NCBI RefSeq assembly: GCF_003814705.1
Contig: NZ_RKRA01000001.1
Coordinates: 1,116,001 to 1,180,000, forward strand
Length of the DNA: 64,000 nt
From: Georgenia muralis
Lineage (GTDB): Bacteria > Actinomycetota > Actinomycetes > Actinomycetales > Actinomycetaceae
Direction: 5' to 3'
In this document: positions 1-64,000 of the stretch, one piece after another
Numbering within the stretch: the first letter of the stretch is position 1
Layout: each line of letters opens with the position of its first letter
The notes under the pieces: model-generated
What the model saw: only the letters and a program-made list of their open reading frames with translations
Told to the model about the DNA's origin: nothing
Database searches by the model: none
Program-made: the position numbers and the translations under genes

Positions 1-351
1 CTCGGCGTCCTGCTCTCGGCGACGCCGGAGGAGTTCCGGGCCGGGGTGGTCAGCCGCGACGAGCTCAACGCGCTCCAGGCCGACCCGCCGGCGTGGCTCG
101 CCGACCTGCGACGCAACGGCCCGCACCCGCGTCAGGAGGTCGCCCGGCGCCTGGGGGTCTCGACGTCGGGCCTCTCGCGCGGCGGTGTCGAGGAGCCGCT
201 GACCACGGACGAGATCAAGGCCCTGCTCGACGAGATGCCGGTCTGGCTCCAGCGCGAGCGCGCCACCCAGGCGGACGTCCGGGCCGAGGAGGCCCGGCTC
301 CGCTCGCGCGACCGGGCCCGCAGCTCCGACGACGACGACGCGCCCCGGTAG
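1..351 (+). CDS. DUF5997-like protein, 5'-truncated by the window edge
   Basis: The reading frame is open from base 1, so the true start lies outside the window; an internal GTG at 46 is not the natural start. What is visible is 116 residues, charged and soluble, with a segment reading VSRDELNALQADPPAWL, then PHPRQEVARRLGVS and EPLTTDEIKALL. The middle resembles a helix-turn-helix style helix pair. I recognise the pattern as the actinobacterial DUF5997 family, whose function is not known. The C-terminus is a low-complexity Arg/Asp tail. It converges with the gene ending at 441; the 89-base spacer has no clear terminator. Confidence 0.7.
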   Translation, partial: LGVLLSATPEEFRAGVVSRDELNALQADPPAWLADLRRNGPHPRQEVARRLGVSTSGLSRGGVEEPLTTDEIKALLDEMPVWLQRERATQADVRAEEARLRSRDRARSSDDDDAPR

Positions 352-440
352 CCGGACGACCGGCCCGGCAGCCCGACGACGCCCAAGTTCCCGATGACGC
401 CCCGGCAGCCGGACGACGCGCCCGGGCACCCGTACCTGGC

Positions 441-776
441 TCAGCCGAGCTGCTGCCAGGCGAAGACCCCGATGGCCACGTCGATGGCGACCCCGGCGAG
501 GAACCACGGGCTGAAGGTCAGGGCGATGAGCACCAGCGACGTCACGCTCGCCGCCACGGTCACGCCGGGCCACCAGAGGGCACCGACGATCCCACCGACG
601 CCGGCGGCCACGAACAGCGTCGCCGCCAGCGCGGCTAGCCCCACGGCGAGCGCGCGGACGTTGCCCAGCGCCACCGAGCGACCGGGGTCGTAGGGCAGCT
701 CCTCGCCGTTCGGTACCCACACCGCGAGGTGGAGCAGTCCGTGGGCGACGAGGAACGCCCCGAGCAGCCAGCCCAT
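441..776 (-). CDS. small integral membrane protein, unknown function
   Basis: A 111-residue protein with about four hydrophobic segments: the N-terminus (WLLGAFLVAHGLLHLAVW), a helix near 40-60, one near 62-88 and one near 90-108. No enzyme motif is visible. The ATG at 776 is supported by a TGATG junction with the upstream gene, whose stop shares a base with it, so the two are probably translationally coupled. I do not recognise a named family. A role in the membrane is inferred from hydrophobicity only. Confidence 0.7.
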   Translation of the reverse strand: MGWLLGAFLVAHGLLHLAVWVPNGEELPYDPGRSVALGNVRALAVGLAALAATLFVAAGVGGIVGALWWPGVTVAASVTSLVLIALTFSPWFLAGVAIDVAIGVFAWQQLG

Positions 777-1237
777 CAGTCGCCCTCGCCCGCCCGGTCG
801 CGCTCGCGCATGGTGCCGGCCGCCGCCCAGGCCAGGACCGCCAGCCACGGCAGCGCCCAGCTCCACAGCCCCATCGCCAGCAGCCCGGCCTTGAAGGCCG
901 CGATGCCGCCGAGCCCCACCAGACGACGGCGCGGGTCGGCCGAGAGCGCCAGGACACCCACGGCGGCCTCGTACCCCACCCCGACCGCCGTCGCCCACAC
1001 CCGCGGGTGGGCGCCCATCGTCCGGCTCCACAGGTCCTGGAGGGCGTCGACCTGAGGGCTGAGCTCGGCGAACCAGGTGCCGAGCCCGGCGTAGACCCCG
1101 GGCCGGGCGACGACGAGCACGGCGTTGAGACCGGCGCCGGCGATCATCATCCCCCCGGCGACCCTCGCCACCCGTCGAGCGGCGAGGCTCCCCGTTCCGC
1201 TGCCGGCCCGCGAGCTCCCGCGGTACACCTGGGTCAT
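776..1237 (-). CDS. integral membrane protein, unknown function
   Basis: A 153-residue protein with a basic N-terminus (about 25 residues) followed by three or four hydrophobic helices: GGMMIAGAGLNAVLVV near 30-45, a helix near 82-98, and two near 107-142. The C-terminus is charged. The start ATG at 1237 is preceded by GGGGGAGGCAGCG, a good ribosome-binding site. It overlaps the next gene by one base, forming a two-gene unit of membrane proteins. No family was recognised. The 101-base gap to the AhpD-like gene upstream shows no obvious terminator, so it may be read through from there. Confidence 0.7.
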   Translation of the reverse strand: MTQVYRGSSRAGSGTGSLAARRVARVAGGMMIAGAGLNAVLVVARPGVYAGLGTWFAELSPQVDALQDLWSRTMGAHPRVWATAVGVGYEAAVGVLALSADPRRRLVGLGGIAAFKAGLLAMGLWSWALPWLAVLAWAAAGTMRERDRAGEGD

Positions 1238-1338
1238 CGCTGCCTCCCCCGCACCGTCGCGGGCCCGTCCCGCGGGCGCGGTCACACACCGTCCTACCGC
1301 CGCCGCCCCGGCCGCCGCGAGAGACCAAGGTCCGGCGA

Positions 1339-1788
1339 CTACTCCCGGGCGCCCCGCGGCCGGTGCCCGCTGACGACCGAGACCCGGTTGTAGGAGTTGA
1401 TGGTGACGGCGATCCAGACGACGAGGGAGAGCCGCTGCTCCCCGAGGACCGCCAGGACCCGGGCGTAGGTCTCGTCGTCGAGGTGCCCGCCTGCGGTCAC
1501 CGCCTCGGCGACCTCGAGGGCGGCCTGCTCCACGTCGTCGAACAGCCCGCTCTCGCGCCAGGCCGGCAGGACCCCGATGCGCTGGACGTCCTCCCCGGCG
1601 TCGAGCGCCTGCCGGACGTGCAGGTCCAGGCACTGGGCGCAGCCGTTGATCTGGGACGAGCGCACGTTGACCAGCTCCATGAGCCGGCGCCCGACCCCCT
1701 GCCGCTCGGCGGCCATCCGCACCTGGACGACCGTGCCCGCGAGCGCCTTGGCGATGTTGGGGTGCTCCTTGTCGACCTGGACCCTCAC
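1339..1788 (-). CDS. carboxymuconolactone decarboxylase / AhpD-like protein
   Basis: A 149-residue protein of the CMD/AhpD superfamily. It carries the redox motif CAQCLDLH near residues 50-57 (Cys-x-x-Cys followed by His), the site that in AhpD-like alkylhydroperoxidases forms the thiol relay. The context SSQINGC before the motif and the alternating helices after it are typical. The likely role is peroxide reduction or a related thiol reaction in the cytosol; the substrate cannot be read from the sequence. The GTG start at 1788 overlaps the GNAT stop as GTGA, so it is coupled to that gene. An ATG start nearby is absent, which favours this GTG. Confidence 0.85.
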   Translation of the reverse strand: MRVQVDKEHPNIAKALAGTVVQVRMAAERQGVGRRLMELVNVRSSQINGCAQCLDLHVRQALDAGEDVQRIGVLPAWRESGLFDDVEQAALEVAEAVTAGGHLDDETYARVLAVLGEQRLSLVVWIAVTINSYNRVSVVSGHRPRGARE

Positions 1789-2102
1789 GACGTCGCCAGG
1801 CCCTTCACGGCGGCCCGCTCGTCCTCGCTCGGCTCGTCGACGACGTCGGCCCAGCCGCCCGAGCGGCGGGCGAGGCGCTCGACGTACGGGCACACCGGCA
1901 CGGCCCGCAGCCCCTCCTCGCGGGTGGCGTCCAGGGCGTGGCCGACGAGCCGCCCCGCCAGGCCCCGCCCGCCGTACTCCTCCCCCACCTCGGTGTGGAA
2001 GAAGATCCGCCGGCCGTCGCGGTCGACGAAGAGGGCGCGGCCGGCGGCGTCGCCGTCGACGGCGATCTCGAAGCGGTCGTGGCTCCTGGTGATGGTCTCC
2101 AT
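1785..2102 (-). CDS. GNAT-fold N-acetyltransferase, YjdJ type
   Basis: A 105-residue compact GNAT protein. The segment FFHTEVGEEYGGRGLAGRLV near 34-53 is the beta4-alpha3 acetyl-CoA pyrophosphate-binding region (GGRGLA equals the Q/RxxGxA motif), and PVCPYVERLARR near 69-80 is the C-terminal signature of the short YjdJ-type family. Proteins of this size often lack assigned substrates. It is the first gene of a coupled pair with the AhpD-like gene and diverges from the lipase-maturation-factor gene across a 78-base spacer that must hold both promoters. Confidence 0.88.
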   Translation of the reverse strand: METITRSHDRFEIAVDGDAAGRALFVDRDGRRIFFHTEVGEEYGGRGLAGRLVGHALDATREEGLRAVPVCPYVERLARRSGGWADVVDEPSEDERAAVKGLATS

Positions 2103-2180
2103 GGCCCCATGGAACACGACGACGGCACGCGACGCTGCGCCGGGCGCGGCCCGGGTGTGCAATGGGGGCGGGAGGACAGC

Positions 2181-3626
2181 GTGGACTGGCTGACGGCACC
2201 GGACTACGACGTCGCGCGGATCGTCCTGCAGCGCGGGATCGCCGGCGTCTACCTCGTCGCCTTCGTCGCCGTCTGGCACCAGTTCCCGGCCCTGCTCGGC
2301 GAGCGCGGGCTCCTGCCGGTCCCCGAGCACCTGCGGCGCAGCGCCGGGCGGGCGGGCCCGACCCTGTTCCGGTGGCGCTACTCCGACCGGCTGCTGCGCG
2401 CCGTCGCGGTCACCGGGATCGTCCTGGCCGCGAGCGTCGTCGTCGGGCTGCCGCAGACCGGGCCGCCGTGGGTGCCGATGGTGGTGTTCCTGACCCTGTT
2501 CGGCCTCTACCTCTCGGTCGTCAACGTGGGTCAGGTGTTCTACGGGTTCGGCTGGGAGTCGCTGCTCCTCGAGGCCGGGTTCCTCGCCGCGTTCCTCGGC
2601 TCGGACGAGGTGGCCGCACCGGTCACGGTGATCTGGCTGTTCCGGTGGTTGGTGCTCCGCGTCGAGCTCGGCGCGGGCCTGATCAAGATGCGGGGCGACC
2701 CGTGCTGGCGCGACCTCACGTGCCTGTACCACCATCACGAGACCCAGCCGATGCCGGGCCCGCTCAGCTGGTTCTTCCACCACCTGCCCAGGCCCCTGCA
2801 CAAGGTGGAGGTCGCCGCCAACCACGTCACCCAGCTCCTCGTGCCGTTCCTGCTCCTCGCGCCCCAGCCGGTCGCCACCGTGGCGGCGGGCGTCGTCGTG
2901 GTGACCCAGGGCTGGCTGGTGCTGTCGGGCAACTTCGCGTGGCTCAACTGGCTCACGATGATCCTGGCGTTCTCGGCCGTCGGCGACGGCGCCCTGTCCA
3001 CCGTCGTGCCGGGGACCGCGGCCACCGACGCGCACGGCCCGCTCCCGGTGTGGTTCGGCGTCGTCGTCCTGGTGGTGACGGCCCTGCTCGTGGTCCTGAG
3101 CTGGTGGCCGGCCCGCAACCTGCTCTCGCCGCGGCAGGCCATGAACGCCTCGTTCAACCGCTGGCACCTCGTGGGCGCGTACGGCGCGTTCGGCTCCATC
3201 ACCCGCCGGCGCGACGAGGTGGTCGTGGAGGGGACGGACGCCGCCGACCCGTTCGAGGCGGCGGGGTGGCGCGAGTACGTGTTCCGCGGAAAACCGGGGC
3301 CGACGGGCCGCCTGCCCCGGCAGTGGGCGCCGTACCACCTGCGCCTGGACTGGGGGATGTGGTTCCTGGCGCTGGGCTCACCCTCGCAGCACGTGTGGTT
3401 CACCCGGTTCCTCCAGCGCCTCCTCGAGGCGGACCCGGCCACGCTGCGGCTCCTCGCCGTCGACCCGTTCGACGGCGGGCGCCCGACGTGGGTGCGGGCG
3501 CGGGTGTTCCGCTACCGCTACTCCACGTGGGCGGAGCTGCGCCGCACCCGTCAGTGGTGGGTGCGGCGTGAGGTGGGGGTCCTCGTCGCCCCGGCGACCC
3601 TGGCGGACCTGCGCCGGCTGCGCTGA
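2181..3626 (+). CDS. lipase maturation factor family membrane protein
   Basis: A 481-residue multi-pass membrane protein of the LMF1 family. The hallmark segment RVELGAGLIKMRGDPCWRDL followed by TCLYHHHETQPMPGPLSW is present near residues 155-195, and the C-terminal soluble part has GKPGPTGRLPRQWAPYHLRL and a Trp-rich stretch seen in the family. In vertebrates LMF1 helps fold lipases in the ER; the bacterial role is not established. About eight hydrophobic helices precede the soluble C-terminal domain. The GTG at 2181 is chosen because GGGAGG at 2170-2175 sits five bases upstream; the much longer open frame upstream overlaps the GNAT gene and is not coding. Confidence 0.88.
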   Translation: MDWLTAPDYDVARIVLQRGIAGVYLVAFVAVWHQFPALLGERGLLPVPEHLRRSAGRAGPTLFRWRYSDRLLRAVAVTGIVLAASVVVGLPQTGPPWVPMVVFLTLFGLYLSVVNVGQVFYGFGWESLLLEAGFLAAFLGSDEVAAPVTVIWLFRWLVLRVELGAGLIKMRGDPCWRDLTCLYHHHETQPMPGPLSWFFHHLPRPLHKVEVAANHVTQLLVPFLLLAPQPVATVAAGVVVVTQGWLVLSGNFAWLNWLTMILAFSAVGDGALSTVVPGTAATDAHGPLPVWFGVVVLVVTALLVVLSWWPARNLLSPRQAMNASFNRWHLVGAYGAFGSITRRRDEVVVEGTDAADPFEAAGWREYVFRGKPGPTGRLPRQWAPYHLRLDWGMWFLALGSPSQHVWFTRFLQRLLEADPATLRLLAVDPFDGGRPTWVRARVFRYRYSTWAELRRTRQWWVRREVGVLVAPATLADLRRLR

Positions 3627-3638
3627 CGGCGAACCCAC

Positions 3639-3662
3639 CGGGCACGCCGGTGCCGGTGCCCG
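3639..3662 (+). terminator. candidate intrinsic terminator after the LMF gene
   Basis: CGGGCAC at 3639-3645 pairs perfectly with GTGCCCG at 3656-3662 around a 10-base GC-rich loop, starting 13 bases after the stop of the lipase maturation factor gene. There is no T tract, as is common for terminators in such GC-rich genomes. It could also be a symmetric site in the promoter region of the DUF4921 gene. Confidence 0.4.
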
Positions 3663-3709
3663 ACCCCGGCCGCGCTCGTTAGGGTGGGGACGACGACGTG
3701 GAGGCCACG

Positions 3710-5044
3710 ATGCTCCTTCCCCACCCGGCGGGGTCCGGACCCATCACGCGCATGGCCGACGGCACCATCAAGCAGGTCAGCCCGCTCACCGGTACCGAGG
3801 TCTGGACCGTCCCGGGCCGGGCGCACCGGCCCCTCGGCGTGGCCGCGAGCGACCCCGTCCCGCTGGACCCCGAGGCGCACGGGCGGCACTGCGCCTTCTG
3901 CCACCTGCGCTACCTCGACACCCCGCCCGAGAAGTCGCGCCTCGTCCGGTCGGGCACCACGTGGCAGACCCTGCGCGAGCTGCCCGCCCACGAGCTCACG
4001 CGCACCGTCGCCGAGTTCCGCCGGATCCCCAACCTCTTCGAGATCCTCTCCCTCGACTACTGGCACGTGAACTACGGCTACGAGGTGCCCGGGTCGGTCG
4101 CCGCCCGGACGCGGGCGTACCTCGCGGACGAGACCGGCCGGGCACACGTCCTGGCAGTCCTGCGGGCGCGCCTGCTCGCCGGCGGGCTCACGCCCGCACA
4201 GTGGGAGGCCATGAGCACGGACGAGCGCCTCGCGCACGCGAGCGGTCTGTTCGGCGGCGGGCACGACGTCGTCGTCGCCCGTCGGCACTTCGTCGACGGC
4301 GCCACCCACGACGACCAGCTCGCCGCCTCCGGCACGCTCACCCCCGAGGAGCACCACCGGTACACCGCGTTCACCGTCGAGACGATGCGCTCGCTGTACG
4401 CGGCCAACCGGTACGTCCGCTACGTCGCGGTGTTCCAGAACTGGCTCCGCCCGGCCGGCGCCTCGTTCGACCACCTGCACAAGCAGCTCGTGGCCATCGA
4501 CGAGCGCGGGCGCCAGACGGAGATGGAGCTCGAGCGGCTGCGCACCAACCCCAACCTCTACAACGAGGTGGCGGTGAACTACGCCGGCTACGCGAACCTC
4601 GTCGTCGCGGAGAACGACCACGCGGTGGCGTTCGCGGGCTTCGGGCACCGCTACCCCACCCTCGAGGTGTACTCCAAGAGCCCGCGCAGCGAGCCCTGGG
4701 AGCAGACCGAGGAGGAGGTGCGCGGGATGTCGGACCTCCTGCACGCCTGCCACGCCGCCACGGGCACGCCCGTGCCGACCAACGAGGAGTGGCACCACCG
4801 GCCGGCCGACGTGGACATGGCGATGCCGTGGCGGGTCATGCTCAAGTGGCGGGTCTCGACCCTGGCCGGCTTCGAGGGCGGGACGAAGATCAACCTCAAC
4901 ACCATCGACCCGTACTCGCTGCGCGACATGGTCGTCCCGCGCCTCTACGCGCTGCGCGACGCCGGGGCGATCGCACCGGTGCGGATCGCCACCGAGTGCC
5001 CGTGCCGGCCCAACTCGCTGCACTACGGCCGCGGCGGCTTCTGA
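3710..5044 (+). CDS. DUF4921 family protein (GalT/HIT-like)
   Basis: A 444-residue soluble protein. It has an N-terminal CAFCHLRY motif near residue 62, a central FDHLHKQ motif near 252-258 (HxH-type, like the histidine triad of galactose-1-phosphate uridylyltransferases) and a Cys-containing tail ECPCRPNS. These features match DUF4921, a GalT-like actinobacterial family with unassigned substrate; nucleotidyl transfer or hydrolysis is inferred from the HIT-like motif. The ATG at 3710 follows GGAGG at 3700-3704; a GTG at 3698 is an alternative that would add four residues. A TAGGGT -10 element lies at 3680-3685. It converges with the cupin gene, leaving a 10-base gap. Confidence 0.85.
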   Translation: MLLPHPAGSGPITRMADGTIKQVSPLTGTEVWTVPGRAHRPLGVAASDPVPLDPEAHGRHCAFCHLRYLDTPPEKSRLVRSGTTWQTLRELPAHELTRTVAEFRRIPNLFEILSLDYWHVNYGYEVPGSVAARTRAYLADETGRAHVLAVLRARLLAGGLTPAQWEAMSTDERLAHASGLFGGGHDVVVARRHFVDGATHDDQLAASGTLTPEEHHRYTAFTVETMRSLYAANRYVRYVAVFQNWLRPAGASFDHLHKQLVAIDERGRQTEMELERLRTNPNLYNEVAVNYAGYANLVVAENDHAVAFAGFGHRYPTLEVYSKSPRSEPWEQTEEEVRGMSDLLHACHAATGTPVPTNEEWHHRPADVDMAMPWRVMLKWRVSTLAGFEGGTKINLNTIDPYSLRDMVVPRLYALRDAGAIAPVRIATECPCRPNSLHYGRGGF

Positions 5045-5054
5045 GCCGGGAGCC

Positions 5055-5372
5055 TCAGGCGCTGACGGTCGTCAGGAGCACCACCGCGTCGGTGACGGCG
5101 TCGACACCGTGCCGCGCGTGGGGCACCGGGGCGAGCGAGCCGGCCGTCAGCTCCAGATCCTGCGGTCCGCCGGTGAGCCGCACCGTGCCGAGCAGGACCT
5201 GGAGCGTGGCCGCTGCCGGCGCGTTGTGCTCGGCGATCTGCTCGCCGCCGCGCAGGGCGATGACGCTCTGGCGCAACGGCCCGTCGTTGGTGACGAGCAG
5301 GGCGCTGCGTCCTCGCGGCGAGGCGGTCGCGGCGGCCAGGTGCTCGGCCGCGAGGGCGGACAGGTCGGTCAT
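5055..5372 (-). CDS. small cupin-domain protein
   Basis: A 105-residue single-domain protein with the cupin rhythm: NAPAAATLQVLLGTVRLTGG near 50-69 (cupin motif 1 region and glycine turn), then LELTAGSLAPVPHARHGVDA near 73-92, the second motif with a His pair. The first-motif metal histidines are partly missing (NAPA instead of HxH), so metal binding is uncertain. Small cupins like this often act as sugar or metabolite binding or isomerase units. It lies 31 bases downstream of the MFS exporter gene on the same strand and is probably cotranscribed with it. Confidence 0.75.
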   Translation of the reverse strand: MTDLSALAAEHLAAATASPRGRSALLVTNDGPLRQSVIALRGGEQIAEHNAPAAATLQVLLGTVRLTGGPQDLELTAGSLAPVPHARHGVDAVTDAVVLLTTVSA

Positions 5373-5403
5373 GGTGCTCCTCGGTCTCGGGTGAGGACCA
5401 TCG

Positions 5404-6774
5404 TCACACCCGCTGCCGCGCCGGCACCAGGGTGGCGAGCGCCGCGCCGAGGAGGAGCAGGCCCACGCACCACCACATGGCGGCGGTGTAGCCCGCCGCG
5501 AGGGCCGCGGGCCGCTCGTTGTCGTCCCCGCTGAGCCCGACGAGCGCCGGCAGGGCGGCGACGGCGAGGAGGCTCGCCGCGCGCGCCACGGCGTTGTTCA
5601 CCCCGCTGGCGATACCGGCCCGCTCGTCGGGGACCGCGGCCAGGACCGTCGTCGTCAGGGGCGCGACCAGCAGCGTGATCCCCACCCCGAAGACCGTCAT
5701 GCCGGGCAGGACGTCCCGGACGTAGGAGGGGTCGGCGGGGAGCCCGGCGAGCAGGGCCACCCCGGCGGCGGCGACGGCGGGTCCGGCGACCATGAGCGGC
5801 CGGGGCCCGGTGCGCGTGGCCAGCACGCCCACCCGGGCGGAGAACCCCAGCATGAGCAGCGTCAGCGGCACCGTCGAGAGCCCCGCGGCGAGCGGCGTGT
5901 ACCCGCCGACCACCTGCAGCTGGAGGACGAGGAAGAACGCCACGGCGCCCAGGGCCCCGTACACGACGAACGTCACGACGTTCGAGGTGGTGAACGCCCG
6001 GCTGCGGAACAGGTCCGGCGGGAGCATGGCGGACGCCGTCCACCGCTCGGCGGCGACGAAGGCCGCCAGGGCGAGGACGCCGAGGACCGCCGCCGGCAGG
6101 CTGCGCTCGATGAGGGCGTAGGTGACCCCGGCGAGCCCGAGCACGCACAGCACGGCCCCGGCGACGTCGAAGTGCCGGGGGCGGGCGGGAACGGACTCCG
6201 GCACCGCCCGGGCCGCGAGGAGGACGAGGACGGCGAGAGGGAGGTTGACGAGGAAGACCCACCGCCAGGACAGCGTCTGGACGAGCCACCCACCCACCAG
6301 CGGGCCGAGCACCGTGGACACCCCGGCCCACGCCGACCAGATGCCGATGGCCCGGGCCCGGTCCTCGCGGGCGATCGTGCCCTGGACCAGCGCAAGGCTG
6401 CCGGGGGTGAGCAGCGCGCCGCCGACGCCCTGGAGGGCGCGGGCGGCCACGAGCTGGCCGGTGCTCTGCGCGAGCGCGCACGCGAGGGAGGCGACCGTGA
6501 ACCAGACCACCCCGACGACGAAGACGCGTCGCCGGCCGTGACGGTCGCCGAGCGCGCCGCCCACGAGGATGAGCGAGGCGAGGGTGAGCATGTAGGCGTT
6601 GACGACCCACTGCAGGCCCTCGACCCCGGCGCCCAGCTCGAGGCCGACCTGCCGCAGCGCGACGTTGACCACCGTGCCGTCGAGGAAGGCCATCCCGGAG
6701 CCCAGCACGGCGGCGACGACGGTCCGGCGCCCGGGGTCCGAGCGCAGCGCGACGGTCTCGCCCACGTCCGCCAT
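5404..6774 (-). CDS. MFS drug exporter, DHA2 (EmrB/QacA) type
   Basis: A 456-residue polytopic transporter. Motif A appears as GALGDRHGRRRVF between helices 2 and 3, the antiporter motif C region as GPLVGGWLVQ followed by the conserved SWRWVFLVNLP, and motif D1 (FLDGTVVNVAL) in helix 1. These mark the DHA2 family of proton-driven drug exporters, usually with 14 helices; I did not count all helices. The substrate is unknown. The ATG at 6774 gives the family's usual N-terminus just before helix 1; the open frame upstream overlaps the divergent VOC gene and is discarded. A cupin gene follows on the same strand. Confidence 0.92.
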   Translation of the reverse strand: MADVGETVALRSDPGRRTVVAAVLGSGMAFLDGTVVNVALRQVGLELGAGVEGLQWVVNAYMLTLASLILVGGALGDRHGRRRVFVVGVVWFTVASLACALAQSTGQLVAARALQGVGGALLTPGSLALVQGTIAREDRARAIGIWSAWAGVSTVLGPLVGGWLVQTLSWRWVFLVNLPLAVLVLLAARAVPESVPARPRHFDVAGAVLCVLGLAGVTYALIERSLPAAVLGVLALAAFVAAERWTASAMLPPDLFRSRAFTTSNVVTFVVYGALGAVAFFLVLQLQVVGGYTPLAAGLSTVPLTLLMLGFSARVGVLATRTGPRPLMVAGPAVAAAGVALLAGLPADPSYVRDVLPGMTVFGVGITLLVAPLTTTVLAAVPDERAGIASGVNNAVARAASLLAVAALPALVGLSGDDNERPAALAAGYTAAMWWCVGLLLLGAALATLVPARQRV

Positions 6775-6847
6775 GGTCCCAGGTGCGGGGAGTGGGCGGA
6801 AGCGGGTGCCGGGGGTCCGTGTCGGGGTCAGGTGGTACGGATGGCCC

Positions 6848-7285
6848 ATGACAAGCACCATCGGGGCCATCGCCGTCGACGCCCACGACCCGTCGCTCGT
6901 GGCCCGCTTCTGGGCCGCCGCCCTCGGGTGGGAGGTGGTGGAGTCCTCGCCCGAGATCGTGAGCATCGCCCCGGCCGGCGGCGGCGCGGGGATCGACGTC
7001 ATCGCCGTGCCCGAGCCCAAGACGGTGAAGAACCGCCTCCACCTCGACCTGCGCGCCGACGGCACCACGCGGGCGGCGGAGGTCCAGCGGCTCCTCGCGC
7101 TCGGCGCCCGCCGGGCCGACGTGGGCCAGGGCCCGGACGTCTCCTGGGTCGTCCTCGCGGACCCGGAGGGCAACGAGTTCTGCGTCCTGTCCCGCTCGGT
7201 CCAGGACGTCGCCGCGGAGGAGCGCGGCGAGACCGCCCAGGACGCCGGCGACGCCGGGGACGGCGGTGTCACCGACCAGGGCTAG
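6848..7285 (+). CDS. VOC-superfamily (glyoxalase-like) protein
   Basis: A 145-residue protein starting TIGAIAVDAHDPSLVARFW, the first beta-strand and helix of the glyoxalase-like fold, with HLDLRADG near 77-84 and a terminal strand DPEGNEFCVL near 112-121. The His and Glu at these points are the usual metal ligands of the vicinal oxygen chelate fold. Such stand-alone proteins have unassigned substrates (bleomycin-type resistance or glyoxalase activities are known in the superfamily). A TACGGA element at 6836-6841, seven bases before the ATG, suggests a leaderless or near-leaderless mRNA. The acidic Gly/Asp-rich tail is unusual. Confidence 0.85.
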   Translation: MTSTIGAIAVDAHDPSLVARFWAAALGWEVVESSPEIVSIAPAGGGAGIDVIAVPEPKTVKNRLHLDLRADGTTRAAEVQRLLALGARRADVGQGPDVSWVVLADPEGNEFCVLSRSVQDVAAEERGETAQDAGDAGDGGVTDQG

Positions 7286-7294
7286 CCTGCCCGG

Positions 7295-8950
7295 GTGGAG
7301 GTCCTGCTCGCCGCCGACCTGGGCGGCACCCGCCTCACGGTCGTTCCGGACGGGCACGGACCGGTGCCGGTCGGCGGACCGGCGGTCCTCGACGCCGAGG
7401 GGCTCCCGGCCGCGGTGCGCGCCCTGGAGCGCGAGCGGCCCCGGTGGGTCTGGGCGGACACGGCCGCGACCTACCCGGCGCTGCTGCGCGCGGGCGTCCG
7501 GGTCGAGCGCTGTCACGACCTTCGGCTGTGCCACGCGATCCTGCGGGGAGCCGGGGCGCTGCCGTCCCAGGAGTCGCCGTGGGACGGCGTCGCCGCGACC
7601 GGGCCGGACCCCGACGCCGCCACCCTGTTCGACGACGCCGCCGCGGCGGTGGGCGTCGAGGAGGTCCTCGCCGAGCACCGTCGCCAGCAGGTCGCCCTCG
7701 CCGGGACCGACGGCTGCCTCCGGCTGCTCCTCGCTGCGGAGTCCGCCGGGGCGCTCGTCGCCGCCGAGATGACCCACGACGGGCTTCCCTTCGACCCCGC
7801 CCGCCACGACGAGATGCTCACCGCCGTCCTGGGCCCACGCCCCGGGCCGGGCGCCCGGCCCGCCAACCTTGAGGCGCTCGCCGGGCAGGTGCGGGAGCTC
7901 CTCGGCGCCCCGACCCTCAACCCGGACTCGCCCACCGACCTGCGCCACGCCCTGCGCGGGGCCGGCCTGGAGGTCCGCACCACCCGCAAGCACGAGCTCG
8001 CGGCCCTCGACCACCCCGCCGTCGCGCCGCTGCTGGAGTACAAGAGGCTCGCCCGCCTGCTCGCCGCGAACGGCTGGACGTGGATGGAGGCGTGGGTGGC
8101 TCCGCCCGACGCGCCCGGGCGCCGCGCACGGTTCCGGCCCGCGTACGTGCCCGGTGGCGTCGTCACGGGCCGGTGGGCGGCCCGTGGCGGCGGGGCGCTG
8201 CAGCTCCCGCACCAGGTGCGGGGCTCGGTGGTGGCCGACCCGGGCTGGCGCCTCGTGGTCGCCGACGCCGCCCAGCTCGAGCCGCGGGTGCTGGCCGCAA
8301 TGTCGCGCGACGAGGCCATGGCCCGCGCCAGCCGCGCCGGTGACCTCTACCAGGCGCTCGTCGACGAGGGCGTGGCCGAGACGCGCGCCGGCGCCAAGGT
8401 GGCGATGCTCGGCGCGCTGTACGGGGCCACGACCGGTGAGGCCGGGCTGCTCATGCCCCGGCTCCAGCGCACCTACCCCCGCGCGACCCGGGTGGTGGAG
8501 GAGGCCGCGCGCTCCGGCGAGCGTGGCGACGTCGTGCGCACCTGGCTCGGGCGCACCTCTCCGGCCCCGCCCCCGCAGTGGCACCGCGTGCAGCGCCGGG
8601 CGAGCGAGGGCGACGCCGACGACGCCGACCGGCGCCGTGCCGGTGCCGTCGCCCGCGACTGGGGGCGCTTCACCCGCAACTTCGTCGTCCAGGGCACGGC
8701 CGCCGAGTGGGCGCTGGCCTGGCTGGCGGAGCTGCGGCTGCGGCTGCGGCGCATCGACGGCGGGGCCCCGCACCTCGTCTTCTTCCTCCACGACGAGGTG
8801 GTGGTGCACAGTCCCGAGGCCGCCGCGGACGAGGTCGCCGCGGCGGTGCGCGCCGCCGCGACCGCGGCCGGCCGGCTGCTGTTCGGGGACTTCCCGGTCG
8901 ACTTCGCCCTGGACGTCACCGTCGTGGGCTCCTACGACGAGGCGGTCTGA
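7295..8950 (+). CDS. PolA-like bifunctional 3'-5' exonuclease/DNA polymerase
   Basis: A 551-residue family A polymerase-like protein of the actinobacterial stand-alone type. The N-terminal part (about 1-200) is an exonuclease-like domain opening with AADLGGTRLTVV. The C-terminal part has motif A as DAAQLEPRVLA, motif B as AKVAMLGALYGATTG and motif C as HDEVVVHSPE. The catalytic Asp of motif A and the HDE of motif C are kept, but the usual DYSQIELR is altered. A housekeeping PolA would be near 900 residues with a 5' nuclease domain, which is absent here. A TAGCCT -10 element at 7283-7288 ends seven bases before the GTG start, fitting leaderless transcription. The 3' end overlaps the opposing ABC gene by 19 bases. 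Confidence 0.87.
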   Translation: MEVLLAADLGGTRLTVVPDGHGPVPVGGPAVLDAEGLPAAVRALERERPRWVWADTAATYPALLRAGVRVERCHDLRLCHAILRGAGALPSQESPWDGVAATGPDPDAATLFDDAAAAVGVEEVLAEHRRQQVALAGTDGCLRLLLAAESAGALVAAEMTHDGLPFDPARHDEMLTAVLGPRPGPGARPANLEALAGQVRELLGAPTLNPDSPTDLRHALRGAGLEVRTTRKHELAALDHPAVAPLLEYKRLARLLAANGWTWMEAWVAPPDAPGRRARFRPAYVPGGVVTGRWAARGGGALQLPHQVRGSVVADPGWRLVVADAAQLEPRVLAAMSRDEAMARASRAGDLYQALVDEGVAETRAGAKVAMLGALYGATTGEAGLLMPRLQRTYPRATRVVEEAARSGERGDVVRTWLGRTSPAPPPQWHRVQRRASEGDADDADRRRAGAVARDWGRFTRNFVVQGTAAEWALAWLAELRLRLRRIDGGAPHLVFFLHDEVVVHSPEAAADEVAAAVRAAATAAGRLLFGDFPVDFALDVTVVGSYDEAV

Positions 8951-10056
8951 GGGACGACGGCGACGCCGTCCGGGTCCATCCGCACCTGGACCTGGGCGCC
9001 GACCTCCGTGGCGGTGGTGACGGCGGTGGCCCGCTCGCCCCCGGGCAGGGCGACGTCGACCTCCGTGCGGCCGCGGACGAACCGGGTCGCGAGGACCGGG
9101 ACCACGACGTCGTCGCCCCCGGCCCACCCCTCGCCGGTGACGACGTGGAGGGCGGCGGGACCCAGGCCGACCAGCACGTGACCGTGCGGGGCCGCGGGAC
9201 CCGGGGCCTCACCGGGCGCGGCGGCGGGGAGCGGGACCTCGCCCAGCCCGGTCCGGACGACCGCGCCGCGGACCTGCCCGGGAAGGAAGGGTCCGTAGCC
9301 GAGGAACCCGGCCACCTCCTGGTTCACCGGCCGGCGCCACAGCCGGGCCGGGCGGTCCACCTGCACCAGGCGCCCGTCCACCATGACCGCCACCCGGTCG
9401 GCCACGGTGAAGGCCTCGTCGTGGTCGTGCGTGACGTACAGGGCGGTGGTGCCGGTGGCGCGGAGGATGTCGTGGAGCTCGCCGGTGAGCCGTTCGCGCA
9501 GGCCGCGGTCGAGCGCCGACAGCGGCTCGTCGAGCAGGAGCAGCGCCGGCGCGGGCGCGAGGGCGCGGGCCAGGGCCACACGCTGGGCCTGCCCGCCGGA
9601 CAGGGTCGCCACCGACCGGTCGCCGTACCCGGCCAGGCCGACCAGCTCGAGGAGCTCGGCGACCCGCTCGGCGCGGCGGGCCCGCGGCAGGCCGTCGAGG
9701 CCGTAGCCGACGTTGCCCGCCACCGTGCGGTGCGGGAAGAGCTGGCCCTCCTGGAACATCAGGCCGAAGCCGCGCCGGTGGACCGGTACGCCCGTGACGT
9801 CCTGGCCGGCCCAGGTGATGTCACCGGCCGCCACGGGCTCGAGACCGGCCACGGCGCGCAGGAGGGACGACTTGCCCGACCCCGAAGGACCCAGGAGGGC
9901 CACGACCTCGCGGGCCGCGACGTCGAGGTCCACCGCGTCGACCGCCGTGGTGGCGACGTACCGCACCACCACCCCGCGCAGCCGCAGGCCGGTGGGATCG
10001 CCTTCGCCGTCCTTGCCCGTCACGACGGGGTCGCCACCGCCGTCCTCGGCCGTCAC
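8932..10056 (-). CDS. thiQ: thiamine ABC transporter ATP-binding protein (ThiQ-like)
   Basis: A 374-residue ABC ATPase. Walker A is GPSGSGKS near residue 57, the signature is LSGGQAQRVALARAL and Walker B is ALLLLDEPLSAL, followed by the switch His in YVTHDHDEAFTVADR. A C-terminal extension of about 120 residues looks like the TOBE-type domain of CUT1/iron/thiamine importers. It should power import through the adjacent permease. The GTG at 10056 overlaps the permease stop as GTGA, so the two are coupled. The first 25 residues carry a short GDPVVT repeat that may be dispensable. Substrate assignment rests on the TPP riboswitch at the head of the operon. Confidence 0.9.
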   Translation of the reverse strand: MTAEDGGGDPVVTGKDGEGDPTGLRLRGVVVRYVATTAVDAVDLDVAAREVVALLGPSGSGKSSLLRAVAGLEPVAAGDITWAGQDVTGVPVHRRGFGLMFQEGQLFPHRTVAGNVGYGLDGLPRARRAERVAELLELVGLAGYGDRSVATLSGGQAQRVALARALAPAPALLLLDEPLSALDRGLRERLTGELHDILRATGTTALYVTHDHDEAFTVADRVAVMVDGRLVQVDRPARLWRRPVNQEVAGFLGYGPFLPGQVRGAVVRTGLGEVPLPAAAPGEAPGPAAPHGHVLVGLGPAALHVVTGEGWAGGDDVVVPVLATRFVRGRTEVDVALPGGERATAVTTATEVGAQVQVRMDPDGVAVVPQTASS

Positions 10057-11753
10057 CACGGGGTCGCCTCCGCCGTGCGGAGCCGTTCGGCGAGCGCCAT
10101 GACGGAGGCGGTGAGCACCGCCAGCACCACCGCCGCCGCCATGGCCATGCCGTAGCTCTCCGCGCCGGGGCGGCCGATGAGCCGGAAGATCACCACCGGG
10201 AGGGTGGGCCGGTCGGGCCGGGCGAGGAACGACGTCGCCCCGAACTCCCCGAGGGAGATGGCGAAGGCGAACCCGACCGCCAGGCCGAGGGAGCGCACGA
10301 GGAACGGCCCCTCGACGGTGGCCAGCACGCGGGCCGGGCCGGCGCCGAGCGTGGCCGCGGCCTCGCGCAGCCGCGGGTCGATCGCCCGCAGCACCGGCAG
10401 GACGGTGCGCACGACCATCGGCACGGCGACGACGGCCTGCGCGACGGGCACGAGGACGAGGGAGGAGCGCAGGTCCAGCGGGGGCCGGTCGAGGGTGATG
10501 AGGAAGCCGAACCCGACCGTGACGGCCGAGACCCCCAGCGGCAGCATGAACAGGGCGTCGAGGACGCCGACGGCGCGGCGTCCCGACCGCGAGCGCGGCC
10601 GACGGGAGACGACGAGGGCCACCAGGGTGCCGACGACGACGGCGAGGACGGTGGCGTCGACGGCCACGCGCACGGAGTTCGCGGTCGCCTCCCACACCGT
10701 GACGCTCAGCGTGCCGGGCCCGCCCGTGGTGCCGAGGTTGACGTAGTTCTCCAGGCCCCACCCCCCGCCGGGGGTGCGGAAGGACCGCACGAGGAGGCCG
10801 AGCAGCGGCAGCGCCAGGAGCCCGGCGACGACGACCGCGGTGACCCCGGCGGGCAGGAGGTCCGGCCCGGGCCGCCACCGCCCGCGAGGGTCCCGCTCGA
10901 GGACCCGGAGGGGGTGGGCCGCCGCCGCGGCGGCGCCCAGCCGCAGCGCACGCTCCTGGCCGGCGCGGGTGCGGGCGGCCACCCCCAGGGCGAGCGCGAC
11001 GACGAGGAGCTGGACGACCGAGAGGACCGCGGCGGCCCGCAGGTCGAGGAACTGGGTGGTCTGGACCCAGATCTCGGTCTCGATCGTGCCGAACCTCAGA
11101 CCGCCGAGGACGAGCACCACCCCGAACGCGGTCGCGCAGAACAGGAACACCACCGACGCCGCGGACGCGATCGCCGGGGCCAGGGCGGGCAGGGTGACCG
11201 TGCGCAGCGCCCGGGCCGGCGAGGCGCCCAGCGCTCGGGCGGCCTGCTCGGCGCGCGGGTCCAGACGCTCCCACATCCCCCCGACCGTGCGCACGACGAC
11301 GGCGTAGTTGAAGAACACCAGGGCCAGGACGATCGCGGCGAAGGTGCCGTCGAGGCCGAGGAACCCCAGCGGGCCGCCCTCGGCGAGCAGCGACCGGAAG
11401 GCCACGCCGACGACGACGGTGGGCAGGACGAACGGGACGGTGACGAACGCCCGGAGCGCGGCGCGGCCGGGGAAGCGGGTGCGGTAGAGAAGGTAGGCGC
11501 CGGGGACGCCCAGGAGCAGGGAGCCGGCCGTGCCGAGCGCCGCCTGGGCGAGGGTGAGGCCGAGGATGCGCCACGTGCGGGGCCGGGAGAAGACCTCCGC
11601 GAACCCGCCGAGGTCGACCCCGCCGTCGGCGACGAAGCCCCGGCCCACCAGGGCCAGGACCGGCCAGGCGAAGAACACCGCGAGGAACGCCAGCGGCACG
11701 GCGGCCGCGAGCGCCCAGAGGGGTCCCGCCCAGGTCGGGCGCGTCGTCGTCAC
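10053..11753 (-). CDS. thiP: thiamine ABC transporter permease (ThiP-like, fused two-domain)
   Basis: A 566-residue polytopic permease with two tandem binding-protein-dependent transport domains. Each half holds an EAA-type loop: QAARALGASPARALRTVTLP in the first half and REAAATLGAGPARVLATVEG in the second. The fused arrangement and length are those of ThiP and related ferric or thiamine permeases. It should form the membrane channel with the ThiQ-like ATPase. The GTG start at 11753 lies one base after the stop of the binding-protein gene, and its stop overlaps the ATPase start. Thiamine specificity is inferred from the upstream riboswitch. Confidence 0.9.
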   Translation of the reverse strand: MTTTRPTWAGPLWALAAAVPLAFLAVFFAWPVLALVGRGFVADGGVDLGGFAEVFSRPRTWRILGLTLAQAALGTAGSLLLGVPGAYLLYRTRFPGRAALRAFVTVPFVLPTVVVGVAFRSLLAEGGPLGFLGLDGTFAAIVLALVFFNYAVVVRTVGGMWERLDPRAEQAARALGASPARALRTVTLPALAPAIASAASVVFLFCATAFGVVLVLGGLRFGTIETEIWVQTTQFLDLRAAAVLSVVQLLVVALALGVAARTRAGQERALRLGAAAAAAHPLRVLERDPRGRWRPGPDLLPAGVTAVVVAGLLALPLLGLLVRSFRTPGGGWGLENYVNLGTTGGPGTLSVTVWEATANSVRVAVDATVLAVVVGTLVALVVSRRPRSRSGRRAVGVLDALFMLPLGVSAVTVGFGFLITLDRPPLDLRSSLVLVPVAQAVVAVPMVVRTVLPVLRAIDPRLREAAATLGAGPARVLATVEGPFLVRSLGLAVGFAFAISLGEFGATSFLARPDRPTLPVVIFRLIGRPGAESYGMAMAAAVVLAVLTASVMALAERLRTAEATPW

Positions 11754-11754
11754 C

Positions 11755-12807
11755 TCAGCCGATCACGATCTCGGTCCAGGCGGCGATCCAGTCCTCGCGC
11801 TCGGCGGCGATCTGCTCGGCGGGCACGTCGTGCGGCTCCTCGGCCAGGGGTGCGTACGCGGCCCAGGCCTCGGGAAGCGCGACGTCGGTGTCGACGGGGT
11901 ACATGAACATCTGGCCGGGGATGTCGGCCTGGACGTCGGCGGAGACGAGGAAGTCGACGAAGGCGCGCGCGCCCTCGACGTTCTGCGCCCCGGCGATGAC
12001 CCCGGCGTGCTCGACCTGGCGGAAGCAGGTCTCGAGCAGGGCCCCGGTGCGCGGGTCGCCGCCGCCGGCGGTGACCTCCGCCGCCGGGGAGGACGCGTAG
12101 GACAGCACGAGCGGGCGCAGGCCCGCACCCTCCGAGCCGGAGAAGTCGACGTAGTACGCGTCGGACCAGCCCTCGACGACCTTGACGCCGTTGTCGGCCA
12201 GGTCGGCCCAGTAGTCCTGCCAGCCGTCCCCGAAGGCGCCGACGGTGGCGGCGAGGAAGGCCAGGCCCGGCGAGGACGTGGCGGGGTTGGTGACGACGAG
12301 GAGGTCGCGGTAGGCGGGGTCGGCGAGGTCCTCCAGCGTGACCGGCTCGGGCAGCCCGGCGTCGGCGAACCACTGGTGGTCGACGTTGACGCACACGTCG
12401 CCGACGTCGACCGGGGTGAGCGCCTCGTCGAGGACGTACTCCCCGGCCGAGTCCGGCAGGTCCGGCGAGGTGTAGGGCTCAAGGACCCCGGCGTCGACCG
12501 CGCGGGCCGCGAAGGTGTTGTCGATGCCGTAGACGACGTCGCCCAGCGGGGAGTCCTTCGTCAGGACGAGCTGGTTGACCAGCGCGCCGCCGTCGCCCGG
12601 GGCGACGAAGGTGAGGGTGTACCCCGTCTCGGCCTCGAACTGGGCGAGCAGGTCCTCGCTCAGCGCGAAGGAGTCGTGCGTGACGACGGTGACCTCCCCG
12701 CCGTCGCCTGCCTCGTCGTCCCCGCCGCCCCCGGTGAGGCTGCAGCCGGCGAGGGTCAGTGCCAGGGCGCCGAGCGCCGCGGCGGTGCGGGTGGGTGTAG
12801 TGCTCAT
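11755..12807 (-). CDS. thiB: thiamine ABC transporter substrate-binding lipoprotein (ThiB-like)
   Basis: A 350-residue exported lipoprotein. The N-terminus ends in the lipobox LAGC (Cys near residue 22), followed by a Gly/Asp-rich linker, then the periplasmic-binding fold: VTVVTHDSFALSEDLLAQFE, GDVVYGIDNTFAARAV and a central NPATSSPGLAFL segment, all typical of TbpA/ThiB. It would capture thiamine or its phosphates and deliver them to the ThiP/ThiQ importer. It is the first gene of the operon. Its ribosome-binding site lies in a small hairpin downstream of a TPP riboswitch, so expression should fall when thiamine pyrophosphate is plentiful. Confidence 0.93.
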   Translation of the reverse strand: MSTTPTRTAAALGALALTLAGCSLTGGGGDDEAGDGGEVTVVTHDSFALSEDLLAQFEAETGYTLTFVAPGDGGALVNQLVLTKDSPLGDVVYGIDNTFAARAVDAGVLEPYTSPDLPDSAGEYVLDEALTPVDVGDVCVNVDHQWFADAGLPEPVTLEDLADPAYRDLLVVTNPATSSPGLAFLAATVGAFGDGWQDYWADLADNGVKVVEGWSDAYYVDFSGSEGAGLRPLVLSYASSPAAEVTAGGGDPRTGALLETCFRQVEHAGVIAGAQNVEGARAFVDFLVSADVQADIPGQMFMYPVDTDVALPEAWAAYAPLAEEPHDVPAEQIAAEREDWIAAWTEIVIG

Positions 12808-12811
12808 CGGT

Positions 12812-12829
12812 CCTCCTCGGTCAAGGAGG
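12812..12829 (-). promoter_or_regulatory. hairpin sequestering the thiB Shine-Dalgarno sequence
   Basis: On the minus strand CCTCCT (12829-12824) can pair with AGGAGG (12817-12812), the Shine-Dalgarno sequence four bases before the thiB ATG, around a six-base loop. Placed directly after the TPP riboswitch, this looks like the expression platform for translational control. The pairing is seen directly; the switching role is inferred. Confidence 0.6.
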
Positions 12830-12830
12830 G

Positions 12831-12862
12831 CCCGCGCCGCCCGCGGACGCCGGCGGCGCGGG
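12831..12862 (-). promoter_or_regulatory. 11-bp GC hairpin between riboswitch and thiB
   Basis: CCCGCGCCGCC at 12831-12841 pairs perfectly with GGCGGCGCGGG at 12852-12862, with a 10-base loop. It lies between the TPP aptamer and the ribosome-binding-site hairpin. It could be a terminator-like element of the riboswitch or a spacer stem. No T tract follows. Confidence 0.5.
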
Positions 12863-12870
12863 GAGAAGCT

Positions 12871-12959
12871 CGACTTCCTTCGCCGGTGCTAGCCGGTGCA
12901 GGTTCGAGGGTCTGCGGCTGGCCGCACTCTCAGCGCCCCCGGTGGGCGCTCCCCTGTCG
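12871..12959 (-). promoter_or_regulatory. TPP riboswitch (THI element)
   Basis: Read on the minus strand, the conserved THI-box blocks appear in order: CTGAGA (12933-12928), ACCCTCGAACCTG (ending at 12899), then GCTAGCACCGGCGAAGG and AAGTCG closing at 12871. The ends pair as CGAC (12959-12956) with GTCG (12874-12871), the P1 stem. TPP riboswitches bind thiamine pyrophosphate and repress thiamine synthesis or uptake genes. It lies 63 bases upstream of the thiB start, which is strong support for the transporter's substrate. Confidence 0.93.
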
Positions 12960-12969
12960 TTCGCGAAGG

Positions 12970-12975
12970 AGCCTA
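12970..12975 (-). promoter_or_regulatory. -10 element of the thiBPQ operon
   Basis: TAGGCT on the minus strand matches the TANNNT -10 consensus of actinobacteria. Transcription would start near 12963, four bases before the riboswitch P1 stem. No clear -35 hexamer is seen at 17 bases upstream. Confidence 0.5.
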
Positions 12976-13056
12976 GCACCGCGCGGTCCGCGCCCGGCGG
13001 GGTGCCCGTGGGCACCGGCGCCCGGGACGCACCGGCAGCCCTCCGGGCCGGGACCG

Positions 13057-13320
13057 CTAGACCTTGTCCACCCGCTTCTCGACCGGCCCGCCGTAGAACT
13101 TGCTCGCCCCACGCATGGCGTAGTGGCGCATGAGCCCCAGGATCGCGCCGGAGACCACGGTGAAGGCGATGACCTCCCAGACCCGCACACCCGGGTCGTC
13201 CTCGTCCGTGGGCGGCTCGTGGCCGGTGACGAGCTTCCAGCCCACGTCCACGATCTTGTTGGTGGCCACGCCCGCCGCGAGCACCGCCCCGGTGCTGACG
13301 ATCTTCCAGCCGATGTCCAT
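13057..13320 (-). CDS. DUF4235 family small membrane protein
   Basis: An 87-residue protein with the DUF4235 pattern: a first hydrophobic helix (WKIVSTGAVLAAGVATNKIV, residues 4-23) followed by VGWKLVTGHEPP, a short acidic DEDDP loop, a second helix (VIAFTVVSGAILGLMRHYA near 50-68) and a basic C-terminus. The family is common in actinobacteria and has no known function. The ATG at 13320 follows a GGGAGAG ribosome-binding site; the ATG at 13356 would add 12 residues. It lies 75 bases downstream of mrpG on the same strand and may be the last gene of that operon. Confidence 0.85.
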   Translation of the reverse strand: MDIGWKIVSTGAVLAAGVATNKIVDVGWKLVTGHEPPTDEDDPGVRVWEVIAFTVVSGAILGLMRHYAMRGASKFYGGPVEKRVDKV

Positions 13321-13395
13321 GCGTCTCTCCCGTTCCTCGACGATGTCCCCGATCATGCCCGACCGGTGGCCTCGGCGCCGACCCGGGCGAGCCTC

Positions 13396-13800
13396 CTACC
13401 GGTCCACCACCCGCTCGTCCGCCTCCGCCTCCCGCGCGTCCTCGGTGCGCCGGCGGGACGCGCGCAGGTCCTCGGTGAGCTCGTCGACGACGAGGCCGGC
13501 GCCGTCGACCTTGCCCGTGCGGTACCCGGCGCGCCCGACCATGTGCGCCGAGATCGGCGCGGTGATGAGCTGGAAGGCCACGACGAGCACGAGCGTCCAG
13601 ACCAGGACCGGCTCACGGACGGACAGGGCCACCCCGCCGAGCATGAGCACCAGGCCGAGGACCTGGGGCTTGGTGGCGGCGTGCATGCGTGAGAGGAGGT
13701 CCTTGAGGAAGTACACCGCGTAGGCCGCAACGAGCGTGAGGGCGCTGCCCAGGACCAGCAGGACCGCCCCGGCGACGTCGGCGCCGTTCTCCCAGGTCAT
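13396..13800 (-). CDS. mrpG: Mrp cation/proton antiporter subunit G
   Basis: A 134-residue protein with three predicted helices. The motif DLLSRMHAATKPQVLGLVLML near 34-54 is the MnhG/PhaG signature (D-x-x-x-R-x-H-A-x-x-K), followed by the third helix and the conserved ITAPISAHMVGRAGYR. It is the smallest subunit of the multisubunit antiporter that exports Na+ in exchange for protons. A charged tail of about 35 residues extends beyond the family core. The ATG overlaps the mrpF stop as ATGA. Last mrp gene of the operon. Confidence 0.93.
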   Translation of the reverse strand: MTWENGADVAGAVLLVLGSALTLVAAYAVYFLKDLLSRMHAATKPQVLGLVLMLGGVALSVREPVLVWTLVLVVAFQLITAPISAHMVGRAGYRTGKVDGAGLVVDELTEDLRASRRRTEDAREAEADERVVDR

Positions 13801-14315
13801 CGCTCCTGCCTCCCGTCGTGCCCGACGTCGCCCTCGGGGGTCTCCTCGGCCGGCAGCGGCGCGGTGCCCTCGCCGCCCCCCGTGGCGTTGACCGTGCCGT
13901 CCTCGGTCATGTCGGCCCGGTCCGGCGCCGTCGGCGCCGTGGCGGTGGCGGCTGGCGCGTCAGGGTCGTGGACGGGGGGCGCCTCGTCGTCGTCGCTGGC
14001 GCGCTGCTGGGCCAGGACGGCGCGCAGCTCCTCCCGGGTGAGGATCCGGGCCTCCTCCGCCCGGTCGACGGCGACGAAGCGGGCGAGCGTGACCGCACCG
14101 ACGAACCCGACGACGGCGAGGACGAGCAGCACCGGGACGAGGTCGGTGCGGTCGGTCACCGCGGTGACGAGCGCGACCGACCCGAGGGTGGCCGCGGTGA
14201 CGACGTCGAGGCCGACGGCGCGGTCGAGCATCGACGGGCCCCGCTCGATCCGCACGAGGGCGAGCAGGCCCGCCAGGCCCAGCGCGACCGAGCAGAGGAC
14301 GTAGACGACGATCAT
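13797..14315 (-). CDS. mrpF: Mrp cation/proton antiporter subunit F
   Basis: A 172-residue protein. The first 95 residues are the MrpF core of three helices with the family motif RIERGPSMLDRAVGLDVVTA near 23-42. Typical MrpF proteins are about 90 residues, so the remaining 75 residues are an added cytoplasmic tail rich in Asp, Glu, Ala and Pro. The tail's role is unknown. The start overlaps mrpE and the stop overlaps mrpG, both as ATGA. Confidence 0.92.
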   Translation of the reverse strand: MIVVYVLCSVALGLAGLLALVRIERGPSMLDRAVGLDVVTAATLGSVALVTAVTDRTDLVPVLLVLAVVGFVGAVTLARFVAVDRAEEARILTREELRAVLAQQRASDDDEAPPVHDPDAPAATATAPTAPDRADMTEDGTVNATGGGEGTAPLPAEETPEGDVGHDGRQER

Positions 14316-14929
14316 CGCGCCTCCCCCTCGGCCAGCCGGCCCCGGCGCGGGGACGAGCCCGGGACGTACCCGGCGTCGGTGAGCTGGTCACGGGAGGCGA
14401 ACGCGCGCAGCAGCCGCTCCTCCTGCTCCAGGACCGACCGGTGCGCCCGCTCGAGGCCGCCGGCGAGGTCGACGTCGAAGACGTGGATGTACAGGGTGCC
14501 GGTGAGCCTGTGCGCCTCGACGACGATCGAGCCCGGCACGAGGGAGACCATGCCCGAGGTGGCGGCGAGGTAGGTGTCCGAGTGCGAGCGCAGCCGGACG
14601 CGGATGACGGCCCCGGTGGGCTGGCGCCGGCGCAGCACCATCCACGCGATCTGGGCGGAGGCGAGCGCGACGTCGACGGCGAAGCGCACGACCAGGCGCA
14701 GCACCCCGAGGGGCCGGAACCTCCCGTCGAACGGCGCCCGGGGCAGGGGTGCCACCCACGTCACGAGGAGCGCCACGAGCAGCCCGGCCACCGCGTTCGC
14801 CATCGTGATGTCGCCCCACAGGAGCACCCACACCCCGGTCAGCCACGCCAGCGCACCCCAGGAGGTGCGCGGGCGCAGGCGGGGTCGGCGCGGCACGGCG
14901 CGGGTGGGCGCGGAGGCGTCGGCGTTCAC
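14312..14929 (-). CDS. mrpE: Mrp cation/proton antiporter subunit E
   Basis: A 205-residue protein with two N-terminal helices (ALAWLTGVWVLLWGDITMANAV near 27-48) and the conserved C-terminal soluble part containing ATSGMVSLVPGSIVVE and TLYIHVFDV, diagnostic for MrpE/MnhE. The subunit helps assemble the complex. Residues 165-205 are an added charged tail. The GTG start overlaps the mrpD stop as GTGA. Confidence 0.92.
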   Translation of the reverse strand: MNADASAPTRAVPRRPRLRPRTSWGALAWLTGVWVLLWGDITMANAVAGLLVALLVTWVAPLPRAPFDGRFRPLGVLRLVVRFAVDVALASAQIAWMVLRRRQPTGAVIRVRLRSHSDTYLAATSGMVSLVPGSIVVEAHRLTGTLYIHVFDVDLAGGLERAHRSVLEQEERLLRAFASRDQLTDAGYVPGSSPRRGRLAEGEAR

Positions 14930-16527
14930 GAGGCCTCCTCCGTGGCGGTGGGCAGGGGCGCGTCCTCGGGCTCGTCCTCGGCGTCCTCACGCCGCTCGCC
15001 CTCCTGCGCCACGTCCGAGGACTCGCCGGTGCCCCGCTCGAAGTCCGGCAGGACGGCGGTGATGTAGGGCGTGCGCGAGCGCAGGTCGGCGGCGGCGCGG
15101 TCGGTGTAGCCGTACAGCGGCCCCGCCACGACGGCGAGGAAGAGGGAGAGGACGACCATCCCGGCGGCGGGCAGGACCATGCCGCGCGGCGTCGTGGTCT
15201 CGGGCAGCGGCTGGGGCGCCTCCTGCCAGAACGCCATGTTCCACGCCTTGGTGATGGCGTAGAGGGTCAGCAGCGAGGTGACGAGCCCGCCGGCGATGAG
15301 GGCGTAGGACATGCCCCCGCCCTCCGCGGCCGCCGCCTGGACGAGGCCCGCCTTGCCGAGGAAGCCGGTCATCGGGGGGATCCCGGCCAGGTTCATCGCC
15401 GGCACGAAGTACAGCACCGCCAGGAGCGGCGCCGCCTTGGCCAAGGACCCCAGGCGCACCAGCGAGGTGGTGCCGCCGCGCCGCTCGATGAGTCCGGCGA
15501 TGAGGAACAGGGAGGTCTGGACCGTGATGTGGTGGGTGACGTAGAAGATGGCGGCCGAGAGGCCGGCCTCGCTGCTGGTCGCGATCCCCCAGATCATGAA
15601 CCCGATGTGGGAGACGAGGGTGAAGGAGAGCAGACGCTTGATGTCCTCCTGCGCCACTGCGCCGAGGATGCCCACCACCATCGTCGCCAGCGCCGCCCAC
15701 TTGAGGAGCTCGTCGAGCTGGCCACCGGGGAACAGGAGCACCTGGGTGCGGATGACGGCGTAGACGCCGACCTTGGTCAGCAGGCCCGCGAAGACCGCCG
15801 TCACCGGGGCCGGGGCCGTCGGGTAGGAGTCCGGCAGCCACGCCGAGAGGGGGAAGATGGCCGCCTTGATCCCGAACGCCACGAGCAGCATGAGCTGGAG
15901 CACCGTCTGGGTCCCCGGGGCGATCTCGGGCAGCCGGATCGCCAGCTGAGCGAGGTTCACCGTGCCCACCGCGGCGTAGACCAGCGCGATCGCGGTGAGG
16001 AAGACGATCGAGCTCACGAGCGAGACGACGACGTAGATCGTCCCCGCGCGGATCCGTTCACGGGTGCCCGAGAGGGTGATGAGCACGAAGCTGGAGACGA
16101 GGAGGATCTCGAACCCGACGTAGAGGTTGAACAGGTCCCCGGCGAGGAAGGCGTTGGACACCCCGGCCGACAGGACGAGGAAGGTCGGGTGGTAGATCGC
16201 CACCGGGGCGCCCTCGTCCCCGTCGGCGATGCCCTGCGCGAGGGAGTACAGGAGCACCCCGAGGGTGACGGCGACGGAGACGACCAGCAGCAGCGCGGCG
16301 AGGCGGTCACCCACCAGGGCGATGCCCACGGGTGCGGCCCAGCTCCCGACGTCGAGGACGACGGGGCCGTCGTTGACGTGGACGAGCAGCACCACGGTGA
16401 CGGCGAGGACGACGGTGAGGGTGGTGACCGAGACGATGACCTGGACCTTCGGGTGGCGCGCCAGCGCCAGCGCGAAACCGGCGCCGATGAGCGGCAGGAC
16501 CACGGGCAGGGCGACGAGCCAGGTCAT
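14926..16527 (-). CDS. mrpD: Mrp cation/proton antiporter subunit D
   Basis: A 533-residue, about 14-helix protein homologous to the proton-pumping NuoM/NuoN subunits. The motif GIKAAIFPLSAWLPDSYPTAPAPVTAVF region carries the conserved Lys, and FEILLVSSFVLIT near 140 carries the key Glu of helix 5. It is a likely ion-translocating subunit of the complex. About 40 acidic residues are added at the C-terminus. Stop and start overlap with mrpE and mrpC. Confidence 0.95.
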   Translation of the reverse strand: MTWLVALPVVLPLIGAGFALALARHPKVQVIVSVTTLTVVLAVTVVLLVHVNDGPVVLDVGSWAAPVGIALVGDRLAALLLVVSVAVTLGVLLYSLAQGIADGDEGAPVAIYHPTFLVLSAGVSNAFLAGDLFNLYVGFEILLVSSFVLITLSGTRERIRAGTIYVVVSLVSSIVFLTAIALVYAAVGTVNLAQLAIRLPEIAPGTQTVLQLMLLVAFGIKAAIFPLSAWLPDSYPTAPAPVTAVFAGLLTKVGVYAVIRTQVLLFPGGQLDELLKWAALATMVVGILGAVAQEDIKRLLSFTLVSHIGFMIWGIATSSEAGLSAAIFYVTHHITVQTSLFLIAGLIERRGGTTSLVRLGSLAKAAPLLAVLYFVPAMNLAGIPPMTGFLGKAGLVQAAAAEGGGMSYALIAGGLVTSLLTLYAITKAWNMAFWQEAPQPLPETTTPRGMVLPAAGMVVLSLFLAVVAGPLYGYTDRAAADLRSRTPYITAVLPDFERGTGESSDVAQEGERREDAEDEPEDAPLPTATEEAS

Positions 16528-17048
16528 CGGGCCTCCTCGTCGTCGGCCGCGAGCGCGGGGGCGTGGTGCCCGCGCGAGGCGTGCTCGCTGCCCAGGACGG
16601 CCGTCTCGTCCCGGGTGGCCGCGGCGTCCTCCGCGAGGGTGGAGCCGACGTCGTCGGTCGCGCGGGCGGAGAGCTCGTCGCGGGCCGCTCTGCGGGCGAT
16701 ACGGCGGTCCTCGAGGTCGTCCTGGACCTCGTCGTGACCGTTGAGCTGCCAGGAGCGGTAGGCCATGGCCAGGAGGAACGCGGTCATCCCCAGGGTGATG
16801 ACGATCGCGGTGAGGACCATCGCCTGGGGCAGGGGGTCGGACATGTCCTCGGTCGCGGTGTCACCGATGAGCGGCGGGCCGCCCGCGCGGCCGCCGGCGA
16901 TGAGCATGAGGACGTTGATGCCGTTGGAGATGAGCGCCACCCCGACGATGACCCGCGAGAGCGAGCGCTCGAGGATGAGGTACACGCCGGTGCCCACGAG
17001 CACCGCGACGAGTACGACCAGGGCCGCGGAGGGTGTCATCTCGATCAT
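16524..17048 (-). CDS. mrpC: Mrp cation/proton antiporter subunit C
   Basis: A 174-residue protein. Three helices of the NuoK-like MrpC fold occupy the first 110 residues, with GVYLILERSLSRVIVGVALISNGINV near 21-46 and PLPQAMVLTAIVITLGMTAF near 73-92, both diagnostic. Typical MrpC proteins are about 115 residues, so roughly 60 residues of charged tail are added, as in the F, D and E subunits here. Start overlaps the mrpA stop as ATGA. Confidence 0.94.
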   Translation of the reverse strand: MIEMTPSAALVVLVAVLVGTGVYLILERSLSRVIVGVALISNGINVLMLIAGGRAGGPPLIGDTATEDMSDPLPQAMVLTAIVITLGMTAFLLAMAYRSWQLNGHDEVQDDLEDRRIARRAARDELSARATDDVGSTLAEDAAATRDETAVLGSEHASRGHHAPALAADDEEAR

Positions 17049-20000
17049 CGCTGCCCCCTCGGGAGCGCGTCAGGGACCTCGGCGCGGTCGTCCCGGGCCG
17101 GCAGGGCGTCGTCGGCGAGCTGGGACGGGTCGTCGTAGGCGACGTCGGGGGCCTGGTTGCCCTCGATCTCGCCCTGCCGGTCGACCTCGGCCCCCAGCGA
17201 ACGCAGGATGTCCAGGACGAGCCCGATGACCACCAGGTAGACCCCCATGTCGAAGAAGAGTGCCGTCGCCAGTTTCACGGGGCCGAAGACCGGCAGGACG
17301 ACGTCCACGATCGTCGTCTCCAGGACCGTCCCACCGAGGAGCAGGGGCACCGCCCCGGCGCCGGCGGAGAGGAAGAGCCCGCCGCCCAGGAGCAGTCCGG
17401 GGTGGACCGGGGCGGCCTCACCCAGCTCGTACCGACCGCCCGCGAGGTAGCGCACGATGAGCGCCGTCCCCGCGACGAGGCCGCCGGCGAAGCCGCCGCC
17501 GGGGGCGTTGTGACCGGAGAACAGCAGGAACAGGGAGAAGACGATGAGCGTGTGGAAGACGAGTCGGGTGCCGACCTCGAAGATCACCGAGCGGCGCTGC
17601 GGGGCGAGGGTGGCGTCGCCCGCGAGCCAGGTGCGCCCGCGCCCGGGAGCCCGGACCTGCGCGGCCCCGGCCCCGGGGCGGCGCAGCTCGGCCGCCGGGT
17701 CGGGCCGTCCACCGCCCCACACGGCCGGGGCGCCGGGGGCGCGGCCCTCGGAGCGCAGGTTGCGGGGGCGGTCGATGCGGCCGCTCCGGGCGCGCAGGAA
17801 GATCAGCGACGCCACACCGGTCGCGGCCACGACGACGACGGAGATCTCGCCCATGGTGTCCCACGCGCGGATGTCGACGAGGGTGACGTTGACGATGTTC
17901 TTGCCGTAGCCGAACTCGAACGCCTCGGCGGGGAAGTCCACCGAGACGGGCTCGTGGATCCGCGCGCCGGCGGCGAGCACCCCGAGCCCCGCCACGGTCA
18001 CCCCGGCCAGGACGGCCACCCCGGCCCGCCACCACCGTGACGCTACGAGCGGGCGGTTGGAGAAGTAGGCCGGCAGACGGCGCAGCACGAGGACGAAGAC
18101 GACGAGGGTGACCGTCTCGACGAGGACCTGGGTCAGGGCGAGGTCCGGGGCGCCGTGGAGCTCGAAGAGCAGGGCGACGCCGTACCCGGCCACGCCGAGC
18201 AGGACGACCGCCTTGAGGCGGCGGCGGGCTCGGGCGGCCAGCACGGACGCGACGGCGACGACGACGGCCACCACGGCCTGCAGCGGGTTGTCCCAGGGCC
18301 GCAGCCCCTCGGGCCAGGTGTCGCCGCCGAGCAGGGCGGCCCCGCCGGCGAGCGTGATCGTGGTGAGGAGGATGATCGACAGGTACGCCGGCAGCGAGCC
18401 GCGCTGGGTCCAGGCGGTGACATCGGCCGCGACGTTGTCCAGGGCCCGCAGGAGCCGCCGGTAGGCCCCCTCGGCGCCCTCGAGGTCGCGGAAGGAGCGC
18501 TGGAGGCGCTCCACCGGGCCCCGCGCGAGGAACAGTGCCAGGCCGGTGGCGAGGATGGCGGCCGTGGTCAGCAGCGGCACGCCCACCCCGCCCCACAGGG
18601 TCAGGTGGCCCTCCTCGCCGGGGTAGGTCCCCGCGTGCGGGGCGAGGTGACGCTCGACCAGCCCGGGCACCAGACCCACGACGACGCCGGCGACCGCCAG
18701 CAGCACCGGCGCCGCCATGATGAGCCGGGAGGTCTTCTGCGGCTCCGCCGCCTCGACGCCGGGCTTGTCGGCGAAAGCGCCCCACCACAGGCGCAGCGAG
18801 TACGCCACGGTCAGGGCCGACCCGGCGGCGATGCCCACGAGCACGACCCAGTCGATCGGTGCGCCGCGGTGGACGAGGCCCTCGAGCGCGGCCTCCTTGG
18901 CCACGTAGCCGGCCGTCGGGGGGAGGCCGGCCATCGACGCAGCGGCGAGCGCGCCGGCGGCCGCCAGGACGGGCGTGCGACGCCAGAGGCCGGAGATCTT
19001 GCGCAGGTCCCGCGTGCCCAGTGCCCAGTCCACCACGCCGACGACGAGGAACAGCGCGGACTTGAACAGGGCGTGCGCGAGCAGCATCGCCAGCCCGGCC
19101 AGGGCGACCGCTGCGTCGCCGTAACCCACGAGCATCATGACCAGCCCGAGCTGGGAGACGGTGCCGAACGCGAGGACGAGCTTGAGGTCGTACTGGCGCA
19201 GCGCCCGGTACCCGCCGATCACGAGGGTGGTGAGGCCCACCCCGACGACCGTCCAGCGCCACACCGGCAGCTCCGACAGGCCCGGGGCGAGCCGGGCGAC
19301 GAGGTAGATGCCGGCCTTGACCATGGCGGCGGCGTGCAGGTAGGCGCTGACGGGGGTCGGCGCGGCCATCGCCGCCGGGAGCCAGAAGTGGAAGGGGACG
19401 AGCGCCGACTTCGTCACCGCGCCGAGCAGGACGAGGGCGACGGCGGTCGGCACCAGCGCCGGGTGGGCGCCGACCCCGAGCTCGCCGGCCGCGGCCGTCG
19501 CGACGAGCTCGCCGAGCCGGTAGGAGCCGCCGCGGCTCTCGCCGAGGATGATCAGGCCGGCGAGCATCGCCAGCCCGCCGAAGGTGGTGACCATGATCGC
19601 CTGCAGCGCGGCCCGCCGGGAGGACTGCCGGTCGTGGTAGTGCCCGATGAGCAGGAAGGAGGTGACAGTGGTCAGCTCCCAGAACACGTAGAGCATGAGC
19701 GTGTCGTCGGTGGTGACCAGGCCCAGCATCGAGCCGGCGAACGCGACGAACACCCCGGCGAAGCGGCCCAGCGCGTGCGCGGACCGGGAGAAGTAGGCCG
19801 CCGAGTAGACCAGCACGAGCGCGCCGACCCCGCCCACGACGAGGGTCATCAGCCACGAGAGCGTGTCCAGCCGGAACGCGAGCTCGAGCTGCAGGCTCGG
19901 CACCCACGCGACCACCTGCTCGGGGTGGTCACCCGCCAGCACCCGGCCGGACACGGCCGCCGCCCACACGGCCGCCGACGCGGGTGCCGCGGCGAGGACG

Positions 20001-20083
20001 AGGAACGCGCGCCGGCCGAGCCAGGCCACGAGCGGGGGCGCGAGCAGCGCGGCGACCAGGTGGATCGCCAGCAGCTGCAGCAT
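17045..20083 (-). CDS. mrpA: Mrp cation/proton antiporter fused subunit A/B
   Basis: A 1012-residue protein. The first 780 residues are the NuoL-like MrpA part with KSALVPFHFWLPAAMAAPTPVSAY, HAAAMVKAGIYL and the terminal LTQVLVETVTLVVFVLVLRRLP block. After a linker, residues from about 850 form an MnhB domain (VGTRLVFHTLIVFSLFLLF, then GHNAPGGGFAGGLVAG). This A/B fusion is usual in actinobacteria. The complex exports Na+ against protons and supports pH and salt homeostasis. The ATG at 20083 follows GGGGAG; a longer frame upstream lies in the promoter region and is not used. First gene of the operon. Confidence 0.95.
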   Translation of the reverse strand: MLQLLAIHLVAALLAPPLVAWLGRRAFLVLAAAPASAAVWAAAVSGRVLAGDHPEQVVAWVPSLQLELAFRLDTLSWLMTLVVGGVGALVLVYSAAYFSRSAHALGRFAGVFVAFAGSMLGLVTTDDTLMLYVFWELTTVTSFLLIGHYHDRQSSRRAALQAIMVTTFGGLAMLAGLIILGESRGGSYRLGELVATAAAGELGVGAHPALVPTAVALVLLGAVTKSALVPFHFWLPAAMAAPTPVSAYLHAAAMVKAGIYLVARLAPGLSELPVWRWTVVGVGLTTLVIGGYRALRQYDLKLVLAFGTVSQLGLVMMLVGYGDAAVALAGLAMLLAHALFKSALFLVVGVVDWALGTRDLRKISGLWRRTPVLAAAGALAAASMAGLPPTAGYVAKEAALEGLVHRGAPIDWVVLVGIAAGSALTVAYSLRLWWGAFADKPGVEAAEPQKTSRLIMAAPVLLAVAGVVVGLVPGLVERHLAPHAGTYPGEEGHLTLWGGVGVPLLTTAAILATGLALFLARGPVERLQRSFRDLEGAEGAYRRLLRALDNVAADVTAWTQRGSLPAYLSIILLTTITLAGGAALLGGDTWPEGLRPWDNPLQAVVAVVVAVASVLAARARRRLKAVVLLGVAGYGVALLFELHGAPDLALTQVLVETVTLVVFVLVLRRLPAYFSNRPLVASRWWRAGVAVLAGVTVAGLGVLAAGARIHEPVSVDFPAEAFEFGYGKNIVNVTLVDIRAWDTMGEISVVVVAATGVASLIFLRARSGRIDRPRNLRSEGRAPGAPAVWGGGRPDPAAELRRPGAGAAQVRAPGRGRTWLAGDATLAPQRRSVIFEVGTRLVFHTLIVFSLFLLFSGHNAPGGGFAGGLVAGTALIVRYLAGGRYELGEAAPVHPGLLLGGGLFLSAGAGAVPLLLGGTVLETTIVDVVLPVFGPVKLATALFFDMGVYLVVIGLVLDILRSLGAEVDRQGEIEGNQAPDVAYDDPSQLADDALPARDDRAEVPDALPRGQR

Positions 20084-20307
20084 GGCCGCTCCCCGGAGTC
20101 GTGTGCGGTCAAGAACGAACCCGTGCCGGCCGTCGCACCGTTCGGGGCAGGGGGAGGGTTCCTGGGCGAGTTTATCAATTCTTGAACAACCCCGGTGCGC
20201 GGCGGTGCGCCCTGTCACGCTCTGCGGGCGCGCGGGCAGGCGTCCGCGGGGCGGCCGTTACGGCCTCCGGCGGTACCGTGGGCCCAGCCCACCGGAAGGA
20301 CCCCTCG
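20084..20307. promoter_or_regulatory. divergent promoter region of the mrp operon and the EtfD-like gene
   Basis: A 224-base spacer between two divergent starts. Most of it is GC-rich, but 20170-20190 (GAGTTTATCAATTCTTGAAC) is conspicuously AT-rich for this genome and could supply promoter elements on either strand. TACCGT at 20273-20278 is a candidate -10 for the plus-strand gene. No clear operator palindrome was found. Confidence 0.4.
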
Positions 20308-22605
20308 TTGCTGCAGACGATCTCCCTCGTGGTCGTGGTCCTCGCCACGGTGGCCGGCGTGGCGCTCTTCGCCCGCGGCGCCTCGTCGATCGTGCGTCAG
20401 GTCCGGGTCGGTCGGCCCGCTCCCGGGCGACTGTCCCCGGCCGGCCGGCGGGCGCGGACCCTCGTGCGCGAGGTCCTCGGGCACGGCCACTTCCGCCAGC
20501 GCCCCGCCGTCCGGGCGGCGCACTGGCTGGTCATGGTCTCCTTCCCGCTGCTGTTCCTCACCCTCGTCACCGGCTACGGGCAGGTGGTCGACCCCGCGTT
20601 CGCGCTGCCGCTGCTGGGCCACCTCCCGCCCTGGGAGTGGCTGGTCGAGGCCTTCGCGTGGCTCGGCCTGGCCGGGATCGTCCTCCTGACCGGGGTGCGG
20701 CTGCGCCGGCGCCCGCGCGCAGGGGAGCCGCTGCCCGAGCGCCGGCGCTCGAGGTTCTTCGGCTCGACGCGGTGGCAGGCCTACTTCGTCGAGGCGGTCA
20801 TCGCCGTCGTCGTCGTGTGCGTCCTGGCCCTGCGGGTGCTCGAGTACGCCTACTACGCCGGCGAGCCGGACCTGGCCCAGCTCGCGACGCCGCTGCACTT
20901 CCCCCTCACCGCGTGGCTGGGCGAGCCGCTGGTGGGGACGGGGCAGGCAGCGCTCGCCGACGCCATCACCGTCGTCTCGGCGGTGAAGATCGTCGTGTCC
21001 ATGAGCTGGATGGTGGTCATCGGGCTGCAGCCGTCCATGGGGGTGGCGTGGCACCGGTTCCTCGCCGTCGTCAACGTCTACGCCCGGCGCGAGCCCGACG
21101 GCGGCCCGGCCCTGGGACCTGCGCAGCCCCTGCTCGTCGGCGGTGCCCCGCTCGACGTCGCCGCCCTGGACGACCTGCCGGAGGACGCCACGCTCGGCGT
21201 GGGGCACGTCGAGGAGTTCACCTGGAAGGGCCTGCTCGACTTCTCCACCTGCACCGAGTGCGGCCGCTGCCAGGACCAGTGCCCGGCCTGGAACACCGGC
21301 AAGCCCCTGTCCCCCAAGCTGTTCACCCTCGCCCTGCGCGACCACGCGAGCGCCGCCGCCCCGTTCCTGCGGGCCGCGGCGCCGGCCTCGGGACGTCCGG
21401 CCACGTCGGACGCCGCACCGACCGCGGCCTCCCCCGAGGAGATCGGTGCGGCTGCCCTCGCCGGCCGCGACGGCTTCCGGCCGCACTCCGGTGACGTCCT
21501 CGGCGCCCTCTCCGAGGCGGGCGCGACCGGTCCGGGCGGCGTCTCCGCCGTCCCGTCCGACCTCGTCCCGGACGTCATCGACCCCGACGTGCTGTGGGCC
21601 TGCACCACCTGCGGCGCCTGCGTGCACCAGTGCCCCGTGGACATCGAGCACGTGGACCACATCCTCGACCTGCGCCGTCACGAGGTTCTCATGGCGTCCG
21701 CCTTCCCGGCCGAGCTGGGCGGCATGTTCCGCAAGCTCGAGTCGAAGGGCAACCCGTGGGGGCTCGCGCCGCGCAAGCGGCTCGAGTGGGCCAAGGGCCT
21801 GCCGTTCGACGTCCCGGTCGTCGGCGCCGACGTCGAGAGCGCCGCCGAGGTGGACTACCTCTTCTGGGTGGGGTGCGCGGGCGCCTTCGAGGACAGGGCG
21901 CGCCGGACCACCCGGGCGGTCGCCGAGCTCCTCCACACGGCGGAGGTCAGCTTCGCCGTCCTCGGCGACAGCGAGACCTGCACCGGCGACCCCGCGCGGC
22001 GCTCGGGCAACGAGCTGCTGTTCCAGATGCTCGCCGCGCAGAACGTCGAGACCCTCGCCGAGGTCGGGGCCCGGCGCATCGTGGTGACCTGCGCGCACTG
22101 CTTCAACACCCTGGCCCGGGAGTACCCGCAGCTCGGCGGCCACTACGAGGTGGTCCACCACACCCAGCTCCTCGACCGGCTCGTGCGCGAGGGCCGGCTG
22201 ACCCCGGTCGCACCGGCCGCGGGCGAGGCGAGCCGGACGGTGACCTACCACGACCCCTGCTACCTCGGCCGGCACAACCAGGTCTACGCGCCGCCACGCG
22301 AGCTGCTCGGCGCGGTCCCCGGCCTGTCGCTGACCGAGATGCCACGCTCGGGCGAGACGGCCATGTGCTGCGGCGGCGGTGGCGGACGCGTGTGGATGGA
22401 GGAGACCGTCGGCACGCGCATCTCCTCCGCGCGGGCGGGCGAGGCGGCGGCGACCGGCGCCACGGCGGTCGCGACCGCCTGCCCCTTCTGCACGACGATG
22501 CTCTCCGACGGTGCCGCCGCCAACGGCGACGACGTCGAGGTCCTCGACGTCGCACAGCTCCTGCTCGCGGCGGTTCGCCGGGGCGATCCAGCCCCCGCCG
22601 ACTGA
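20308..22605 (+). CDS. EtfD-like membrane iron-sulfur oxidoreductase
   Basis: A 765-residue protein. Six hydrophobic segments in residues 1-250 form a nitrate-reductase-gamma/cytochrome b-like membrane part. Two ferredoxin motifs follow: CTECGRCQDQCP at 315 and CTTCGACVHQCP at 432. Two CCG cysteine-rich motifs come last: HDPCYLGRHNQVY near 647 and MCCGGGGGRVWMEE near 686. This architecture matches mycobacterial EtfD (Rv0338c), which passes electrons from electron-transfer flavoprotein to the quinone pool during fatty-acid oxidation. The TTG at 20308 is chosen because GGAAGGA precedes it and the first helix starts at once; upstream GTG codons are possible. No etfAB genes are next to it. Confidence 0.88.
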   Translation: MLQTISLVVVVLATVAGVALFARGASSIVRQVRVGRPAPGRLSPAGRRARTLVREVLGHGHFRQRPAVRAAHWLVMVSFPLLFLTLVTGYGQVVDPAFALPLLGHLPPWEWLVEAFAWLGLAGIVLLTGVRLRRRPRAGEPLPERRRSRFFGSTRWQAYFVEAVIAVVVVCVLALRVLEYAYYAGEPDLAQLATPLHFPLTAWLGEPLVGTGQAALADAITVVSAVKIVVSMSWMVVIGLQPSMGVAWHRFLAVVNVYARREPDGGPALGPAQPLLVGGAPLDVAALDDLPEDATLGVGHVEEFTWKGLLDFSTCTECGRCQDQCPAWNTGKPLSPKLFTLALRDHASAAAPFLRAAAPASGRPATSDAAPTAASPEEIGAAALAGRDGFRPHSGDVLGALSEAGATGPGGVSAVPSDLVPDVIDPDVLWACTTCGACVHQCPVDIEHVDHILDLRRHEVLMASAFPAELGGMFRKLESKGNPWGLAPRKRLEWAKGLPFDVPVVGADVESAAEVDYLFWVGCAGAFEDRARRTTRAVAELLHTAEVSFAVLGDSETCTGDPARRSGNELLFQMLAAQNVETLAEVGARRIVVTCAHCFNTLAREYPQLGGHYEVVHHTQLLDRLVREGRLTPVAPAAGEASRTVTYHDPCYLGRHNQVYAPPRELLGAVPGLSLTEMPRSGETAMCCGGGGGRVWMEETVGTRISSARAGEAAATGATAVATACPFCTTMLSDGAAANGDDVEVLDVAQLLLAAVRRGDPAPAD

Positions 22606-22649
22606 CGGGGCTCACCGAGCCGGTGAGGTCCGGCCGCGCCACGCGCACC

Positions 22650-22703
22650 GCCGGAGCAACGCGCAGAGCCGGAGCAACGCGCAGAGCCGGAGCAACGCGC
22701 ACG
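22650..22703 (+). repeat. 18-bp tandem repeat, three copies
   Basis: Three head-to-tail copies of GCCGGAGCAACGCGCAGA at 22650, 22668 and 22686 (the last two bases differ in the third copy). Degenerate fragments with CAACGCGC and CGACGCGC continue to about 22735. It lies 45 bases after the EtfD-like gene in non-coding sequence. Confidence 0.85.
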
Positions 22704-23040
22704 ACCGGCGACGCGCACCGCCGCAACGCGCGAGCTGCGCCACGCCGCCGTACACCATGCGCCGGACCCATATCGCGCCAGAACCGCTTCGTACCTTGTT
22801 CACTTGGTGAAGTCTTTACTCGACTCGTCTCAGCGCCCCGGGAGTCCCACATCGGTTCCCCACGCCTGCGAGCGCGACATTTCGTTGGCAGACCGCCATT
22901 TCAGCCCTCAAACACGCACACTCAGGTTCTTGCGCGATGTCGCGTCACAGACGTTTCAGCGTGCGCGATCGGACGAACCGTCCAAGCATGGGAAGCAACG
23001 TCGCTGAAACCGAAGACGACGACCGTTGAAGGGACTGACC
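22704..23040 (+). promoter_or_regulatory. long AT-richer leader and promoter region of the LEA-like operon
   Basis: Together with the repeat this makes a 435-base gap without a convincing gene. The base composition drops well below the surroundings from about 22765 to 23010. Seen within it: the dyad TTCAC-TTG-GTGAA at 22799-22811; GGACG-AAC-CGTCC at 22971-22983; and a perfect 9-bp inverted repeat, GTTTCAGCG at 22953-22961 and CGCTGAAAC at 23002-23010. The last lies just before the ribosome-binding site and start of the next gene and could be an operator or a 5'-leader stem. No confident -35/-10 pair was assigned. Confidence 0.5.
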
Positions 23041-23949
23041 ATGACGGACCAGTACGGCCGCCCCACGGAACCGCGCGACCCCCTCGGCAGCACCGGGATG
23101 CCCCCGGCGTACCCGCCGGCGCCTGCGGTCCCCGCGGCCACGACCACCTACGGCGAGACCACCGCCTACGGCACCGACGAGCCGGGCAAGAAGGACGCCG
23201 CCAAGCAGGAGGCGTCCGACGTCGCGCACCACGCCGGTCAGAGCGCCGGCGAGGTGAAGGACGTCGCCGCGGAGAAGACCCGCGAGACCGCCGACCAGGC
23301 GAAGGAGAAGGCCCAGGAGACGGCCGGCCAGGCGAAGGAGACGGCGCAGCAGACCGTCGCCGTCGCCAAGGACCAGGCGCGCCAGCTGTGGGACCAGAGC
23401 CGCGGAGAGCTCAGCCAGCAGGCCTCCGGCCAGCAGACGCGCCTGGCGAGCGGCCTCCGCTCCTTCTCCGGCGAGCTCACCGCCCTCGCCGACGGCAACG
23501 CCCAGACCGGGCTCGCCGCCGACCTCGCCCGCCAGGCCGGGGACTACCTCGAGAAGGCCGGACGCTGGTTCGAGGACCGCGAGCCCGAGGAGGTCCTCGC
23601 GGACGTCCAGTCGTACGCCCGTCGCCACCCGGGGACCTTCGTCGCGATCGCGGCGGGGCTGGGGCTGGTCGCCGGCCGCCTCGCGCGGAGCCTCAAGGAC
23701 GCCGGGAACGACACCGACACCGGCGCCCGGCACGTGGTGACCCCGCGCAGCACCGAGGTCGACCCGCTCACCGGGGCCCGGGTCACCACCGACCCGTACA
23801 CCTCCGAGACCACGACCGTCCCGGGCACCACCGCCGGGACGACCACGGAGTTCCCGGCGCACGGCACCCCGACGTCGGGGTCCACGAGCTCGACCTACGG
23901 GACGCCGAGCTACGGCTCGGGCGACCCGCTGGGGAGTGACGTCCGATGA
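23041..23949 (+). CDS. LEA-like repeat protein with one membrane anchor
   Basis: A 302-residue protein. Residues 1-45 are Pro/Tyr/Thr-rich. Residues 50-115 are a highly charged Ala/Lys/Glu stretch with a loose 11-residue rhythm (EKTRETADQAKEKAQETAGQ), resembling group 3 LEA proteins that stay unfolded until dehydration. A central helical part is followed by one hydrophobic helix (GTFVAIAAGLGLVAGRLA near 200-217) and a long Thr/Ser/Gly-rich tail. No enzyme motif. It heads an operon with a holin-like protein and a DUF3618 protein, a recurrent actinobacterial envelope-stress set. GAAGGGA sits before the ATG. Function is inferred from composition only. Confidence 0.8.
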   Translation: MTDQYGRPTEPRDPLGSTGMPPAYPPAPAVPAATTTYGETTAYGTDEPGKKDAAKQEASDVAHHAGQSAGEVKDVAAEKTRETADQAKEKAQETAGQAKETAQQTVAVAKDQARQLWDQSRGELSQQASGQQTRLASGLRSFSGELTALADGNAQTGLAADLARQAGDYLEKAGRWFEDREPEEVLADVQSYARRHPGTFVAIAAGLGLVAGRLARSLKDAGNDTDTGARHVVTPRSTEVDPLTGARVTTDPYTSETTTVPGTTAGTTTEFPAHGTPTSGSTSSTYGTPSYGSGDPLGSDVR

Positions 23950-24389
23950 GCACCGTCCCCGGACCCACGTCCGCCGTCCCCGCGAGCGACCCGGCGAACG
24001 CCTCCGTGGGCGAGATCATCGGCCGGGTGAGCGAGGACCTGTCCACGCTGATCCGCCAGGAGATGGCGCTCGCGAAGGCAGAGGCCGCGGAGTCGGCCAA
24101 GAAGGCCGGGAAGGGCGCCGGCCTGTTCGGCGGCGCGGGAGTCGCCGGGTACTTCGTCCTGCTGTTCCTCTCCCTGGCCCTGTGGTGGGGCCTGGGGGCA
24201 CTGATCGGTGACGGCGGCGCCGAGCCCGCACTGGGCTGGTCCGGCCTGATCGTCGCCGTCCTCTGGGGGATCGTCGCCGCGGTCCTCGCCCTCCAGGGCA
24301 AGAAGAACGTCAAGCAGGTCGAGGGGCTCCCCCAGACGACCGACACGGTGAAGAAGATCCCGACCGCCCTCAAGGGACAGGAGCGATGA
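23946..24389 (+). CDS. phage-holin-like family membrane protein (DUF1469 type)
   Basis: A 147-residue protein of the Phage_holin_3_6 family: a soluble helix (SVGEIIGRVSEDLSTLIRQE near 21-40, continuing into MALAKAEAAESAKKAGKGAG), then two membrane helices near 62-85 and 93-115, and a basic tail. Despite the family name, these chromosomal proteins are normally found beside DUF3618 proteins and are not lysis holins. Start overlaps the previous stop as ATGA and the stop overlaps the next start, so translation is coupled through the operon. Confidence 0.9.
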   Translation: MSTVPGPTSAVPASDPANASVGEIIGRVSEDLSTLIRQEMALAKAEAAESAKKAGKGAGLFGGAGVAGYFVLLFLSLALWWGLGALIGDGGAEPALGWSGLIVAVLWGIVAAVLALQGKKNVKQVEGLPQTTDTVKKIPTALKGQER

Positions 24390-25060
24390 TGACCAGCAAC
24401 GACCCCGACCAGATCCGCGCCGATATCGAGCGGACCCGCGCCGACCTCTCGCAGAACGTCGACGCGCTCGGCGACAAGATGAGCCCCGGCCAGATCGCGC
24501 ACCGCCAGGGCGAGAAGGTCAAGGACGCCGTCACCGGCGTCAAGGAGAAGGTCTTCGGCGCCGCCGACGACGCCTCCACCTCCGTCGGCGACCGGGCGAG
24601 CGGCCTGTCCGACAGCGCCCACCAGGTCGCCGGCTCCGCCAAGGCCGCCCCCGGGCAGGTCAAGGCCAAGGCCAAGGGCAACCCCCTCGCCGCCGGCGTC
24701 ATCGCCTTCGGCGTAGGTCTGCTGGCCTCCTCGCTCATCCCCTCGACCCGCAAGGAGCGCGAGCTCGCCACGCAGGCCAAGGAGAGCGACGCCGTCCAGG
24801 GCGTCACCGAGGGGGCGAAGGGCCTGGCCAAGGAGATGGGCGAGAACCTCCGTGAGCCCGCCAAGGAGGCGGCCGAGCAGGTCAAGGGCACGGCCACCGA
24901 GGGCGCCCAGCAGGTCAAGGCGACCGCGACCGAGGGGGCCCAGGACGTCAAGGCCACCGCGACCGAGGGCGCCCAGCAGGTCAAGGGTGAGGCGGCCCAC
25001 CAGAAGGACGCGGTGTCCGGCCATGCGCAGGACTCCGCCGGGACCGTCCGCGGGTACTGA
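24386..25060 (+). CDS. DUF3618 protein with LEA-like 11-mer repeats
   Basis: A 224-residue protein. The N-terminus (DQIRADIERTRADLSQNVDA, residues 8-27) is the DUF3618 signature. A hydrophobic segment NPLAAGVIAFGVGLLASSLI lies near 99-118. Near residues 168-203 an 11-residue unit repeats three times (QVKGTATEGAQ, QVKATATEGAQ, DVKATATEGAQ), as in LEA group 3 and seed-maturation proteins. ATGATG gives two possible starts, 24386 and 24389; the first overlaps the upstream stop. Last gene of the operon, followed by a strong terminator. A membrane-protective stress role is inferred. Confidence 0.88.
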   Translation: MMTSNDPDQIRADIERTRADLSQNVDALGDKMSPGQIAHRQGEKVKDAVTGVKEKVFGAADDASTSVGDRASGLSDSAHQVAGSAKAAPGQVKAKAKGNPLAAGVIAFGVGLLASSLIPSTRKERELATQAKESDAVQGVTEGAKGLAKEMGENLREPAKEAAEQVKGTATEGAQQVKATATEGAQDVKATATEGAQQVKGEAAHQKDAVSGHAQDSAGTVRGY

Positions 25061-25127
25061 CCAGCACTCACCAGCACCGAGGCAGCACTGAGGAAGCACT
25101 GACCAGCTGACCAGCCTGACCGCACCA

Positions 25128-25164
25128 CCGAAGGGGTCCCGGCCACCGGCCGGGACCCCTTCGG
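25128..25164 (+). terminator. strong intrinsic terminator of the LEA/DUF3618 operon
   Basis: A perfect 17-bp stem: CCGAAGGGGTCCCGGCC at 25128-25144 and its exact complement at 25148-25164, with a three-base loop (ACC). It lies 67 bases after the last stop of the operon. Being symmetric it could also stop transcription from the other strand, although the next gene ends at 25332. The remaining 167 bases up to that gene show nothing clear. Confidence 0.85.
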
Positions 25165-25331
25165 CGTGCCAGGGGCCACGCCCCGTCCGGTGCTCGCCAG
25201 GTCCGACTCACGCGTCCCGACAGCTCCACCCCGTCCGGCGCCCGCCCACTCAGCAGGTACCGGGTCGAGCCCGTGGTGACGAGCCCACTGACCCGACCCG
25301 CGAGGTACTCGCTCGGCCGTGCGCCACCGCG

Positions 25332-26240
25332 TCAGTCCCGACCGAGGTCCCCGGGTTCGACGAGGAAGCCGTCGTCGTCGCTGATCTCGCCGCCGGTGAG
25401 GGCGTGCAGCGCCAGGACGGTGCGCTCGATGAGGGCCCCGGCGCGAGCCCGCGCACGCCGCTGCCCGAGCGAGGGCCGGGCCGCGAACGCCTGCTCGGGG
25501 TGATGCGGACGCCACCGGACCTCGTAGGCGACGACACCGCCGTGCGCCCAGGGCGTCCCCCGCAGGACGACCGGCGGCTGCTGAAGGCCGCCCACCGCCA
25601 CCTCGACGAGGTCCCCCTCGCCCAGGTGGGCGACGATGGCGTACCCCTCGAGCACCTGCAGACGCGCGAGCTCGTCGGGGATGTCGTCGAGCAGGGAGTG
25701 GACCTCCGGCAGGGTCTGGGTGAGCACCTGCAGGCAGACGTCGTGATCGAGCCAGACCGGCGCCAGCACGGTGAGGTCGACCGCGGCGTCGGCGTCGGGC
25801 ACGACCACGGCGCCGGAGCCCGCCAGCCGCACCGCGCCACCGAGGCGCCGGGCGAAGGCGCGAAGGTGGCCCAGCGCCTCGGACTCGACCCCGTGCGGGA
25901 CGCCCTCCGGGAAGGCGTCGAGCACCGGGTCGATCCCCCGCAGCTCCGGCGGCAGCGGTCCTCCGCGCTGCACCGGGCAGAGCAGGAGGTAGGCGTGGTC
26001 GGCCCAGGCAGGTAGGTCGAAGCCGCTGCGCAGGGCGCGGTCCAGACCCCAGGGACCGGTGAGCTGGACGCCGGCCTGGACGCGCAGCTGCGACGGCCCC
26101 GCCCAGCCGGCGTCCTCGTCCCGGGAGACGGCGAGCGCCTCGAGGTCGTCGGCGGTCACCTCCGCCGGCAGGACGAGGAGGTGGTGGGGGTCGGCGAGGC
26201 CGCGGTCGAGGGTGGGGCGGGCCGTCGTGTCGTCGGCCAT
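25332..26240 (-). CDS. hypothetical protein cotranscribed with dcd
   Basis: A 302-residue soluble, acidic protein that I cannot assign to a family. Seen in it: a strand-helix start (HHLLVLPAEVTADDLEALAV), a segment PWGLDRALRSGFDLPAWADH near 62-81, and a central block with VVVPDADAAVDLTVLAPVWL. The C-terminal half has EVRWRPHHPEQAF and ends in an acidic tail. No membrane helices, metal motif or nucleotide-binding loop are evident. The ATG at 26240 lies four bases after the dcd stop, so it is almost certainly cotranscribed with dCTP deaminase; that alone does not define its role. Confidence 0.7.
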   Translation of the reverse strand: MADDTTARPTLDRGLADPHHLLVLPAEVTADDLEALAVSRDEDAGWAGPSQLRVQAGVQLTGPWGLDRALRSGFDLPAWADHAYLLLCPVQRGGPLPPELRGIDPVLDAFPEGVPHGVESEALGHLRAFARRLGGAVRLAGSGAVVVPDADAAVDLTVLAPVWLDHDVCLQVLTQTLPEVHSLLDDIPDELARLQVLEGYAIVAHLGEGDLVEVAVGGLQQPPVVLRGTPWAHGGVVAYEVRWRPHHPEQAFAARPSLGQRRARARAGALIERTVLALHALTGGEISDDDGFLVEPGDLGRD

Positions 26241-26244
26241 CGGC

Positions 26245-26823
26245 TCAGCGCACCGGTGTGCGGTGGAAGTTCACGTGCGAGCGCGAGGCCGTCGGGCCGC
26301 GCTGGCCCTGGTACCGCGACCCGGTCGCGCCGGAGCCGTACGGGCGCTCCGCGGCCGAGGAGAGCTGGAAGAAGCAGAGCTGGCCGATCTTCATCCCCGG
26401 CCAGAGCATGATCGGCATGGTTGCCGTGTTCGACAGCTCCAGCGTCACGTGCCCGGTGAAGCCGGGGTCGATGAACCCGGCCGTGGAGTGGGTGAGCAGG
26501 CCCAGGCGTCCGAGGGAGGACTTGCCCTCGAGGCGGGCCGCGATGTCGTCCGGCAGGGTGACTCGCTCGTAGGTGGCGCCGAGGACGAACTCACCGGGGT
26601 GGAGCACCAGCGGGTCGTCCGGTCCGACGTCGACGAGACGGGTGAGGTCCGGCTGGTCCTGCGCCGGGTCGATGACCGGGTACCGGTGGTTGTCGAAGAG
26701 GCGGAAGTACTTGTCCAGACGCACGTCGATGCTGGCCGGCTGGATCATCTCGACGTCGTAGGGCTCGAGCGTCACCCGGCCGGCGTCGAGCTGGGTCCGG
26801 ATGTCACGGTCGGAGAGCAGCAC
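26245..26823 (-). CDS. dcd: dCTP deaminase
   Basis: A 192-residue protein, close to the usual Dcd length. Starts [16 protein letters not shown] and has [15 protein letters not shown] near 29-43, [19 protein letters not shown] and [16 protein letters not shown] (near 124-139), which holds the catalytic Glu. The C-terminal [13 protein letters not shown] is the nucleotide-binding tail. In actinobacteria this enzyme is often bifunctional, converting dCTP directly to dUMP; the sequence does not by itself prove that. The GTG at 26823 gives the family's N-terminus. First gene of a pair with an unknown gene. Confidence 0.95.
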
Positions 26824-26921
26824 GCGTGCGATTGTGCCACCCGGCAGCGGCAGCCCGGCCGGCCCGCCGCCGGACACACCGCGGCGCCGGAGCCGGTTCG
26901 TCCCGGACGCCCGAGGTTGGG

Positions 26922-26927
26922 TATAGT
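26922..26927 (+). promoter_or_regulatory. -10 element of tRNA-Gly
   Basis: TATAGT lies 20 bases before the mature 5' end of tRNA-Gly, the expected place for a tRNA promoter. It is the best -10 match in this part of the window. A -35 hexamer at the usual spacing is poor (the nearest resemblance is TTCGTC at 26897, 19 bases away). Confidence 0.6.
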
Positions 26928-26947
26928 GGCGGCGCGCTCAGGCGCAC

Positions 26948-27018
26948 GCGGGTGTAGTTCAGTGGCAGAACTTCAGCTTCCCAAGCTGATAGCGCGGGTT
27001 CGATTCCCGTCACCCGCT
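26948..27018 (+). tRNA. tRNA-Gly (anticodon CCC)
   Basis: A full cloverleaf: acceptor GCGGGTG (26948-26954) pairs with CACCCGC (27011-27017), D stem GTTC/GAAC, anticodon stem TCAGC/GCTGA with loop TTCCCAA giving anticodon CCC, and T arm GCGGG-TTCGATT-CCCGT. The discriminator base is T at 27018 and CCA is not encoded. It reads GGG codons. Confidence 0.95.
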
Positions 27019-27096
27019 CCGAACGCCGGCACCTCTCCTCCGGTCAGGAGCACCTCACAGCCTCCCGAAGCCTAGGGCGGGGCCAACGGTGCCGGG

Positions 27097-27580
27097 ATGA
27101 GTAGCGAACGTGCCGGCCTGCTCGCCCACCTCGACACCGAACGAGATCATGTGCTGGCTGCCGTCGCGGGGCTCGGCGAGGACGACCTGACGCGAACGGT
27201 CATGCCATCCGGGTGGTCGATCGCTCAGATGCTCAACCACCTCACGTACGACGTCGAGATCTTCTGGGCCGGCGCGATCGTCGGCGGTGACACGGAGTGC
27301 ATCGGCCTGGTCCAGGACGGCTGGAAGGCTCAGGTCACCACCGGTGCGGCAGCGGTGGAGCAGTACCGACGCCGGCGGGGCCGCAGGGACGCCGTGCTCG
27401 CCGAGGCGGATCTCGACGCCTCCCCCGCCTGGTGGCCCCCGAGGAGGTCTTCCCCGTCCCGCGCTTCGCCGACGCACGCGCCTGCGTGCTCAGGCTCCTG
27501 CTGGAGACGGCCACCACGCCGGCCACCTCGACATCGTCGGGGAGCAGATCGACGGTCGCCGGCACCTCGTGGTCGGGTAG
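27097..27580 (+). pseudogene. DinB/DUF664 (mycothiol-S-transferase-like) protein, two frameshifts
   Basis: Three consecutive reading frames together spell one DUF664 protein. Frame 1 from the ATG at 27097 gives GWSIAQMLNHLTYDVEIFW and runs to SPAWWP; the next block, EEVFPVPRFADARACVLRLL, is in another frame; the end, AGHLDIVGEQIDGRRHLVVG, is in the third, stopping at 27580. The shifts fall at GGCCCCCGAG (near 27430) and GCCACCACG (near 27510), each explained by one missing C. The metal His of the DinB fold survive in separate frames. Either a decayed gene or two homopolymer-type sequencing errors in a GC-rich stretch. Confidence 0.8.
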
Positions 27581-27738
27581 GTGGAAGTCTCCACCGTCCC
27601 GGTGGCTCCAGACCGAGGTCTCGTGGCCGGCAGGGCCAGCTGAGCTGAGCCAGGGCTGTGGGAGGGTTTCTCCCGGCCGTGGCCCGACCTCGGTCGACCG
27701 CCGCCCGCCCCACCGCCCTCGGCCGACGGAGCCCGCCC

Positions 27739-30165
27739 ATGACCCGCCACGTCATCCGCCTGGACACCCCCGCGCCCTCCTTCATCGACAGCTTCCTGCT
27801 CGGCGACGGGCGCCTGGGGGCCGCCCTGCGCGGCCGGCCGGGCACCGAGGAGATGGACCTCAACCTCGACACCCTGTGGTCCGGTGGGCCGGGTGAGCAC
27901 GGTGCCGGCCCGCAGGACGCCGCGGCCCTGGCCGAACCGGGCGACGATGACGCCGGCGTGCCGGACGTCGAGGCGCCGGGCCCGGTCCTCCTCACCGAGA
28001 TCCGGGCCGCGATCGCGGGCGGCGACCTGGCCCGCGCGGAGCAGCTGGCCCGCCGGAACCAGTCGGGCCGCTGGACCCAGGCGTACCAGCCGGTCGGCCG
28101 CCTCCGGTGGACGTACGCCACCGACGCGGACGGATCGTCCTACGCCCGCGAGCTGGACCTGCGCGACGGCGTCGCCCGCTCCACGCACGACGGCGTCACG
28201 GTCGAGACGTTCGTCTCCGCGCCGGCGGGGGTGCTCGTCTCCCGGGCGACCGGGGCCGGGGCTGACGGCGCGGGCACCGCCAACCCCGAGGGAGCCGTCG
28301 CAGCCGTCCTGGACACACCCCACCCCGTCCGCACGACGACCACCGTGGACGGCGCCGGACGGACGTGGACGGTGGTTACCGGACGCGCCCCCGCCACGTG
28401 CCTGCCGGGCTACGTCGACCTGGCCGAGCCCGTGGCCTACGCCGACGACCAGCCCGAAGCCGACGGGTCGGTCGCCGCCGGGATGGGCTTCGCGGTCGTC
28501 GCGGTCACCGAGGCGGTGCCGGGCGGCCGGCGCCTCGTCGTGGCCGGCGCCACGGGCTTCCGCGGCTGGGACCGGCGCCCCGGAGCCGACGTCGACGCCA
28601 TCGCGCAGACGGCCCGCGACCAGGTGGCGGCGGCGCTCGAGTGCCGCACCGAGGACCTCCTCGCCGAGCACGTCGCGGACCGCCGTCGTCTCGTCGACCG
28701 CGTCGACCTCGACCTCTCGGCGTCGGGCGACGACGCAGCCGCGCACGAGCGCGCCTTCGACCTCGGGCGCCACCTCCTCGTGTCGAGCTCACGACCGGGA
28801 ACCCAGGCGGCGAACCTCCAGGGCATCTGGAACGCCGACGCACGTCCGGCCTGGAGCGGGAACTACACGACCAACATCAACCTCGAGATGGCCTACTGGC
28901 CCGCGGAGCTCCTCGACCTCGCCGAGCTGCACACGCCGTTGCTCGACCTCGCCCGGGACCTCGCCGTCGCCGGCACGGCGACCGCCCGCCGTTGCTACGG
29001 CGCGCGCGGCGCCGCCGTCCACCACAACACCGACCTCTGGCGGTTCACCGAGCCCGTGGACGGCGAGCCGCAGTGGGCGGCGTGGCCGTCCGCGCTGTGG
29101 TGGCTGGCCCACCACCTCGTCGAGCATGTGGACTTCGCCGGCTCGGGCGCCGAGCGCGCCGGAAGGACCGTCGGTGCCGTGGCCGTGCTGCGAGCCGGTG
29201 CCGCGTTCGCGCTCGACATGCTCGTCGACGACGGGACGGGCACCCTGGTGGTCAGCCCCTCCACGTCGCCCGAGCACCGCTTCGTCCTCGACGGCGGCGC
29301 CGAGGTGGCCGTGGGTGCCGGCGCGGCGATGGACCAGGAGCTCGTCCGCGAGGTCCTCTCCTCCTACCTCGCCCTGGCCGGGGACGACCCTGGCGAGGCC
29401 GCGCTCGCCGCCGAGGCCCGGGCGGCCCTCCCGCGGCTGCGCGAGGTCGCGGTCGGGCGCGCCGGGGACCTGCTCGAGTGGGCGGACGAACGGCGCCCGG
29501 CCGAGCCCGGCCACCGGCACGTCTCGCACCTGTACGGGGCGTTCCCGGGCAGCCGGATCACCGCCACCCGGGAGCCGGCCCTGCTCGAGGCCGTCCGCCG
29601 GGCCCTGGCGCTCCGCCTGGCGAACGGCAGCGGGTACACGGGATGGAGCCAGGCGTGGATCCTCTGCCTGGCCGCGCGCCTGCGCGACACCGCGCTCGCG
29701 GAGCACTCGATCGACCTCCTCCTCCGGACGCTCACCTCGGCCTCCGGCCTCGACCTCCACCCGCACGAGGACTGGCCCGAGGGGCAGGTCTTCCAGATCG
29801 ACGGGAACCTCGGCGTCGTCGCGGGGATGGTCGAGCTCATCGTGCAGAGCCACGACGGCGCCGTCAGCCTGCTCCCGGCGCTGCCCGACCGCTGGCCCGC
29901 CGGCCGGCTCACGGGAGTGCGCACCCGGGGCGGGCACCGGGTCGACGTGCGGTGGAGCGGCGGCCACCTCGACGCGGCGACCGTCACGGCGGGCGACGGG
30001 CCCCTGGTCCTGGAGGTGCCCGAGCGCCGGGGGCCGGCGGTGGTCGTCTGCGGGGGCGCCGCGGTGCCGACCACCGCCGTGGTCCCGGCGGCCCCCGGAT
30101 GCTCCCGGCTGACCTTCCCCACGCGGCCGGGCGCCGTGCACTCCCTCTCGTTCCCGTCCCGGTAG
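27739..30165 (+). CDS. glycoside hydrolase family 95 protein (alpha-L-fucosidase-like)
   Basis: An 808-residue enzyme. The N-terminal GH95 domain begins at FIDSFLLGDGRLGAAL with DLNLDTLWSGGPGEH. The (alpha/alpha)6 catalytic domain has NLQGIWN at residue 358, then NYTTNINLEMAYWPAELL with the Asn residues that activate water in this family, and GYTGWSQAWILCLAARL. The C-terminal part has DGNLGVVAGMVELIVQSH near 688, carrying the Asp/Asn region, and LLPALPDRWPAGRL. GH95 enzymes invert alpha-1,2-linked L-fucose or L-galactose. No signal peptide is visible, so it probably acts in the cytosol. The ATG at 27739 was chosen over a GTG at 27658. A fucose transporter is not nearby. Confidence 0.9.
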   Translation: MTRHVIRLDTPAPSFIDSFLLGDGRLGAALRGRPGTEEMDLNLDTLWSGGPGEHGAGPQDAAALAEPGDDDAGVPDVEAPGPVLLTEIRAAIAGGDLARAEQLARRNQSGRWTQAYQPVGRLRWTYATDADGSSYARELDLRDGVARSTHDGVTVETFVSAPAGVLVSRATGAGADGAGTANPEGAVAAVLDTPHPVRTTTTVDGAGRTWTVVTGRAPATCLPGYVDLAEPVAYADDQPEADGSVAAGMGFAVVAVTEAVPGGRRLVVAGATGFRGWDRRPGADVDAIAQTARDQVAAALECRTEDLLAEHVADRRRLVDRVDLDLSASGDDAAAHERAFDLGRHLLVSSSRPGTQAANLQGIWNADARPAWSGNYTTNINLEMAYWPAELLDLAELHTPLLDLARDLAVAGTATARRCYGARGAAVHHNTDLWRFTEPVDGEPQWAAWPSALWWLAHHLVEHVDFAGSGAERAGRTVGAVAVLRAGAAFALDMLVDDGTGTLVVSPSTSPEHRFVLDGGAEVAVGAGAAMDQELVREVLSSYLALAGDDPGEAALAAEARAALPRLREVAVGRAGDLLEWADERRPAEPGHRHVSHLYGAFPGSRITATREPALLEAVRRALALRLANGSGYTGWSQAWILCLAARLRDTALAEHSIDLLLRTLTSASGLDLHPHEDWPEGQVFQIDGNLGVVAGMVELIVQSHDGAVSLLPALPDRWPAGRLTGVRTRGGHRVDVRWSGGHLDAATVTAGDGPLVLEVPERRGPAVVVCGGAAVPTTAVVPAAPGCSRLTFPTRPGAVHSLSFPSR

Positions 30166-30195
30166 TCCCCTGATGTGGGGATCGAAGGTCTCTTC

Positions 30196-30228
30196 CACCC
30201 CGACCACGGACGCCCTACCGTGGGGGTG
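30196..30228 (+). promoter_or_regulatory. interrupted stem in the leader of the CE4 gene
   Basis: CACCC (30196-30200) and CCACGG (30204-30209) pair with CCGTGG (30218-30223) and GGGTG (30224-30228), leaving a three-base bulge and an eight-base loop. A TACCGT -10-like hexamer (30216-30221) lies inside it. It follows the GH95 stop by 30 bases and could be a terminator of that gene or an operator of the next. Confidence 0.4.
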
Positions 30229-30291
30229 AGAGATCGGGTGCGCGGTGCGGCCACCTGAGGGCGTGCAGGCCACCCCCTTCAGAGGTGTGTC

Positions 30292-32352
<2,061 letters not shown>

Positions 32353-32394
32353 CCCCACCGGTCGCGGGCGGTCGCCCGGTCGCCGGGCGCTCGC

Positions 32395-32628
32395 TCAGGC
32401 GCACGTCGCGCAGGCGGCGTCCCACGTGACCCGCCGCCCACGCGCGGCCCGGACGGTTCGGCCGAGGGCGGCCGACGCCGCGGCCCACCGAGACCGCCGC
32501 CGCACCGGTGCGCCGCCGTCCGGCCACGAGACGTCCGCCCACCCGACGTCGCGTCCCGCGCGGCCCCTCATGACGCCCGCGGCGACCAGCTCCACCTCGT
32601 GCAGCCGGTGCAGGGCCGTCCAGTCCAT
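32395..32628 (-). CDS. small Cys-tailed protein coupled to arsM
   Basis: A 77-residue basic protein, too small to assign to a family. It begins DWTALHRLHEVELVAAG and ends in CATCA, a C-terminal CxxC pair. The middle is Arg/Ala-rich. The start ATG at 32628 overlaps the arsM stop (TGATG) and follows AGGAGG, so it is very likely translated together with the arsenite methyltransferase. A thiol role in arsenic handling is a guess from the CxxC and the context. It could instead be a degraded fragment. Confidence 0.6.
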   Translation of the reverse strand: MDWTALHRLHEVELVAAGVMRGRAGRDVGWADVSWPDGGAPVRRRSRWAAASAALGRTVRAARGRRVTWDAACATCA

Positions 32629-33443
32629 CAGTCCTCCTCGATCCGGCGCGGCTTGCGGGCCCGCACGATCGCGGCGTGCATGCCCGGTGCCGCCTCGTGG
32701 GTGAAGGTGACCGCGACGTCGGTGAAGCCGGCCGCGGCCAGCCCCTCGGCGTACTCGGTCCGCGAGAGCGCACCGGCGATGCACCCGACGTGACTGCCCC
32801 GCTCGGCCCGCTGGGTGGGGGTGAGGTGGTCCTCGGCGACGACGTCGCTGATCCCGACCCGGCCGCCGGCGGCGAGCACACGGAACATCTCGGCGAGCAC
32901 TGCCGGCTTGTCGGCGGAGAGGTTGACCACGCAGTTCGAGACGACGACGTCGACGGCGCCGTCGGGCAGGGGCACCTGCTCGATGGTCCCGCGGAGGAAC
33001 TCCACGTTCGCGGCACCCGCCCTGGCCGCGTTCGCCCGGGCGAGGTCGAGCATCTCCTCGGTCATGTCGACGCCGTAGGCGAAGCCCGTCGGCCCCACCC
33101 GGCGCGCCGAGAGCAGGACGTCGATCCCGCCGCCGGAGCCGAGGTCGAGCACCCGCTCCCCCGGGTGCAGGTCGGCGACCGCGACGGGGTTCCCGCAGCC
33201 GAGCGACGCGAGGGACGCCTCCACGGGGAGCAGCTCGAGCTCGGCCCGCGGGTAGAGCACCGCACCGAAGGCGGGGTCATCCTCGACCGGCGCGCCGCAC
33301 CCGCCGGAGCCGCAGCAACCGCCCTCGGCGCCGTCCTGCGGACCGCAGCACCCTGCCCGGCCGACCGAGACGGCCGCCGCGGCGTAGTGCGCCCGGACCT
33401 GCTCCCGGAGCTCCTCCGCTCCCGTGGTCCCCTGCTGTTCCAT
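32628..33443 (-). CDS. arsM: arsenite S-adenosylmethionine methyltransferase
   Basis: A 271-residue class I methyltransferase. The SAM-binding loop is [14 protein letters not shown] near 96-109 and the acidic strand end [10 protein letters not shown] near 121. The two As(III)-binding cysteines are Cys171 (SNCVVNLS) and Cys221 (GCIAGAL), 50 residues apart as in characterised ArsM enzymes. The N-terminus adds a Cys-rich GCCGP...[10 protein letters not shown] region that may bind arsenite. It methylates arsenite to volatile or less retained species. The ATG at 33443 follows GGAAGGA. It diverges from arsR and probably responds to arsenite through it. Confidence 0.94.
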
Positions 33444-33455
33444 GGCGGTCCTTCC

Positions 33456-33524
33456 ATTGACGCATCTCGATGTCCTGGACTCTGGCACTGCTATCGACGC
33501 CTGTCAATATCGACCGCCGTCGAT
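33456..33524. promoter_or_regulatory. arsM/arsR divergent promoters with three ArsR-type operator boxes
   Basis: Three 16-bp boxes fit ATYGAC-N4-GTCRAT: 33456-33471 (ATTGAC-gcat-CTCGAT, one mismatch), 33493-33508 (ATCGAC-gcct-GTCAAT) and 33509-33524 (ATCGAC-cgcc-GTCGAT, perfect dyad). A minus-strand promoter for arsM reads TTGACA (33507-33502), 17 bases, CAGAGT (33484-33479). A plus-strand promoter for arsR reads TCGACC (33510-33515), 17 bases, TACGCT (33533-33538). The boxes overlap both -35 elements and the arsM start point, so repressor binding would shut off both genes. Confidence 0.75.
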
Positions 33525-33546
33525 GCTGGTTGTACGCTGGGGAGTC

Positions 33547-33906
33547 ATGAGCACCCCCGACGCCACGCCCTGCTGCGCGCCCCTGACCCGGGAGACGATC
33601 AGCGCCGACGACGCGGCCACGCTCGCGGTCCGGCTCAAGGCGATCGCCGAGCCCACGCGCCTGCGGCTGCTGTCCCTCATCGCCGCCGGCGACGGCGGGG
33701 AGATGTGCGTCTGCGACCTCACGGGGCCGGTAGGCCTGAGCCAGCCCACGGTCTCCCACCACCTCAAGGTCCTGGTGGACGCGGGGGTCCTCACCCGGGA
33801 GAAGCGCGGGGTCAACATGTTCTACACCGTCGTCCCCTCGGCGCTCGACTCCCTGGCGGTGGTCCTGACCACGTCCGCCGCGGCGCCGTCCCCGGCCGGC
33901 GCCTGA
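33547..33906 (+). CDS. arsR: ArsR-family metalloregulator
   Basis: A 119-residue winged-helix repressor. It has RLKAIAEPTRLRLLSLIA near 29-46, the metal site MCVCDL with Cys54 and Cys56 on the recognition-side helix (as in ArsR of the ELCVC type), and LSQPTVSHHLKVLVDAGVLT, the DNA-reading helix. Extra Cys9-Cys10 at the N-terminus may complete arsenite coordination, as in actinobacterial variants. It should repress itself and arsM until arsenite binds. The ATG at 33547 lies nine bases after a TACGCT -10, with GGGGAG as ribosome-binding site. Confidence 0.93.
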   Translation: MSTPDATPCCAPLTRETISADDAATLAVRLKAIAEPTRLRLLSLIAAGDGGEMCVCDLTGPVGLSQPTVSHHLKVLVDAGVLTREKRGVNMFYTVVPSALDSLAVVLTTSAAAPSPAGA

Positions 33907-33949
33907 CCGGCGGGCCGCAGGTCCCGGACCGGCTGCGCCACCCCGCCCG

Positions 33950-35776
33950 TCAGCGCCTGACCAGCTCCTCGCCCTCGGCGCCCGGGCTGGCCGGGCGCCG
34001 CCGACGGGCGAGCCGGCGCCAGAACCAGCCCGAGGGCACCTCGCGGCCGTGGACGACGTACTCGCGGGTGGCCTCGTCCACGGCGATGTTCTCCAGGTCC
34101 TGACGCGCCCCGGCCCGCCCGGCCAGGAGCAGCGAGTCGCCCGGCGCGAGGACGAAGTCGTCGTCCGGCGTGCAGACGTCCCGCGCCCCGCGCACGACCA
34201 TCAGCGCCACCGCGGCGAGCGGGTGGTCGCGGTCGCGCGGGTCCCGGAGGAGGTCGCCCAGGCGCGCCTCACCGCTGCTCAGCCAGGGCAGCAGCGACGG
34301 CGCGGCGGCGAGGTCGAGCTGCCAGATCGTCAGGGCGCGGCGTCCGCCGCGCGCGACCAGCCGGGCGAGGAGCCGCTCGGCCCAGGCGTCTCCGCGCGCG
34401 GGGATCTGCTGGAGGAACCGCAGCAGCACGTCGCTGCCGAGGTGGGCGAGGACCTCGTGCGCGGTGACCTCGGGCGGGACCAGCACGAGGTCGATCGCGG
34501 CGGCGTCGAACAGCGCCTCGTCGGGCCGGCGGTTCTGCCGGGCGACGACGAAGACGCCCGGGTGGGCGCGGCGCGCGGCCGCGACCAGGGCGAGGTTGGC
34601 GACGTCGTCGTCGTTGGCGGCGATGACCCCGGCGGCCGTGGCGACGTCGGCCGCGGCCATCATCTCGGCCTCCGTGCCGTCCACGACCTGGACGTCCAGG
34701 TCCGGGCTCGTCGTCGTCCCCGCGTCGACGACCGTGACCTCCACCCCGCTCGCCCGCAGGTCCGCGGTCACCTCCTGACCGAACCGCCCGTACCCGCAGA
34801 CCACCCACCGTCCCGGCCGCAGCGGTGCCCGGCGCGGCGGCATGGGCTCGCCCGGCAGGGACGTCAGCCACTGGCGCAGCTGGTACGACGCCGGGGCCTG
34901 CACCGCGAGACGGAGGTGGTCCCCGAAGGCGTCGAACGGGTTGATGACCGTCGCACCGAAGGCGCGCATGCGCTCGGCCGAGCGGGCGGTGAAGGCCCGC
35001 GCGACCACCGGGACCCCCGGGCGCAGGATGCTCGCGGCCATCGTCACCGCCAGGTTCGCCTCGTCGTCGTCGGTGAGCGCGAGGACCCCCACGCACCGGG
35101 TGTGGCCGAGCCCGGCCGCGAGGAGGTTCCCGGGGTCGGCCGGGTCGGCCGCCAGCCCCGGGACGTCGGAGTGGTACGCGTCGCGGTCGAGGTCGGCGAT
35201 GCGCTCGCTCGAGGTGTCCAGGACGACGAAGCGCCTGCCGAGGACGTCGAGGGAGTCGCCGAGGAGCTGGCCGGTCTGGCCGTGCCCGGCCACGAGGAGG
35301 AACGGCTCGCCCATCCGCCGGACCTTGCGCACGAACCGCTGGGTGGTCAGCGCGTGGCGGAAGTCGCGGTCCTGGAGCAGGCCGAACAGGGTGCCGAGCG
35401 CGTACGCCCAGCCGACGACGGACAGGTAGATCACGACCGTCACCCAGGCCCGCTGCGCCTCGGTGAACGGGTGCGGGATCTCGCCGAAGCCGATCGTCGT
35501 GGCGGTGTAGCTCATGACGTAGAACGCGTCGAGCAGGCCCATCCGGTACGGGTCGCCGTCGTCGTCGAGGCCCGGGATGACCATGAGCCCGAGGACGCTC
35601 ACCGCGAAGATCGTGATGAGCACGATGAGCGGGGCCCGCATGCGGCGCAGGACGAGGAAGACCGTCGCGCTGGCCTGCGCGGCGGTGGGCATCTGCTGCT
35701 CCTGCGGCACCGGCCCGGCCGGGACGATCTCCCGGCCGAAGAGGCGGTACCAGAACAGCAGGAGCGGGTTGCCCAC
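33950..35776 (-). CDS. potassium channel protein with two RCK/TrkA-N domains
   Basis: A 608-residue protein. Two membrane helices (near 47-70 and 107-135) flank a pore loop with the filter TTIGFGE, a GFG variant of the K+ filter GYG. Two NAD-binding Rossmann domains follow: VAGHGQTGQLLGDSLDVLGR near 162 and VVCGYGRFGQEVTADL near 318. A C-terminal segment ending with FVLAPGDSLLLAGR near 560 is TrkA-C-like. This is a ligand-gated K+ channel of the two-helix kind, acting in K+ or osmotic balance. The GTG at 35776 follows a small membrane-protein gene by nine bases, so they form an operon. Confidence 0.9.
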   Translation of the reverse strand: MGNPLLLFWYRLFGREIVPAGPVPQEQQMPTAAQASATVFLVLRRMRAPLIVLITIFAVSVLGLMVIPGLDDDGDPYRMGLLDAFYVMSYTATTIGFGEIPHPFTEAQRAWVTVVIYLSVVGWAYALGTLFGLLQDRDFRHALTTQRFVRKVRRMGEPFLLVAGHGQTGQLLGDSLDVLGRRFVVLDTSSERIADLDRDAYHSDVPGLAADPADPGNLLAAGLGHTRCVGVLALTDDDEANLAVTMAASILRPGVPVVARAFTARSAERMRAFGATVINPFDAFGDHLRLAVQAPASYQLRQWLTSLPGEPMPPRRAPLRPGRWVVCGYGRFGQEVTADLRASGVEVTVVDAGTTTSPDLDVQVVDGTEAEMMAAADVATAAGVIAANDDDVANLALVAAARRAHPGVFVVARQNRRPDEALFDAAAIDLVLVPPEVTAHEVLAHLGSDVLLRFLQQIPARGDAWAERLLARLVARGGRRALTIWQLDLAAAPSLLPWLSSGEARLGDLLRDPRDRDHPLAAVALMVVRGARDVCTPDDDFVLAPGDSLLLAGRAGARQDLENIAVDEATREYVVHGREVPSGWFWRRLARRRRPASPGAEGEELVRR

Positions 35777-35785
35777 GGCGGTGCC

Positions 35786-36172
35786 TTAGCGGCGGTGGAA
35801 CGAGACGGTCTCGACGAGGAGCAGCGTGATGGAGACGAGGTTCGCCAGCAGCGCACCCCCCGAGAGGGAGACGACCGAGGAGATGGCCTCGACGCTCAGC
35901 GGGCCGTCGGTCACCGAGGAGGCGTAGGCCCACACGGCGGCCGCCGCGATGAGCTGGAGGTCGGCCACGAGGCTGGTGGCGAGGTGGACGGCACCGATCT
36001 GCGTGCGGTCACCGAACTTCAGCACCGTGGCGACGAGGTTGACCACCACCGCCGCGAAGAGCTCGTAGACGTTGTGGAGCGCCGGGTCGTCGATGGGGCC
36101 GATGAAGAACCCGAAGTTCAGCGTGGCCGCGAGGACGACGAAGAACCCGAAGATGACCTTCTCGAGGTTCAT
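35786..36172 (-). CDS. small membrane protein linked to the K+ channel (DUF6394-like)
   Basis: A 128-residue protein with three to four hydrophobic segments. It starts MNLEKVIFGFFVVLAATLNF, then DPALHNVYELFAAVVVNL, KFGDRTQIGAVHLATSLVAD, and a last helix LLANLVSITLLLVETVSF. The pattern resembles the DUF6394 family, which I recall from beside K+ channel genes, but the name is not certain. It lies just upstream of the channel on the same strand, so an accessory or regulatory role in ion transport is plausible and unproven. Confidence 0.75.
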   Translation of the reverse strand: MNLEKVIFGFFVVLAATLNFGFFIGPIDDPALHNVYELFAAVVVNLVATVLKFGDRTQIGAVHLATSLVADLQLIAAAAVWAYASSVTDGPLSVEAISSVVSLSGGALLANLVSITLLLVETVSFHRR

Positions 36173-36262
36173 CGGCCGCTCCGTCCGTCAGCGACGCCGT
36201 CGTGGGACAGCGTAGCGACGCCGGTGCTGGCGGCACCGGGGAACGGGAGTGCGCCCGTCGGG

Positions 36263-36709
36263 TCAGACGGCGTCGGTGGCGACGTCGTCCTCGGGGACGT
36301 CGTGGGCGGGGACCTCGTCGGCCGGGACGTCGTCGGCGGACAAGGTGCCGTCACCGGCCTCCGGCCCGCCCGGGAAGCCCGGGTCGTGGTCGAGGACCTC
36401 GACGACGTCGCCCATGGCGGTGACCTCGAGCAGGAAGACGACGACGTCGGGCGGCTGGATGAGCCGGGGCCGCGCGGACGAGCGGTAGGCGAGCCGGCTG
36501 AACGCGGCGAGCGCCGAGGAGTCCATGAAGGTGAGGTTGCGCATGTCGACGTCGACCGGCAGGTCCAGCGCGAGGACCGAGCGCACCGCCTCGCGCAGCT
36601 CGCGGTTGTGACTGATGTCGAGCTCGCCGGCCAGCACCAGCCTCGTCCGGGTGGGGGACGTGAGCACCGCTACGGATCCTCGGTCACCGACCGGCAGGGT
36701 TTCGGGCAT
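36263..36709 (-). CDS. STAS-domain anti-sigma factor antagonist-like protein
   Basis: A 148-residue protein. The STAS fold covers residues 10-110: RLVLAGELDISHNRELREAV, then DVDMRNLTFMDSSALAAF, where the DSSAL Ser is the position phosphorylated by anti-sigma kinases in this family. A 40-residue acidic tail with a repeated DVPADEVPAHDVPEDDV pattern follows. The partner kinase is not encoded nearby. The ATG at 36709 has AGAGGTG before it; an ATG at 36754 has none. A good promoter lies at 36757-36785. Confidence 0.82.
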   Translation of the reverse strand: MPETLPVGDRGSVAVLTSPTRTRLVLAGELDISHNRELREAVRSVLALDLPVDVDMRNLTFMDSSALAAFSRLAYRSSARPRLIQPPDVVVFLLEVTAMGDVVEVLDHDPGFPGGPEAGDGTLSADDVPADEVPAHDVPEDDVATDAV

Positions 36710-36756
36710 GGTCACCTCTCGCGGGGTCCCCGGCCCGTCCGGACCGGAGGTCATCA

Positions 36757-36785
36757 GTCATACACCGTAAACCCGGACCTGACCA
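36757..36785 (-). promoter_or_regulatory. sigma-A-like promoter of the STAS gene
   Basis: On the minus strand TGGTCA (36785-36780), a 17-base spacer, then TATGAC (36762-36757). Both hexamers are close to the housekeeping consensus and better than most in this window. The start point would fall near 36750, giving a leader of about 40 bases to the ATG at 36709. Confidence 0.6.
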
Positions 36786-36802
36786 GCGTCGAACCGGACA
36801 GG

Positions 36803-37510
36803 TCACCAGCCGGAGAGCAGCCGCACCGGGGCCAGCGCCCACCAGCTCGCCCCGGCGAGGACGACGACGAAGCTCAGCACCCACAGCGCGGCCGGGACGC
36901 GGGTGAGCCGGGCGAGGACGGCGGGGTCGGAGCCGCGGCCGGCGTGGAGGACGGCACCGACGTGCCGCCAGGCCCCCAGCAGGAGGAACAGGCCCAGGCC
37001 CGCGAGCGCCTGGGCCCGCAGGAGCGGGTCGCCCCACCACCACAGCGACGCGGTCGCGAGCACCAGCGCCACCACGACGACGGAGGTGTAGAGCGACCGG
37101 ACCCGCACGAGCGCGGCGAGCAGCACCGCCGTCGTCGCCGCGAGGACCGGTCCGGCCCAGCCGGCCGTGGCGAGGTGGAGGGCGACGGCGCCCACCACGG
37201 CGGGCGCCGGGTACCCGGCCCACGTCGACAGGACGAGGCCGCCGCCGCGGGCCCGCCCGACCGTCACCGCGTGCCCGGACATGTCCGCGCGCAGCACCAG
37301 GCCGGTGAACCGCCGGCCGACGGCGACGCCGACCAGGCCGTGCCCGAGCTCGTGGACCACCGTGACGAGCACGCGGGAGGCTCGCCACAGCGGCGGCACG
37401 ACGAGGGCGGCGACGCCGACCGCGAGCACGACCAGCCCGCTCGTCGCCCCGTCCGGGACGGGTGCGACCGGCTGGAGCCTCGCCCACGCCTGCTCCCACC
37501 ACGACTCCAC
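36803..37510 (-). CDS. M50-family membrane metallopeptidase-like protein
   Basis: A 235-residue polytopic protein with the zinc motif HELGH near residues 54-58 inside a hydrophobic context (VVHELGHGLVGVAVG), then six or so further helices. The actinobacterial M50-like proteins with this layout (PF13398-type) lack the second LDG motif in a recognisable form, and none is clear here. The substrate is unknown. The GTG at 37510 is preceded by GGGGAGGA. It lies 94 bases upstream of the STAS gene on the same strand but the latter has its own promoter. Confidence 0.8.
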   Translation of the reverse strand: MESWWEQAWARLQPVAPVPDGATSGLVVLAVGVAALVVPPLWRASRVLVTVVHELGHGLVGVAVGRRFTGLVLRADMSGHAVTVGRARGGGLVLSTWAGYPAPAVVGAVALHLATAGWAGPVLAATTAVLLAALVRVRSLYTSVVVVALVLATASLWWWGDPLLRAQALAGLGLFLLLGAWRHVGAVLHAGRGSDPAVLARLTRVPAALWVLSFVVVLAGASWWALAPVRLLSGW

Positions 37511-37632
37511 CGGCCCATCCTCCCCTGCACCGGCCCATCCCCCGCACCGGCCCGGGCGCCACCGCCCCGGACGGGAGGGGCGCCGGCGGCTCCCGGGAGG
37601 CGGAGCCGCCTCCGCCGCGATACACACAGGGG

Positions 37633-38595
37633 GTGACGACCTACGGATTCCACGCCTCCCACGAGCAGATCTCCCCCAGCCGGCTCCTCGCGGACGTCCG
37701 CACCGCCGAGCAGGCCGGGTTCGACATGGCGATGTCCTCGGACCACTTCTCCCCGTGGAGCGAGCGCCAGGGCCACTCGGGCTTCACGCTGTCCTGGCTG
37801 GGCGCCGCCCTGGCGACCACGTCGCTGCGGATCGGCTCGGTCAACGCCCCCGGACAGCGCTACCACCCGGCGATCGTCGCGCAGGCCACGGCGACCCTGG
37901 GGGAGATGTTCCCCGGGCGCTACTGGGTGGCGCTGGGCTCGGGGCAGGCGATGAACGAGCACGTCACCGGCGACCCCTGGCCCACGAAGGACGTTCGCCA
38001 GCGTCGCCTCGAGGAGTGCGTCGACGTCATCCGGCGTCTGCACGCCGGTCACGAGGTCACCCACGACGGGCTCGTCACGGTCGACCGGGCCCGGCTCTAC
38101 GACCTCCCCACGACCCCGGTCCCCCTGCTCGCGACCGCGATCACGCCGCCGACGGCCGCCCGGGCGGCGACCTGGGCGGACGGGATGATCACCATCAACC
38201 AGCCCCACGACAAGCTCCGCGCCGTCGTGGACGCCTACCGCGACGGGGGCGGCAAGGGTCCCCTCGCGCTGCAGGTCCACCTCTCCTGGGCCCCGGACGA
38301 GGCGGAGGCGGAGGCGATCGCCCACGACCAGTGGCGCTCGAACGTCTTCGACGCACCGCTGAGCCTGGACCTGCCCACCGCCGAGCACTTCGACGTCGCC
38401 AGCCGCGACGTCACGGTGGACACCGTCCGCGGGGCGGTGCGGATCTCGGCGGACCCCGCCCAGCACGTGGGGTGGATCCACGAGTACACCGAGCTCGGCT
38501 TCGACCAGATCTACCTGCACTTCGTGGGCCAGGACCAGGCGCGCTGGCTGGACGTCGCCGGGTCGACGGTGCTGCCCGCCCTCAAGGAGGCCTGA
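37633..38595 (+). CDS. luciferase-like flavin oxidoreductase (TIGR03885 type)
   Basis: A 320-residue TIM-barrel protein of the bacterial luciferase-like family: GFHASHEQISPSRLLADVRT at the start, EQAGFDMAMSSDHFSPWSER near 22-41, and LGEMFPGRYWVALGSGQAMNE near 91-111. It resembles the non-F420 subfamily TIGR03885, which I recall next to alpha-amylase-family genes, exactly as here. The GTG at 37633 gives the conserved N-terminus. It is followed three bases later by the GH13 gene, so the two form an operon. The substrate is unknown. Confidence 0.85.
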   Translation: MTTYGFHASHEQISPSRLLADVRTAEQAGFDMAMSSDHFSPWSERQGHSGFTLSWLGAALATTSLRIGSVNAPGQRYHPAIVAQATATLGEMFPGRYWVALGSGQAMNEHVTGDPWPTKDVRQRRLEECVDVIRRLHAGHEVTHDGLVTVDRARLYDLPTTPVPLLATAITPPTAARAATWADGMITINQPHDKLRAVVDAYRDGGGKGPLALQVHLSWAPDEAEAEAIAHDQWRSNVFDAPLSLDLPTAEHFDVASRDVTVDTVRGAVRISADPAQHVGWIHEYTELGFDQIYLHFVGQDQARWLDVAGSTVLPALKEA

Positions 38596-38598
38596 GAC

Positions 38599-40281
38599 AT
38601 GCGCATCACCGACACCTCCGACCTCTGGTACAAGAACGCGGTCATCTACTGCCTCGACGTGGAGACGTTCTTCGACTCCGACGGCGACGGCGTGGGCGAC
38701 TTCGAGGGGCTCGCGCAGCGCGTGGACTACCTCGCCGAGATCGGCGTGACCTGCCTGTGGCTCATGCCCTTCTACCCCTCCCCCAACCTCGACGACGGTT
38801 ACGACGTCGCCGACTTCTTCGGGGTGGAGACCCGCTTCGGCGACCACGGCGACCTCGTCGAGCTCATCCGTACCGCGAAGGACCGCGGGATGCGGGTGAT
38901 CGCCGACCTGCTCGTCAACCACACCTCCGACCAGCACCCGTGGTTCGTCGAGTCCCGCAAGAGCAAGGACAACCCCTACCGGGACTTCTACGTCTGGCGC
39001 TCCGACCCGCCGCCGGACACCAGCGCCGAGGTCGTCTTCCCCGACGAGGAGGACTCGATCTGGGAGAAGGACGAGGCGACCGGCGAGTGGTACCTCCACC
39101 ACTTCTACAAGCACCAGCCCGACCTCAACATCGCCAACCCGCTCGTCCAGGACGCCATCGCCAAGGTCATGGGCTTCTGGCTCGAGCTGGGCCTGGACGG
39201 CTTCCGGGTCGACGCCGTGCCCTTCTTCCTCAACGACCTGGGCATGTCCGAGCGGGACAAGCAGGACTTCTCCGAGCCTCACGAGTACCTCCGGGCCCTG
39301 CGCCAGTTCCTCCAGCGCCGCAGCGGCGACGGCATCCTCCTGGGCGAGGTCAACGTGCCGTTCAAGGACCAGGTCGAGTTCTTCGGTGGCAAGGACGGCG
39401 ACGAGCTGACGATGATGTTCGACTTCGTCGGCATGCAGGCCATCTACCTCTCCCTCGCCCGCCACGACGCCCGCCCCCTGGCCGAGGCTCTCAAGGACCG
39501 TCCGGTGGGGACGATCTCCCCCGACTCCCAGTACGCCAACTTCCTGCGCAACCACGACGAGCTGACCCTGGACAAGCTCAACGAGACCGAGCGCCAGGAG
39601 GTCTTCGCGGCGTTCGGTCCCGAGCCGGAGATGCAGCTCTACGGCCGGGGCCTCAAGCGGCGGGTGCCGCCGATGCTGGGCGGGGACCCGCGCCGGATCA
39701 AGATGGCCTACTCCCTCCTCTTCGCCCTGCCCGGCACCCCGGTGCTCTTCTACGGCGAGGAGATCGGGATGGGCGAGAACCTCGACCGGCCCGGCCGCCT
39801 CGCGGTGCGCACGCCGATGCAGTGGGCCAACGACCCCACCGGCGGGTTCTCGACGGCGGACCCGGCCGACCTCATCGCCCCGGTGGTGAGCGGCTCGTAC
39901 GGACCCGAGCACGTCAACGTCGCCGACGCCCGGCGCGACCCGGAGTCCCTCCTCACCCACGTCTCCGCCATGGCGCGGCGCTACCGCGAGTGCCCCGAGC
40001 TCGGCTGGGGCACCTACGAGGTCCTCGACCAGCCCCACACGTCGGTGCTCGCCCACCGCACGTCGTGGGACACCGCGTCCATGGTCCTGCTGCACAACTT
40101 CGGGCCCGACGCCCTCACGGTGCCGCTCACGCTGGAGGAGGAGCCCGGCACCGAGCTCGTCGACCTGCTGCAGGAGGGCGTGTGCACCGTCGGCGAGGAC
40201 GGCGGTCTCGAGCTGGCGCTGGACGGGTACGGCTACCGGTGGCTGCGCGTGCAGCACCCCGGCGAGCGGCGCCTGGTCTAG
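38599..40281 (+). CDS. GH13 alpha-amylase family protein (trehalose synthase-like)
   Basis: A 560-residue TIM-barrel glucanotransferase. The N-terminus (LWYKNAVIYCLDVETFFDSDGDGVGD) and the catalytic triad, Asp205 (GFRVDAV), Glu250 (LLGEVN) and Asp320 (RNHDEL), are in place. The layout resembles trehalose synthases (maltose to trehalose) but the protein lacks a maltokinase domain, and I cannot exclude another alpha-glucosidase or sucrose phosphorylase-like activity. It follows the luciferase-like gene by three bases. A hairpin at 40339-40364 may end the transcript. Confidence 0.88.
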   Translation: MRITDTSDLWYKNAVIYCLDVETFFDSDGDGVGDFEGLAQRVDYLAEIGVTCLWLMPFYPSPNLDDGYDVADFFGVETRFGDHGDLVELIRTAKDRGMRVIADLLVNHTSDQHPWFVESRKSKDNPYRDFYVWRSDPPPDTSAEVVFPDEEDSIWEKDEATGEWYLHHFYKHQPDLNIANPLVQDAIAKVMGFWLELGLDGFRVDAVPFFLNDLGMSERDKQDFSEPHEYLRALRQFLQRRSGDGILLGEVNVPFKDQVEFFGGKDGDELTMMFDFVGMQAIYLSLARHDARPLAEALKDRPVGTISPDSQYANFLRNHDELTLDKLNETERQEVFAAFGPEPEMQLYGRGLKRRVPPMLGGDPRRIKMAYSLLFALPGTPVLFYGEEIGMGENLDRPGRLAVRTPMQWANDPTGGFSTADPADLIAPVVSGSYGPEHVNVADARRDPESLLTHVSAMARRYRECPELGWGTYEVLDQPHTSVLAHRTSWDTASMVLLHNFGPDALTVPLTLEEEPGTELVDLLQEGVCTVGEDGGLELALDGYGYRWLRVQHPGERRLV

Positions 40282-40338
40282 GTTCGCCGGCCCGCCGTCC
40301 CCGCCTGCCTGCACGCCCCCCGTCGCCCACCTAGGGGT

Positions 40339-40364
40339 GATCCCCCACCCCGGGTGGAGGGATC
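40339..40364 (+). terminator. candidate terminator after the GH13 gene
   Basis: GATCCC (40339-40344) and CCACC (40345-40349) pair with GGTGG (40353-40357) and GGGATC (40359-40364), an 11-bp stem with one bulged A and a three-base loop. It lies 58 bases after the GH13 stop. The following 128 bases up to the next start hold no clear promoter. Confidence 0.5.
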
Positions 40365-40492
40365 TCATCCTCGCGGGCGATGCGGGCACCGCGCGCACCC
40401 CACCATGCTGGGTCCGAGCCGCTGCAAGAGACGGCCGGCACGGCACACATGGGGGGTACGCGCGGTCGCCGCGCGGGAAGGGGACGGGGCAG

Positions 40493-41212
40493 ATGCACAC
40501 CGTCGTCGCACAGAGCCTCCCGGTCCGTCTGCGGATGCGGCTCGGACTGCCGGTGCTCGGCGCCCTCGTCGGCACCGCGCTCGCCCTCATGACCGAGTGG
40601 TTCGCCCAGGTCACGCCCCTCTACGACGGGGTCCTCGGACGCGGCGGCTACGCCGGCGAGCCCACCGGCCTCCTCGTCGGTGCCGGGCTGGGTCTCCTCC
40701 TCGGCCTCGTCGCCGCGATCACCCTCCTCGGCGAGTGCCTGCGCGCCACCGTGGGACCCCGGGCCATCACCCTCACCTGGGCCGATGCGCGCGTGAGCGT
40801 GCCGCGCCGCCTCGTCACGGGCGTCGTGGCCGACGGCGACCTCGTCCTCCTCGGGCCCGGCGGGGTCGAGCTCGCCCGGGTGCGGTGCCGCCTCGACCGG
40901 GACCGCCTCCGGGCGGCTCTCGCCCAGCACGGGTACCCGGCGCCGCTGGCAGCCGACCCCCACGCCGCCTCGTTCTCCCCGTGGGTGAGCACAGACCCGG
41001 TCCTGGACTCCCCGGCGCACCGGCTGCTGTGGGCGCGCTCGCGGGCGCTCGGCGCAGGCTCTCTCGGCGACGCCGAGCTGCTCCGCCGCCAGCTCGCCGC
41101 CCGCGGGGTGATGGTCCGCGACGTCCGGCTCCCTCGCCGGCGCGGCCTGCACCAGCAGTGGCGGCCCGTCACCGCGCTGCTCCCGGCGACCGCGACCGCC
41201 CGGGCCGCCTGA
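40493..41212 (+). CDS. membrane protein, YqeB-like
   Basis: A 239-residue protein with two N-terminal helices (VLGALVGTALALMTEWFAQV near 21-40 and TGLLVGAGLGLLLGLVAAIT near 58-77), then a soluble beta-rich part and a C-terminal PVLDSPAHRLLWARSRAL and RRQLAARGVMVRDVRLPRRR. The layout resembles the YqeB family of unknown function. The ATG at 40493 is preceded by GGGACGGGGC. It is followed by a minisatellite and a promoter region for the ATP-grasp gene. The family call is tentative. Confidence 0.7.
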   Translation: MHTVVAQSLPVRLRMRLGLPVLGALVGTALALMTEWFAQVTPLYDGVLGRGGYAGEPTGLLVGAGLGLLLGLVAAITLLGECLRATVGPRAITLTWADARVSVPRRLVTGVVADGDLVLLGPGGVELARVRCRLDRDRLRAALAQHGYPAPLAADPHAASFSPWVSTDPVLDSPAHRLLWARSRALGAGSLGDAELLRRQLAARGVMVRDVRLPRRRGLHQQWRPVTALLPATATARAA

Positions 41213-41217
41213 CCGCA

Positions 41218-41280
41218 CCGGCCAGCCGCCCCACCGCGCCGGCCCACCGCTCCACCGCCCCGGCCCACCGCTCCACCGCG
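41218..41280 (+). repeat. 21-bp tandem repeat, three copies
   Basis: Units at 41218, 41239 and 41260 of the form CCGGCCCACCGCTCCACCGC plus C or G. The first copy is diverged; the other two differ by one base. The repeat lies just after the YqeB-like gene, in non-coding sequence. Confidence 0.85.
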
Positions 41281-41368
41281 CCGGGCCCGCCGCCCACCGG
41301 CCTCCACCACGTTGACGGGCCCCCGAGACACGGCGGTCCCAGGAGGGTGCATCCCGGGCAAATCATCA

Positions 41369-41405
41369 GTAAAGTCTGCGCCGAACGGCCGGCGCACCGC
41401 TTTAC
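41369..41405 (+). promoter_or_regulatory. two-part inverted repeat upstream of the ATP-grasp gene
   Basis: GTAAAG (41369-41374) and CTTTAC (41400-41405) enclose TGCGCCG (41377-41383) and CGGCGCA (41390-41396), forming a nearly continuous stem with a six-base loop. The base composition around it is AT-rich for this genome, and it ends 54 bases before the GTG start. It could be an operator or a leader stem. Confidence 0.5.
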
Positions 41406-41459
41406 CTTGCCTTGCAGAGCGCACGCCGGGCCCGCGGCCACGGACCTGGAGGAACCTTG

Positions 41460-43910
41460 GTGGACCTGCTGGAGTCCTACCGCGCCAACGGGCCCGGCCA
41501 CGACGAGATGCTCCAGGCCACCGGCAGCGCCCGCGCCGCCTGGACCGAGCTGGCGGACCACGCCCACCTGGGCCAGGCGGAGGAGCTGCTCGCCCGGCAG
41601 GCCGACGTCGTCGCCCTGCTCCAGGACCAGGGCGTGCCGTACGGCGAGTCCGGCGACGGCTGGCAGCTCGACCCCCTGCCGGTCCTCGTCGAGGAGGCCG
41701 AGTGGCACCGCCTCGAGGGAGCGCTGCGCCAGCGCAGCGAGCTGCTCGACCAGGTGCTCGCCGACCTCTACGGCGATCGCCGCCTCCTCACGTCGGGCCT
41801 GCTGCCGCCGGAGATCGTCCTCGGACACCCCGGGTTCCTGCGCGGCGCGGACCACGTGGGCACCCCCGGGCGCCGCCAGCTGCTCCACGCCTCGGCGGAC
41901 CTCGTGCGCAACGCCGACGGCGCCTGGACCGTCCTGGCGGACACCACCGACGTCCCGGCGGGGCTCGGGTACGCGATGGCCGACCGCCGCGTCGTCTCCG
42001 AGATCCTCGCCGGCCTCTACCGCCAGTCCCGCACCCGCCGGGTGGGCCCGTTCTTCCAGGCCCTGGCCCTGGCGCTGCGCGAGGCCGCACCCAGCGCCGC
42101 CGGCGACGCCCCGCACGCCGCCGTCCTGGCCCCTGGGCCGAGCGACCCGTCGGCGTTCGACCACGCCTACCTGTCGGCGATGCTGGGGCTCCCGCTCGTG
42201 CAGGGCAGCGACCTCGTCGTCGCCGACGGCCACGTGTGGAGCCGGTCCCTCGGCGGGCGCGAGCGGGTCGACGTCCTCCTGCGCGGGGTGCCGGCCGTGA
42301 GCATCGACCCCCTCGAGCTCGACCGCACCTCGCGCGTGGGCACCCCGGGGCTGCTGCACGCCGCCCGGACCGGGGCGGTGACCATCGTCAACACCCTCGG
42401 CGCGGGCGTGCTGGAGAACCCGGCCCTGCTCACCTACCTCCCACGGCTGTCCCGGGCCCTGCGCGACGAGGAGCTCGCGCTGCCCTCGGCACTGACGTAC
42501 TGGTGCGGGGACCGGGCGATGTGCTCGCACGTCATCGCCAACCTCGGCCGGCTCGTCGTGCGGTCGACGTCCGGCCACGAGCCCCCCGTGCTCGGCTGGC
42601 TCCTCTCGCTGGGCGAGCGCGCCGACCTCGCCGCGCGGATCTCGGCCCACCCCTCGGCGTGGGTGGGCCAGGAGCCGGTGGAGGCCTCGACCACGCCCAC
42701 GGTCTCCGAGGGCTCCCTCGTGCCGCGGCGCACCTCCCTGCGCACCTTCGCCGTCGCCGCGGGCGGGGGCTACGCGGTCATGAGCGGCGGCGTGGGCCGG
42801 GTGGGCCCGGACCCGCAGGCCGCCGCGGGCATCCCGGGCCTGAGCGGGACCGCCAAGGACGTGTGGGTCCTCGCCTCCGAGCCCGAGACCACGCCGGTGC
42901 TGCTGCAGCCGTTGCGCCCGGGGGTGGCGACCATCTCGCCGCGCGCCGCGGCGGACCTGTTCCGGCTCGGTCGCCTCACCGAGCGCGCCGAGTCCACCGT
43001 GCGCCTGCTCCTCGCGGTCGCCGACCGATGGGACGACTACCACGGCCGGCCGGGCGCCCCGGCCGGCTCACCCGGCGAGACGGCCCTGGCGGTGCTCCTC
43101 GGCGCCCTGCACGAGACGACGGCGGACGCCCCGCTGCCGATGCTCGTCTCCGACGCCGGACTGGACGGGTCGGTGGCCTGGTGCGTGGCCCGCATGGGCC
43201 GCAGCGCCGCGGCCGTGCGTGACAACCTCACCCCCGACGTGTGGCTGGCGCTGTCCTCCCTCGAGCGCACGCTGCGTCGTGAGCGCGCCCGCCGGCGCGA
43301 CGAGGAGTCCGGCCTCGGCACGGTCCTCGGCCGCCTGCTCGAGGGGCTGCTCGCCCTCCACGGCATCTACGCCGAGTCGCTCGTCCGCGACGCCGGCTGG
43401 CACCTGCTGGAGGTGGGCCGCCGGCTCGAGCGCGCACAGCGCCTCGTCGCCACGCTCGAGGCGACCGTCACCGAGCGCCGCGAGGCCGCCGTCGCCGAGC
43501 TCGTGTCGGAGTCCGTCCTCATCGCGAACGAGTCCATCCTCACCTTCCGCCGACGCCACCCCGGCGGCGGCGTCGGCGAGCTGGTCCAGCTCCTCCTCCT
43601 GGACCGGTCCAACCCGCGCGCGCTGGCCTACCAGCTCGACTCGCTCGCCGGCCACCTCGCCGCGCTGCCCGCCCTGGTCACCGGGGCGGCCGGGCGCGAC
43701 CAGCTCCTCCAGGAGGTCCTCGACCTCCTCGACGAGCTCGACCCCGCCCGGGTCGACGGCCACCAGGACGCCGTGGCCCGGCGCGTCCAGCTCGCCCAGA
43801 CCCTGGAGTCGATGCGCTGGCGCCTGGGCGAGCTGACCACGGAGATCACCCGGGTCCACCTCGCCCAGCCCGTGCCCGTGCGGTGGAGCGAGGAAGGGTG
43901 GGAGCGATGA
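41460..43910 (+). CDS. circularly permuted ATP-grasp / alpha-E fusion protein
   Basis: An 816-residue protein. Residues 1-480 form a circularly permuted ATP-grasp domain: PLPVLVEEAEWHRLEGALRQ near 58-77, LYGDRRLLTSGLLPPEIVLG near 100, GTPGLLHAARTGAVTIVNTLG near 295 and GAGVLENPALLTYLPRL. Residues 490-816 are an alpha-E (DUF403) domain: DLFRLGRLTERAESTVRLLL and RLLEGLLALHGIYAESLVRD. In many bacteria these are separate neighbouring genes; here they are fused. With the adjacent transglutaminase they form a recognised peptide-synthesis-like set whose product is unknown. The GTG at 41460 lies six bases after GGAGG; TTG at 41457 is the alternative. Confidence 0.9.
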   Translation: MDLLESYRANGPGHDEMLQATGSARAAWTELADHAHLGQAEELLARQADVVALLQDQGVPYGESGDGWQLDPLPVLVEEAEWHRLEGALRQRSELLDQVLADLYGDRRLLTSGLLPPEIVLGHPGFLRGADHVGTPGRRQLLHASADLVRNADGAWTVLADTTDVPAGLGYAMADRRVVSEILAGLYRQSRTRRVGPFFQALALALREAAPSAAGDAPHAAVLAPGPSDPSAFDHAYLSAMLGLPLVQGSDLVVADGHVWSRSLGGRERVDVLLRGVPAVSIDPLELDRTSRVGTPGLLHAARTGAVTIVNTLGAGVLENPALLTYLPRLSRALRDEELALPSALTYWCGDRAMCSHVIANLGRLVVRSTSGHEPPVLGWLLSLGERADLAARISAHPSAWVGQEPVEASTTPTVSEGSLVPRRTSLRTFAVAAGGGYAVMSGGVGRVGPDPQAAAGIPGLSGTAKDVWVLASEPETTPVLLQPLRPGVATISPRAAADLFRLGRLTERAESTVRLLLAVADRWDDYHGRPGAPAGSPGETALAVLLGALHETTADAPLPMLVSDAGLDGSVAWCVARMGRSAAAVRDNLTPDVWLALSSLERTLRRERARRRDEESGLGTVLGRLLEGLLALHGIYAESLVRDAGWHLLEVGRRLERAQRLVATLEATVTERREAAVAELVSESVLIANESILTFRRRHPGGGVGELVQLLLLDRSNPRALAYQLDSLAGHLAALPALVTGAAGRDQLLQEVLDLLDELDPARVDGHQDAVARRVQLAQTLESMRWRLGELTTEITRVHLAQPVPVRWSEEGWER

Positions 43911-44899
43911 GCGGCGAGCGCGGCCGGTCCGAGCAGGAGCGGCACTACCGGCTGGTGCACCGCACCCTCTACCGCTACCCCGAGACGGTCACGAGCTCGT
44001 ACGGGCTCGCGACGCTGCTGCCCCGCGACGGGCACGGCCAGCGGGTGCACTCGGCCGGCCTCACGGTCACCCCGACGCCGGCCGAGACCGCCGGGCACGT
44101 CGACATCCACGGCAACCGCTCCACCTGGTTCCACGTCACGCAGGAGCACACCGTGCTCGAGGTGGGGGCAGTCTCGCTCCTCACGGTGACCCGCCGCCGC
44201 CTGGACCCCACCAGCGTCCCGCAGGTGCCCTGGGAGCAGGCGGTGGCCGCGGTGAGCAGCATGCGCTCGACCGGTCACGGCGGTCAGGGCGAGGGGCCCT
44301 CGTCGGTCCTGACGGTGGTCGAGTCCGCCCTGCCCTCCGAGCTCGTCGAGCCCGGTGAGGAGGCGCTGGAGTACGCCCTGCCCTCCTTCGGCCGCGGCAC
44401 GCCTCTCGTGCGCGCCGTCGCCGACCTCTCCCACCGCATCCGCACGGAGTTCACGTACAAGCCCGGCGCGACGACGGTGCACACCCGGCTGCCGGAGCTG
44501 CTCGAGCGCCGCACCGGGGTCTGCCAGGACTTCGCGCACGTCATGATCGCCGGCCTGCGCTCGCTCGGCCTCGCCGCGCGGTACGTCTCGGGCTACATCG
44601 AGACGATCCCGGCGCCCGGCAAGGAGAAGCTCCGCGGGGTCGACGCCTCCCACGCCTGGGTCGCCGCCTGGATCCCCGGCGGCGGCTGGGTCCACATCGA
44701 CCCCACCAACGACCAGTTCATCGACAACCGGTACGTCCTGCTCGGGTGGGGCCGCGACTTCCGCGACGTCTCGCCCCTGCGGGGCATCGTCTACTCCTCC
44801 GGCGGCGGCGCCCGCCCGGAGGTCGGGGTGGACCTGTGGCCGCTGACCGCCGCCGAGCTGGCCGAGGAGCGGTCCTCCGGGCTCGCCGTCCCGCGCTGA
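43907..44899 (+). CDS. transglutaminase-like cysteine protease-fold protein
   Basis: A 330-residue soluble protein. An N-terminal bacterial transglutaminase-like domain (YRLVHRTLYRYPETVTSSYG) precedes the catalytic core: Cys in RTGVCQDFAHVMIAGLRSL near 202-220, His in DASHAWVAAWIPGGGWVHID near 245-264, and Asp in the DPTND motif right after. The triad is intact. Such proteins accompany ATP-grasp/alpha-E genes and may cleave or crosslink the peptide they make. The ATG overlaps the upstream stop as ATGA, so it is coupled. Confidence 0.92.
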   Translation: MSGERGRSEQERHYRLVHRTLYRYPETVTSSYGLATLLPRDGHGQRVHSAGLTVTPTPAETAGHVDIHGNRSTWFHVTQEHTVLEVGAVSLLTVTRRRLDPTSVPQVPWEQAVAAVSSMRSTGHGGQGEGPSSVLTVVESALPSELVEPGEEALEYALPSFGRGTPLVRAVADLSHRIRTEFTYKPGATTVHTRLPELLERRTGVCQDFAHVMIAGLRSLGLAARYVSGYIETIPAPGKEKLRGVDASHAWVAAWIPGGGWVHIDPTNDQFIDNRYVLLGWGRDFRDVSPLRGIVYSSGGGARPEVGVDLWPLTAAELAEERSSGLAVPR

Positions 44900-44933
44900 C
44901 CGCCTCACCACCTCACCGCGGTGCGCGGCTGGT

Positions 44934-44939
44934 TACCCT
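44934..44939 (+). promoter_or_regulatory. -10 element of the NUDIX gene
   Basis: TACCCT ends eight bases before the ATG at 44947, the distance expected when transcription begins at or one base before the start codon. No ribosome-binding site precedes the ATG, which supports leaderless translation. Confidence 0.5.
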
Positions 44940-44946
44940 CGACGTC

Positions 44947-45381
44947 ATGGACCGGCCCCGCAAGCTCGTCGTCGCCGCGGCGATCGTGGACTCCCTCGAC
45001 CGGCCCACCAGGACGCTCTGCGCCCGGCGCTCCGCCCCGGCCGACCTCGCCGGCCGGTGGGAGCTCCCCGGTGGGAAGGTCGAGCCGGACGAGACCCCGG
45101 CCGACGCCCTGCACCGCGAGCTCGAGGAGGAGCTCGGCGTGCGGGTCAGGCTCGGGGACGTCCTCCCCGGCCCCGACGACGGCGACTGGCCGATCCTGCA
45201 CCACCTCACCATGCGCGTGTGGCTGGCCGAGCTGGTGGCCGGGACCCCTGCGCCGCTCCAGGACCACGCCGAGGTCCGCTGGGTGGGCCACGCGGGGCTC
45301 GACGACCTCGACTGGCTGGACCCCGACCGGCCCATCGTCGCTGCCCTGCGCGCGACCACCGCCGCGCACGTCACCCCATGA
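44947..45381 (+). CDS. NUDIX hydrolase (MutT-like)
   Basis: A 144-residue protein with a complete NUDIX box: GGKVEPDETPADALHRELEE followed by ELG near residues 40-62 (G-x5-E-x7-REUxEExGU). The N-terminus (KLVVAAAIVDSL) and CARRSAPADLAGRWELPGG fit MutT-like 8-oxo-dGTP or related nucleotide diphosphatases. The real substrate is not evident. The 3' end overlaps the opposing LRV gene by 11 bases. Confidence 0.92.
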   Translation: MDRPRKLVVAAAIVDSLDRPTRTLCARRSAPADLAGRWELPGGKVEPDETPADALHRELEEELGVRVRLGDVLPGPDDGDWPILHHLTMRVWLAELVAGTPAPLQDHAEVRWVGHAGLDDLDWLDPDRPIVAALRATTAAHVTP

Positions 45382-46294
45382 CGTCGACGCACCACTCCTC
45401 GGTTCCGGGGAAGCGGCCGCCGCACGAGGCGCCGAACTCCTCGTACTCGGAGTCGACCGGGGACTCCTGGAACAGGTCGTCGCACGCCTGGGCGTCACCG
45501 CTCTCGCACGAGTCCCACAGCGCGTCGAAGTAGGGGTCGTCGCCGTAGGCGAACGCGTCGGGCGACCCGCTCGCCGGTGCCTCGGTGGCGACCGGTCCGG
45601 TGGGGCCGGGGGCCGGGTCCGCCCCGCGGCCGAGCATGACGGCCACGAGGACCACGACCGCGATCACGACGACCGCGCCGACGACGACCCACCGCACGAC
45701 GCCGCGGCCGGCGCGCTCCGGGGTCGCCGTCTCCCACGGCGCCGGGGAGCTGCTGTAGCCGGCACCGTCGTACCCCGGGCTGCCGGGGTAGGGACCACCG
45801 GGGAAGGGACCACCGGGGTAGCCGCCCTCTCCGGCGGGATACGCACCGCCCGGGTAGGTCCCGGCCGCTGCGCCCGGGTAGGTCCCGGCGGCGCCGCCCG
45901 AGATACCGGGCCCGCCCGGCGCCGCGTAGGGGCTCGCGTCCCGCACGGCAGGAGCGGCGACGTAGGGGTCACGGTCGGCCGGGTAGGGGCTCCCGGGGGC
46001 GTAGGGGTCGTGGGTCCCCGCGGGAGACCCGCCGGGCGGGGGTGGCGTGACGGGCAGGCGGGTGGTGGGCGAGACCGGGAAGGTCTCGGTGAGCCCCTCC
46101 CGCCGGCGCAGCGCCGCGTCCACGGCGACGTCGCCGAGCGCCCCCAGTCTCGCGAGCACCTCCGGCGGCGTCGAGGGGTTCGCGGCCACGAGGACGCGCA
46201 GGTCCGGGCGCAGCTCGGCCATCCGGGCCAGCTCGGCCGGCTGGGTGCCGGGGTCCGCCGCGTCGTAGGCGGAGAAGTCCTCGGGCCTGGTCAT
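45371..46294 (-). CDS. LRV-domain membrane protein with Cys-rich C-terminal domain
   Basis: A 307-residue protein. Residues 10-68 form a variant leucine-rich repeat-like domain (AADPGTQPAELARMAELRPD, then LVAANPSTPPEVLARLGALG). A long Pro/Gly/Tyr-rich linker runs to about 200, one membrane helix follows (VVRWVVVGAVVVIAVVVLVAVML), and the last 60 residues hold DDPYFDALWDSCESGDAQAC and FGASCGGRFPG, a small Cys-containing domain I have seen at the ends of actinobacterial DUF4190-type proteins. It is a paralogue of the gene at 60176 in its first domain. Function unknown. Confidence 0.78.
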   Translation of the reverse strand: MTRPEDFSAYDAADPGTQPAELARMAELRPDLRVLVAANPSTPPEVLARLGALGDVAVDAALRRREGLTETFPVSPTTRLPVTPPPPGGSPAGTHDPYAPGSPYPADRDPYVAAPAVRDASPYAAPGGPGISGGAAGTYPGAAAGTYPGGAYPAGEGGYPGGPFPGGPYPGSPGYDGAGYSSSPAPWETATPERAGRGVVRWVVVGAVVVIAVVVLVAVMLGRGADPAPGPTGPVATEAPASGSPDAFAYGDDPYFDALWDSCESGDAQACDDLFQESPVDSEYEEFGASCGGRFPGTEEWCVDVMG

Positions 46295-46407
46295 CGTGTC
46301 CCCTCACCGTGGTGCTCAGGGTGAGCGTAGGCCAGCGCCGTACCCGCCGCGGGGCCTCGCGCACCCTCGCCCCCGGCCCGCCGCCGGACCGACCGACACC
46401 CGTCGGA

Positions 46408-46445
46408 CACTTTCACGACGATTCACCGCCACGCGTCAGAAAGTG
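46408..46445 (+). promoter_or_regulatory. inverted repeat upstream of the TetR gene
   Basis: CACTTTC (46408-46414) and GAAAGTG (46439-46445) are perfect 7-bp arms 24 bases apart, ending 13 bases before the GTG start of the TetR gene. An autoregulatory operator is the simplest reading; the wide spacing is unusual for TetR, where arms are usually closer. Confidence 0.5.
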
Positions 46446-46458
46446 GCATCATGGGGCG

Positions 46459-47073
46459 GTGCCCAAGATCATCGGAAGCTCCCTCGCGGAGCACCGCGAG
46501 CGGACCCGCAGCGCACTCTTCGCCTCCCTCTCACGGCTCATGCGCGAGCGTGGCTTCGACGCGATCTCCCTCGCGGACATCGCTGGTGACGCCGGGATCG
46601 GGCGCACCGCCGTGTACAACCACTTCCCCGACAAGGAGTCGATGCTGCTGGCGTTCATCGAGCACGAGACCTCGGTGTACGTCGACGCGCTGACCCAGGC
46701 GCTCGCCGAGGTCGACGAACCGGTCGAGCAGCTGCGGGTCTACGTGCGCGAGCAGCTGCGCCTCGAGCGCTCCTACCACCTGGCGCCGGGTCCGGACCTG
46801 CGCGAGGTCGTCTCCCACGACGCCGCCCACCGGCTGCGCTCGCACGTCGGTCAGGTCGAGACCGTGCTCCGCGACATCCTGGCCCGGGCGATCACCGCCG
46901 GCGACGTCCCGCACCAGCACCTCGACGCCGTCGTCCAGCTCGTCCACGCCTGCCTCAGCGGCCGTCGGGTCCCCCGCGAGGAGCCCGCCCGGTCGGACTT
47001 CATCGACGCGACCGAGCTCTTCGTCCTGCGTGCCGTCGGCGCGGCGGCCCCGCTGCGAGCCGGGGCCGCCTGA
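46459..47073 (+). CDS. TetR/AcrR-family transcriptional regulator
   Basis: A 204-residue repressor-type protein. The DNA-binding domain covers 10-60: EHRERTRSALFASLSRLMRE, then ISLADIAGDAGIGRTAVYNH and FPDKESMLLAFIEHE. The C-terminal ligand domain has no recognisable specificity. Start is GTG at 46459; the ribosome-binding site is weak. No enzyme or transporter gene diverges from it, so its target is not obvious. It converges with the TPR gene with a one-base gap. Confidence 0.9.
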   Translation: MPKIIGSSLAEHRERTRSALFASLSRLMRERGFDAISLADIAGDAGIGRTAVYNHFPDKESMLLAFIEHETSVYVDALTQALAEVDEPVEQLRVYVREQLRLERSYHLAPGPDLREVVSHDAAHRLRSHVGQVETVLRDILARAITAGDVPHQHLDAVVQLVHACLSGRRVPREEPARSDFIDATELFVLRAVGAAAPLRAGAA

Positions 47074-47074
47074 G

Positions 47075-48121
47075 TCACCAGCTCTGGCCGCCGCCGGCCC
47101 CGCCGCCCTGCCGCTGCTGCTGCTCCTGCCGGTCCCGCTCGGCGTCCTGGTTGCGCTGCTCGAGCTCGCGCTGCTGCGGGTCCGGCGGTGGCGCCGGGGC
47201 CTCCTGGTCGCTCCCGTCGTCGGAGGGCTCCGGGGGCGGTGGTGAGCGCCGCTCCTCCTCGGCCCGAGCGGCCTTGTCCTTGAGCCGCTCCTCGGTGGTG
47301 TCGGCCGGGTCCGTGGGCTCCTCGGCCTGGTCCGTGGGCTGCTCGCTCGACCCCTCGCCCGGGTCCGAGGGCTCCGCGGTGCCTGGTTCCGACGGCTCGC
47401 CGGTGCCTGGTTCCGACGGCTCGCCGGTGCCTGGTTCCGACGGCTCGCCGGTGCCTGGTTCCGACGGCTCGCCGGTGCCTGGTTCCGTCGGCTCGTCGCT
47501 CGGCGGTGCGGTGGGCTCCTCGGTCGGCTCCGTGGGCTCCTCGGTCGGCTCCTCGGTCGGCTCGGCCGCCGACTCGCCGTCCGACGTGCAGGGGCCGATG
47601 ACGTCCATCGCCTCGGTGTAGCGCAGCACCGCCATCGCCGGATCACCCTGGGCGCGGGCCTCGTCGCCCATGGTCTCGAGGGCGAGCGCGAGGTTGGTCC
47701 GGACCCGGCACTCCGGCGTCGCGGGGTCCGGGGCACCGTCGGTACCGGTCGTCCCGGCCGGGACCCGGACCAGCGCGCCGCGCAGCTCCTCCGTGGCCGC
47801 GAACGACTCCCCCGCGCGCAGGGTCGCGGTGCCCGTGTTGAACCAGGCCTTCCACGGCTCGACCACCACGGCGGTGAGGGGCTTGAGCCGGTCGTACCTC
47901 GCCGCGGCGACGGCGTGGTCACCCGCGTCGTAGGCGCTGCGCGCCAGGGCGCTCGCGAGGCTGACCCCCACCAGCAGGCTGCCGGCGAGCAGGAGCAGAA
48001 GGACCAGAGGGGCCGACCAGGCCAGCAGCCGCCGACGCCGCCGTGCCAGGTGTGCCGCGGTCAGGCCACCGCCTTGTGCGGTCGGGGGCACCGGTGCGCC
48101 GCCGGGCACGGCCGGCCTCAC
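47075..48121 (-). CDS. TPR-like membrane protein with acidic repeat tail (BatC-like)
   Basis: A 348-residue protein. One N-terminal helix (LLAWSAPLVLLLLLAGSLLVGVSLASAL near 28-55) is followed by tetratricopeptide-like helices (SAYDAGDHAVAAARYDRLKP, FNTGTATLRAGESFAATEEL, RTNLALALETMGDEARAQGD) to about 165. The rest is low-complexity: a Glu/Pro/Thr stretch with GEPSEPGT repeated four times, then a Gln/Arg/Glu-rich end. It is the last gene of the MoxR-VWA operon and plays the BatC position. The GTG at 48121 overlaps the previous stop as GTGA. Confidence 0.8.
   Translation of the reverse strand: MRPAVPGGAPVPPTAQGGGLTAAHLARRRRRLLAWSAPLVLLLLLAGSLLVGVSLASALARSAYDAGDHAVAAARYDRLKPLTAVVVEPWKAWFNTGTATLRAGESFAATEELRGALVRVPAGTTGTDGAPDPATPECRVRTNLALALETMGDEARAQGDPAMAVLRYTEAMDVIGPCTSDGESAAEPTEEPTEEPTEPTEEPTAPPSDEPTEPGTGEPSEPGTGEPSEPGTGEPSEPGTGEPSEPGTAEPSDPGEGSSEQPTDQAEEPTDPADTTEERLKDKAARAEEERRSPPPPEPSDDGSDQEAPAPPPDPQQRELEQRNQDAERDRQEQQQRQGGGAGGGQSW
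47380..47480 (-). repeat. 24-bp in-frame tandem repeat in the TPR gene
   Basis: About four copies of a 24-base unit, GGTGCCTGGTTCCGACGGCT plus CGCC on the plus strand, encode repeated GEPSEPGT on the minus strand. The copies are nearly identical in bases, so copy number is likely to vary between strains. Confidence 0.85.
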
Positions 48122-49134
48122 GGGGCCACCGCCGGTCGCAGCCGTCTCCAGCGCGCAGCCAGGACGTACGCCTCCCACGCGAGGAGCCCGGCCAGGACCA
48201 GCGCGACCGGCCACGTGACGTCGCGGTAGGTGCTGATGTCGCGGCGACCGTCGGCGGCGAGCTCCTCGACGTCGACGCCGGCCACCAGCTCGGCGAGGCC
48301 GCCGGGGCTCAGACGGTGGGTGTACGGGACGTCGAGGGCCGCGGCGAGACGGCGCAGGTTGTCCTCGTCGATCCGGGAGACCGCGGGCGGGGAGCCGGGT
48401 CGGGTGTGGTCCAGGATGAACGGCGCATCGGTGCCGGCCCCCGTCGTCTCGGTGCCGTCGTAGGAGCGCATCCGGCCGCCCTGCGCGGTGCCGTACCCCA
48501 GCACCGCCCCGGCGTCGACCAGCGGCGCCAGCGCCTCGTAGCCGGCCACGGCGGTGGGCGGCGCACCGTCGGTGTTCTCGCCGTCGGTGAGGAGGAAGAC
48601 GAGCCGGACGTTGGCCGGGTTGCGCTCGGCGGCCCCCTCCAGCGCCTCGGTGAGCGCGGGCAGGGGCCGGTCGAGCGAGGAGCCCGCGGAGTAGTCGGTG
48701 ATCTCCTGGCGGAGGGTCTGCGTCCACGTGCGCACCGCCCGTGCGTCGGTGGTCAGCGGCAGCTGGCGGGCGGCCTGGGAGTCGAACCCGATGATCGAGT
48801 AGCGCGCCGCCGGGAGCGCCTCGACCAGGGCGGCGACGTCCTCCCGCACTCCGTCCAGCCGCGGTCGGGCGCCGTCGTGGTCCTCCGCGGCCATCGAGCC
48901 GGTCCGGTCGACGACGAAGAAGACCTCCGCGTTGGTCTCGACCGTGCGGGTCTCGGCCGGCACCGCCGGGGCGAGGCCGATGACGACGGTGGCGAGCACC
49001 ATCGCGCCACGGCGCGGCCACGCACCGGGGTCCCCGCTCCGGCGCGCCGCGAGCCAGCCGGCCAGGACGACGCCGACGAGCGGGGTGAGGACGAGGACGA
49101 GGGCCCACACCGGCCACACCAGACGCAGGATCAT
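48118..49134 (-). CDS. VWA-domain membrane protein (BatA/B-like)
   Basis: A 338-residue protein: two N-terminal helices (WPVWALVLVLTPLVGVVLAG and GAMVLATVVIGLAP), a von Willebrand A domain from about 70 and a C-terminal helix near 310-330. The metal-site motif is DRTGSM rather than the canonical DxSxS, so the first Ser is replaced by Thr. LVFLLTDGENTDG near 168 supplies the other conserved Asp. Such proteins act with MoxR ATPases in assembling or protecting envelope complexes. Start overlaps the upstream VWA gene as ATGA. Confidence 0.88.
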   Translation of the reverse strand: MILRLVWPVWALVLVLTPLVGVVLAGWLAARRSGDPGAWPRRGAMVLATVVIGLAPAVPAETRTVETNAEVFFVVDRTGSMAAEDHDGARPRLDGVREDVAALVEALPAARYSIIGFDSQAARQLPLTTDARAVRTWTQTLRQEITDYSAGSSLDRPLPALTEALEGAAERNPANVRLVFLLTDGENTDGAPPTAVAGYEALAPLVDAGAVLGYGTAQGGRMRSYDGTETTGAGTDAPFILDHTRPGSPPAVSRIDEDNLRRLAAALDVPYTHRLSPGGLAELVAGVDVEELAADGRRDISTYRDVTWPVALVLAGLLAWEAYVLAARWRRLRPAVAP

Positions 49135-50147
49135 GCGCGCACCCGCCACAGCACGCCGAGGAGGACGAGCAGGCCGACCACGAGCCAGCCGTACCACCGG
49201 TCGGGCCGGTCGGTGACGACCACCTCGGGGTCGGCGTCCAGGTCGACCGCCTGCTGGGCGGTGATGTCGGCGATGATGCCGTCCACCGCCGAGGGGTCGT
49301 CCGCCTCGAAGAACAGCCCGCCGCCCCCGGTCGTGACCGCCTCGAGCTCGTCCCGGGCCACGTCCGAGCCGGCGTCGTCGAGCGAGGCGTACAGGGCGTG
49401 GACGGTGACGTCGCGCTCGGACGCGAGGTCGTGCGCCTCGAGGAGGGAGTAGATCGGCGTGCCCAGGACGAGGTTGTCGGTGGCCAGGATGATCGAGCGG
49501 GAGCGGTCGGTCTCGGCCTCGTCGAAGGCCAGCGCGCAGGAGGCCAGCCCGTCGCCGACGAGCGAGGACGACTCGTTGTCCAGGGACACCGTCCCGGTGA
49601 GGAAGCCCTCGAGCCGCGCGAGGGCCTCCGGGTCGTACACCCACGAGTCGAGGTCGAAGTCCAGGGCGGTCGCGGCCGCGTCGAGCTCCTCCTCGACCAG
49701 GGCGTAGTCGTCGGTGAGGGGGAAGACCGTGCGGGAGGTGTTGTTCCAGACGCTCAGCGCGATCCGCTCCCCCTCGAAGGAGTCGACCAGCCGGCCGAAG
49801 GTCCGCACGATCTCGCTGTCGAGCTCGATCATCGAGCCCGAGACGTCCAGGCAGAGCACGATGTCGCGGGTGGCGAGGATCTCCGACCGCACGTCCCGGT
49901 CCACGGGGCGGGCGCTGAGGGCCGCCGTGGCGACGGCGGCCAGGACCAGCCCGGCGGCCGCGACGGCGAGGCCGCCGCGCAGCACCCGCAGCCGCCGGGC
50001 GTAGCCGGGCAGGGCGCGCAGGTAGGCCGAGTTCGCCACCCAGGTCACGGCCCGGCCCGTCCCGCGCGCGGGCCGTCGGCCCAGCCACCCGGCGACGGCG
50101 GCGGCGAGGACGGCGGCCAGGACGAGCGGGACCAGCCACGGGCTCAC
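49131..50147 (-). CDS. VWA-domain membrane protein (BatA/B-like)
   Basis: A 338-residue protein, the same length as its neighbour but clearly diverged. Helices lie near 5-22, 58-78 and at the C-terminus (WYGWLVVGLLVLLGVLW). The VWA domain carries the canonical metal site DVSGSM near 98 (IVLCLDVSGSMIELDSEI) and IILATDNLVLG near 198. It should pair with the MoxR ATPase of this operon. The GTG at 50147 overlaps the previous stop as GTGA and is preferred over the adjacent GTG at 50150. Confidence 0.88.
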   Translation of the reverse strand: MSPWLVPLVLAAVLAAAVAGWLGRRPARGTGRAVTWVANSAYLRALPGYARRLRVLRGGLAVAAAGLVLAAVATAALSARPVDRDVRSEILATRDIVLCLDVSGSMIELDSEIVRTFGRLVDSFEGERIALSVWNNTSRTVFPLTDDYALVEEELDAAATALDFDLDSWVYDPEALARLEGFLTGTVSLDNESSSLVGDGLASCALAFDEAETDRSRSIILATDNLVLGTPIYSLLEAHDLASERDVTVHALYASLDDAGSDVARDELEAVTTGGGGLFFEADDPSAVDGIIADITAQQAVDLDADPEVVVTDRPDRWYGWLVVGLLVLLGVLWRVRA

Positions 50148-50590
50148 CACCGGCGGATCACCTCCCTGGCACGGGCGGCGGAGGTGGCGGCCTCGGCGTC
50201 CGAGCGGCGGGCGAAGCTGGGCTCCTCCCAGGTGGCCAGCAGGGAGCCGACCCGGCGGGTGGGGTCGTACCCGGAGACCTCCCGGCGGGTCCAGGCCCGC
50301 ACGTCGGTCCCGATGCGCTCGGACGTGAACGCCCGCATGGTGCGGGCGAGCTCGAGGTGGAACACCCGCAGGTCGTGCTCCCCGGCGCCGTAGCGGGCGT
50401 ACTCGGCCTCGACAGCCTCCTCGTACCGGCGCCGCAGCCCCGCCGGCATCTCCGGCGCCGGCGCGGGCCGCGGCCGGGTGAGCCGGTGGACGAGCCAGTA
50501 CCAGAGCGCGACGGCGAGGAGGAGGACCACCCCGACCACCGGCACCCACCAGTGGTAGGCCTCGGGCGGGAGGACGTCACCGGCGGGCAC
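50144..50590 (-). CDS. single-helix membrane protein of the MoxR operon (DUF4381-like position)
   Basis: A 148-residue protein with one membrane helix (WVPVVGVVLLLAVALWYWLV near 15-34) and a soluble helical part (RRRYEEAVEAEYARYGAGEH, then LELARTMRAFTSERIGTDVR). Position in the operon between DUF58 and VWA genes, and the layout, match the DUF4381-like proteins seen in other MoxR operons; the sequence match is loose. The GTG start at 50590 overlaps the DUF58 gene by 14 bases. Confidence 0.75.
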   Translation of the reverse strand: MPAGDVLPPEAYHWWVPVVGVVLLLAVALWYWLVHRLTRPRPAPAPEMPAGLRRRYEEAVEAEYARYGAGEHDLRVFHLELARTMRAFTSERIGTDVRAWTRREVSGYDPTRRVGSLLATWEEPSFARRSDAEAATSAARAREVIRRW

Positions 50591-51464
50591 GGCGCTGCCT
50601 CCCGAGGAGCTCGACGAGCCGGTCCACGACCTCGTCGGTGCCGTTGACGCTCACGTGCTCGATGCCCCGGCGGCGCAGCACCGCGGCCACCGCGGACCGG
50701 CGCCGGGCCGCGGTCGCCACCGCCTCCTCGTGGAGGCGGGGGTCCACGCGCAGGAACGCCGGCAGGGGCTCCCCGCCGTCGACGTCGAGCACGGCGCGCG
50801 CGCCCGGGGCCGTGGCGGGCAGGTCGGCCACGGCGACGACGATGACCTCGTGCCGGGTGCGCAGCCTGCGCAGCGCCTCCTCGTGGGCGGGCTCCGGGCG
50901 TGCCTCGTCGGTGATGACGACGACGAGCGAGCGGCGGGTGAACCACGTCAGCACCCGGTCGAGCACCCGGCCGAGGTCCGACGCGGGGGCCGTGAGGGTG
51001 AGGTCGCGCTCGAGCAGGCGCAGGAGCATCTCCAGGTGGGCGGTGCCGTGCCGGCCGGGGACCTGGGTGAGCCGCCCGGCGTCGCCGGCGACGAGCGCGA
51101 CGGAGTCCCCGCGCGTGCGCGCGAGGTAGGCCACGACGTCGGCGACGAGGAGGGCGACGGCGGCCTTGGGCTCGCCCGAGGGGGCGGCGGCCGCCATGTT
51201 CCGGCCGGTGTCGACCGCGAGGACCATCGCGAGGTTGGACTCGCGGACGAACCGCCGGATGATCGGGATCCCCGCGCGGGCGGAGGACTTCCAGTCGATG
51301 TCGGTGACGTCGTCCCCGGGGCGGTACTCGACCTGGTCGTCGAAGTCCTGGCCGTGGCCGGAGAAGACCGAGCGGTGCCGGCCGTCGAGGAGCCCGGTCG
51401 CCCGGCGCACCGTCGGCAGGTCGATGCGGGCCCGGACCATCGCCAGACGCGAGGCGGTCGACAC
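50577..51464 (-). CDS. DUF58 domain protein
   Basis: A 295-residue soluble protein. The DUF58 signature is plain: GRHRSVFSGHGQDFDDQVEY near 30-49, RPGDDVTDIDWKSSARAG and IPIIRRFVRESNLAMVLAVD. The VWA-like fold downstream has DTGRNMAAAAP and VVVITDEARPEP. It is the second gene of the MoxR operon and usually acts with the MoxR ATPase. The GTG at 51464 is five bases from the moxR stop; an ATG at 51440 would shorten the protein by eight residues. Confidence 0.93.
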   Translation of the reverse strand: MSTASRLAMVRARIDLPTVRRATGLLDGRHRSVFSGHGQDFDDQVEYRPGDDVTDIDWKSSARAGIPIIRRFVRESNLAMVLAVDTGRNMAAAAPSGEPKAAVALLVADVVAYLARTRGDSVALVAGDAGRLTQVPGRHGTAHLEMLLRLLERDLTLTAPASDLGRVLDRVLTWFTRRSLVVVITDEARPEPAHEEALRRLRTRHEVIVVAVADLPATAPGARAVLDVDGGEPLPAFLRVDPRLHEEAVATAARRRSAVAAVLRRRGIEHVSVNGTDEVVDRLVELLGRQRRARR

Positions 51465-51469
51465 GGCCG

Positions 51470-52525
51470 TCAGGGGGTGGGCACCGTGGCGAAGACGGCG
51501 TCGACGAGGGACTCGGGGGCGACGTCGTCGGCGAGGGCGTCGTACGTGCGCACGAGGCGGTGGCGCAGGACGGCGTGCCGGAGCCGCTTGACGTCGTCCG
51601 GGACGACGTAGGTGCGTCCCTCCTGGACCGCCACGGCCTGGGCGACCCGCATGAGGGCGATGGCGCCGCGTGGCGAGGCGCCGACCCGGACGTGGTCGCT
51701 CCAGCCGGGGAGCGGCCGCGGCCCGCCGCCGCGGGTGGTGTTGACGAGGGCGACGACGTACTGCTTGATCGAGGTGTCCACGTACACCCGGTCGGTGAGG
51801 TCCTGGAGGAAGGCGACGTCCTCGAGACCGATCGGCGGCCGGGCGGCGGCCGGGCTGCGGCCACCCACGACCATGTCCAGGATCTCCACCTCCTCGCCCG
51901 GCTCGGGGTAGGTGAGCACCTCCTTCATGAGGAAGCGGTCCATCTGCGCCTCGGGCAGGACGTACGTGCCCTCCTCCTCGATGGGGTTCTGGGTAGCGAG
52001 GACCATGAACGGCCGCGGCACGGGGTAGATCTCCCCGCCGATCGACGTCTGGCGCTCCTGCATCGCCTCGAGCATCGCCGACTGGGTCTTGGCGGAGGAG
52101 CGGTTGATCTCGTCCAGGAGGACGAAGTTGGCGTGGACCGGGCCCAGCTGGGTGGTGAACTCGCCGGTGGCGTAGTTGTAGATCTGGGTGCCCACGATGT
52201 CGTTGGGCATGAGGTCCGGGGTGCACTGGATGCGGTGGAAGCGGGCCGAGACGGCGCCGGCCAGGGTCTGCGCCGCGGTGGTCTTGGCCAGGCCCGGCAC
52301 CGACTCCAGGAGGACGTGCCCGCCGGCGAGGAGGGTCGAGACGAGCGCGGTGCGCAGCCCCTCCTGCCCCACCACGTGGCGGCGGAAGATCGCCGTCACC
52401 CGGTCGAGGAGCTCGGCCGCCCGCTCGGTCTCCTGCCCGGTGATCGTCCCGCCCTGGAGCTGGGTGCGGTGCTGCTGCGCGGGCTGGGCGCGCCAGGAGG
52501 GCGGGCCGGGCGCGGGATCGGTCAT
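51470..52525 (-). CDS. MoxR-family AAA+ ATPase
   Basis: A 351-residue ATPase. Walker A-like VPGLAKTTAAQTLA near 75-88, Walker B NFVLLDEINRSSAKTQSAML near 132-151, sensor 1 VLATQNPIEEEGTYVLPEAQ near 173 and the lid domain with GASPRGAIALMRVAQAVAV near 290 are all typical of MoxR. It should act as a chaperone on the VWA and DUF58 partners. Start ATG at 52525 has AAGGGGAG before it. First gene of the six-gene operon to 47075. Confidence 0.95.
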   Translation of the reverse strand: MTDPAPGPPSWRAQPAQQHRTQLQGGTITGQETERAAELLDRVTAIFRRHVVGQEGLRTALVSTLLAGGHVLLESVPGLAKTTAAQTLAGAVSARFHRIQCTPDLMPNDIVGTQIYNYATGEFTTQLGPVHANFVLLDEINRSSAKTQSAMLEAMQERQTSIGGEIYPVPRPFMVLATQNPIEEEGTYVLPEAQMDRFLMKEVLTYPEPGEEVEILDMVVGGRSPAAARPPIGLEDVAFLQDLTDRVYVDTSIKQYVVALVNTTRGGGPRPLPGWSDHVRVGASPRGAIALMRVAQAVAVQEGRTYVVPDDVKRLRHAVLRHRLVRTYDALADDVAPESLVDAVFATVPTP

Positions 52526-52597
52526 GGCACTCCCCTTCTCGCTGTGTGGCGAGACTACGTCAGGACGCCCCCACCACGCCGGGCCGCCGGGACGACC

Positions 52598-52603
52598 TAC
52601 CCT
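52598..52603 (+). promoter_or_regulatory. -10 element of the CtaG/CopD gene
   Basis: TACCCT ends seven bases before the GTG at 52610, the geometry of a leaderless transcript. It lies in the 84-base spacer shared with the divergent moxR gene. No -35 match is evident. Confidence 0.5.
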
Positions 52604-52609
52604 GGAGCC

Positions 52610-54607
52610 GTGGTCCCCGCCGTCCCTGCCCCGCGCACCTGGTGGTACGTCGCGGGCGCCCTCCCGGCCGCCCTGCTCGCCCTGGTCGCCGGCCTCGCGA
52701 CCACCGGGGCCGCGGCACCGCAGGCCCTCTTCGACCCCGGCGCCCTGGTGCGGTGGGGTCTGCCGGTCGTCACGGTCGTCAGCCACGCGGCGGCCGCCCT
52801 CACCGTGGGGGCCTTCGCCCTGGCCGCCGTCGTCCTGCCGGCCGGCCCCGCCCGGTCCCGCGCGGTGCGGACCGGGGCCGTGGCGGCCGTGGTGTGGGCG
52901 CCGGCCCAGCTGGTGCAGCTGCTGCTCACGCACGCCTCGGTCATCGGCACCGGCCTGGGCGGCCCCGGCTACGGCGAGCAGCTCGTGCAGTTCGTCACCC
53001 AGATCGAGCTCGGCACGATCCTGGCGTGGTCGACGGTCCTCACCGCGCTCGTCGCGCTCGTGGCCGTGGCGGTCACCGGGCCCACCGGTGCGGCGTGGGC
53101 GGGTGTGCTGGCCCTCGTGGCCATGGTGCCCCTGGCCCTGACCGGGCACGCGGCCGGTGCCGCGAACCACGAGCTGGCGGTCTCGTCGTGGTGGATGCAC
53201 CTGGCCGGCGTGACCCTCTGGGCCGGCGGTCTGGCGGTGCTGTGCCTCGTGGCCTCCCGGGCCGGCCGGGACCTCCCGGCCTCGGTCGAGCGCTACTCGG
53301 CCGTGGCCCTGTGGGCGTACGTCCTGGTCGCGGGCTCGGGCCTGGCGGGGGCCCTCCTGCGTCTGTCCACCGCGGCCGAGCTCGTCACCCATCCCTACGG
53401 CCGGCTGCTCCTGGCCAAGGTCGTGCTCACGGTGGCGCTCGGGCTCATCGGCTGGGCGCACCGGCGCGCCACCGTGCCCGCGCTGCGCGCGGCCGCGGCG
53501 GCGGGCAGCACCCGGCCCGGCGGTGCCTTCTGGCGCCTGGCCGGGGTCGAGGTGGTCGTCATGGCGGCGGTGGTGGGGGTCGCGGTCGCGCTGGGGTCCT
53601 CCGCCCCACCGATCCCCCAGGACCCGCCGCCGGACGCGACCCCGGTCTACCTCCTCACCGGCTACCCCGAGCCGCCCTTCCCCACCGCCCTGACCTACCT
53701 CACCCAGTGGCGCCCCGAGCCGCTGACGGCGACCCTCGCCGTCGTCGCGGTCGGGGTCTACCTCGCCTGGGTCCGGCGCCTGCGCCGCCGCGGGGACGCC
53801 TGGCCGCTGTGGCGGGCCGTCTCCTGGGTGAGCGGGTTCGTGCTCTTCGCGTGGGTCACCAACGGCGGCCCCGCCGTCTACGGCTCGGTCCTGTTCAGCG
53901 CGCACATGGTCCAGCACATGCTGCTGGCGATGGTCGTGCCGATCTTCCTCGTCGTCGGGGCTCCGGTGACCCTCGCGGTCCGCGCCCTGCCGCACCGGCG
54001 CGACGGCTCGCGCGGACCGCGGGAGTGGCTCCTCGCGGTGGTGCACTCGGGGTGGGCCCGCTTCTTCGCCCACCCGGTGGTCGCGGCCGTGAACTTCGCC
54101 GGGTCGCTGGTCGTCTTCTACTACACGGGTCTGTTCGAGCTGGCGCTGACCACGCACGTGGGCCACCTGGCGATGGTCGCCCACTTCACCCTCGCCGGGT
54201 ACCTCTTCGCCAACGCCCTCATCAGCGTCGACCCTGGTCCCACCCGGCCCGGGTACCCCCTGCGCCTGCTCCTGCTGTTCGGCACGATGGCCTTCCACGC
54301 GTTCTTCGGGATCTCCCTCATCTCCCTCACCTCGCTCCTGGCCGCGGACCACTTCGGCCGCCTGGGCCTGTCGTGGTGGGTCGACGCCCTGGCCGACCAG
54401 GGGAAGGGCGGGGCCATCACCTGGGGCATCGGCGAGATCCCCACGCTCGCCCTCGCCGTCGCGGTGGCCCTGAGCTGGGCGCGCGACGACGAGCGGGTCG
54501 CACGGCGCACGGACCGGCGCGCCGACCGCGACGACGACGCCGAGCTGCGTGCGTACAACGAGATGCTCGCGTCGCGCGCCGGCCGCCCGGACGAGACCAG
54601 GCGGTGA
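52610..54607 (+). CDS. CopD/CtaG-like fused copper-handling membrane protein
   Basis: A 665-residue, about 15-helix protein. The first half (about 1-330) is CopD-like with ALTGHAAGAANHELAVSSWW and MHLAGVTLWAGGLAVLCLVA, including the His pair of the family. The second half (about 350-630) is a caa3-type oxidase assembly factor (CtaG/DUF1404-like) with VLFSAHMVQHMLLAMVVPIF, HVGHLAMVAHFTLAGYLF and MAFHAFFGISL. The fusion is common in actinobacteria. It probably brings copper into or across the membrane for cytochrome oxidase. Start is GTG at 52610; a short charged tail ends the protein. Confidence 0.9.
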   Translation: MVPAVPAPRTWWYVAGALPAALLALVAGLATTGAAAPQALFDPGALVRWGLPVVTVVSHAAAALTVGAFALAAVVLPAGPARSRAVRTGAVAAVVWAPAQLVQLLLTHASVIGTGLGGPGYGEQLVQFVTQIELGTILAWSTVLTALVALVAVAVTGPTGAAWAGVLALVAMVPLALTGHAAGAANHELAVSSWWMHLAGVTLWAGGLAVLCLVASRAGRDLPASVERYSAVALWAYVLVAGSGLAGALLRLSTAAELVTHPYGRLLLAKVVLTVALGLIGWAHRRATVPALRAAAAAGSTRPGGAFWRLAGVEVVVMAAVVGVAVALGSSAPPIPQDPPPDATPVYLLTGYPEPPFPTALTYLTQWRPEPLTATLAVVAVGVYLAWVRRLRRRGDAWPLWRAVSWVSGFVLFAWVTNGGPAVYGSVLFSAHMVQHMLLAMVVPIFLVVGAPVTLAVRALPHRRDGSRGPREWLLAVVHSGWARFFAHPVVAAVNFAGSLVVFYYTGLFELALTTHVGHLAMVAHFTLAGYLFANALISVDPGPTRPGYPLRLLLLFGTMAFHAFFGISLISLTSLLAADHFGRLGLSWWVDALADQGKGGAITWGIGEIPTLALAVAVALSWARDDERVARRTDRRADRDDDAELRAYNEMLASRAGRPDETRR

Positions 54608-54625
54608 CCCCCTCGCCCGGACCCG

Positions 54626-55564
54626 CTAGTCCCACTCCCACGTGAAGCCGACGACCGAGTGCTCCAGGAGCGGGACGTAGCGGTGCACGTCGTGGTCCGG
54701 GGTGAGGGTGACCTCCTCCAGCGTCGACGGCGCCGGCGCCTGGACGGACTCCCAGTGCCCCCACCACACCCGGGCGGGGAGGGCGTCGGGGTGGAACTGG
54801 AGGTTCATCTCGAGGTTCCGCAGGCGGGTGAGCACCCCGCGGCGGAACTCCGGCGGCGGGGCGGAGGTGTAGCTGAGGATCGTGCGGTACTCGATCGACG
54901 CCGTCTCCCCCGGCGCGAGAGGCCGGCTCAGGTGCACCTGGACGCCGTAGATCCCGGGGAACGGCGAGCGCCGCACCGGGCCCGCCGTGCCGCCGCGCAC
55001 CACCTCGACGACCGCGGCGTTCGTGTCGAACTGGTAGAGGTAGCGGTCCATCGGCTCCAGCGCACGGATCACCTGGAGGGTGCGGTGCTCGACCGGCATC
55101 CGGTCGCTGCCCATCCGGTGGAACTCGTGGACGGCGAGCGCCTCGTGCGCGGTCGGCGGCGGTAGCACCGGCTCACCGGTGTCGAGGGTGGCGCGCAGCA
55201 CCGCGAGGTCGTCGGAGCCGGCGTGCATGAACAGCGCCCAGAGCTGGTTCGCGTCCGCCCGGCTCATGTCGAAGGCCTCGATGAACAGGCGCAGGGTCGC
55301 GGGCGCGATGAGGCTGCCGTTGAGCGCCCGGCCGACCCGGTCCTTGAGCCGGCGCGGGAGGTCGGTCTCGGTCTCCGGCGCCTCGCCCGTCTCCCAGAGG
55401 TACTGGGCGAGGACCTGGGCGACCGCACCCTGGTGGATGTCCTGCCGGCTGTCCCGGCGCACGTACACCTGCCACTGGGCCCGGTAGGCGGGGCTGGTGG
55501 CCAGCAGGGAGCGCAGGTGGAGGCAGGCGAGCGCGGAGTGGTCGCTCTCCCGCTCCGCCTGCAT
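54626..55564 (-). CDS. hypothetical protein, actinobacterial, unknown function
   Basis: A 312-residue soluble protein. Its N-terminal 130 residues are helical: LACLHLRSLLATSPAYRAQW, YVRRDSRQDIHQGAVAQVLA and RLFIEAFDMSRADANQLWAL, a layout that could be a degenerate helix-turn-helix domain. The C-terminal part is beta-rich with FPGIYGVQVHLSRPLAPGET, VWWGHWESVQAP and a Trp-rich end. I know of similar unnamed actinobacterial proteins but no function. It converges with the CtaG-like gene and diverges from the response-regulator gene at 55689. Confidence 0.75.
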   Translation of the reverse strand: MQAERESDHSALACLHLRSLLATSPAYRAQWQVYVRRDSRQDIHQGAVAQVLAQYLWETGEAPETETDLPRRLKDRVGRALNGSLIAPATLRLFIEAFDMSRADANQLWALFMHAGSDDLAVLRATLDTGEPVLPPPTAHEALAVHEFHRMGSDRMPVEHRTLQVIRALEPMDRYLYQFDTNAAVVEVVRGGTAGPVRRSPFPGIYGVQVHLSRPLAPGETASIEYRTILSYTSAPPPEFRRGVLTRLRNLEMNLQFHPDALPARVWWGHWESVQAPAPSTLEEVTLTPDHDVHRYVPLLEHSVVGFTWEWD

Positions 55565-55688
55565 GGAACCATCCTGGCCCAGCCGACCCCGGTTCGTGGG
55601 ACCTTCCACCCACCCGTGCGACACATGCGCGACACAACGGCGGTGTGATGACCTTCAACCACCGCGCCGCTGCAACCGGGAGGCACCC

Positions 55689-56384
55689 ATGAGCGTCACC
55701 ACCCCGCCGCGCGCCCGCACGGTGGTCCCGCCCCCCGCCACGGCCACCGTGACCGTGGCCGCCGTCGAGGACCACCCCGTCGTGGTGCTCGGCCTGCAGC
55801 AGATGCTCGGCGACGCGCCCGGCCTACGGATGCTCGGGGGCTTCTCGACCGTGGAGGCGCTGCTGGCCGCGCCGGAGCGGGCGGACGTGGTCCTGCTCGA
55901 CCTCATGCTCGCCGACCGCAGCGCCCCGGCGGAGAACGTCTCCCGGCTGCGGGCCGCCGGCGCACGCGTGGTCGCCTACACCGCGGGTGAGAGCCGGTAC
56001 CTCCTGCGCCTCGCGGCCGAGGCCGGCGTCCACGGGGTCGTCCTCAAGAGCGCCGGGCGCGAGGTGCTCCTCGACGCCGTGGCGGCCGCCGCCCGCGGTG
56101 ACGTGGTGGTCGCTCCGCCGCGGCGCCGAACCGGGCCGTCCGGCGAGTACGTCGCGATCCTCTCCCGCCGCGAGCGCGAGACCCTCGCGCTGTACGCCTC
56201 CGGGGAGAAGTCCGAGACGGTGGCCGAGCGCCTGGGGATCTCCCAGGAGACCGTGAACGACTACGTCGGCCGGATCCGTGCGAAGTACCGGCGGGCCGGC
56301 CGGGCCGCCGACACCAAGATCGACCTGTACAAGCGCGCCGTCGAGGACGGGATCCTGCCCGCCCCTGGCTTCGACGCGGGGTGA
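55689..56384 (+). CDS. NarL/LuxR-type response regulator
   Basis: A 231-residue regulator. Receiver domain 20-145: acidic pair in VAAVEDHPVV, phospho-acceptor Asp71 in VVLLDLMLAD, and the conserved Lys in GVVLKSAG. LuxR-type HTH 155-220: LSRRERETLALYASGEKSET and AERLGISQETVNDYVGRIRA. The N-terminal 20 residues are an extra Pro/Thr-rich piece. GGGAGG precedes the ATG. The histidine kinase gene overlaps its stop as GTGA, so this is a two-component pair. The loop around Asp71 (LADRSAPAENVSRLRAAG) is close to that of the second regulator at 59456. Confidence 0.93.
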   Translation: MSVTTPPRARTVVPPPATATVTVAAVEDHPVVVLGLQQMLGDAPGLRMLGGFSTVEALLAAPERADVVLLDLMLADRSAPAENVSRLRAAGARVVAYTAGESRYLLRLAAEAGVHGVVLKSAGREVLLDAVAAAARGDVVVAPPRRRTGPSGEYVAILSRRERETLALYASGEKSETVAERLGISQETVNDYVGRIRAKYRRAGRAADTKIDLYKRAVEDGILPAPGFDAG

Positions 56385-57553
56385 GCGCGCCGGGGGACCG
56401 ACGGGCCGTCCGTGAGACGGTCCGCCTCCTCGCCATGCTGGTGGGCGCCGGCGGGCTGGCGTTCTCGCTCACCAGCGTGCCCCTGATCCGCGGGCAGCTG
56501 GCCACCACCCCGCCCTGGTGGACCGTCTCGACCACCGCGGCGCTGCTGGGCATGCTCGTCCTCCTCGTGCTCGCCGGGGCGTTGCCGCGGGTGAGCACCG
56601 TGACTTTGCGCCACCTGGCCGGGGCCTTCGCCGTCCTCTTCCTCCTCGTGCTCGTCTCCTACCCGTTCGTGCTCCTCGAACCGGTCCCCGACGGCCAGGC
56701 GCCCTGGATGCGCGGGTTCGTCGGAGCCGCCGCGGCGGCCGGTGCGACGGCGTGGCGAGCGCCGGCCGCGCTCGCGAACATCGTCGCCGGGACCCTCCTG
56801 TGGGGGCTGTCCCGGTGGTGGGCGCTCGGCGCCGAACGTTCCCTGCTCGCGGTGCAGGACGCGGCGGTCTCGCTCGCCTTCGGCGTGACCCTGGCCGTGA
56901 TCGTCTGGGTGCTGCTGCGCAGCGCCCGTGCCGTCGACGACGTCGCCGCCGGCTCCGCGGCGAACGCGGTCCGGGCGGCGCAGGTGGCCTCGCGTGAGGC
57001 CGAGCGGGCATGGGTGGCCGCGTTCGCCCACGACGGCGTCCTGGCCACGATCCGGTCGGCCTCCCAGGGCGGGCCCGAGGCGGCGCCGGCGGTCCGCCGC
57101 GAGGCGCGGCAGGCCCTGGACGATCTCGACGAGCTGCGCCAGCCGGCGGCGGACGACGGCGAGCTCTCCGCCGCCCTCCTCGTCGAACGGCTGCGGCTGC
57201 GCGCCGAGCTGGCCGGCGAGGGCACGAGCGTCGCGGCCACCGTGACGAGGGAAGGGGCGATCCCCGAGCCTGTGGCCGTGAAGGTCATCGCCGCCACCGC
57301 CGAGGCGCTGCGCAACAGCGCGCGGCACGCACCGGGCGCGGCGCGCAGCGTCCTCGTCCGGGTCGGCACGTCGGGGCTGGAGGTCCGGGTCGGCGACGAC
57401 GGGCCGGGGTTCGACCCCGACGCCGTGCCCGCCGACCGGCTGGGCCTGACCAGGAGCATCCTGGAGCGCATGAACACCCTCCCAGGAGGCTACGCCCGGG
57501 TCGAGTCCGCCCCGGGCGTCGGCACCGTCGTCACCCTCGGGTGGCGGGGGTGA
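56381..57553 (+). CDS. sensor histidine kinase
   Basis: A 390-residue kinase with about five N-terminal membrane helices (to 185), a dimerisation helix with the phospho-acceptor candidate His217 in AWVAAFAHDGVLATIR, and an ATPase domain: N box EALRNSARHA near 307-316 and G1 box VGDDGPGFDPDAV near 340-352, then GVGTVVTL at the end. The HD-containing motif is the short actinobacterial form of HisKA_3. No extracellular sensor domain is evident, so the signal is probably in the membrane. Coupled to the regulator upstream and the membrane protein downstream. Confidence 0.92.
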   Translation: MSAPGDRRAVRETVRLLAMLVGAGGLAFSLTSVPLIRGQLATTPPWWTVSTTAALLGMLVLLVLAGALPRVSTVTLRHLAGAFAVLFLLVLVSYPFVLLEPVPDGQAPWMRGFVGAAAAAGATAWRAPAALANIVAGTLLWGLSRWWALGAERSLLAVQDAAVSLAFGVTLAVIVWVLLRSARAVDDVAAGSAANAVRAAQVASREAERAWVAAFAHDGVLATIRSASQGGPEAAPAVRREARQALDDLDELRQPAADDGELSAALLVERLRLRAELAGEGTSVAATVTREGAIPEPVAVKVIAATAEALRNSARHAPGAARSVLVRVGTSGLEVRVGDDGPGFDPDAVPADRLGLTRSILERMNTLPGGYARVESAPGVGTVVTLGWRG

Positions 57554-58656
57554 GCCGGACCCGGCACGGAGACGTCCGTGGGCTCGCCTCCGCAGCCTCG
57601 GCGGCACTCCTCGCCGAGATCCGTGGGCCGCTCGGCTGGGCGGTGATCGCGACGTTCACCGCCGTCAACGTGTTCCTCGCGGTGAGCACCCGTCACGACG
57701 TGCGCGTCTTCTGGCCCACCGCACTGGCCCTCGTGCTCTTCGTCGCCGCCATGCCACCGGCGGTGCGCAACCCCGGACCCCGGCAGACGGCGACGACCAC
57801 GTGGCTGGTGGCGGCCACGCCCGCCCTGCTCGCACTGCTGGTGTCCTGGCAGCTGCCGAGCGACCGGTCCCCCGGGTACGCCTCCTGGCACCTCGGCGCC
57901 GGCTCCTTCCTGCTGTTCTTCCTCGCCGTCGGCTACCGGTGGGTGGCCGCATGGACCGGCTTCGCGGCCATGGTCGCGGTCACCGCGGCCTGGGCCCTGT
58001 CCACCGGGCAGGGATGGGGGGCGGTCCTGTCCCTGTCCGGGACCCACGCGGTGCTCATCGCCCTCGGGACGACCGTGGGACTGACGGTGCGACGCAACGA
58101 CCGCACCATCCGGGGCCTCATCGCCCAGGACGAGGCCCGCGCCGTCGAGCAGGCGGAGCGTCTGGCGCGGGCCGCCGAGCGCGACCGGCACCAGGCCGAG
58201 CTCGACCACGCCACCCGCCCGGTGCTCGAGCGGCTCACCGCCGGCGACCCCCTCTCCGCCGAGGAGCGGGCGGGGCTCGCGGTGCTCGAGGCCGACCTGC
58301 GCGACCGGCTGCGATCGCCGGTCCTCGCCGCACCGGTGCTGGCCCGGGCGGTCACGCAGGCCCGCCGGCGCGGGGTGCGCGTCCAGATGCTCGACGACGG
58401 CGCCCTCTCGGGGGCCGGCACCGACGAGCTCGACGCTTCCCTCGGCCCGGTGGCGCAGATCATCGCCGGGATCGACGCCGGTGAGGTCGTCGTCCGGATC
58501 CTGCCGCCCGGCCGTGCGGACCTCGTCACCGTGGTCGTCGAGGGGCCTCAGGGGTGGCGCCGGTCGACCTTCGCCGCCGACGGCTCGCGCCGGGACACCG
58601 GCGAGGACGGCGACGGCCTGGTCACCGCTCGGACAGCACCACGTCGGAGCCGGTGA
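57550..58656 (+). CDS. sensor-like membrane protein lacking a kinase ATPase domain
   Basis: A 368-residue protein. Four to five membrane helices cover 25-165, followed by a coiled-coil-like charged helix (RAVEQAERLARAAERDRHQA) and a helical segment LDHATRPVLERLTAGDPLSA and GLAVLEADLRDRLRSPVLAA resembling histidine-kinase dimerisation regions. The end shows a beta-rich domain with RRGVRVQMLDDG, but no N, G1 or G2 boxes. It appears to be a degenerate kinase that could tune the adjacent system. GTG start overlaps the kinase stop as GTGA. Its 3' end overlaps the opposing LmeA-like gene by 35 bases. Confidence 0.78.
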   Translation: MSRTRHGDVRGLASAASAALLAEIRGPLGWAVIATFTAVNVFLAVSTRHDVRVFWPTALALVLFVAAMPPAVRNPGPRQTATTTWLVAATPALLALLVSWQLPSDRSPGYASWHLGAGSFLLFFLAVGYRWVAAWTGFAAMVAVTAAWALSTGQGWGAVLSLSGTHAVLIALGTTVGLTVRRNDRTIRGLIAQDEARAVEQAERLARAAERDRHQAELDHATRPVLERLTAGDPLSAEERAGLAVLEADLRDRLRSPVLAAPVLARAVTQARRRGVRVQMLDDGALSGAGTDELDASLGPVAQIIAGIDAGEVVVRILPPGRADLVTVVVEGPQGWRRSTFAADGSRRDTGEDGDGLVTARTAPRRSR

Positions 58657-59305
58657 GGGTCAGCCGCACGCCGCCGTCCTGCGCGGCCACCGAGGCCAGT
58701 CGAAGGCCGAGAGGCAGGTCAGGGACCACCAGGTCGACGGTGAGCTGGTCCTCGCCCAGCAGGGGCGCCAGCTCGGCGGCACCGACCTCGACACCGCCGA
58801 GCGTCACGGTGCGCACCTCGAGCCGGAGCGACTCACCGACCACGACGGGGTCGACGGTCAGGGCCACCTCGAGACCGAGGACCTCCGTGGCCGCCACGAC
58901 GCCGTCGGCCCGGGCGACGAGCGTGAGGTCGAGCTCGCTCTGGTCGTCCACGAGCCGCTGGAGCGCGCTCTCGTCGAGGGTGCCCCGGACCTCGAGCTCG
59001 CCCACCCGGGCCGGCTCCTCCAGCGTCACCCGGCGCGCCTGCGCCTCGACGTCGCGCAGCTCGACCCCCTCGCTCCCGGCGGCGGGCGCGGTGGCGTCGA
59101 CCCGGCCGAGCTCCCCGGCGAGGAGCTGGGTGAGGAACGGGAACCCGGCGATGGTGACCTCAGGCCGGCCCGAGACGTCGAGGTAGGCGTCCAGCTGGTC
59201 GACCACCCGCGCCTCGGCACGGGCGAGCATCACCCGGTCCGCGACGAGCGCTGCGGCGACGAGGACGAGGAGCGTCAGGACGAGGGCGGTGAGGAGCCGG
59301 CGCAC
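58622..59305 (-). CDS. LmeA-like (DUF2993) membrane-anchored lipid-binding protein
   Basis: A 227-residue protein with an N-terminal membrane anchor (LLTALVLTLLVLVAAALVAD) and the DUF2993 pattern: RPEVTIAGFPFLTQLLAGEL near 45-64, followed by repeated beta strands (LGRVDATAP, GVELRDVEAQARRV, LRLEVRTVTLGGVEVG). LmeA of mycobacteria binds phosphatidylinositides and takes part in mannan elongation; this family member likely sits at the envelope. GTG at 59305 follows GGGGCAG. It lies on the minus strand between two signalling genes and is not part of their operon. Confidence 0.85.
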   Translation of the reverse strand: MRRLLTALVLTLLVLVAAALVADRVMLARAEARVVDQLDAYLDVSGRPEVTIAGFPFLTQLLAGELGRVDATAPAAGSEGVELRDVEAQARRVTLEEPARVGELEVRGTLDESALQRLVDDQSELDLTLVARADGVVAATEVLGLEVALTVDPVVVGESLRLEVRTVTLGGVEVGAAELAPLLGEDQLTVDLVVPDLPLGLRLASVAAQDGGVRLTLTGSDVVLSER

Positions 59306-59455
59306 CTGCCCCACGGTACGGGTGCGGGCGCCGGGTGGCCCCCGGCGGCGCGGTGCCGGGGAACAACGGGGTGGCGTCCGCGCGGCGCGTTCGAGGGGCA
59401 GCAGCGGCCGACGGGGTGGACAATGCGCCCGGGGGGAGAGGTGAGGAACTGACCG

Positions 59456-60094
59456 ATGCGTGTCGGGATGATCGACGACCACGAGTCCGTGTCCGTCGGG
59501 GTTCGCAGCGCCCTCGCGCGGGAGCCCGGCTGTGACGTCGTAGGCACCGCGCGGACGGTGGCCGAGTGGGAGGAGCTGGGCCTGGACGCCGACGTCGTCG
59601 TCCTGGACCTCAGCCTCGCGGACCGCTCTGAGCCGGCGGAGAACGTCCGCACCCTGCGGGCCCGCGGGAGCCAGGTGCTCGTCTACACCGCCGGTGACGA
59701 CGCCCACGCGATCCGGCAGGCCGCCCGCGCGGGCGTGGTCGGGGTGGTCCTCAAGACCGCGCCGCTGCGCGAGCTGGTGGCCGCGGTCCTCGCGGCGGGG
59801 AGCGGCCAGCCCGTCCCGACGGCGAGCTGGGCCGCCGCCCTGGACGCCGACCCCGGGCTGGACTCGGCGGGCCTGTCGCCGCGCGAGGCGGAGGTTCTCG
59901 CGCTGTACGCGGCGGGCGAGAAGACGGTCCGCGTGGCCCGGGAGCTGGGCATCAGCGAGCACACGGTCATCGAGCACCTGCGCTCGATCCGGGCCAAGTA
60001 CGAGCGGGCCGGTCGCAGCGCACCGACCAAGGTGGACCTGTACCAGCGGGCCGTGGAGGACGGCTTCCTGCCCGCGCCGCGCCGCCGGCAGTAG
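59456..60094 (+). CDS. second NarL/LuxR-type response regulator
   Basis: A 212-residue regulator. Receiver 1-125 with VGMIDDHESV, phospho-acceptor Asp51 in VVVLDLSLAD and the Lys in GVVLKTAP; HTH 140-205 with LSPREAEVLALYAAGEKTVR and ARELGISEHTVIEHLRSIRA. The two regulators of this cluster match closely around the acceptor loop and in their C-termini (YxRAVEDGxLPAP). No kinase is adjacent on this side, so it may share the kinase at 56381. A purine-rich GGAGAGGTGAGGAAC precedes the ATG. Confidence 0.92.
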   Translation: MRVGMIDDHESVSVGVRSALAREPGCDVVGTARTVAEWEELGLDADVVVLDLSLADRSEPAENVRTLRARGSQVLVYTAGDDAHAIRQAARAGVVGVVLKTAPLRELVAAVLAAGSGQPVPTASWAAALDADPGLDSAGLSPREAEVLALYAAGEKTVRVARELGISEHTVIEHLRSIRAKYERAGRSAPTKVDLYQRAVEDGFLPAPRRRQ

Positions 60095-60175
60095 CGCTCC
60101 GAGGCAGGCCGCTGGAGCGCGTGGTCGCGCACGGGCTGTGTAGGGTCGGGCGCGGACCCAGGGAGGAGCAACGAC

Positions 60176-61564
60176 GTGGTTGAGGACGACGCGCTGGCCA
60201 GGCAGGCGGCCGACCCCGGCACCCCGCTGGCCACGCTCCAGGACCTCGCCGCGCACCACCCCCGGCTCCGGCCCGCGATCGCCGCCAACCCGGCGACCTA
60301 CCCCGATCTGCTTCAGTGGCTCGGGCGCCTCGGCGACCCCGACGTCGACGCGGCCCTGGCCGCCCGGGGCAGGCCCACGACGACCGCCGAGTACCCCGCC
60401 GTCCCCGCGGCACCACCGGCGCAGGAACCGGCGCAGGAACCGGCGCAGGAACCGGCGCAGGAGCCGGCGCAGGAGGAGCCGTACACCGAGGTGCTGCCGG
60501 CAGCGAGCGCTCCCGCGTCGCCCCCGCCGGTCATCCCGCCGGCCGCGGTGACCCCACGTCCGGAGGGCCCCCGGCGCACCTCCGTCATGGGTCGCACGGG
60601 CCCCGGCCGGCCGCCCGCCGCGGCGCCGCCCCTCGGCGCCGCGAGCCCGGGCGGCCCACCGACGGTTGCCGCGCCCGCCGCTGCCACACCGTCCGGTGCC
60701 GCAGCCCTGGGTGTGGGCTCCGACCCGGACCGAGGCGGCGCGGCACGGCGCGCGTGGGCCCTCGTCGCCCTCGCGGTCGTCCTGGCGCTCGCCCTGGTCT
60801 GGGCACTGACGCAGCGGTCACCGGACCCCGGCCCGACGTCCGCACCCACCAGCGGCGCCACGGCCGGAGCCACGGCCAGCCCCACGGCCCCGGACACCGC
60901 AGCGCCCACGACAGGCGCGCCGGAGGACGGCGCCGAGGCGATCCAGGCGGCCCGCGAGACCCTCAGCGGGCTGCCCGCCGCCTCCTCCTGCGCGGACCCC
61001 GCGGCAGATGCGGGGGTCTTCGACGCCTTCGCCGCCGCGGCGGCCCCTGACGGCGCGTGGACCGACCCGGCGGACGGGGATGTCGTCCTCGGGGCGCTCA
61101 CCGGGCTGCAGGACACCTGCGGCGCACCTCACGCCGTGGCGGTCAGCGACGCCCTGGCCGACGGCTCGCCGGCGATCGTCGCGACCCTCGCGGCCGCCCC
61201 GGACTGGGTCACCGTGGCGCGCCCGGCGCCGCCGGGCGCGCAGCAGCGCTCGAGCTTCGTCAGCCCCTCGGGGAACATCGCCTGCAGCCTCGGGGGCTCG
61301 GCGACCTGCACGATCAACGACCGGACGTTCGCTGACCCGGCGACGTGCGGTCCTGGGCCCGTCACCCTCGTGGTCGGGCTCGGCGGCGACGCCCGGAGCG
61401 ACTGCGCAGCCACCCCGGCGGCGGGCAACGGCACGCTGGAGTACGGCCAGTCGGCCACGTCCGGACGGTTCGCCTGCACGAGCGAGGAGAGCGGCGTCAC
61501 GTGCTGGTCGACCCTGTCCGGGCGCGGCTTCACCGTGGCCCGAGCGGCGATCCAGACCTTCTGA
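60176..61564 (+). CDS. LRV-domain membrane protein with C-terminal SPSGNIAC (DUF6636-like) domain
   Basis: A 462-residue protein. Residues 5-65 are an LRV-like domain (AADPGTPLATLQDLAAHHPR, then AIAANPATYPDLLQWLGRLG) matching the N-terminus of the gene at 45371. A QEPA repeat and a Pro/Ala-rich linker follow, then one membrane helix near 195-215 (AWALVALAVVLALALVWAL), a Thr/Ala stalk, and an outer domain. Its end, FVSPSGNIACSLGG with paired cysteines and ESGVTCWSTLSGRGF, resembles DUF6636. Function unknown. GTG start follows GGGAGGAG; TAGGGT near 60141 is a possible -10. Confidence 0.8.
   Translation: MVEDDALARQAADPGTPLATLQDLAAHHPRLRPAIAANPATYPDLLQWLGRLGDPDVDAALAARGRPTTTAEYPAVPAAPPAQEPAQEPAQEPAQEPAQEEPYTEVLPAASAPASPPPVIPPAAVTPRPEGPRRTSVMGRTGPGRPPAAAPPLGAASPGGPPTVAAPAAATPSGAAALGVGSDPDRGGAARRAWALVALAVVLALALVWALTQRSPDPGPTSAPTSGATAGATASPTAPDTAAPTTGAPEDGAEAIQAARETLSGLPAASSCADPAADAGVFDAFAAAAAPDGAWTDPADGDVVLGALTGLQDTCGAPHAVAVSDALADGSPAIVATLAAAPDWVTVARPAPPGAQQRSSFVSPSGNIACSLGGSATCTINDRTFADPATCGPGPVTLVVGLGGDARSDCAATPAAGNGTLEYGQSATSGRFACTSEESGVTCWSTLSGRGFTVARAAIQTF
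60418..60470 (+). repeat. 12-bp in-frame repeat encoding QEPA
   Basis: Four to five copies of a 12-base unit GCGCAGGAACCG (or GAGCCG) give repeated AQEP in the linker of the LRV protein. The unit is short and nearly identical, so slippage is likely. Confidence 0.8.
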
Positions 61565-61567
61565 CGC

Positions 61568-62437
61568 TCAGCGCCCGGCCGCCCACTGCCGGATCCCGGC
61601 GGCGACGGCCTCGGCGTACCGCCGACGGCCCTCCTCCGACTCGATGAGCTCGGCCTCCCCGGGGTTGCGCATCTCCGCGAGCTCGAGGAGCACGGCCGGG
61701 CGCTCGGCCCAGTTCAGCGTGCCGAGGTCCGCCCGTTCGCTCAGGGCACCGGGGTAGCTCGACGACGGCGCGAAACCGGCGGCACCGAGAGCGGCGAGCA
61801 GGTCGGCCGCGAGCGCACGGGAGGGCTCCGCCTGGGCGTCGTTGAGCGGGGGCTCGGAGACGATCGCGAAGTAGCCGCGCACCTCGGGGTCCGCGGCGCC
61901 GTCGGCGTGGATCGAGACCAGCACGTCGGCGCCGGCCCTCCCGGCCGACTGCCCGCGCTCGTCGACGCACGGCCCGATCCCCGAGTCGTCCTCGCGGGTG
62001 AGGGTGACGGTGGCTCCGTCGGCGCGCAGGATCTCGCGCGCACGCAGGGCGACGTCGAGGGTGAACGCGTGCTCGGGGTAGCCCGACGCCGTGCTGGAGC
62101 CCACGGTGTTGCAGGCCTTGCTCCCGCCCCGGCCGTCGCCGACGGGGGCGTTGATCTGGGCCGGTGCGGCCGCGTTGCCGCCGTTGTGGCCGGGGTCGAG
62201 CACCACGTGGAGGTCGGCCAGCGGGCCCGGCTCCTCGGTGGGCGCGGGCGTGGCGGACGACGGCGGGTCGGGCGTCGCCGCGGGTCCGGCCGGCGGGCCT
62301 GGCGCGAGGTCGGGCGGGCGTGTACCGAGGTCGAGCGGACCCGCGCCGAGGACGAGACCGAGGGCGGCGACCGCCAGGACGGCGAGCGCGCCGAGAGCCA
62401 CCAGGAGGGAGCGCACACGAGCCGACACGCGGCCCAT
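61568..62437 (-). CDS. exported N-acetylmuramoyl-L-alanine amidase (Amidase_3)
   Basis: A 289-residue enzyme. An N-terminal signal or anchor helix (SLLVALGALAVLAVAALGLVLGA near 10-32) and a Pro-rich linker lead into the catalytic domain: HVVLDPGHNGGN near 75-86 with the first zinc His, VLVSIHADGAADP near 172 with another zinc His, and LELAEMRN with the catalytic Glu near 254. The usual zinc-binding Glu lies in PEHAFTLDVAL. It cleaves the bond between MurNAc and L-Ala in peptidoglycan. ATG at 62437; a terminator separates it from the peptide gene upstream. It converges with the LRV gene, three bases apart. Confidence 0.9.
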   Translation of the reverse strand: MGRVSARVRSLLVALGALAVLAVAALGLVLGAGPLDLGTRPPDLAPGPPAGPAATPDPPSSATPAPTEEPGPLADLHVVLDPGHNGGNAAAPAQINAPVGDGRGGSKACNTVGSSTASGYPEHAFTLDVALRAREILRADGATVTLTREDDSGIGPCVDERGQSAGRAGADVLVSIHADGAADPEVRGYFAIVSEPPLNDAQAEPSRALAADLLAALGAAGFAPSSSYPGALSERADLGTLNWAERPAVLLELAEMRNPGEAELIESEEGRRRYAEAVAAGIRQWAAGR

Positions 62438-62515
62438 CCTCACACCGCGACGGCCACCGGTGCGCGCGGAAGCGACGCGCGCCACCGCGCGCGGGAACGG
62501 GGACCGCACGCACGA

Positions 62516-62550
62516 ACGTGGTGCGGGCGCTCAGCGCACCCGCACCACGT
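62516..62550 (-). terminator. strong terminator of the small exported peptide gene
   Basis: A perfect 12-bp stem: ACGTGGTGCGGG at 62516-62527 and its complement at 62539-62550, with an 11-base loop that can itself fold (GCGC/GCGC). It lies 31 bases after the stop of the peptide gene at 62581, and before the amidase gene on the same strand. This makes the peptide gene a unit of its own. Confidence 0.75.
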
Positions 62551-62580
62551 GTACCGGTCCGGCCGTGGCCGGCCGGCTGA

Positions 62581-62718
62581 CTACTTCGCGCCGGGCGTCG
62601 GCCAGCACATCACGCACATCGTGCGCATGGCACCGTCGGACGCGGCCGTGGCAGGCGCCACCGACACGCCGACGAGGGCCGCCGCCAGGAGCACGCTGGC
62701 ACCGAGCTTCTTGATCAT
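62581..62718 (-). CDS. 45-aa exported Cys-containing peptide precursor
   Basis: A 45-residue open frame. A classical signal peptide (KK, then LGASVLLAAALVGVSVAPATA) ends in an Ala-x-Ala site, predicting a mature peptide of about 20 residues that contains MRTMCVMCWPTPGAK: two cysteines in a CxxC spacing, a Trp and a Pro pair. GGGGAG precedes the ATG. It has its own 12-bp terminator and lies divergent from a two-HTH regulator. This setting suggests a secreted signal or bioactive peptide, which is inference; no known family was recognised. A small lipid or toxin role cannot be excluded. Confidence 0.65.
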   Translation of the reverse strand: MIKKLGASVLLAAALVGVSVAPATAASDGAMRTMCVMCWPTPGAK

Positions 62719-62984
62719 TGTTGTCTCCCCTCCCCGAGGTACATGAGGCCCACGGCCTCCTTCCCTGATCATCGGGCCAAGAGCGGTCGGGAACTGCACC
62801 AGGGCCGTGGCAACTTCCGGTCATGGCACAAAGTTCCCCCACATCTCCGTATCGTGGTGGGCCCTCCGCCCTCCATGGGTGCCCCCAGGCCGGCACCAGG
62901 AGCCACGCGGGTCGACGACCTCCTCACCGCGACTGCCGACCGATCCCCGTACGATCGGGACCGGAAGCGCACGTCAGGAGAGCC
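62719..62984. promoter_or_regulatory. divergent control region between the peptide and its regulator
   Basis: A 266-base spacer. Visible symmetry: GGAACT (62789-62794) and AGTTCC (62832-62837); AACTT (62812-62816) and AAGTT (62831-62835); and CCGATC-N7-GATCGG at 62940-62958. The last contains TACGAT (62950-62955), a likely -10 of the regulator gene, so it could be its autoregulatory operator. The minus-strand promoter of the peptide is not clear; GATGAT near 62770 is a weak -10. Confidence 0.5.
62940..62958 (+). promoter_or_regulatory. 19-bp dyad overlapping the -10 of the TrmB/LuxR regulator
   Basis: CCGATC, seven bases, GATCGG. The dyad is perfect in its arms and lies 26 bases before the ATG. 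The hexamer TACGAT inside it matches TANNNT. An autorepression site is a reasonable inference. Confidence 0.5.
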
Positions 62985-63959
62985 ATGTTCGAGCCACTCG
63001 GTCTCGATGAGACCGCGATCGCGGTCTACCGCGCGCTCCTGACGACGCCCGGGCTCAGTCCGCAGGGCCTCACGGTCGCCACCGGTCTCAACCCCGGCCA
63101 GGTGCACGCGGTGCTGGACCTCCTGGAGGAGAAGGGCTTCCTCCGGCGCTCGCACAACGACCCGGGTGAGCTGCGCACCGAGTCGCCGCTGGTCGCCTTC
63201 GAACGCCTCATCGGACGCCACGAGGAGGTGCTGCACCGCTCGCAGGAGCAGCTCAGCTCGATGCGGGCGGGCTCGGCCGAGCTGGTGGAGGAGTACCACC
63301 GTGTGCTCGAGCGCACGCGCCTCGGCCAGATCGAGCACATCGTGGCGACCGACGAGATCGTCGCCCGGGTCCTCGAGCTGGGACAGAACGCGGAGCGGTC
63401 CGTTGATTCCCTGCTGACGACGTCGCCCACCCAGCACCAGATCGAGCAGGCGAAGAGCGACGAGGCCGCCATGCTCGCCCGTGGCATGCGCCTCCGCTCG
63501 ATCATTCCGGCTGCGGGCCGGCACGTCGATGGCGTCGTCGAATACGCCGCTTGGCTACAGGAACGCGGCGGCGCCGCCCGGACGGTGCTGTCGGTGCCGA
63601 ATCAGACGCTGCTCTACGACGGCGAGGTCGCCGTCCTCATGTTCAACCACGCCGACTTCACCCGCGGGGCCATCGTCCTGTCCGCGCCGGGAGCCGTGGT
63701 CGCCCTCCAGTCCCTCTTCGACCTGCTGTGGGAGTCGGGCACGGACCTCGTCGAGCCGCCCAGCCTGGACGAGCTCCGGCCGGAGGAGCGCGAGCTGCTC
63801 CAGCTCCTCGGCCGCGGGATGAAGGACGAGGCCGTGGCACGCGCCCTCGGCATCTCCATCCGCACGGTCCGGCGGATGATCAACATCCTCAGCGAGCGGC
63901 TCGACGCACCGAGCCGGTTCACCCTCGGGGCGCGCGCCCACGAGCGCGGCCTCATCTAG
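62985..63959 (+). CDS. two-HTH regulator: TrmB-like N-terminus and LuxR-type C-terminus
   Basis: A 324-residue regulator. Residues 1-60 are a TrmB-like winged helix (LGLDETAIAVYRALLTTPGL, then VATGLNPGQVHAVLDLLEEK). A helical linker follows (RHEEVLHRSQEQLSSMRAGS), then a central domain near 115-255 that may bind a ligand. The C-terminal 60 residues are a LuxR-type HTH: LRPEERELLQLLGRGMKDEA and ALGISIRTVRRMINILSERL. Such stand-alone regulators are abundant in actinobacteria. It lacks a receiver domain. CAGGAGAG precedes the ATG. It diverges from a 45-aa exported peptide gene; sensing that peptide is inference. Confidence 0.88.
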   Translation: MFEPLGLDETAIAVYRALLTTPGLSPQGLTVATGLNPGQVHAVLDLLEEKGFLRRSHNDPGELRTESPLVAFERLIGRHEEVLHRSQEQLSSMRAGSAELVEEYHRVLERTRLGQIEHIVATDEIVARVLELGQNAERSVDSLLTTSPTQHQIEQAKSDEAAMLARGMRLRSIIPAAGRHVDGVVEYAAWLQERGGAARTVLSVPNQTLLYDGEVAVLMFNHADFTRGAIVLSAPGAVVALQSLFDLLWESGTDLVEPPSLDELRPEERELLQLLGRGMKDEAVARALGISIRTVRRMINILSERLDAPSRFTLGARAHERGLI

Positions 63960-64000
63960 CCACGATCGCCGAGGAGCTCCTCCATCCGGTCGCGCGGCCC
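63956..64000 (-). CDS. possible 3' end of a minus-strand gene cut by the window edge
   Basis: The minus frame entering from base 64000 reads 14 codons ending EELLGDRG and then a TAG at 63958-63956, overlapping the regulator's stop region. The convergent placement is usual for this genome, but only 14 codons are visible and no family can be named. Confidence 0.3.
   Translation of the reverse strand, partial: GPRDRMEELLGDRG

Follow-up and report, generated by a model that had tools for sequence, protein, structure and literature searches.

A small gene whose product is a predicted exported peptide probably forms, together with the regulator gene that faces it, a peptide-pheromone circuit; this is our best explanation of a locus in the window (the whole 64-kb stretch of DNA that was analysed). 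The receptor would be cytosolic and the circuit would work much as RRNPP systems do, using an unrelated receptor. The sequence evidence comprises conservation of the pair, precursors with tandem Trp motifs, the fit between motif and regulator tree, the spacing of a palindrome and three unlinked sites before LanC-like genes. The pheromone reading rests mostly on the counts across the family, the controls and the repeats. We also consider it fairly likely that Actinomycetota, Streptomyces above all, hold a large undescribed pheromone family, in which Trp peptides of 4–7 residues each have their own TrmB-LuxR receptor. Peptides named in this wider reading are SINWD, VIGWD, DAGWQ, GAGWD, TTVWE, DLPWT, SWDWPK and the CxxCW form of the window.

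The peptide gene occupies positions 62581..62718 on the minus strand. It encodes a predicted exported precursor of 45 aa, MIKKLGASVLLAAALVGVSVAPATAASDGAMRTMCVMCWPTPGAK, called from its open reading frame (ORF) and ribosome-binding site (RBS). The ATG start codon is preceded by GGGAGGGGAGACAACA, the ribosome-binding region (62719..62734, minus strand). A Sec-type signal peptide (about MIKKLGASVLLAAALVGVSVAPATA) makes up the N-terminal part of the precursor; the mature part, ~20 aa long, contains C-x-x-C-W-P and ends in ASDGAMRTMCVMCWPTPGAK. Hence, the ORF with signal peptide, Cys/Trp mature part and its own RBS claimed in the preliminary description is indeed present. It is the sole ORF in the window to pass a small-exported-ORF filter (30–80 aa, signal-peptide-like, RBS in front, Trp within the last 12 residues). 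A strict filter for W-ended ORFs, applied to positions 1–62000 of the window, returned one other ORF at 10053–10298.

The peptide ORF is under purifying selection. Between the window and the sister genome L006, the peptide gene differs by four synonymous and no non-synonymous codon changes. Across the clade, the six CxxCWP columns (pN/pS 0.46) and the signal part (0.44) have lower ratios than the linker (0.88) or the tail (1.02). When 13 precursors were aligned, that of the window included, K4, C35, C38 and W39 were invariant.

Downstream of the peptide ORF is a GC-rich hairpin (62516..62550, minus strand), identified by folding. Its stem is 15 bp and its loop 5 nt, and an 81-nt stretch folds with z = -4.6. 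This hairpin had been reported as a perfect 12-bp terminator. The hairpin stands; it has no T-run, so termination is a possible role rather than an established one. Also 3' of the peptide gene, and codirectional with it, is a gene for an N-acetylmuramoyl-L-alanine amidase (Amidase_3, Rv3717-like; 61568..62509, minus strand). The amidase is probably a mere neighbour, outside the system. The genome containing the window is actinobacterial and 4.14 Mb in size.

The regulator gene (62985..63959, plus strand) encodes 324 aa, and its parts were assigned from Pfam matches and a predicted structure. The predicted protein has a winged helix (~1–65), a coiled-coil helix (68–110), a TrmB/PLD-type core (~113–257) and a LuxR/GerE-type helix-turn-helix (HTH; ~260–324, encoded by 63756..63956, plus strand). 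At the N-terminus, HTH_24 matched at 5.6e-08 and TrmB scored 25.5 bits against a cut-off of 25.6. At the C-terminus, HTH_23 was above its cut-off and GerE reached 22 bits, the cut-off being 23.5; this HTH also matches NarL (3e-10). A TrmB-type winged helix joined to a PLD/sugar-binding-type core is the combination that marks the TrmB family, and the regulator shows both. TrmB cores bind sugars. The Pfam matches listed (25 of 27) include no receiver, TPR or autoinducer-binding family, and the core matched TrmB/PLD folds. Thus, the two DNA-binding domains and missing receiver noted earlier were both borne out, the latter among the matches listed. The regulator of Georgenia subflava is 58% identical to that of the window.

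The two genes are divergent and separated by 266 bases, exactly the spacer length first given. Of the dyads reported in that spacer, one at 62813..62834 is kept in all ten clade members examined. This 22 bp palindrome, ACTTCCGGTCATGGCACAAAGT, is a probable operator on the grounds of its conservation in the clade, where the consensus is ACTTCCTGCCATGGCAGGAAGT. It occurs with 0–4 mismatches in 10/10 Georgenia-clade spacers, compared with at least 6 in 2000 shuffled spacers, the consensus being drawn from the same 10 spacers on which it was scored. In the window, its centre is 105 bp from the start of the peptide gene and 161 bp from that of the regulator gene, upstream of both. In all ten spacers, the first of these distances stays within 101–109 bp, while the second ranges over 97–161 bp. 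Hence, the palindrome is anchored to the peptide gene. An operator common to all clades was rejected; neither the spacers of a second genus nor those of the WD group of regulators showed the Georgenia palindrome. Some WD-group spacers hold a CTGGCACC-like dyad.

The pair is conserved. A small ORF ending CxxCW is divergent from the regulator in 10/10 Georgenia-clade genomes examined, including that of the window. The same pair is found in four genomes of the second genus, where the regulator is just 31–32% identical; one of these (G022) was found via the regulator and the other three were chosen after a match to the peptide profile. Regulators matching at E <= 1e-10 were present in 14 of 39 genomes, the window's own counted. 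In 11 of the 14 (the window, eight further members of the genus, G015 and G022), a signal-peptide ORF ending CxxCW lies divergently, about 110–270 bp upstream. The remaining three, G027, G031 and G036, are from the same order and have distant regulators with no small exported ORF within ~1.5 kb. In a quick tree, CxxCW regulators from the two genera group together as a single clade (SH-aLRT 96), with a long-branch warning attached to that join. Peptides of the second genus are without a clear AxA cleavage site.

In 200 family genomes, the peptide profile gave 13 matches with E < 1e-6, every one adjoining the regulator; 11 of these supplied the profile itself, and G089 and G106 are independent. 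G066 gave a weak match (E 0.008). An order-wide search of 297 genomes returned 108 besides that of the window at E <= 0.05, many of them weak. At the order-wide loci L087 and L090–L117 the regulator was absent within ~1.5 kb, and most of these loci match the profile chiefly in the signal-peptide part. The preliminary description had proposed an exported peptide paired with a cognate-type regulator, and would have considered the pairing chance if orthologous regulators had no small ORF beside them or if the ORF showed no purifying selection. Conservation of the pair, in Georgenia and beyond, supports the proposal, as does the codon-level evidence for selection. The extent was underestimated: similar pairs, many with tandem repeats, occur in Streptomyces and other families.

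Relatives of the regulator are widespread. They were found in at least 27 of 396 genomes sampled across the phylum and at least 72 of 396 from the order (E limit 1e-20 for both). Among Streptomyces-like genomes the figure was at least 117 of 121 (E limit 1e-50), with a maximum of at least 14 matches per genome, and in one further family at least 28 of 120 (E limit 1e-40). At most 5 candidates per genome were scored in the phylum and order samples and at most 18 in the other two, so copy numbers are lower bounds. Beside many of the related regulators, and mostly divergent from them, are genes for predicted exported precursors of 36–108 aa, each carrying a short Trp motif that is often repeated in tandem. 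The tandem motifs include SINWD (x2–4), VIGWD (x3–5), DAGWQ (x2–3), TTVWE (x4), DLPWT (x2–3), SWDWPK (x2), GVWDWPQQ (x4–6) and DPGWQ (x2), with 6 the maximum number of copies in a precursor. Other precursors have a single D[ML][GIS]WQ, or FSWG, DNGWW and IWDW among others. The repeat precursors at L276, L310, L346 and L349 do not end in their own motif.

Certain regulators have no near precursor. For 12 of these we inspected wider neighbourhoods. Four (L300, L301, L302 and L310) hold a precursor with GAGWD x4–6 at a distance of 1.7–1.9 kb, and no acceptable precursor was present in the other eight. A link between the GAGWD loci and a described arsenic gene cluster was considered and not established; 'bisenarsan' was absent from the literature matches listed. 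A large group of Streptomyces regulators, about 35% identical (L021–L057), has no plausible exported peptide upstream.

The mechanism that we favour is modelled on RRNPP systems, in which a short C-terminal pheromone is imported by Opp and there is feedback. The small gene would give a precursor exported by means of its Sec signal peptide. Outside the cell, a short C-terminal piece with the conserved Trp, in the window around CVMCW, would be released. An oligopeptide ABC transporter would probably carry this peptide back into the cell, where the TrmB/PLD-type core of the adjacent regulator would bind it. That regulator may act at the palindrome before the peptide gene, giving feedback, and at like sites before LanC-like genes. 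We infer secretion, cleavage, import, peptide binding, binding of the palindrome by the regulator and the sign of regulation from the anatomy of the locus and the RRNPP analogy. The genome encodes four OppA-type SBP_bac_5 proteins; such proteins are common and none is linked to the locus.

The strongest hint that the product consists of short pieces rather than the entire peptide comes from the tandem motif copies. In the WQ group, Q at -1, W at -2 and D at -5 are nearly fixed, -3 is mostly G, and positions are free from -7 on. Hence, only about the last 5–6 residues are conserved. The precursor of the window has a single copy of its motif, two Cys, and Trp at -7 rather than -2, so its mature form is not obvious. 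Points against a pheromone also include the sugar ligands of TrmB proteins, the regulators that have no precursor, the repeat precursors with another ending than their motif, the unlinked operator-like places without a LanC-like gene and the lack of a clear AxA in the second genus.

Alternatively, the peptide could be a secreted effector (antimicrobial, surface-acting, or metal- or redox-active through CxxC), with the regulator controlling its expression via another ligand. Conservation of CxxC agrees with this, and a palindrome at fixed distance from the peptide gene is what any regulated gene might have. However, outside the clade the cysteines are mostly gone, yet the Trp motif, tandem copies and pairing persist. 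Furthermore, a five-residue unit occurring up to 6 times with spacers is easier to reconcile with a small peptide that is released than with an effector that folds. We regard an effector role as unlikely.

A further alternative was raised by the gene neighbourhood. In 10/10 Georgenia-clade loci, a LanC-like gene (LANC_like) is convergent with the regulator gene, and at L020 a methyltransferase gene lies between the two. Operator-like sites also precede other LanC-like genes. A degenerate palindrome pattern gave 50 matches in 10 genomes compared with 7 for the backward pattern, where palindromes count twice and the 10 source spacers are necessarily recovered. Sites unlinked to the locus included exact matches in G006 and in the genome of the window (C1:1332478); in G007 such a site matched on both strands with 2 mismatches. 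All three are 116–135 bp upstream of LanC-like genes. They are the three such cases among nine unlinked operator-like places examined (exact or 1–3 mismatches); at the other six (1–3 mismatches) no LanC-like gene was present, and these may be chance. Before the linked LanC-like genes, 4 of 5 have degenerate sites at 112–149 bp with 4–9 mismatches of 22, each weak alone (null 5–17%). The linked LanC-like gene of L120 has no site at the usual distance.

These observations allow for a RiPP pathway under control of the regulator, in which the Georgenia CxxCW peptide would be the core and would be matured by the LanC-like protein and the methyltransferase. Conversely, second-genus peptides keep CxxCW, yet the LanC-like gene was not found at their loci; in the three loci with a gene called, a zinc-dependent dehydrogenase gene follows the regulator by ~10 bp. 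No column of an 8-row LanC-like alignment has an invariant Cys or His, and canonical zinc ligands therefore do not stand out. A Sec signal peptide would also be an unusual lanthipeptide leader. A RiPP core is, in our judgement, improbable as an account of the locus. The LanC-like neighbour, and in some genomes the methyltransferase, weigh against a pheromone by making a RiPP role conceivable.

The strict rule by which we counted precursors asked for an ATG or GTG start, an RBS, an early K or R, a hydrophobic core, W among the final 8 residues and a position no more than 1 kb upstream; it was fixed after the first precursors were known. Merging identical regulators left 215 distinct ones, and 74 of these had a divergent W-ended exported ORF beside them. 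By falling profile-score band, divergent precursors numbered 13/13, 39/78, 4/9, 5/54, 13/40, 0/18 and 0/3, the 13 regulators of the top band being members of the scoring profile. Hence, 39 of the 78 regulators scoring 230–400 were without a divergent W-ended ORF within 1 kb under the strict filter. Trp is penultimate in 40 of the 74 precursors. An internal repeat of at least 5 aa occurs in 25 of the 74, and all 25 repeats contain Trp.

Upstream W-ended ORFs that were codirectional with the regulator numbered 2/215, against 74/215 divergent. The background rate of strict W-ended ORFs was 5 in 313.6 kb, both strands counted. As controls we used other GerE regulators, from five of the same Streptomyces genomes. 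Over a similar-sized stretch, 1 of 30 control loci scored compared with 28 of 76 family loci; several of the 30 are mutual orthologues, judging by their similar scores. GC-rich DNA does yield signal-peptide-like ORFs, and 12 of 98 peptide calls in a relaxed scan were judged spurious; even so, the strand asymmetry, the control loci, synonymous-only codon change, tandem Trp repeats and orthologous conservation make it scarcely credible that the small ORFs arose in GC-rich spacers by chance or through misannotation, and we rejected this.

The 12 relaxed calls (L033, L038, L039, L040, L045, L048, L057, L147, L211, L235, L244 and L253) were dropped, as antisense or implausible, before motif classes were placed on the regulator tree. 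On a tree of 87 regulators, motif class required 15 changes, compared with 51–62 in 300 shuffles. A 58-row tree without the CxxCW and WDW classes gave 13 changes, against 27–37 when shuffled. Relatedness alone lets labels follow a tree, so the fit points to heritable matching of motif and regulator, with co-adaptation unproven.

The available part of PMC10075063 (2023) defines RRNPP by TPR receptors and describes an exported propeptide adjoining a cytosolic receptor of 250–500 aa. The regulator, at 324 aa, is within this range. Similarly, for the adjacent propeptide of 10–100 aa there is a divergent, conserved 45-aa ORF with predicted export. Thus, an exported propeptide beside a cytosolic receptor is common to our pairs and to RRNPP/RRNPPA systems of Firmicutes and phages (Rap, Rgg, NprR, PlcR, PrgX and AimR). 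In contrast, the receptor here is not a TPR protein and has a TrmB/PLD-type core between two HTHs, the host phylum is Actinomycetota, and precursors often have 2–6 tandem Trp-motif copies. Compared with TrmB and TrmBL2 of archaea, the regulator adds a C-terminal LuxR-type HTH and an exported-peptide partner. LuxR solos and NarL-type regulators share the C-terminal HTH; unlike LuxR solos, autoinducer-binding and receiver domains are absent here among the Pfam matches listed. Functionally, the circuit would count as a variant of peptide signalling through intracellular receptors; its receptor fold, its phylum and the design of its precursors would place it far from known members.

Streptomyces use gamma-butyrolactones as population signals, with signal and regulator pairs near biosynthetic genes. 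These signals are enzyme-made small molecules with TetR-type receptors. The organisms and the pairing of signal with regulator are the same in our case; the signal would instead be a ribosomal peptide. In the parts available, PMC10075063 gives small molecules as the typical signals of Actinomycetota, PMC13220807 (2026) names gamma-butyrolactones alone for Streptomyces, and PMC4748050 adds 'cyclic or modified peptides' to actinobacterial signals. The accessible portion of PMC13118837, on Streptomyces orphan proteins, holds nothing like these pairs. No description of TrmB-LuxR/peptide pairs was found among the literature matches listed, a search with preprints and most subscription journals outside its scope.

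If our reading is true, bacteria thought to communicate mainly by small molecules also use peptide signals, of a family that looks undescribed. Antibiotic producers would have an additional signalling language, its pairs readable from sequence, and there would be a TrmB-fold class of peptide receptors. Synthetic pentapeptides would offer a cheap way of trying to induce silent biosynthetic clusters. It would also become possible to test directly what the BldK developmental peptide is; this peptide, which BldK imports in S. coelicolor, could belong to the Trp-peptide pheromones. A figure near 655 Da is reportedly attached to the BldK signal, and a Trp pentapeptide would have a fitting size. In the portion of PMC11303876 available, a signal oligopeptide imported by BldK triggers the bald cascade, and the signal is also treated in the available part of PMC5650626.

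A phage origin of the regulator was rejected, with 0 matches in 50,697 phage records. Plasmids gave 41 matches to the regulator of the window, all in Streptomyces. Among 14 loci on named Streptomyces plasmids, chosen from 89 matching records, five had no Trp-motif precursor and nine did, one being pCLA1 of S. clavuligerus (DLPWT x2). Seven of the nine precursors are annotated, each as 'hypothetical protein'. Regulator relatives in the plasmid records are labelled as 'LuxR C-terminal-related', 'LuxR family' or 'helix-turn-helix' regulators. Some loci adjoin biosynthesis-like genes: those for a ketosynthase and acyl carrier protein at L354, and that for a MupA-like monooxygenase at L350.

Among the loci fetched around related regulators or peptide matches (L-numbers), GAGWD is present in four to six copies per precursor at L300:5545-5799, L301:10907-11137, L302:5154-5435, L310:5132-5458 and L346:5238-5564. 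Here, precursors are small ORFs, predicted to be exported, with a short Trp motif. A FemAB/GNAT-like gene lies between the GAGWD precursor and the regulator, as identified by Pfam scan in L300 and by annotation in L346. An ArsR-type regulator and permease-like genes are found nearby; L346 also has genes annotated aroA and gpmI. We take this gene set to resemble organoarsenic biosynthesis clusters. The L349 precursor (1942-2244) contains DGFGW three times. Since no copy is C-terminal, processing, judged from sequence, must differ from that of the C-terminal-motif type.

At the loci of a large Streptomyces group of TrmB-LuxR regulators (L021-L057; about 35% identical), no recognisable exported peptide was found. 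One of the five background matches of the strict precursor filter, L051:3163-3312 (ending SRTLWPRG), shares its locus with a regulator of the family and lies about 1.5 kb upstream of it. This ORF may be a genuine precursor. The sole match among 30 control loci was a small secreted protein (L368:1821-2066) that resembles a chaplin.

LanC-like proteins are encoded at L118:8879-10111, L020:6914-8143 and in L123, L124, L322, L327 and L330. An eight-row alignment revealed no invariant Cys or His; six of the eight have FW or LW at the C-terminus, preceded by a conserved R-x-P (e.g. RRVPFFW). Matches to the palindrome, a conserved 22-bp probable operator, some of them weak, lie approximately 112-149 bp upstream of several of these LanC-like genes.

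In the second genus, a zinc-dependent alcohol/threonine-dehydrogenase-like gene begins about 10 bp downstream of the regulator (L119, L121, L122). Each of the four second-genus spacers contains CCTATAGTAGT or a form differing from it by one base, likely a -10 region on sequence grounds. Within the window, a predicted ORF (60176-61564) encodes a QEPAQEPAQEPAQEPAQEEP repeat run, then a hydrophobic segment.
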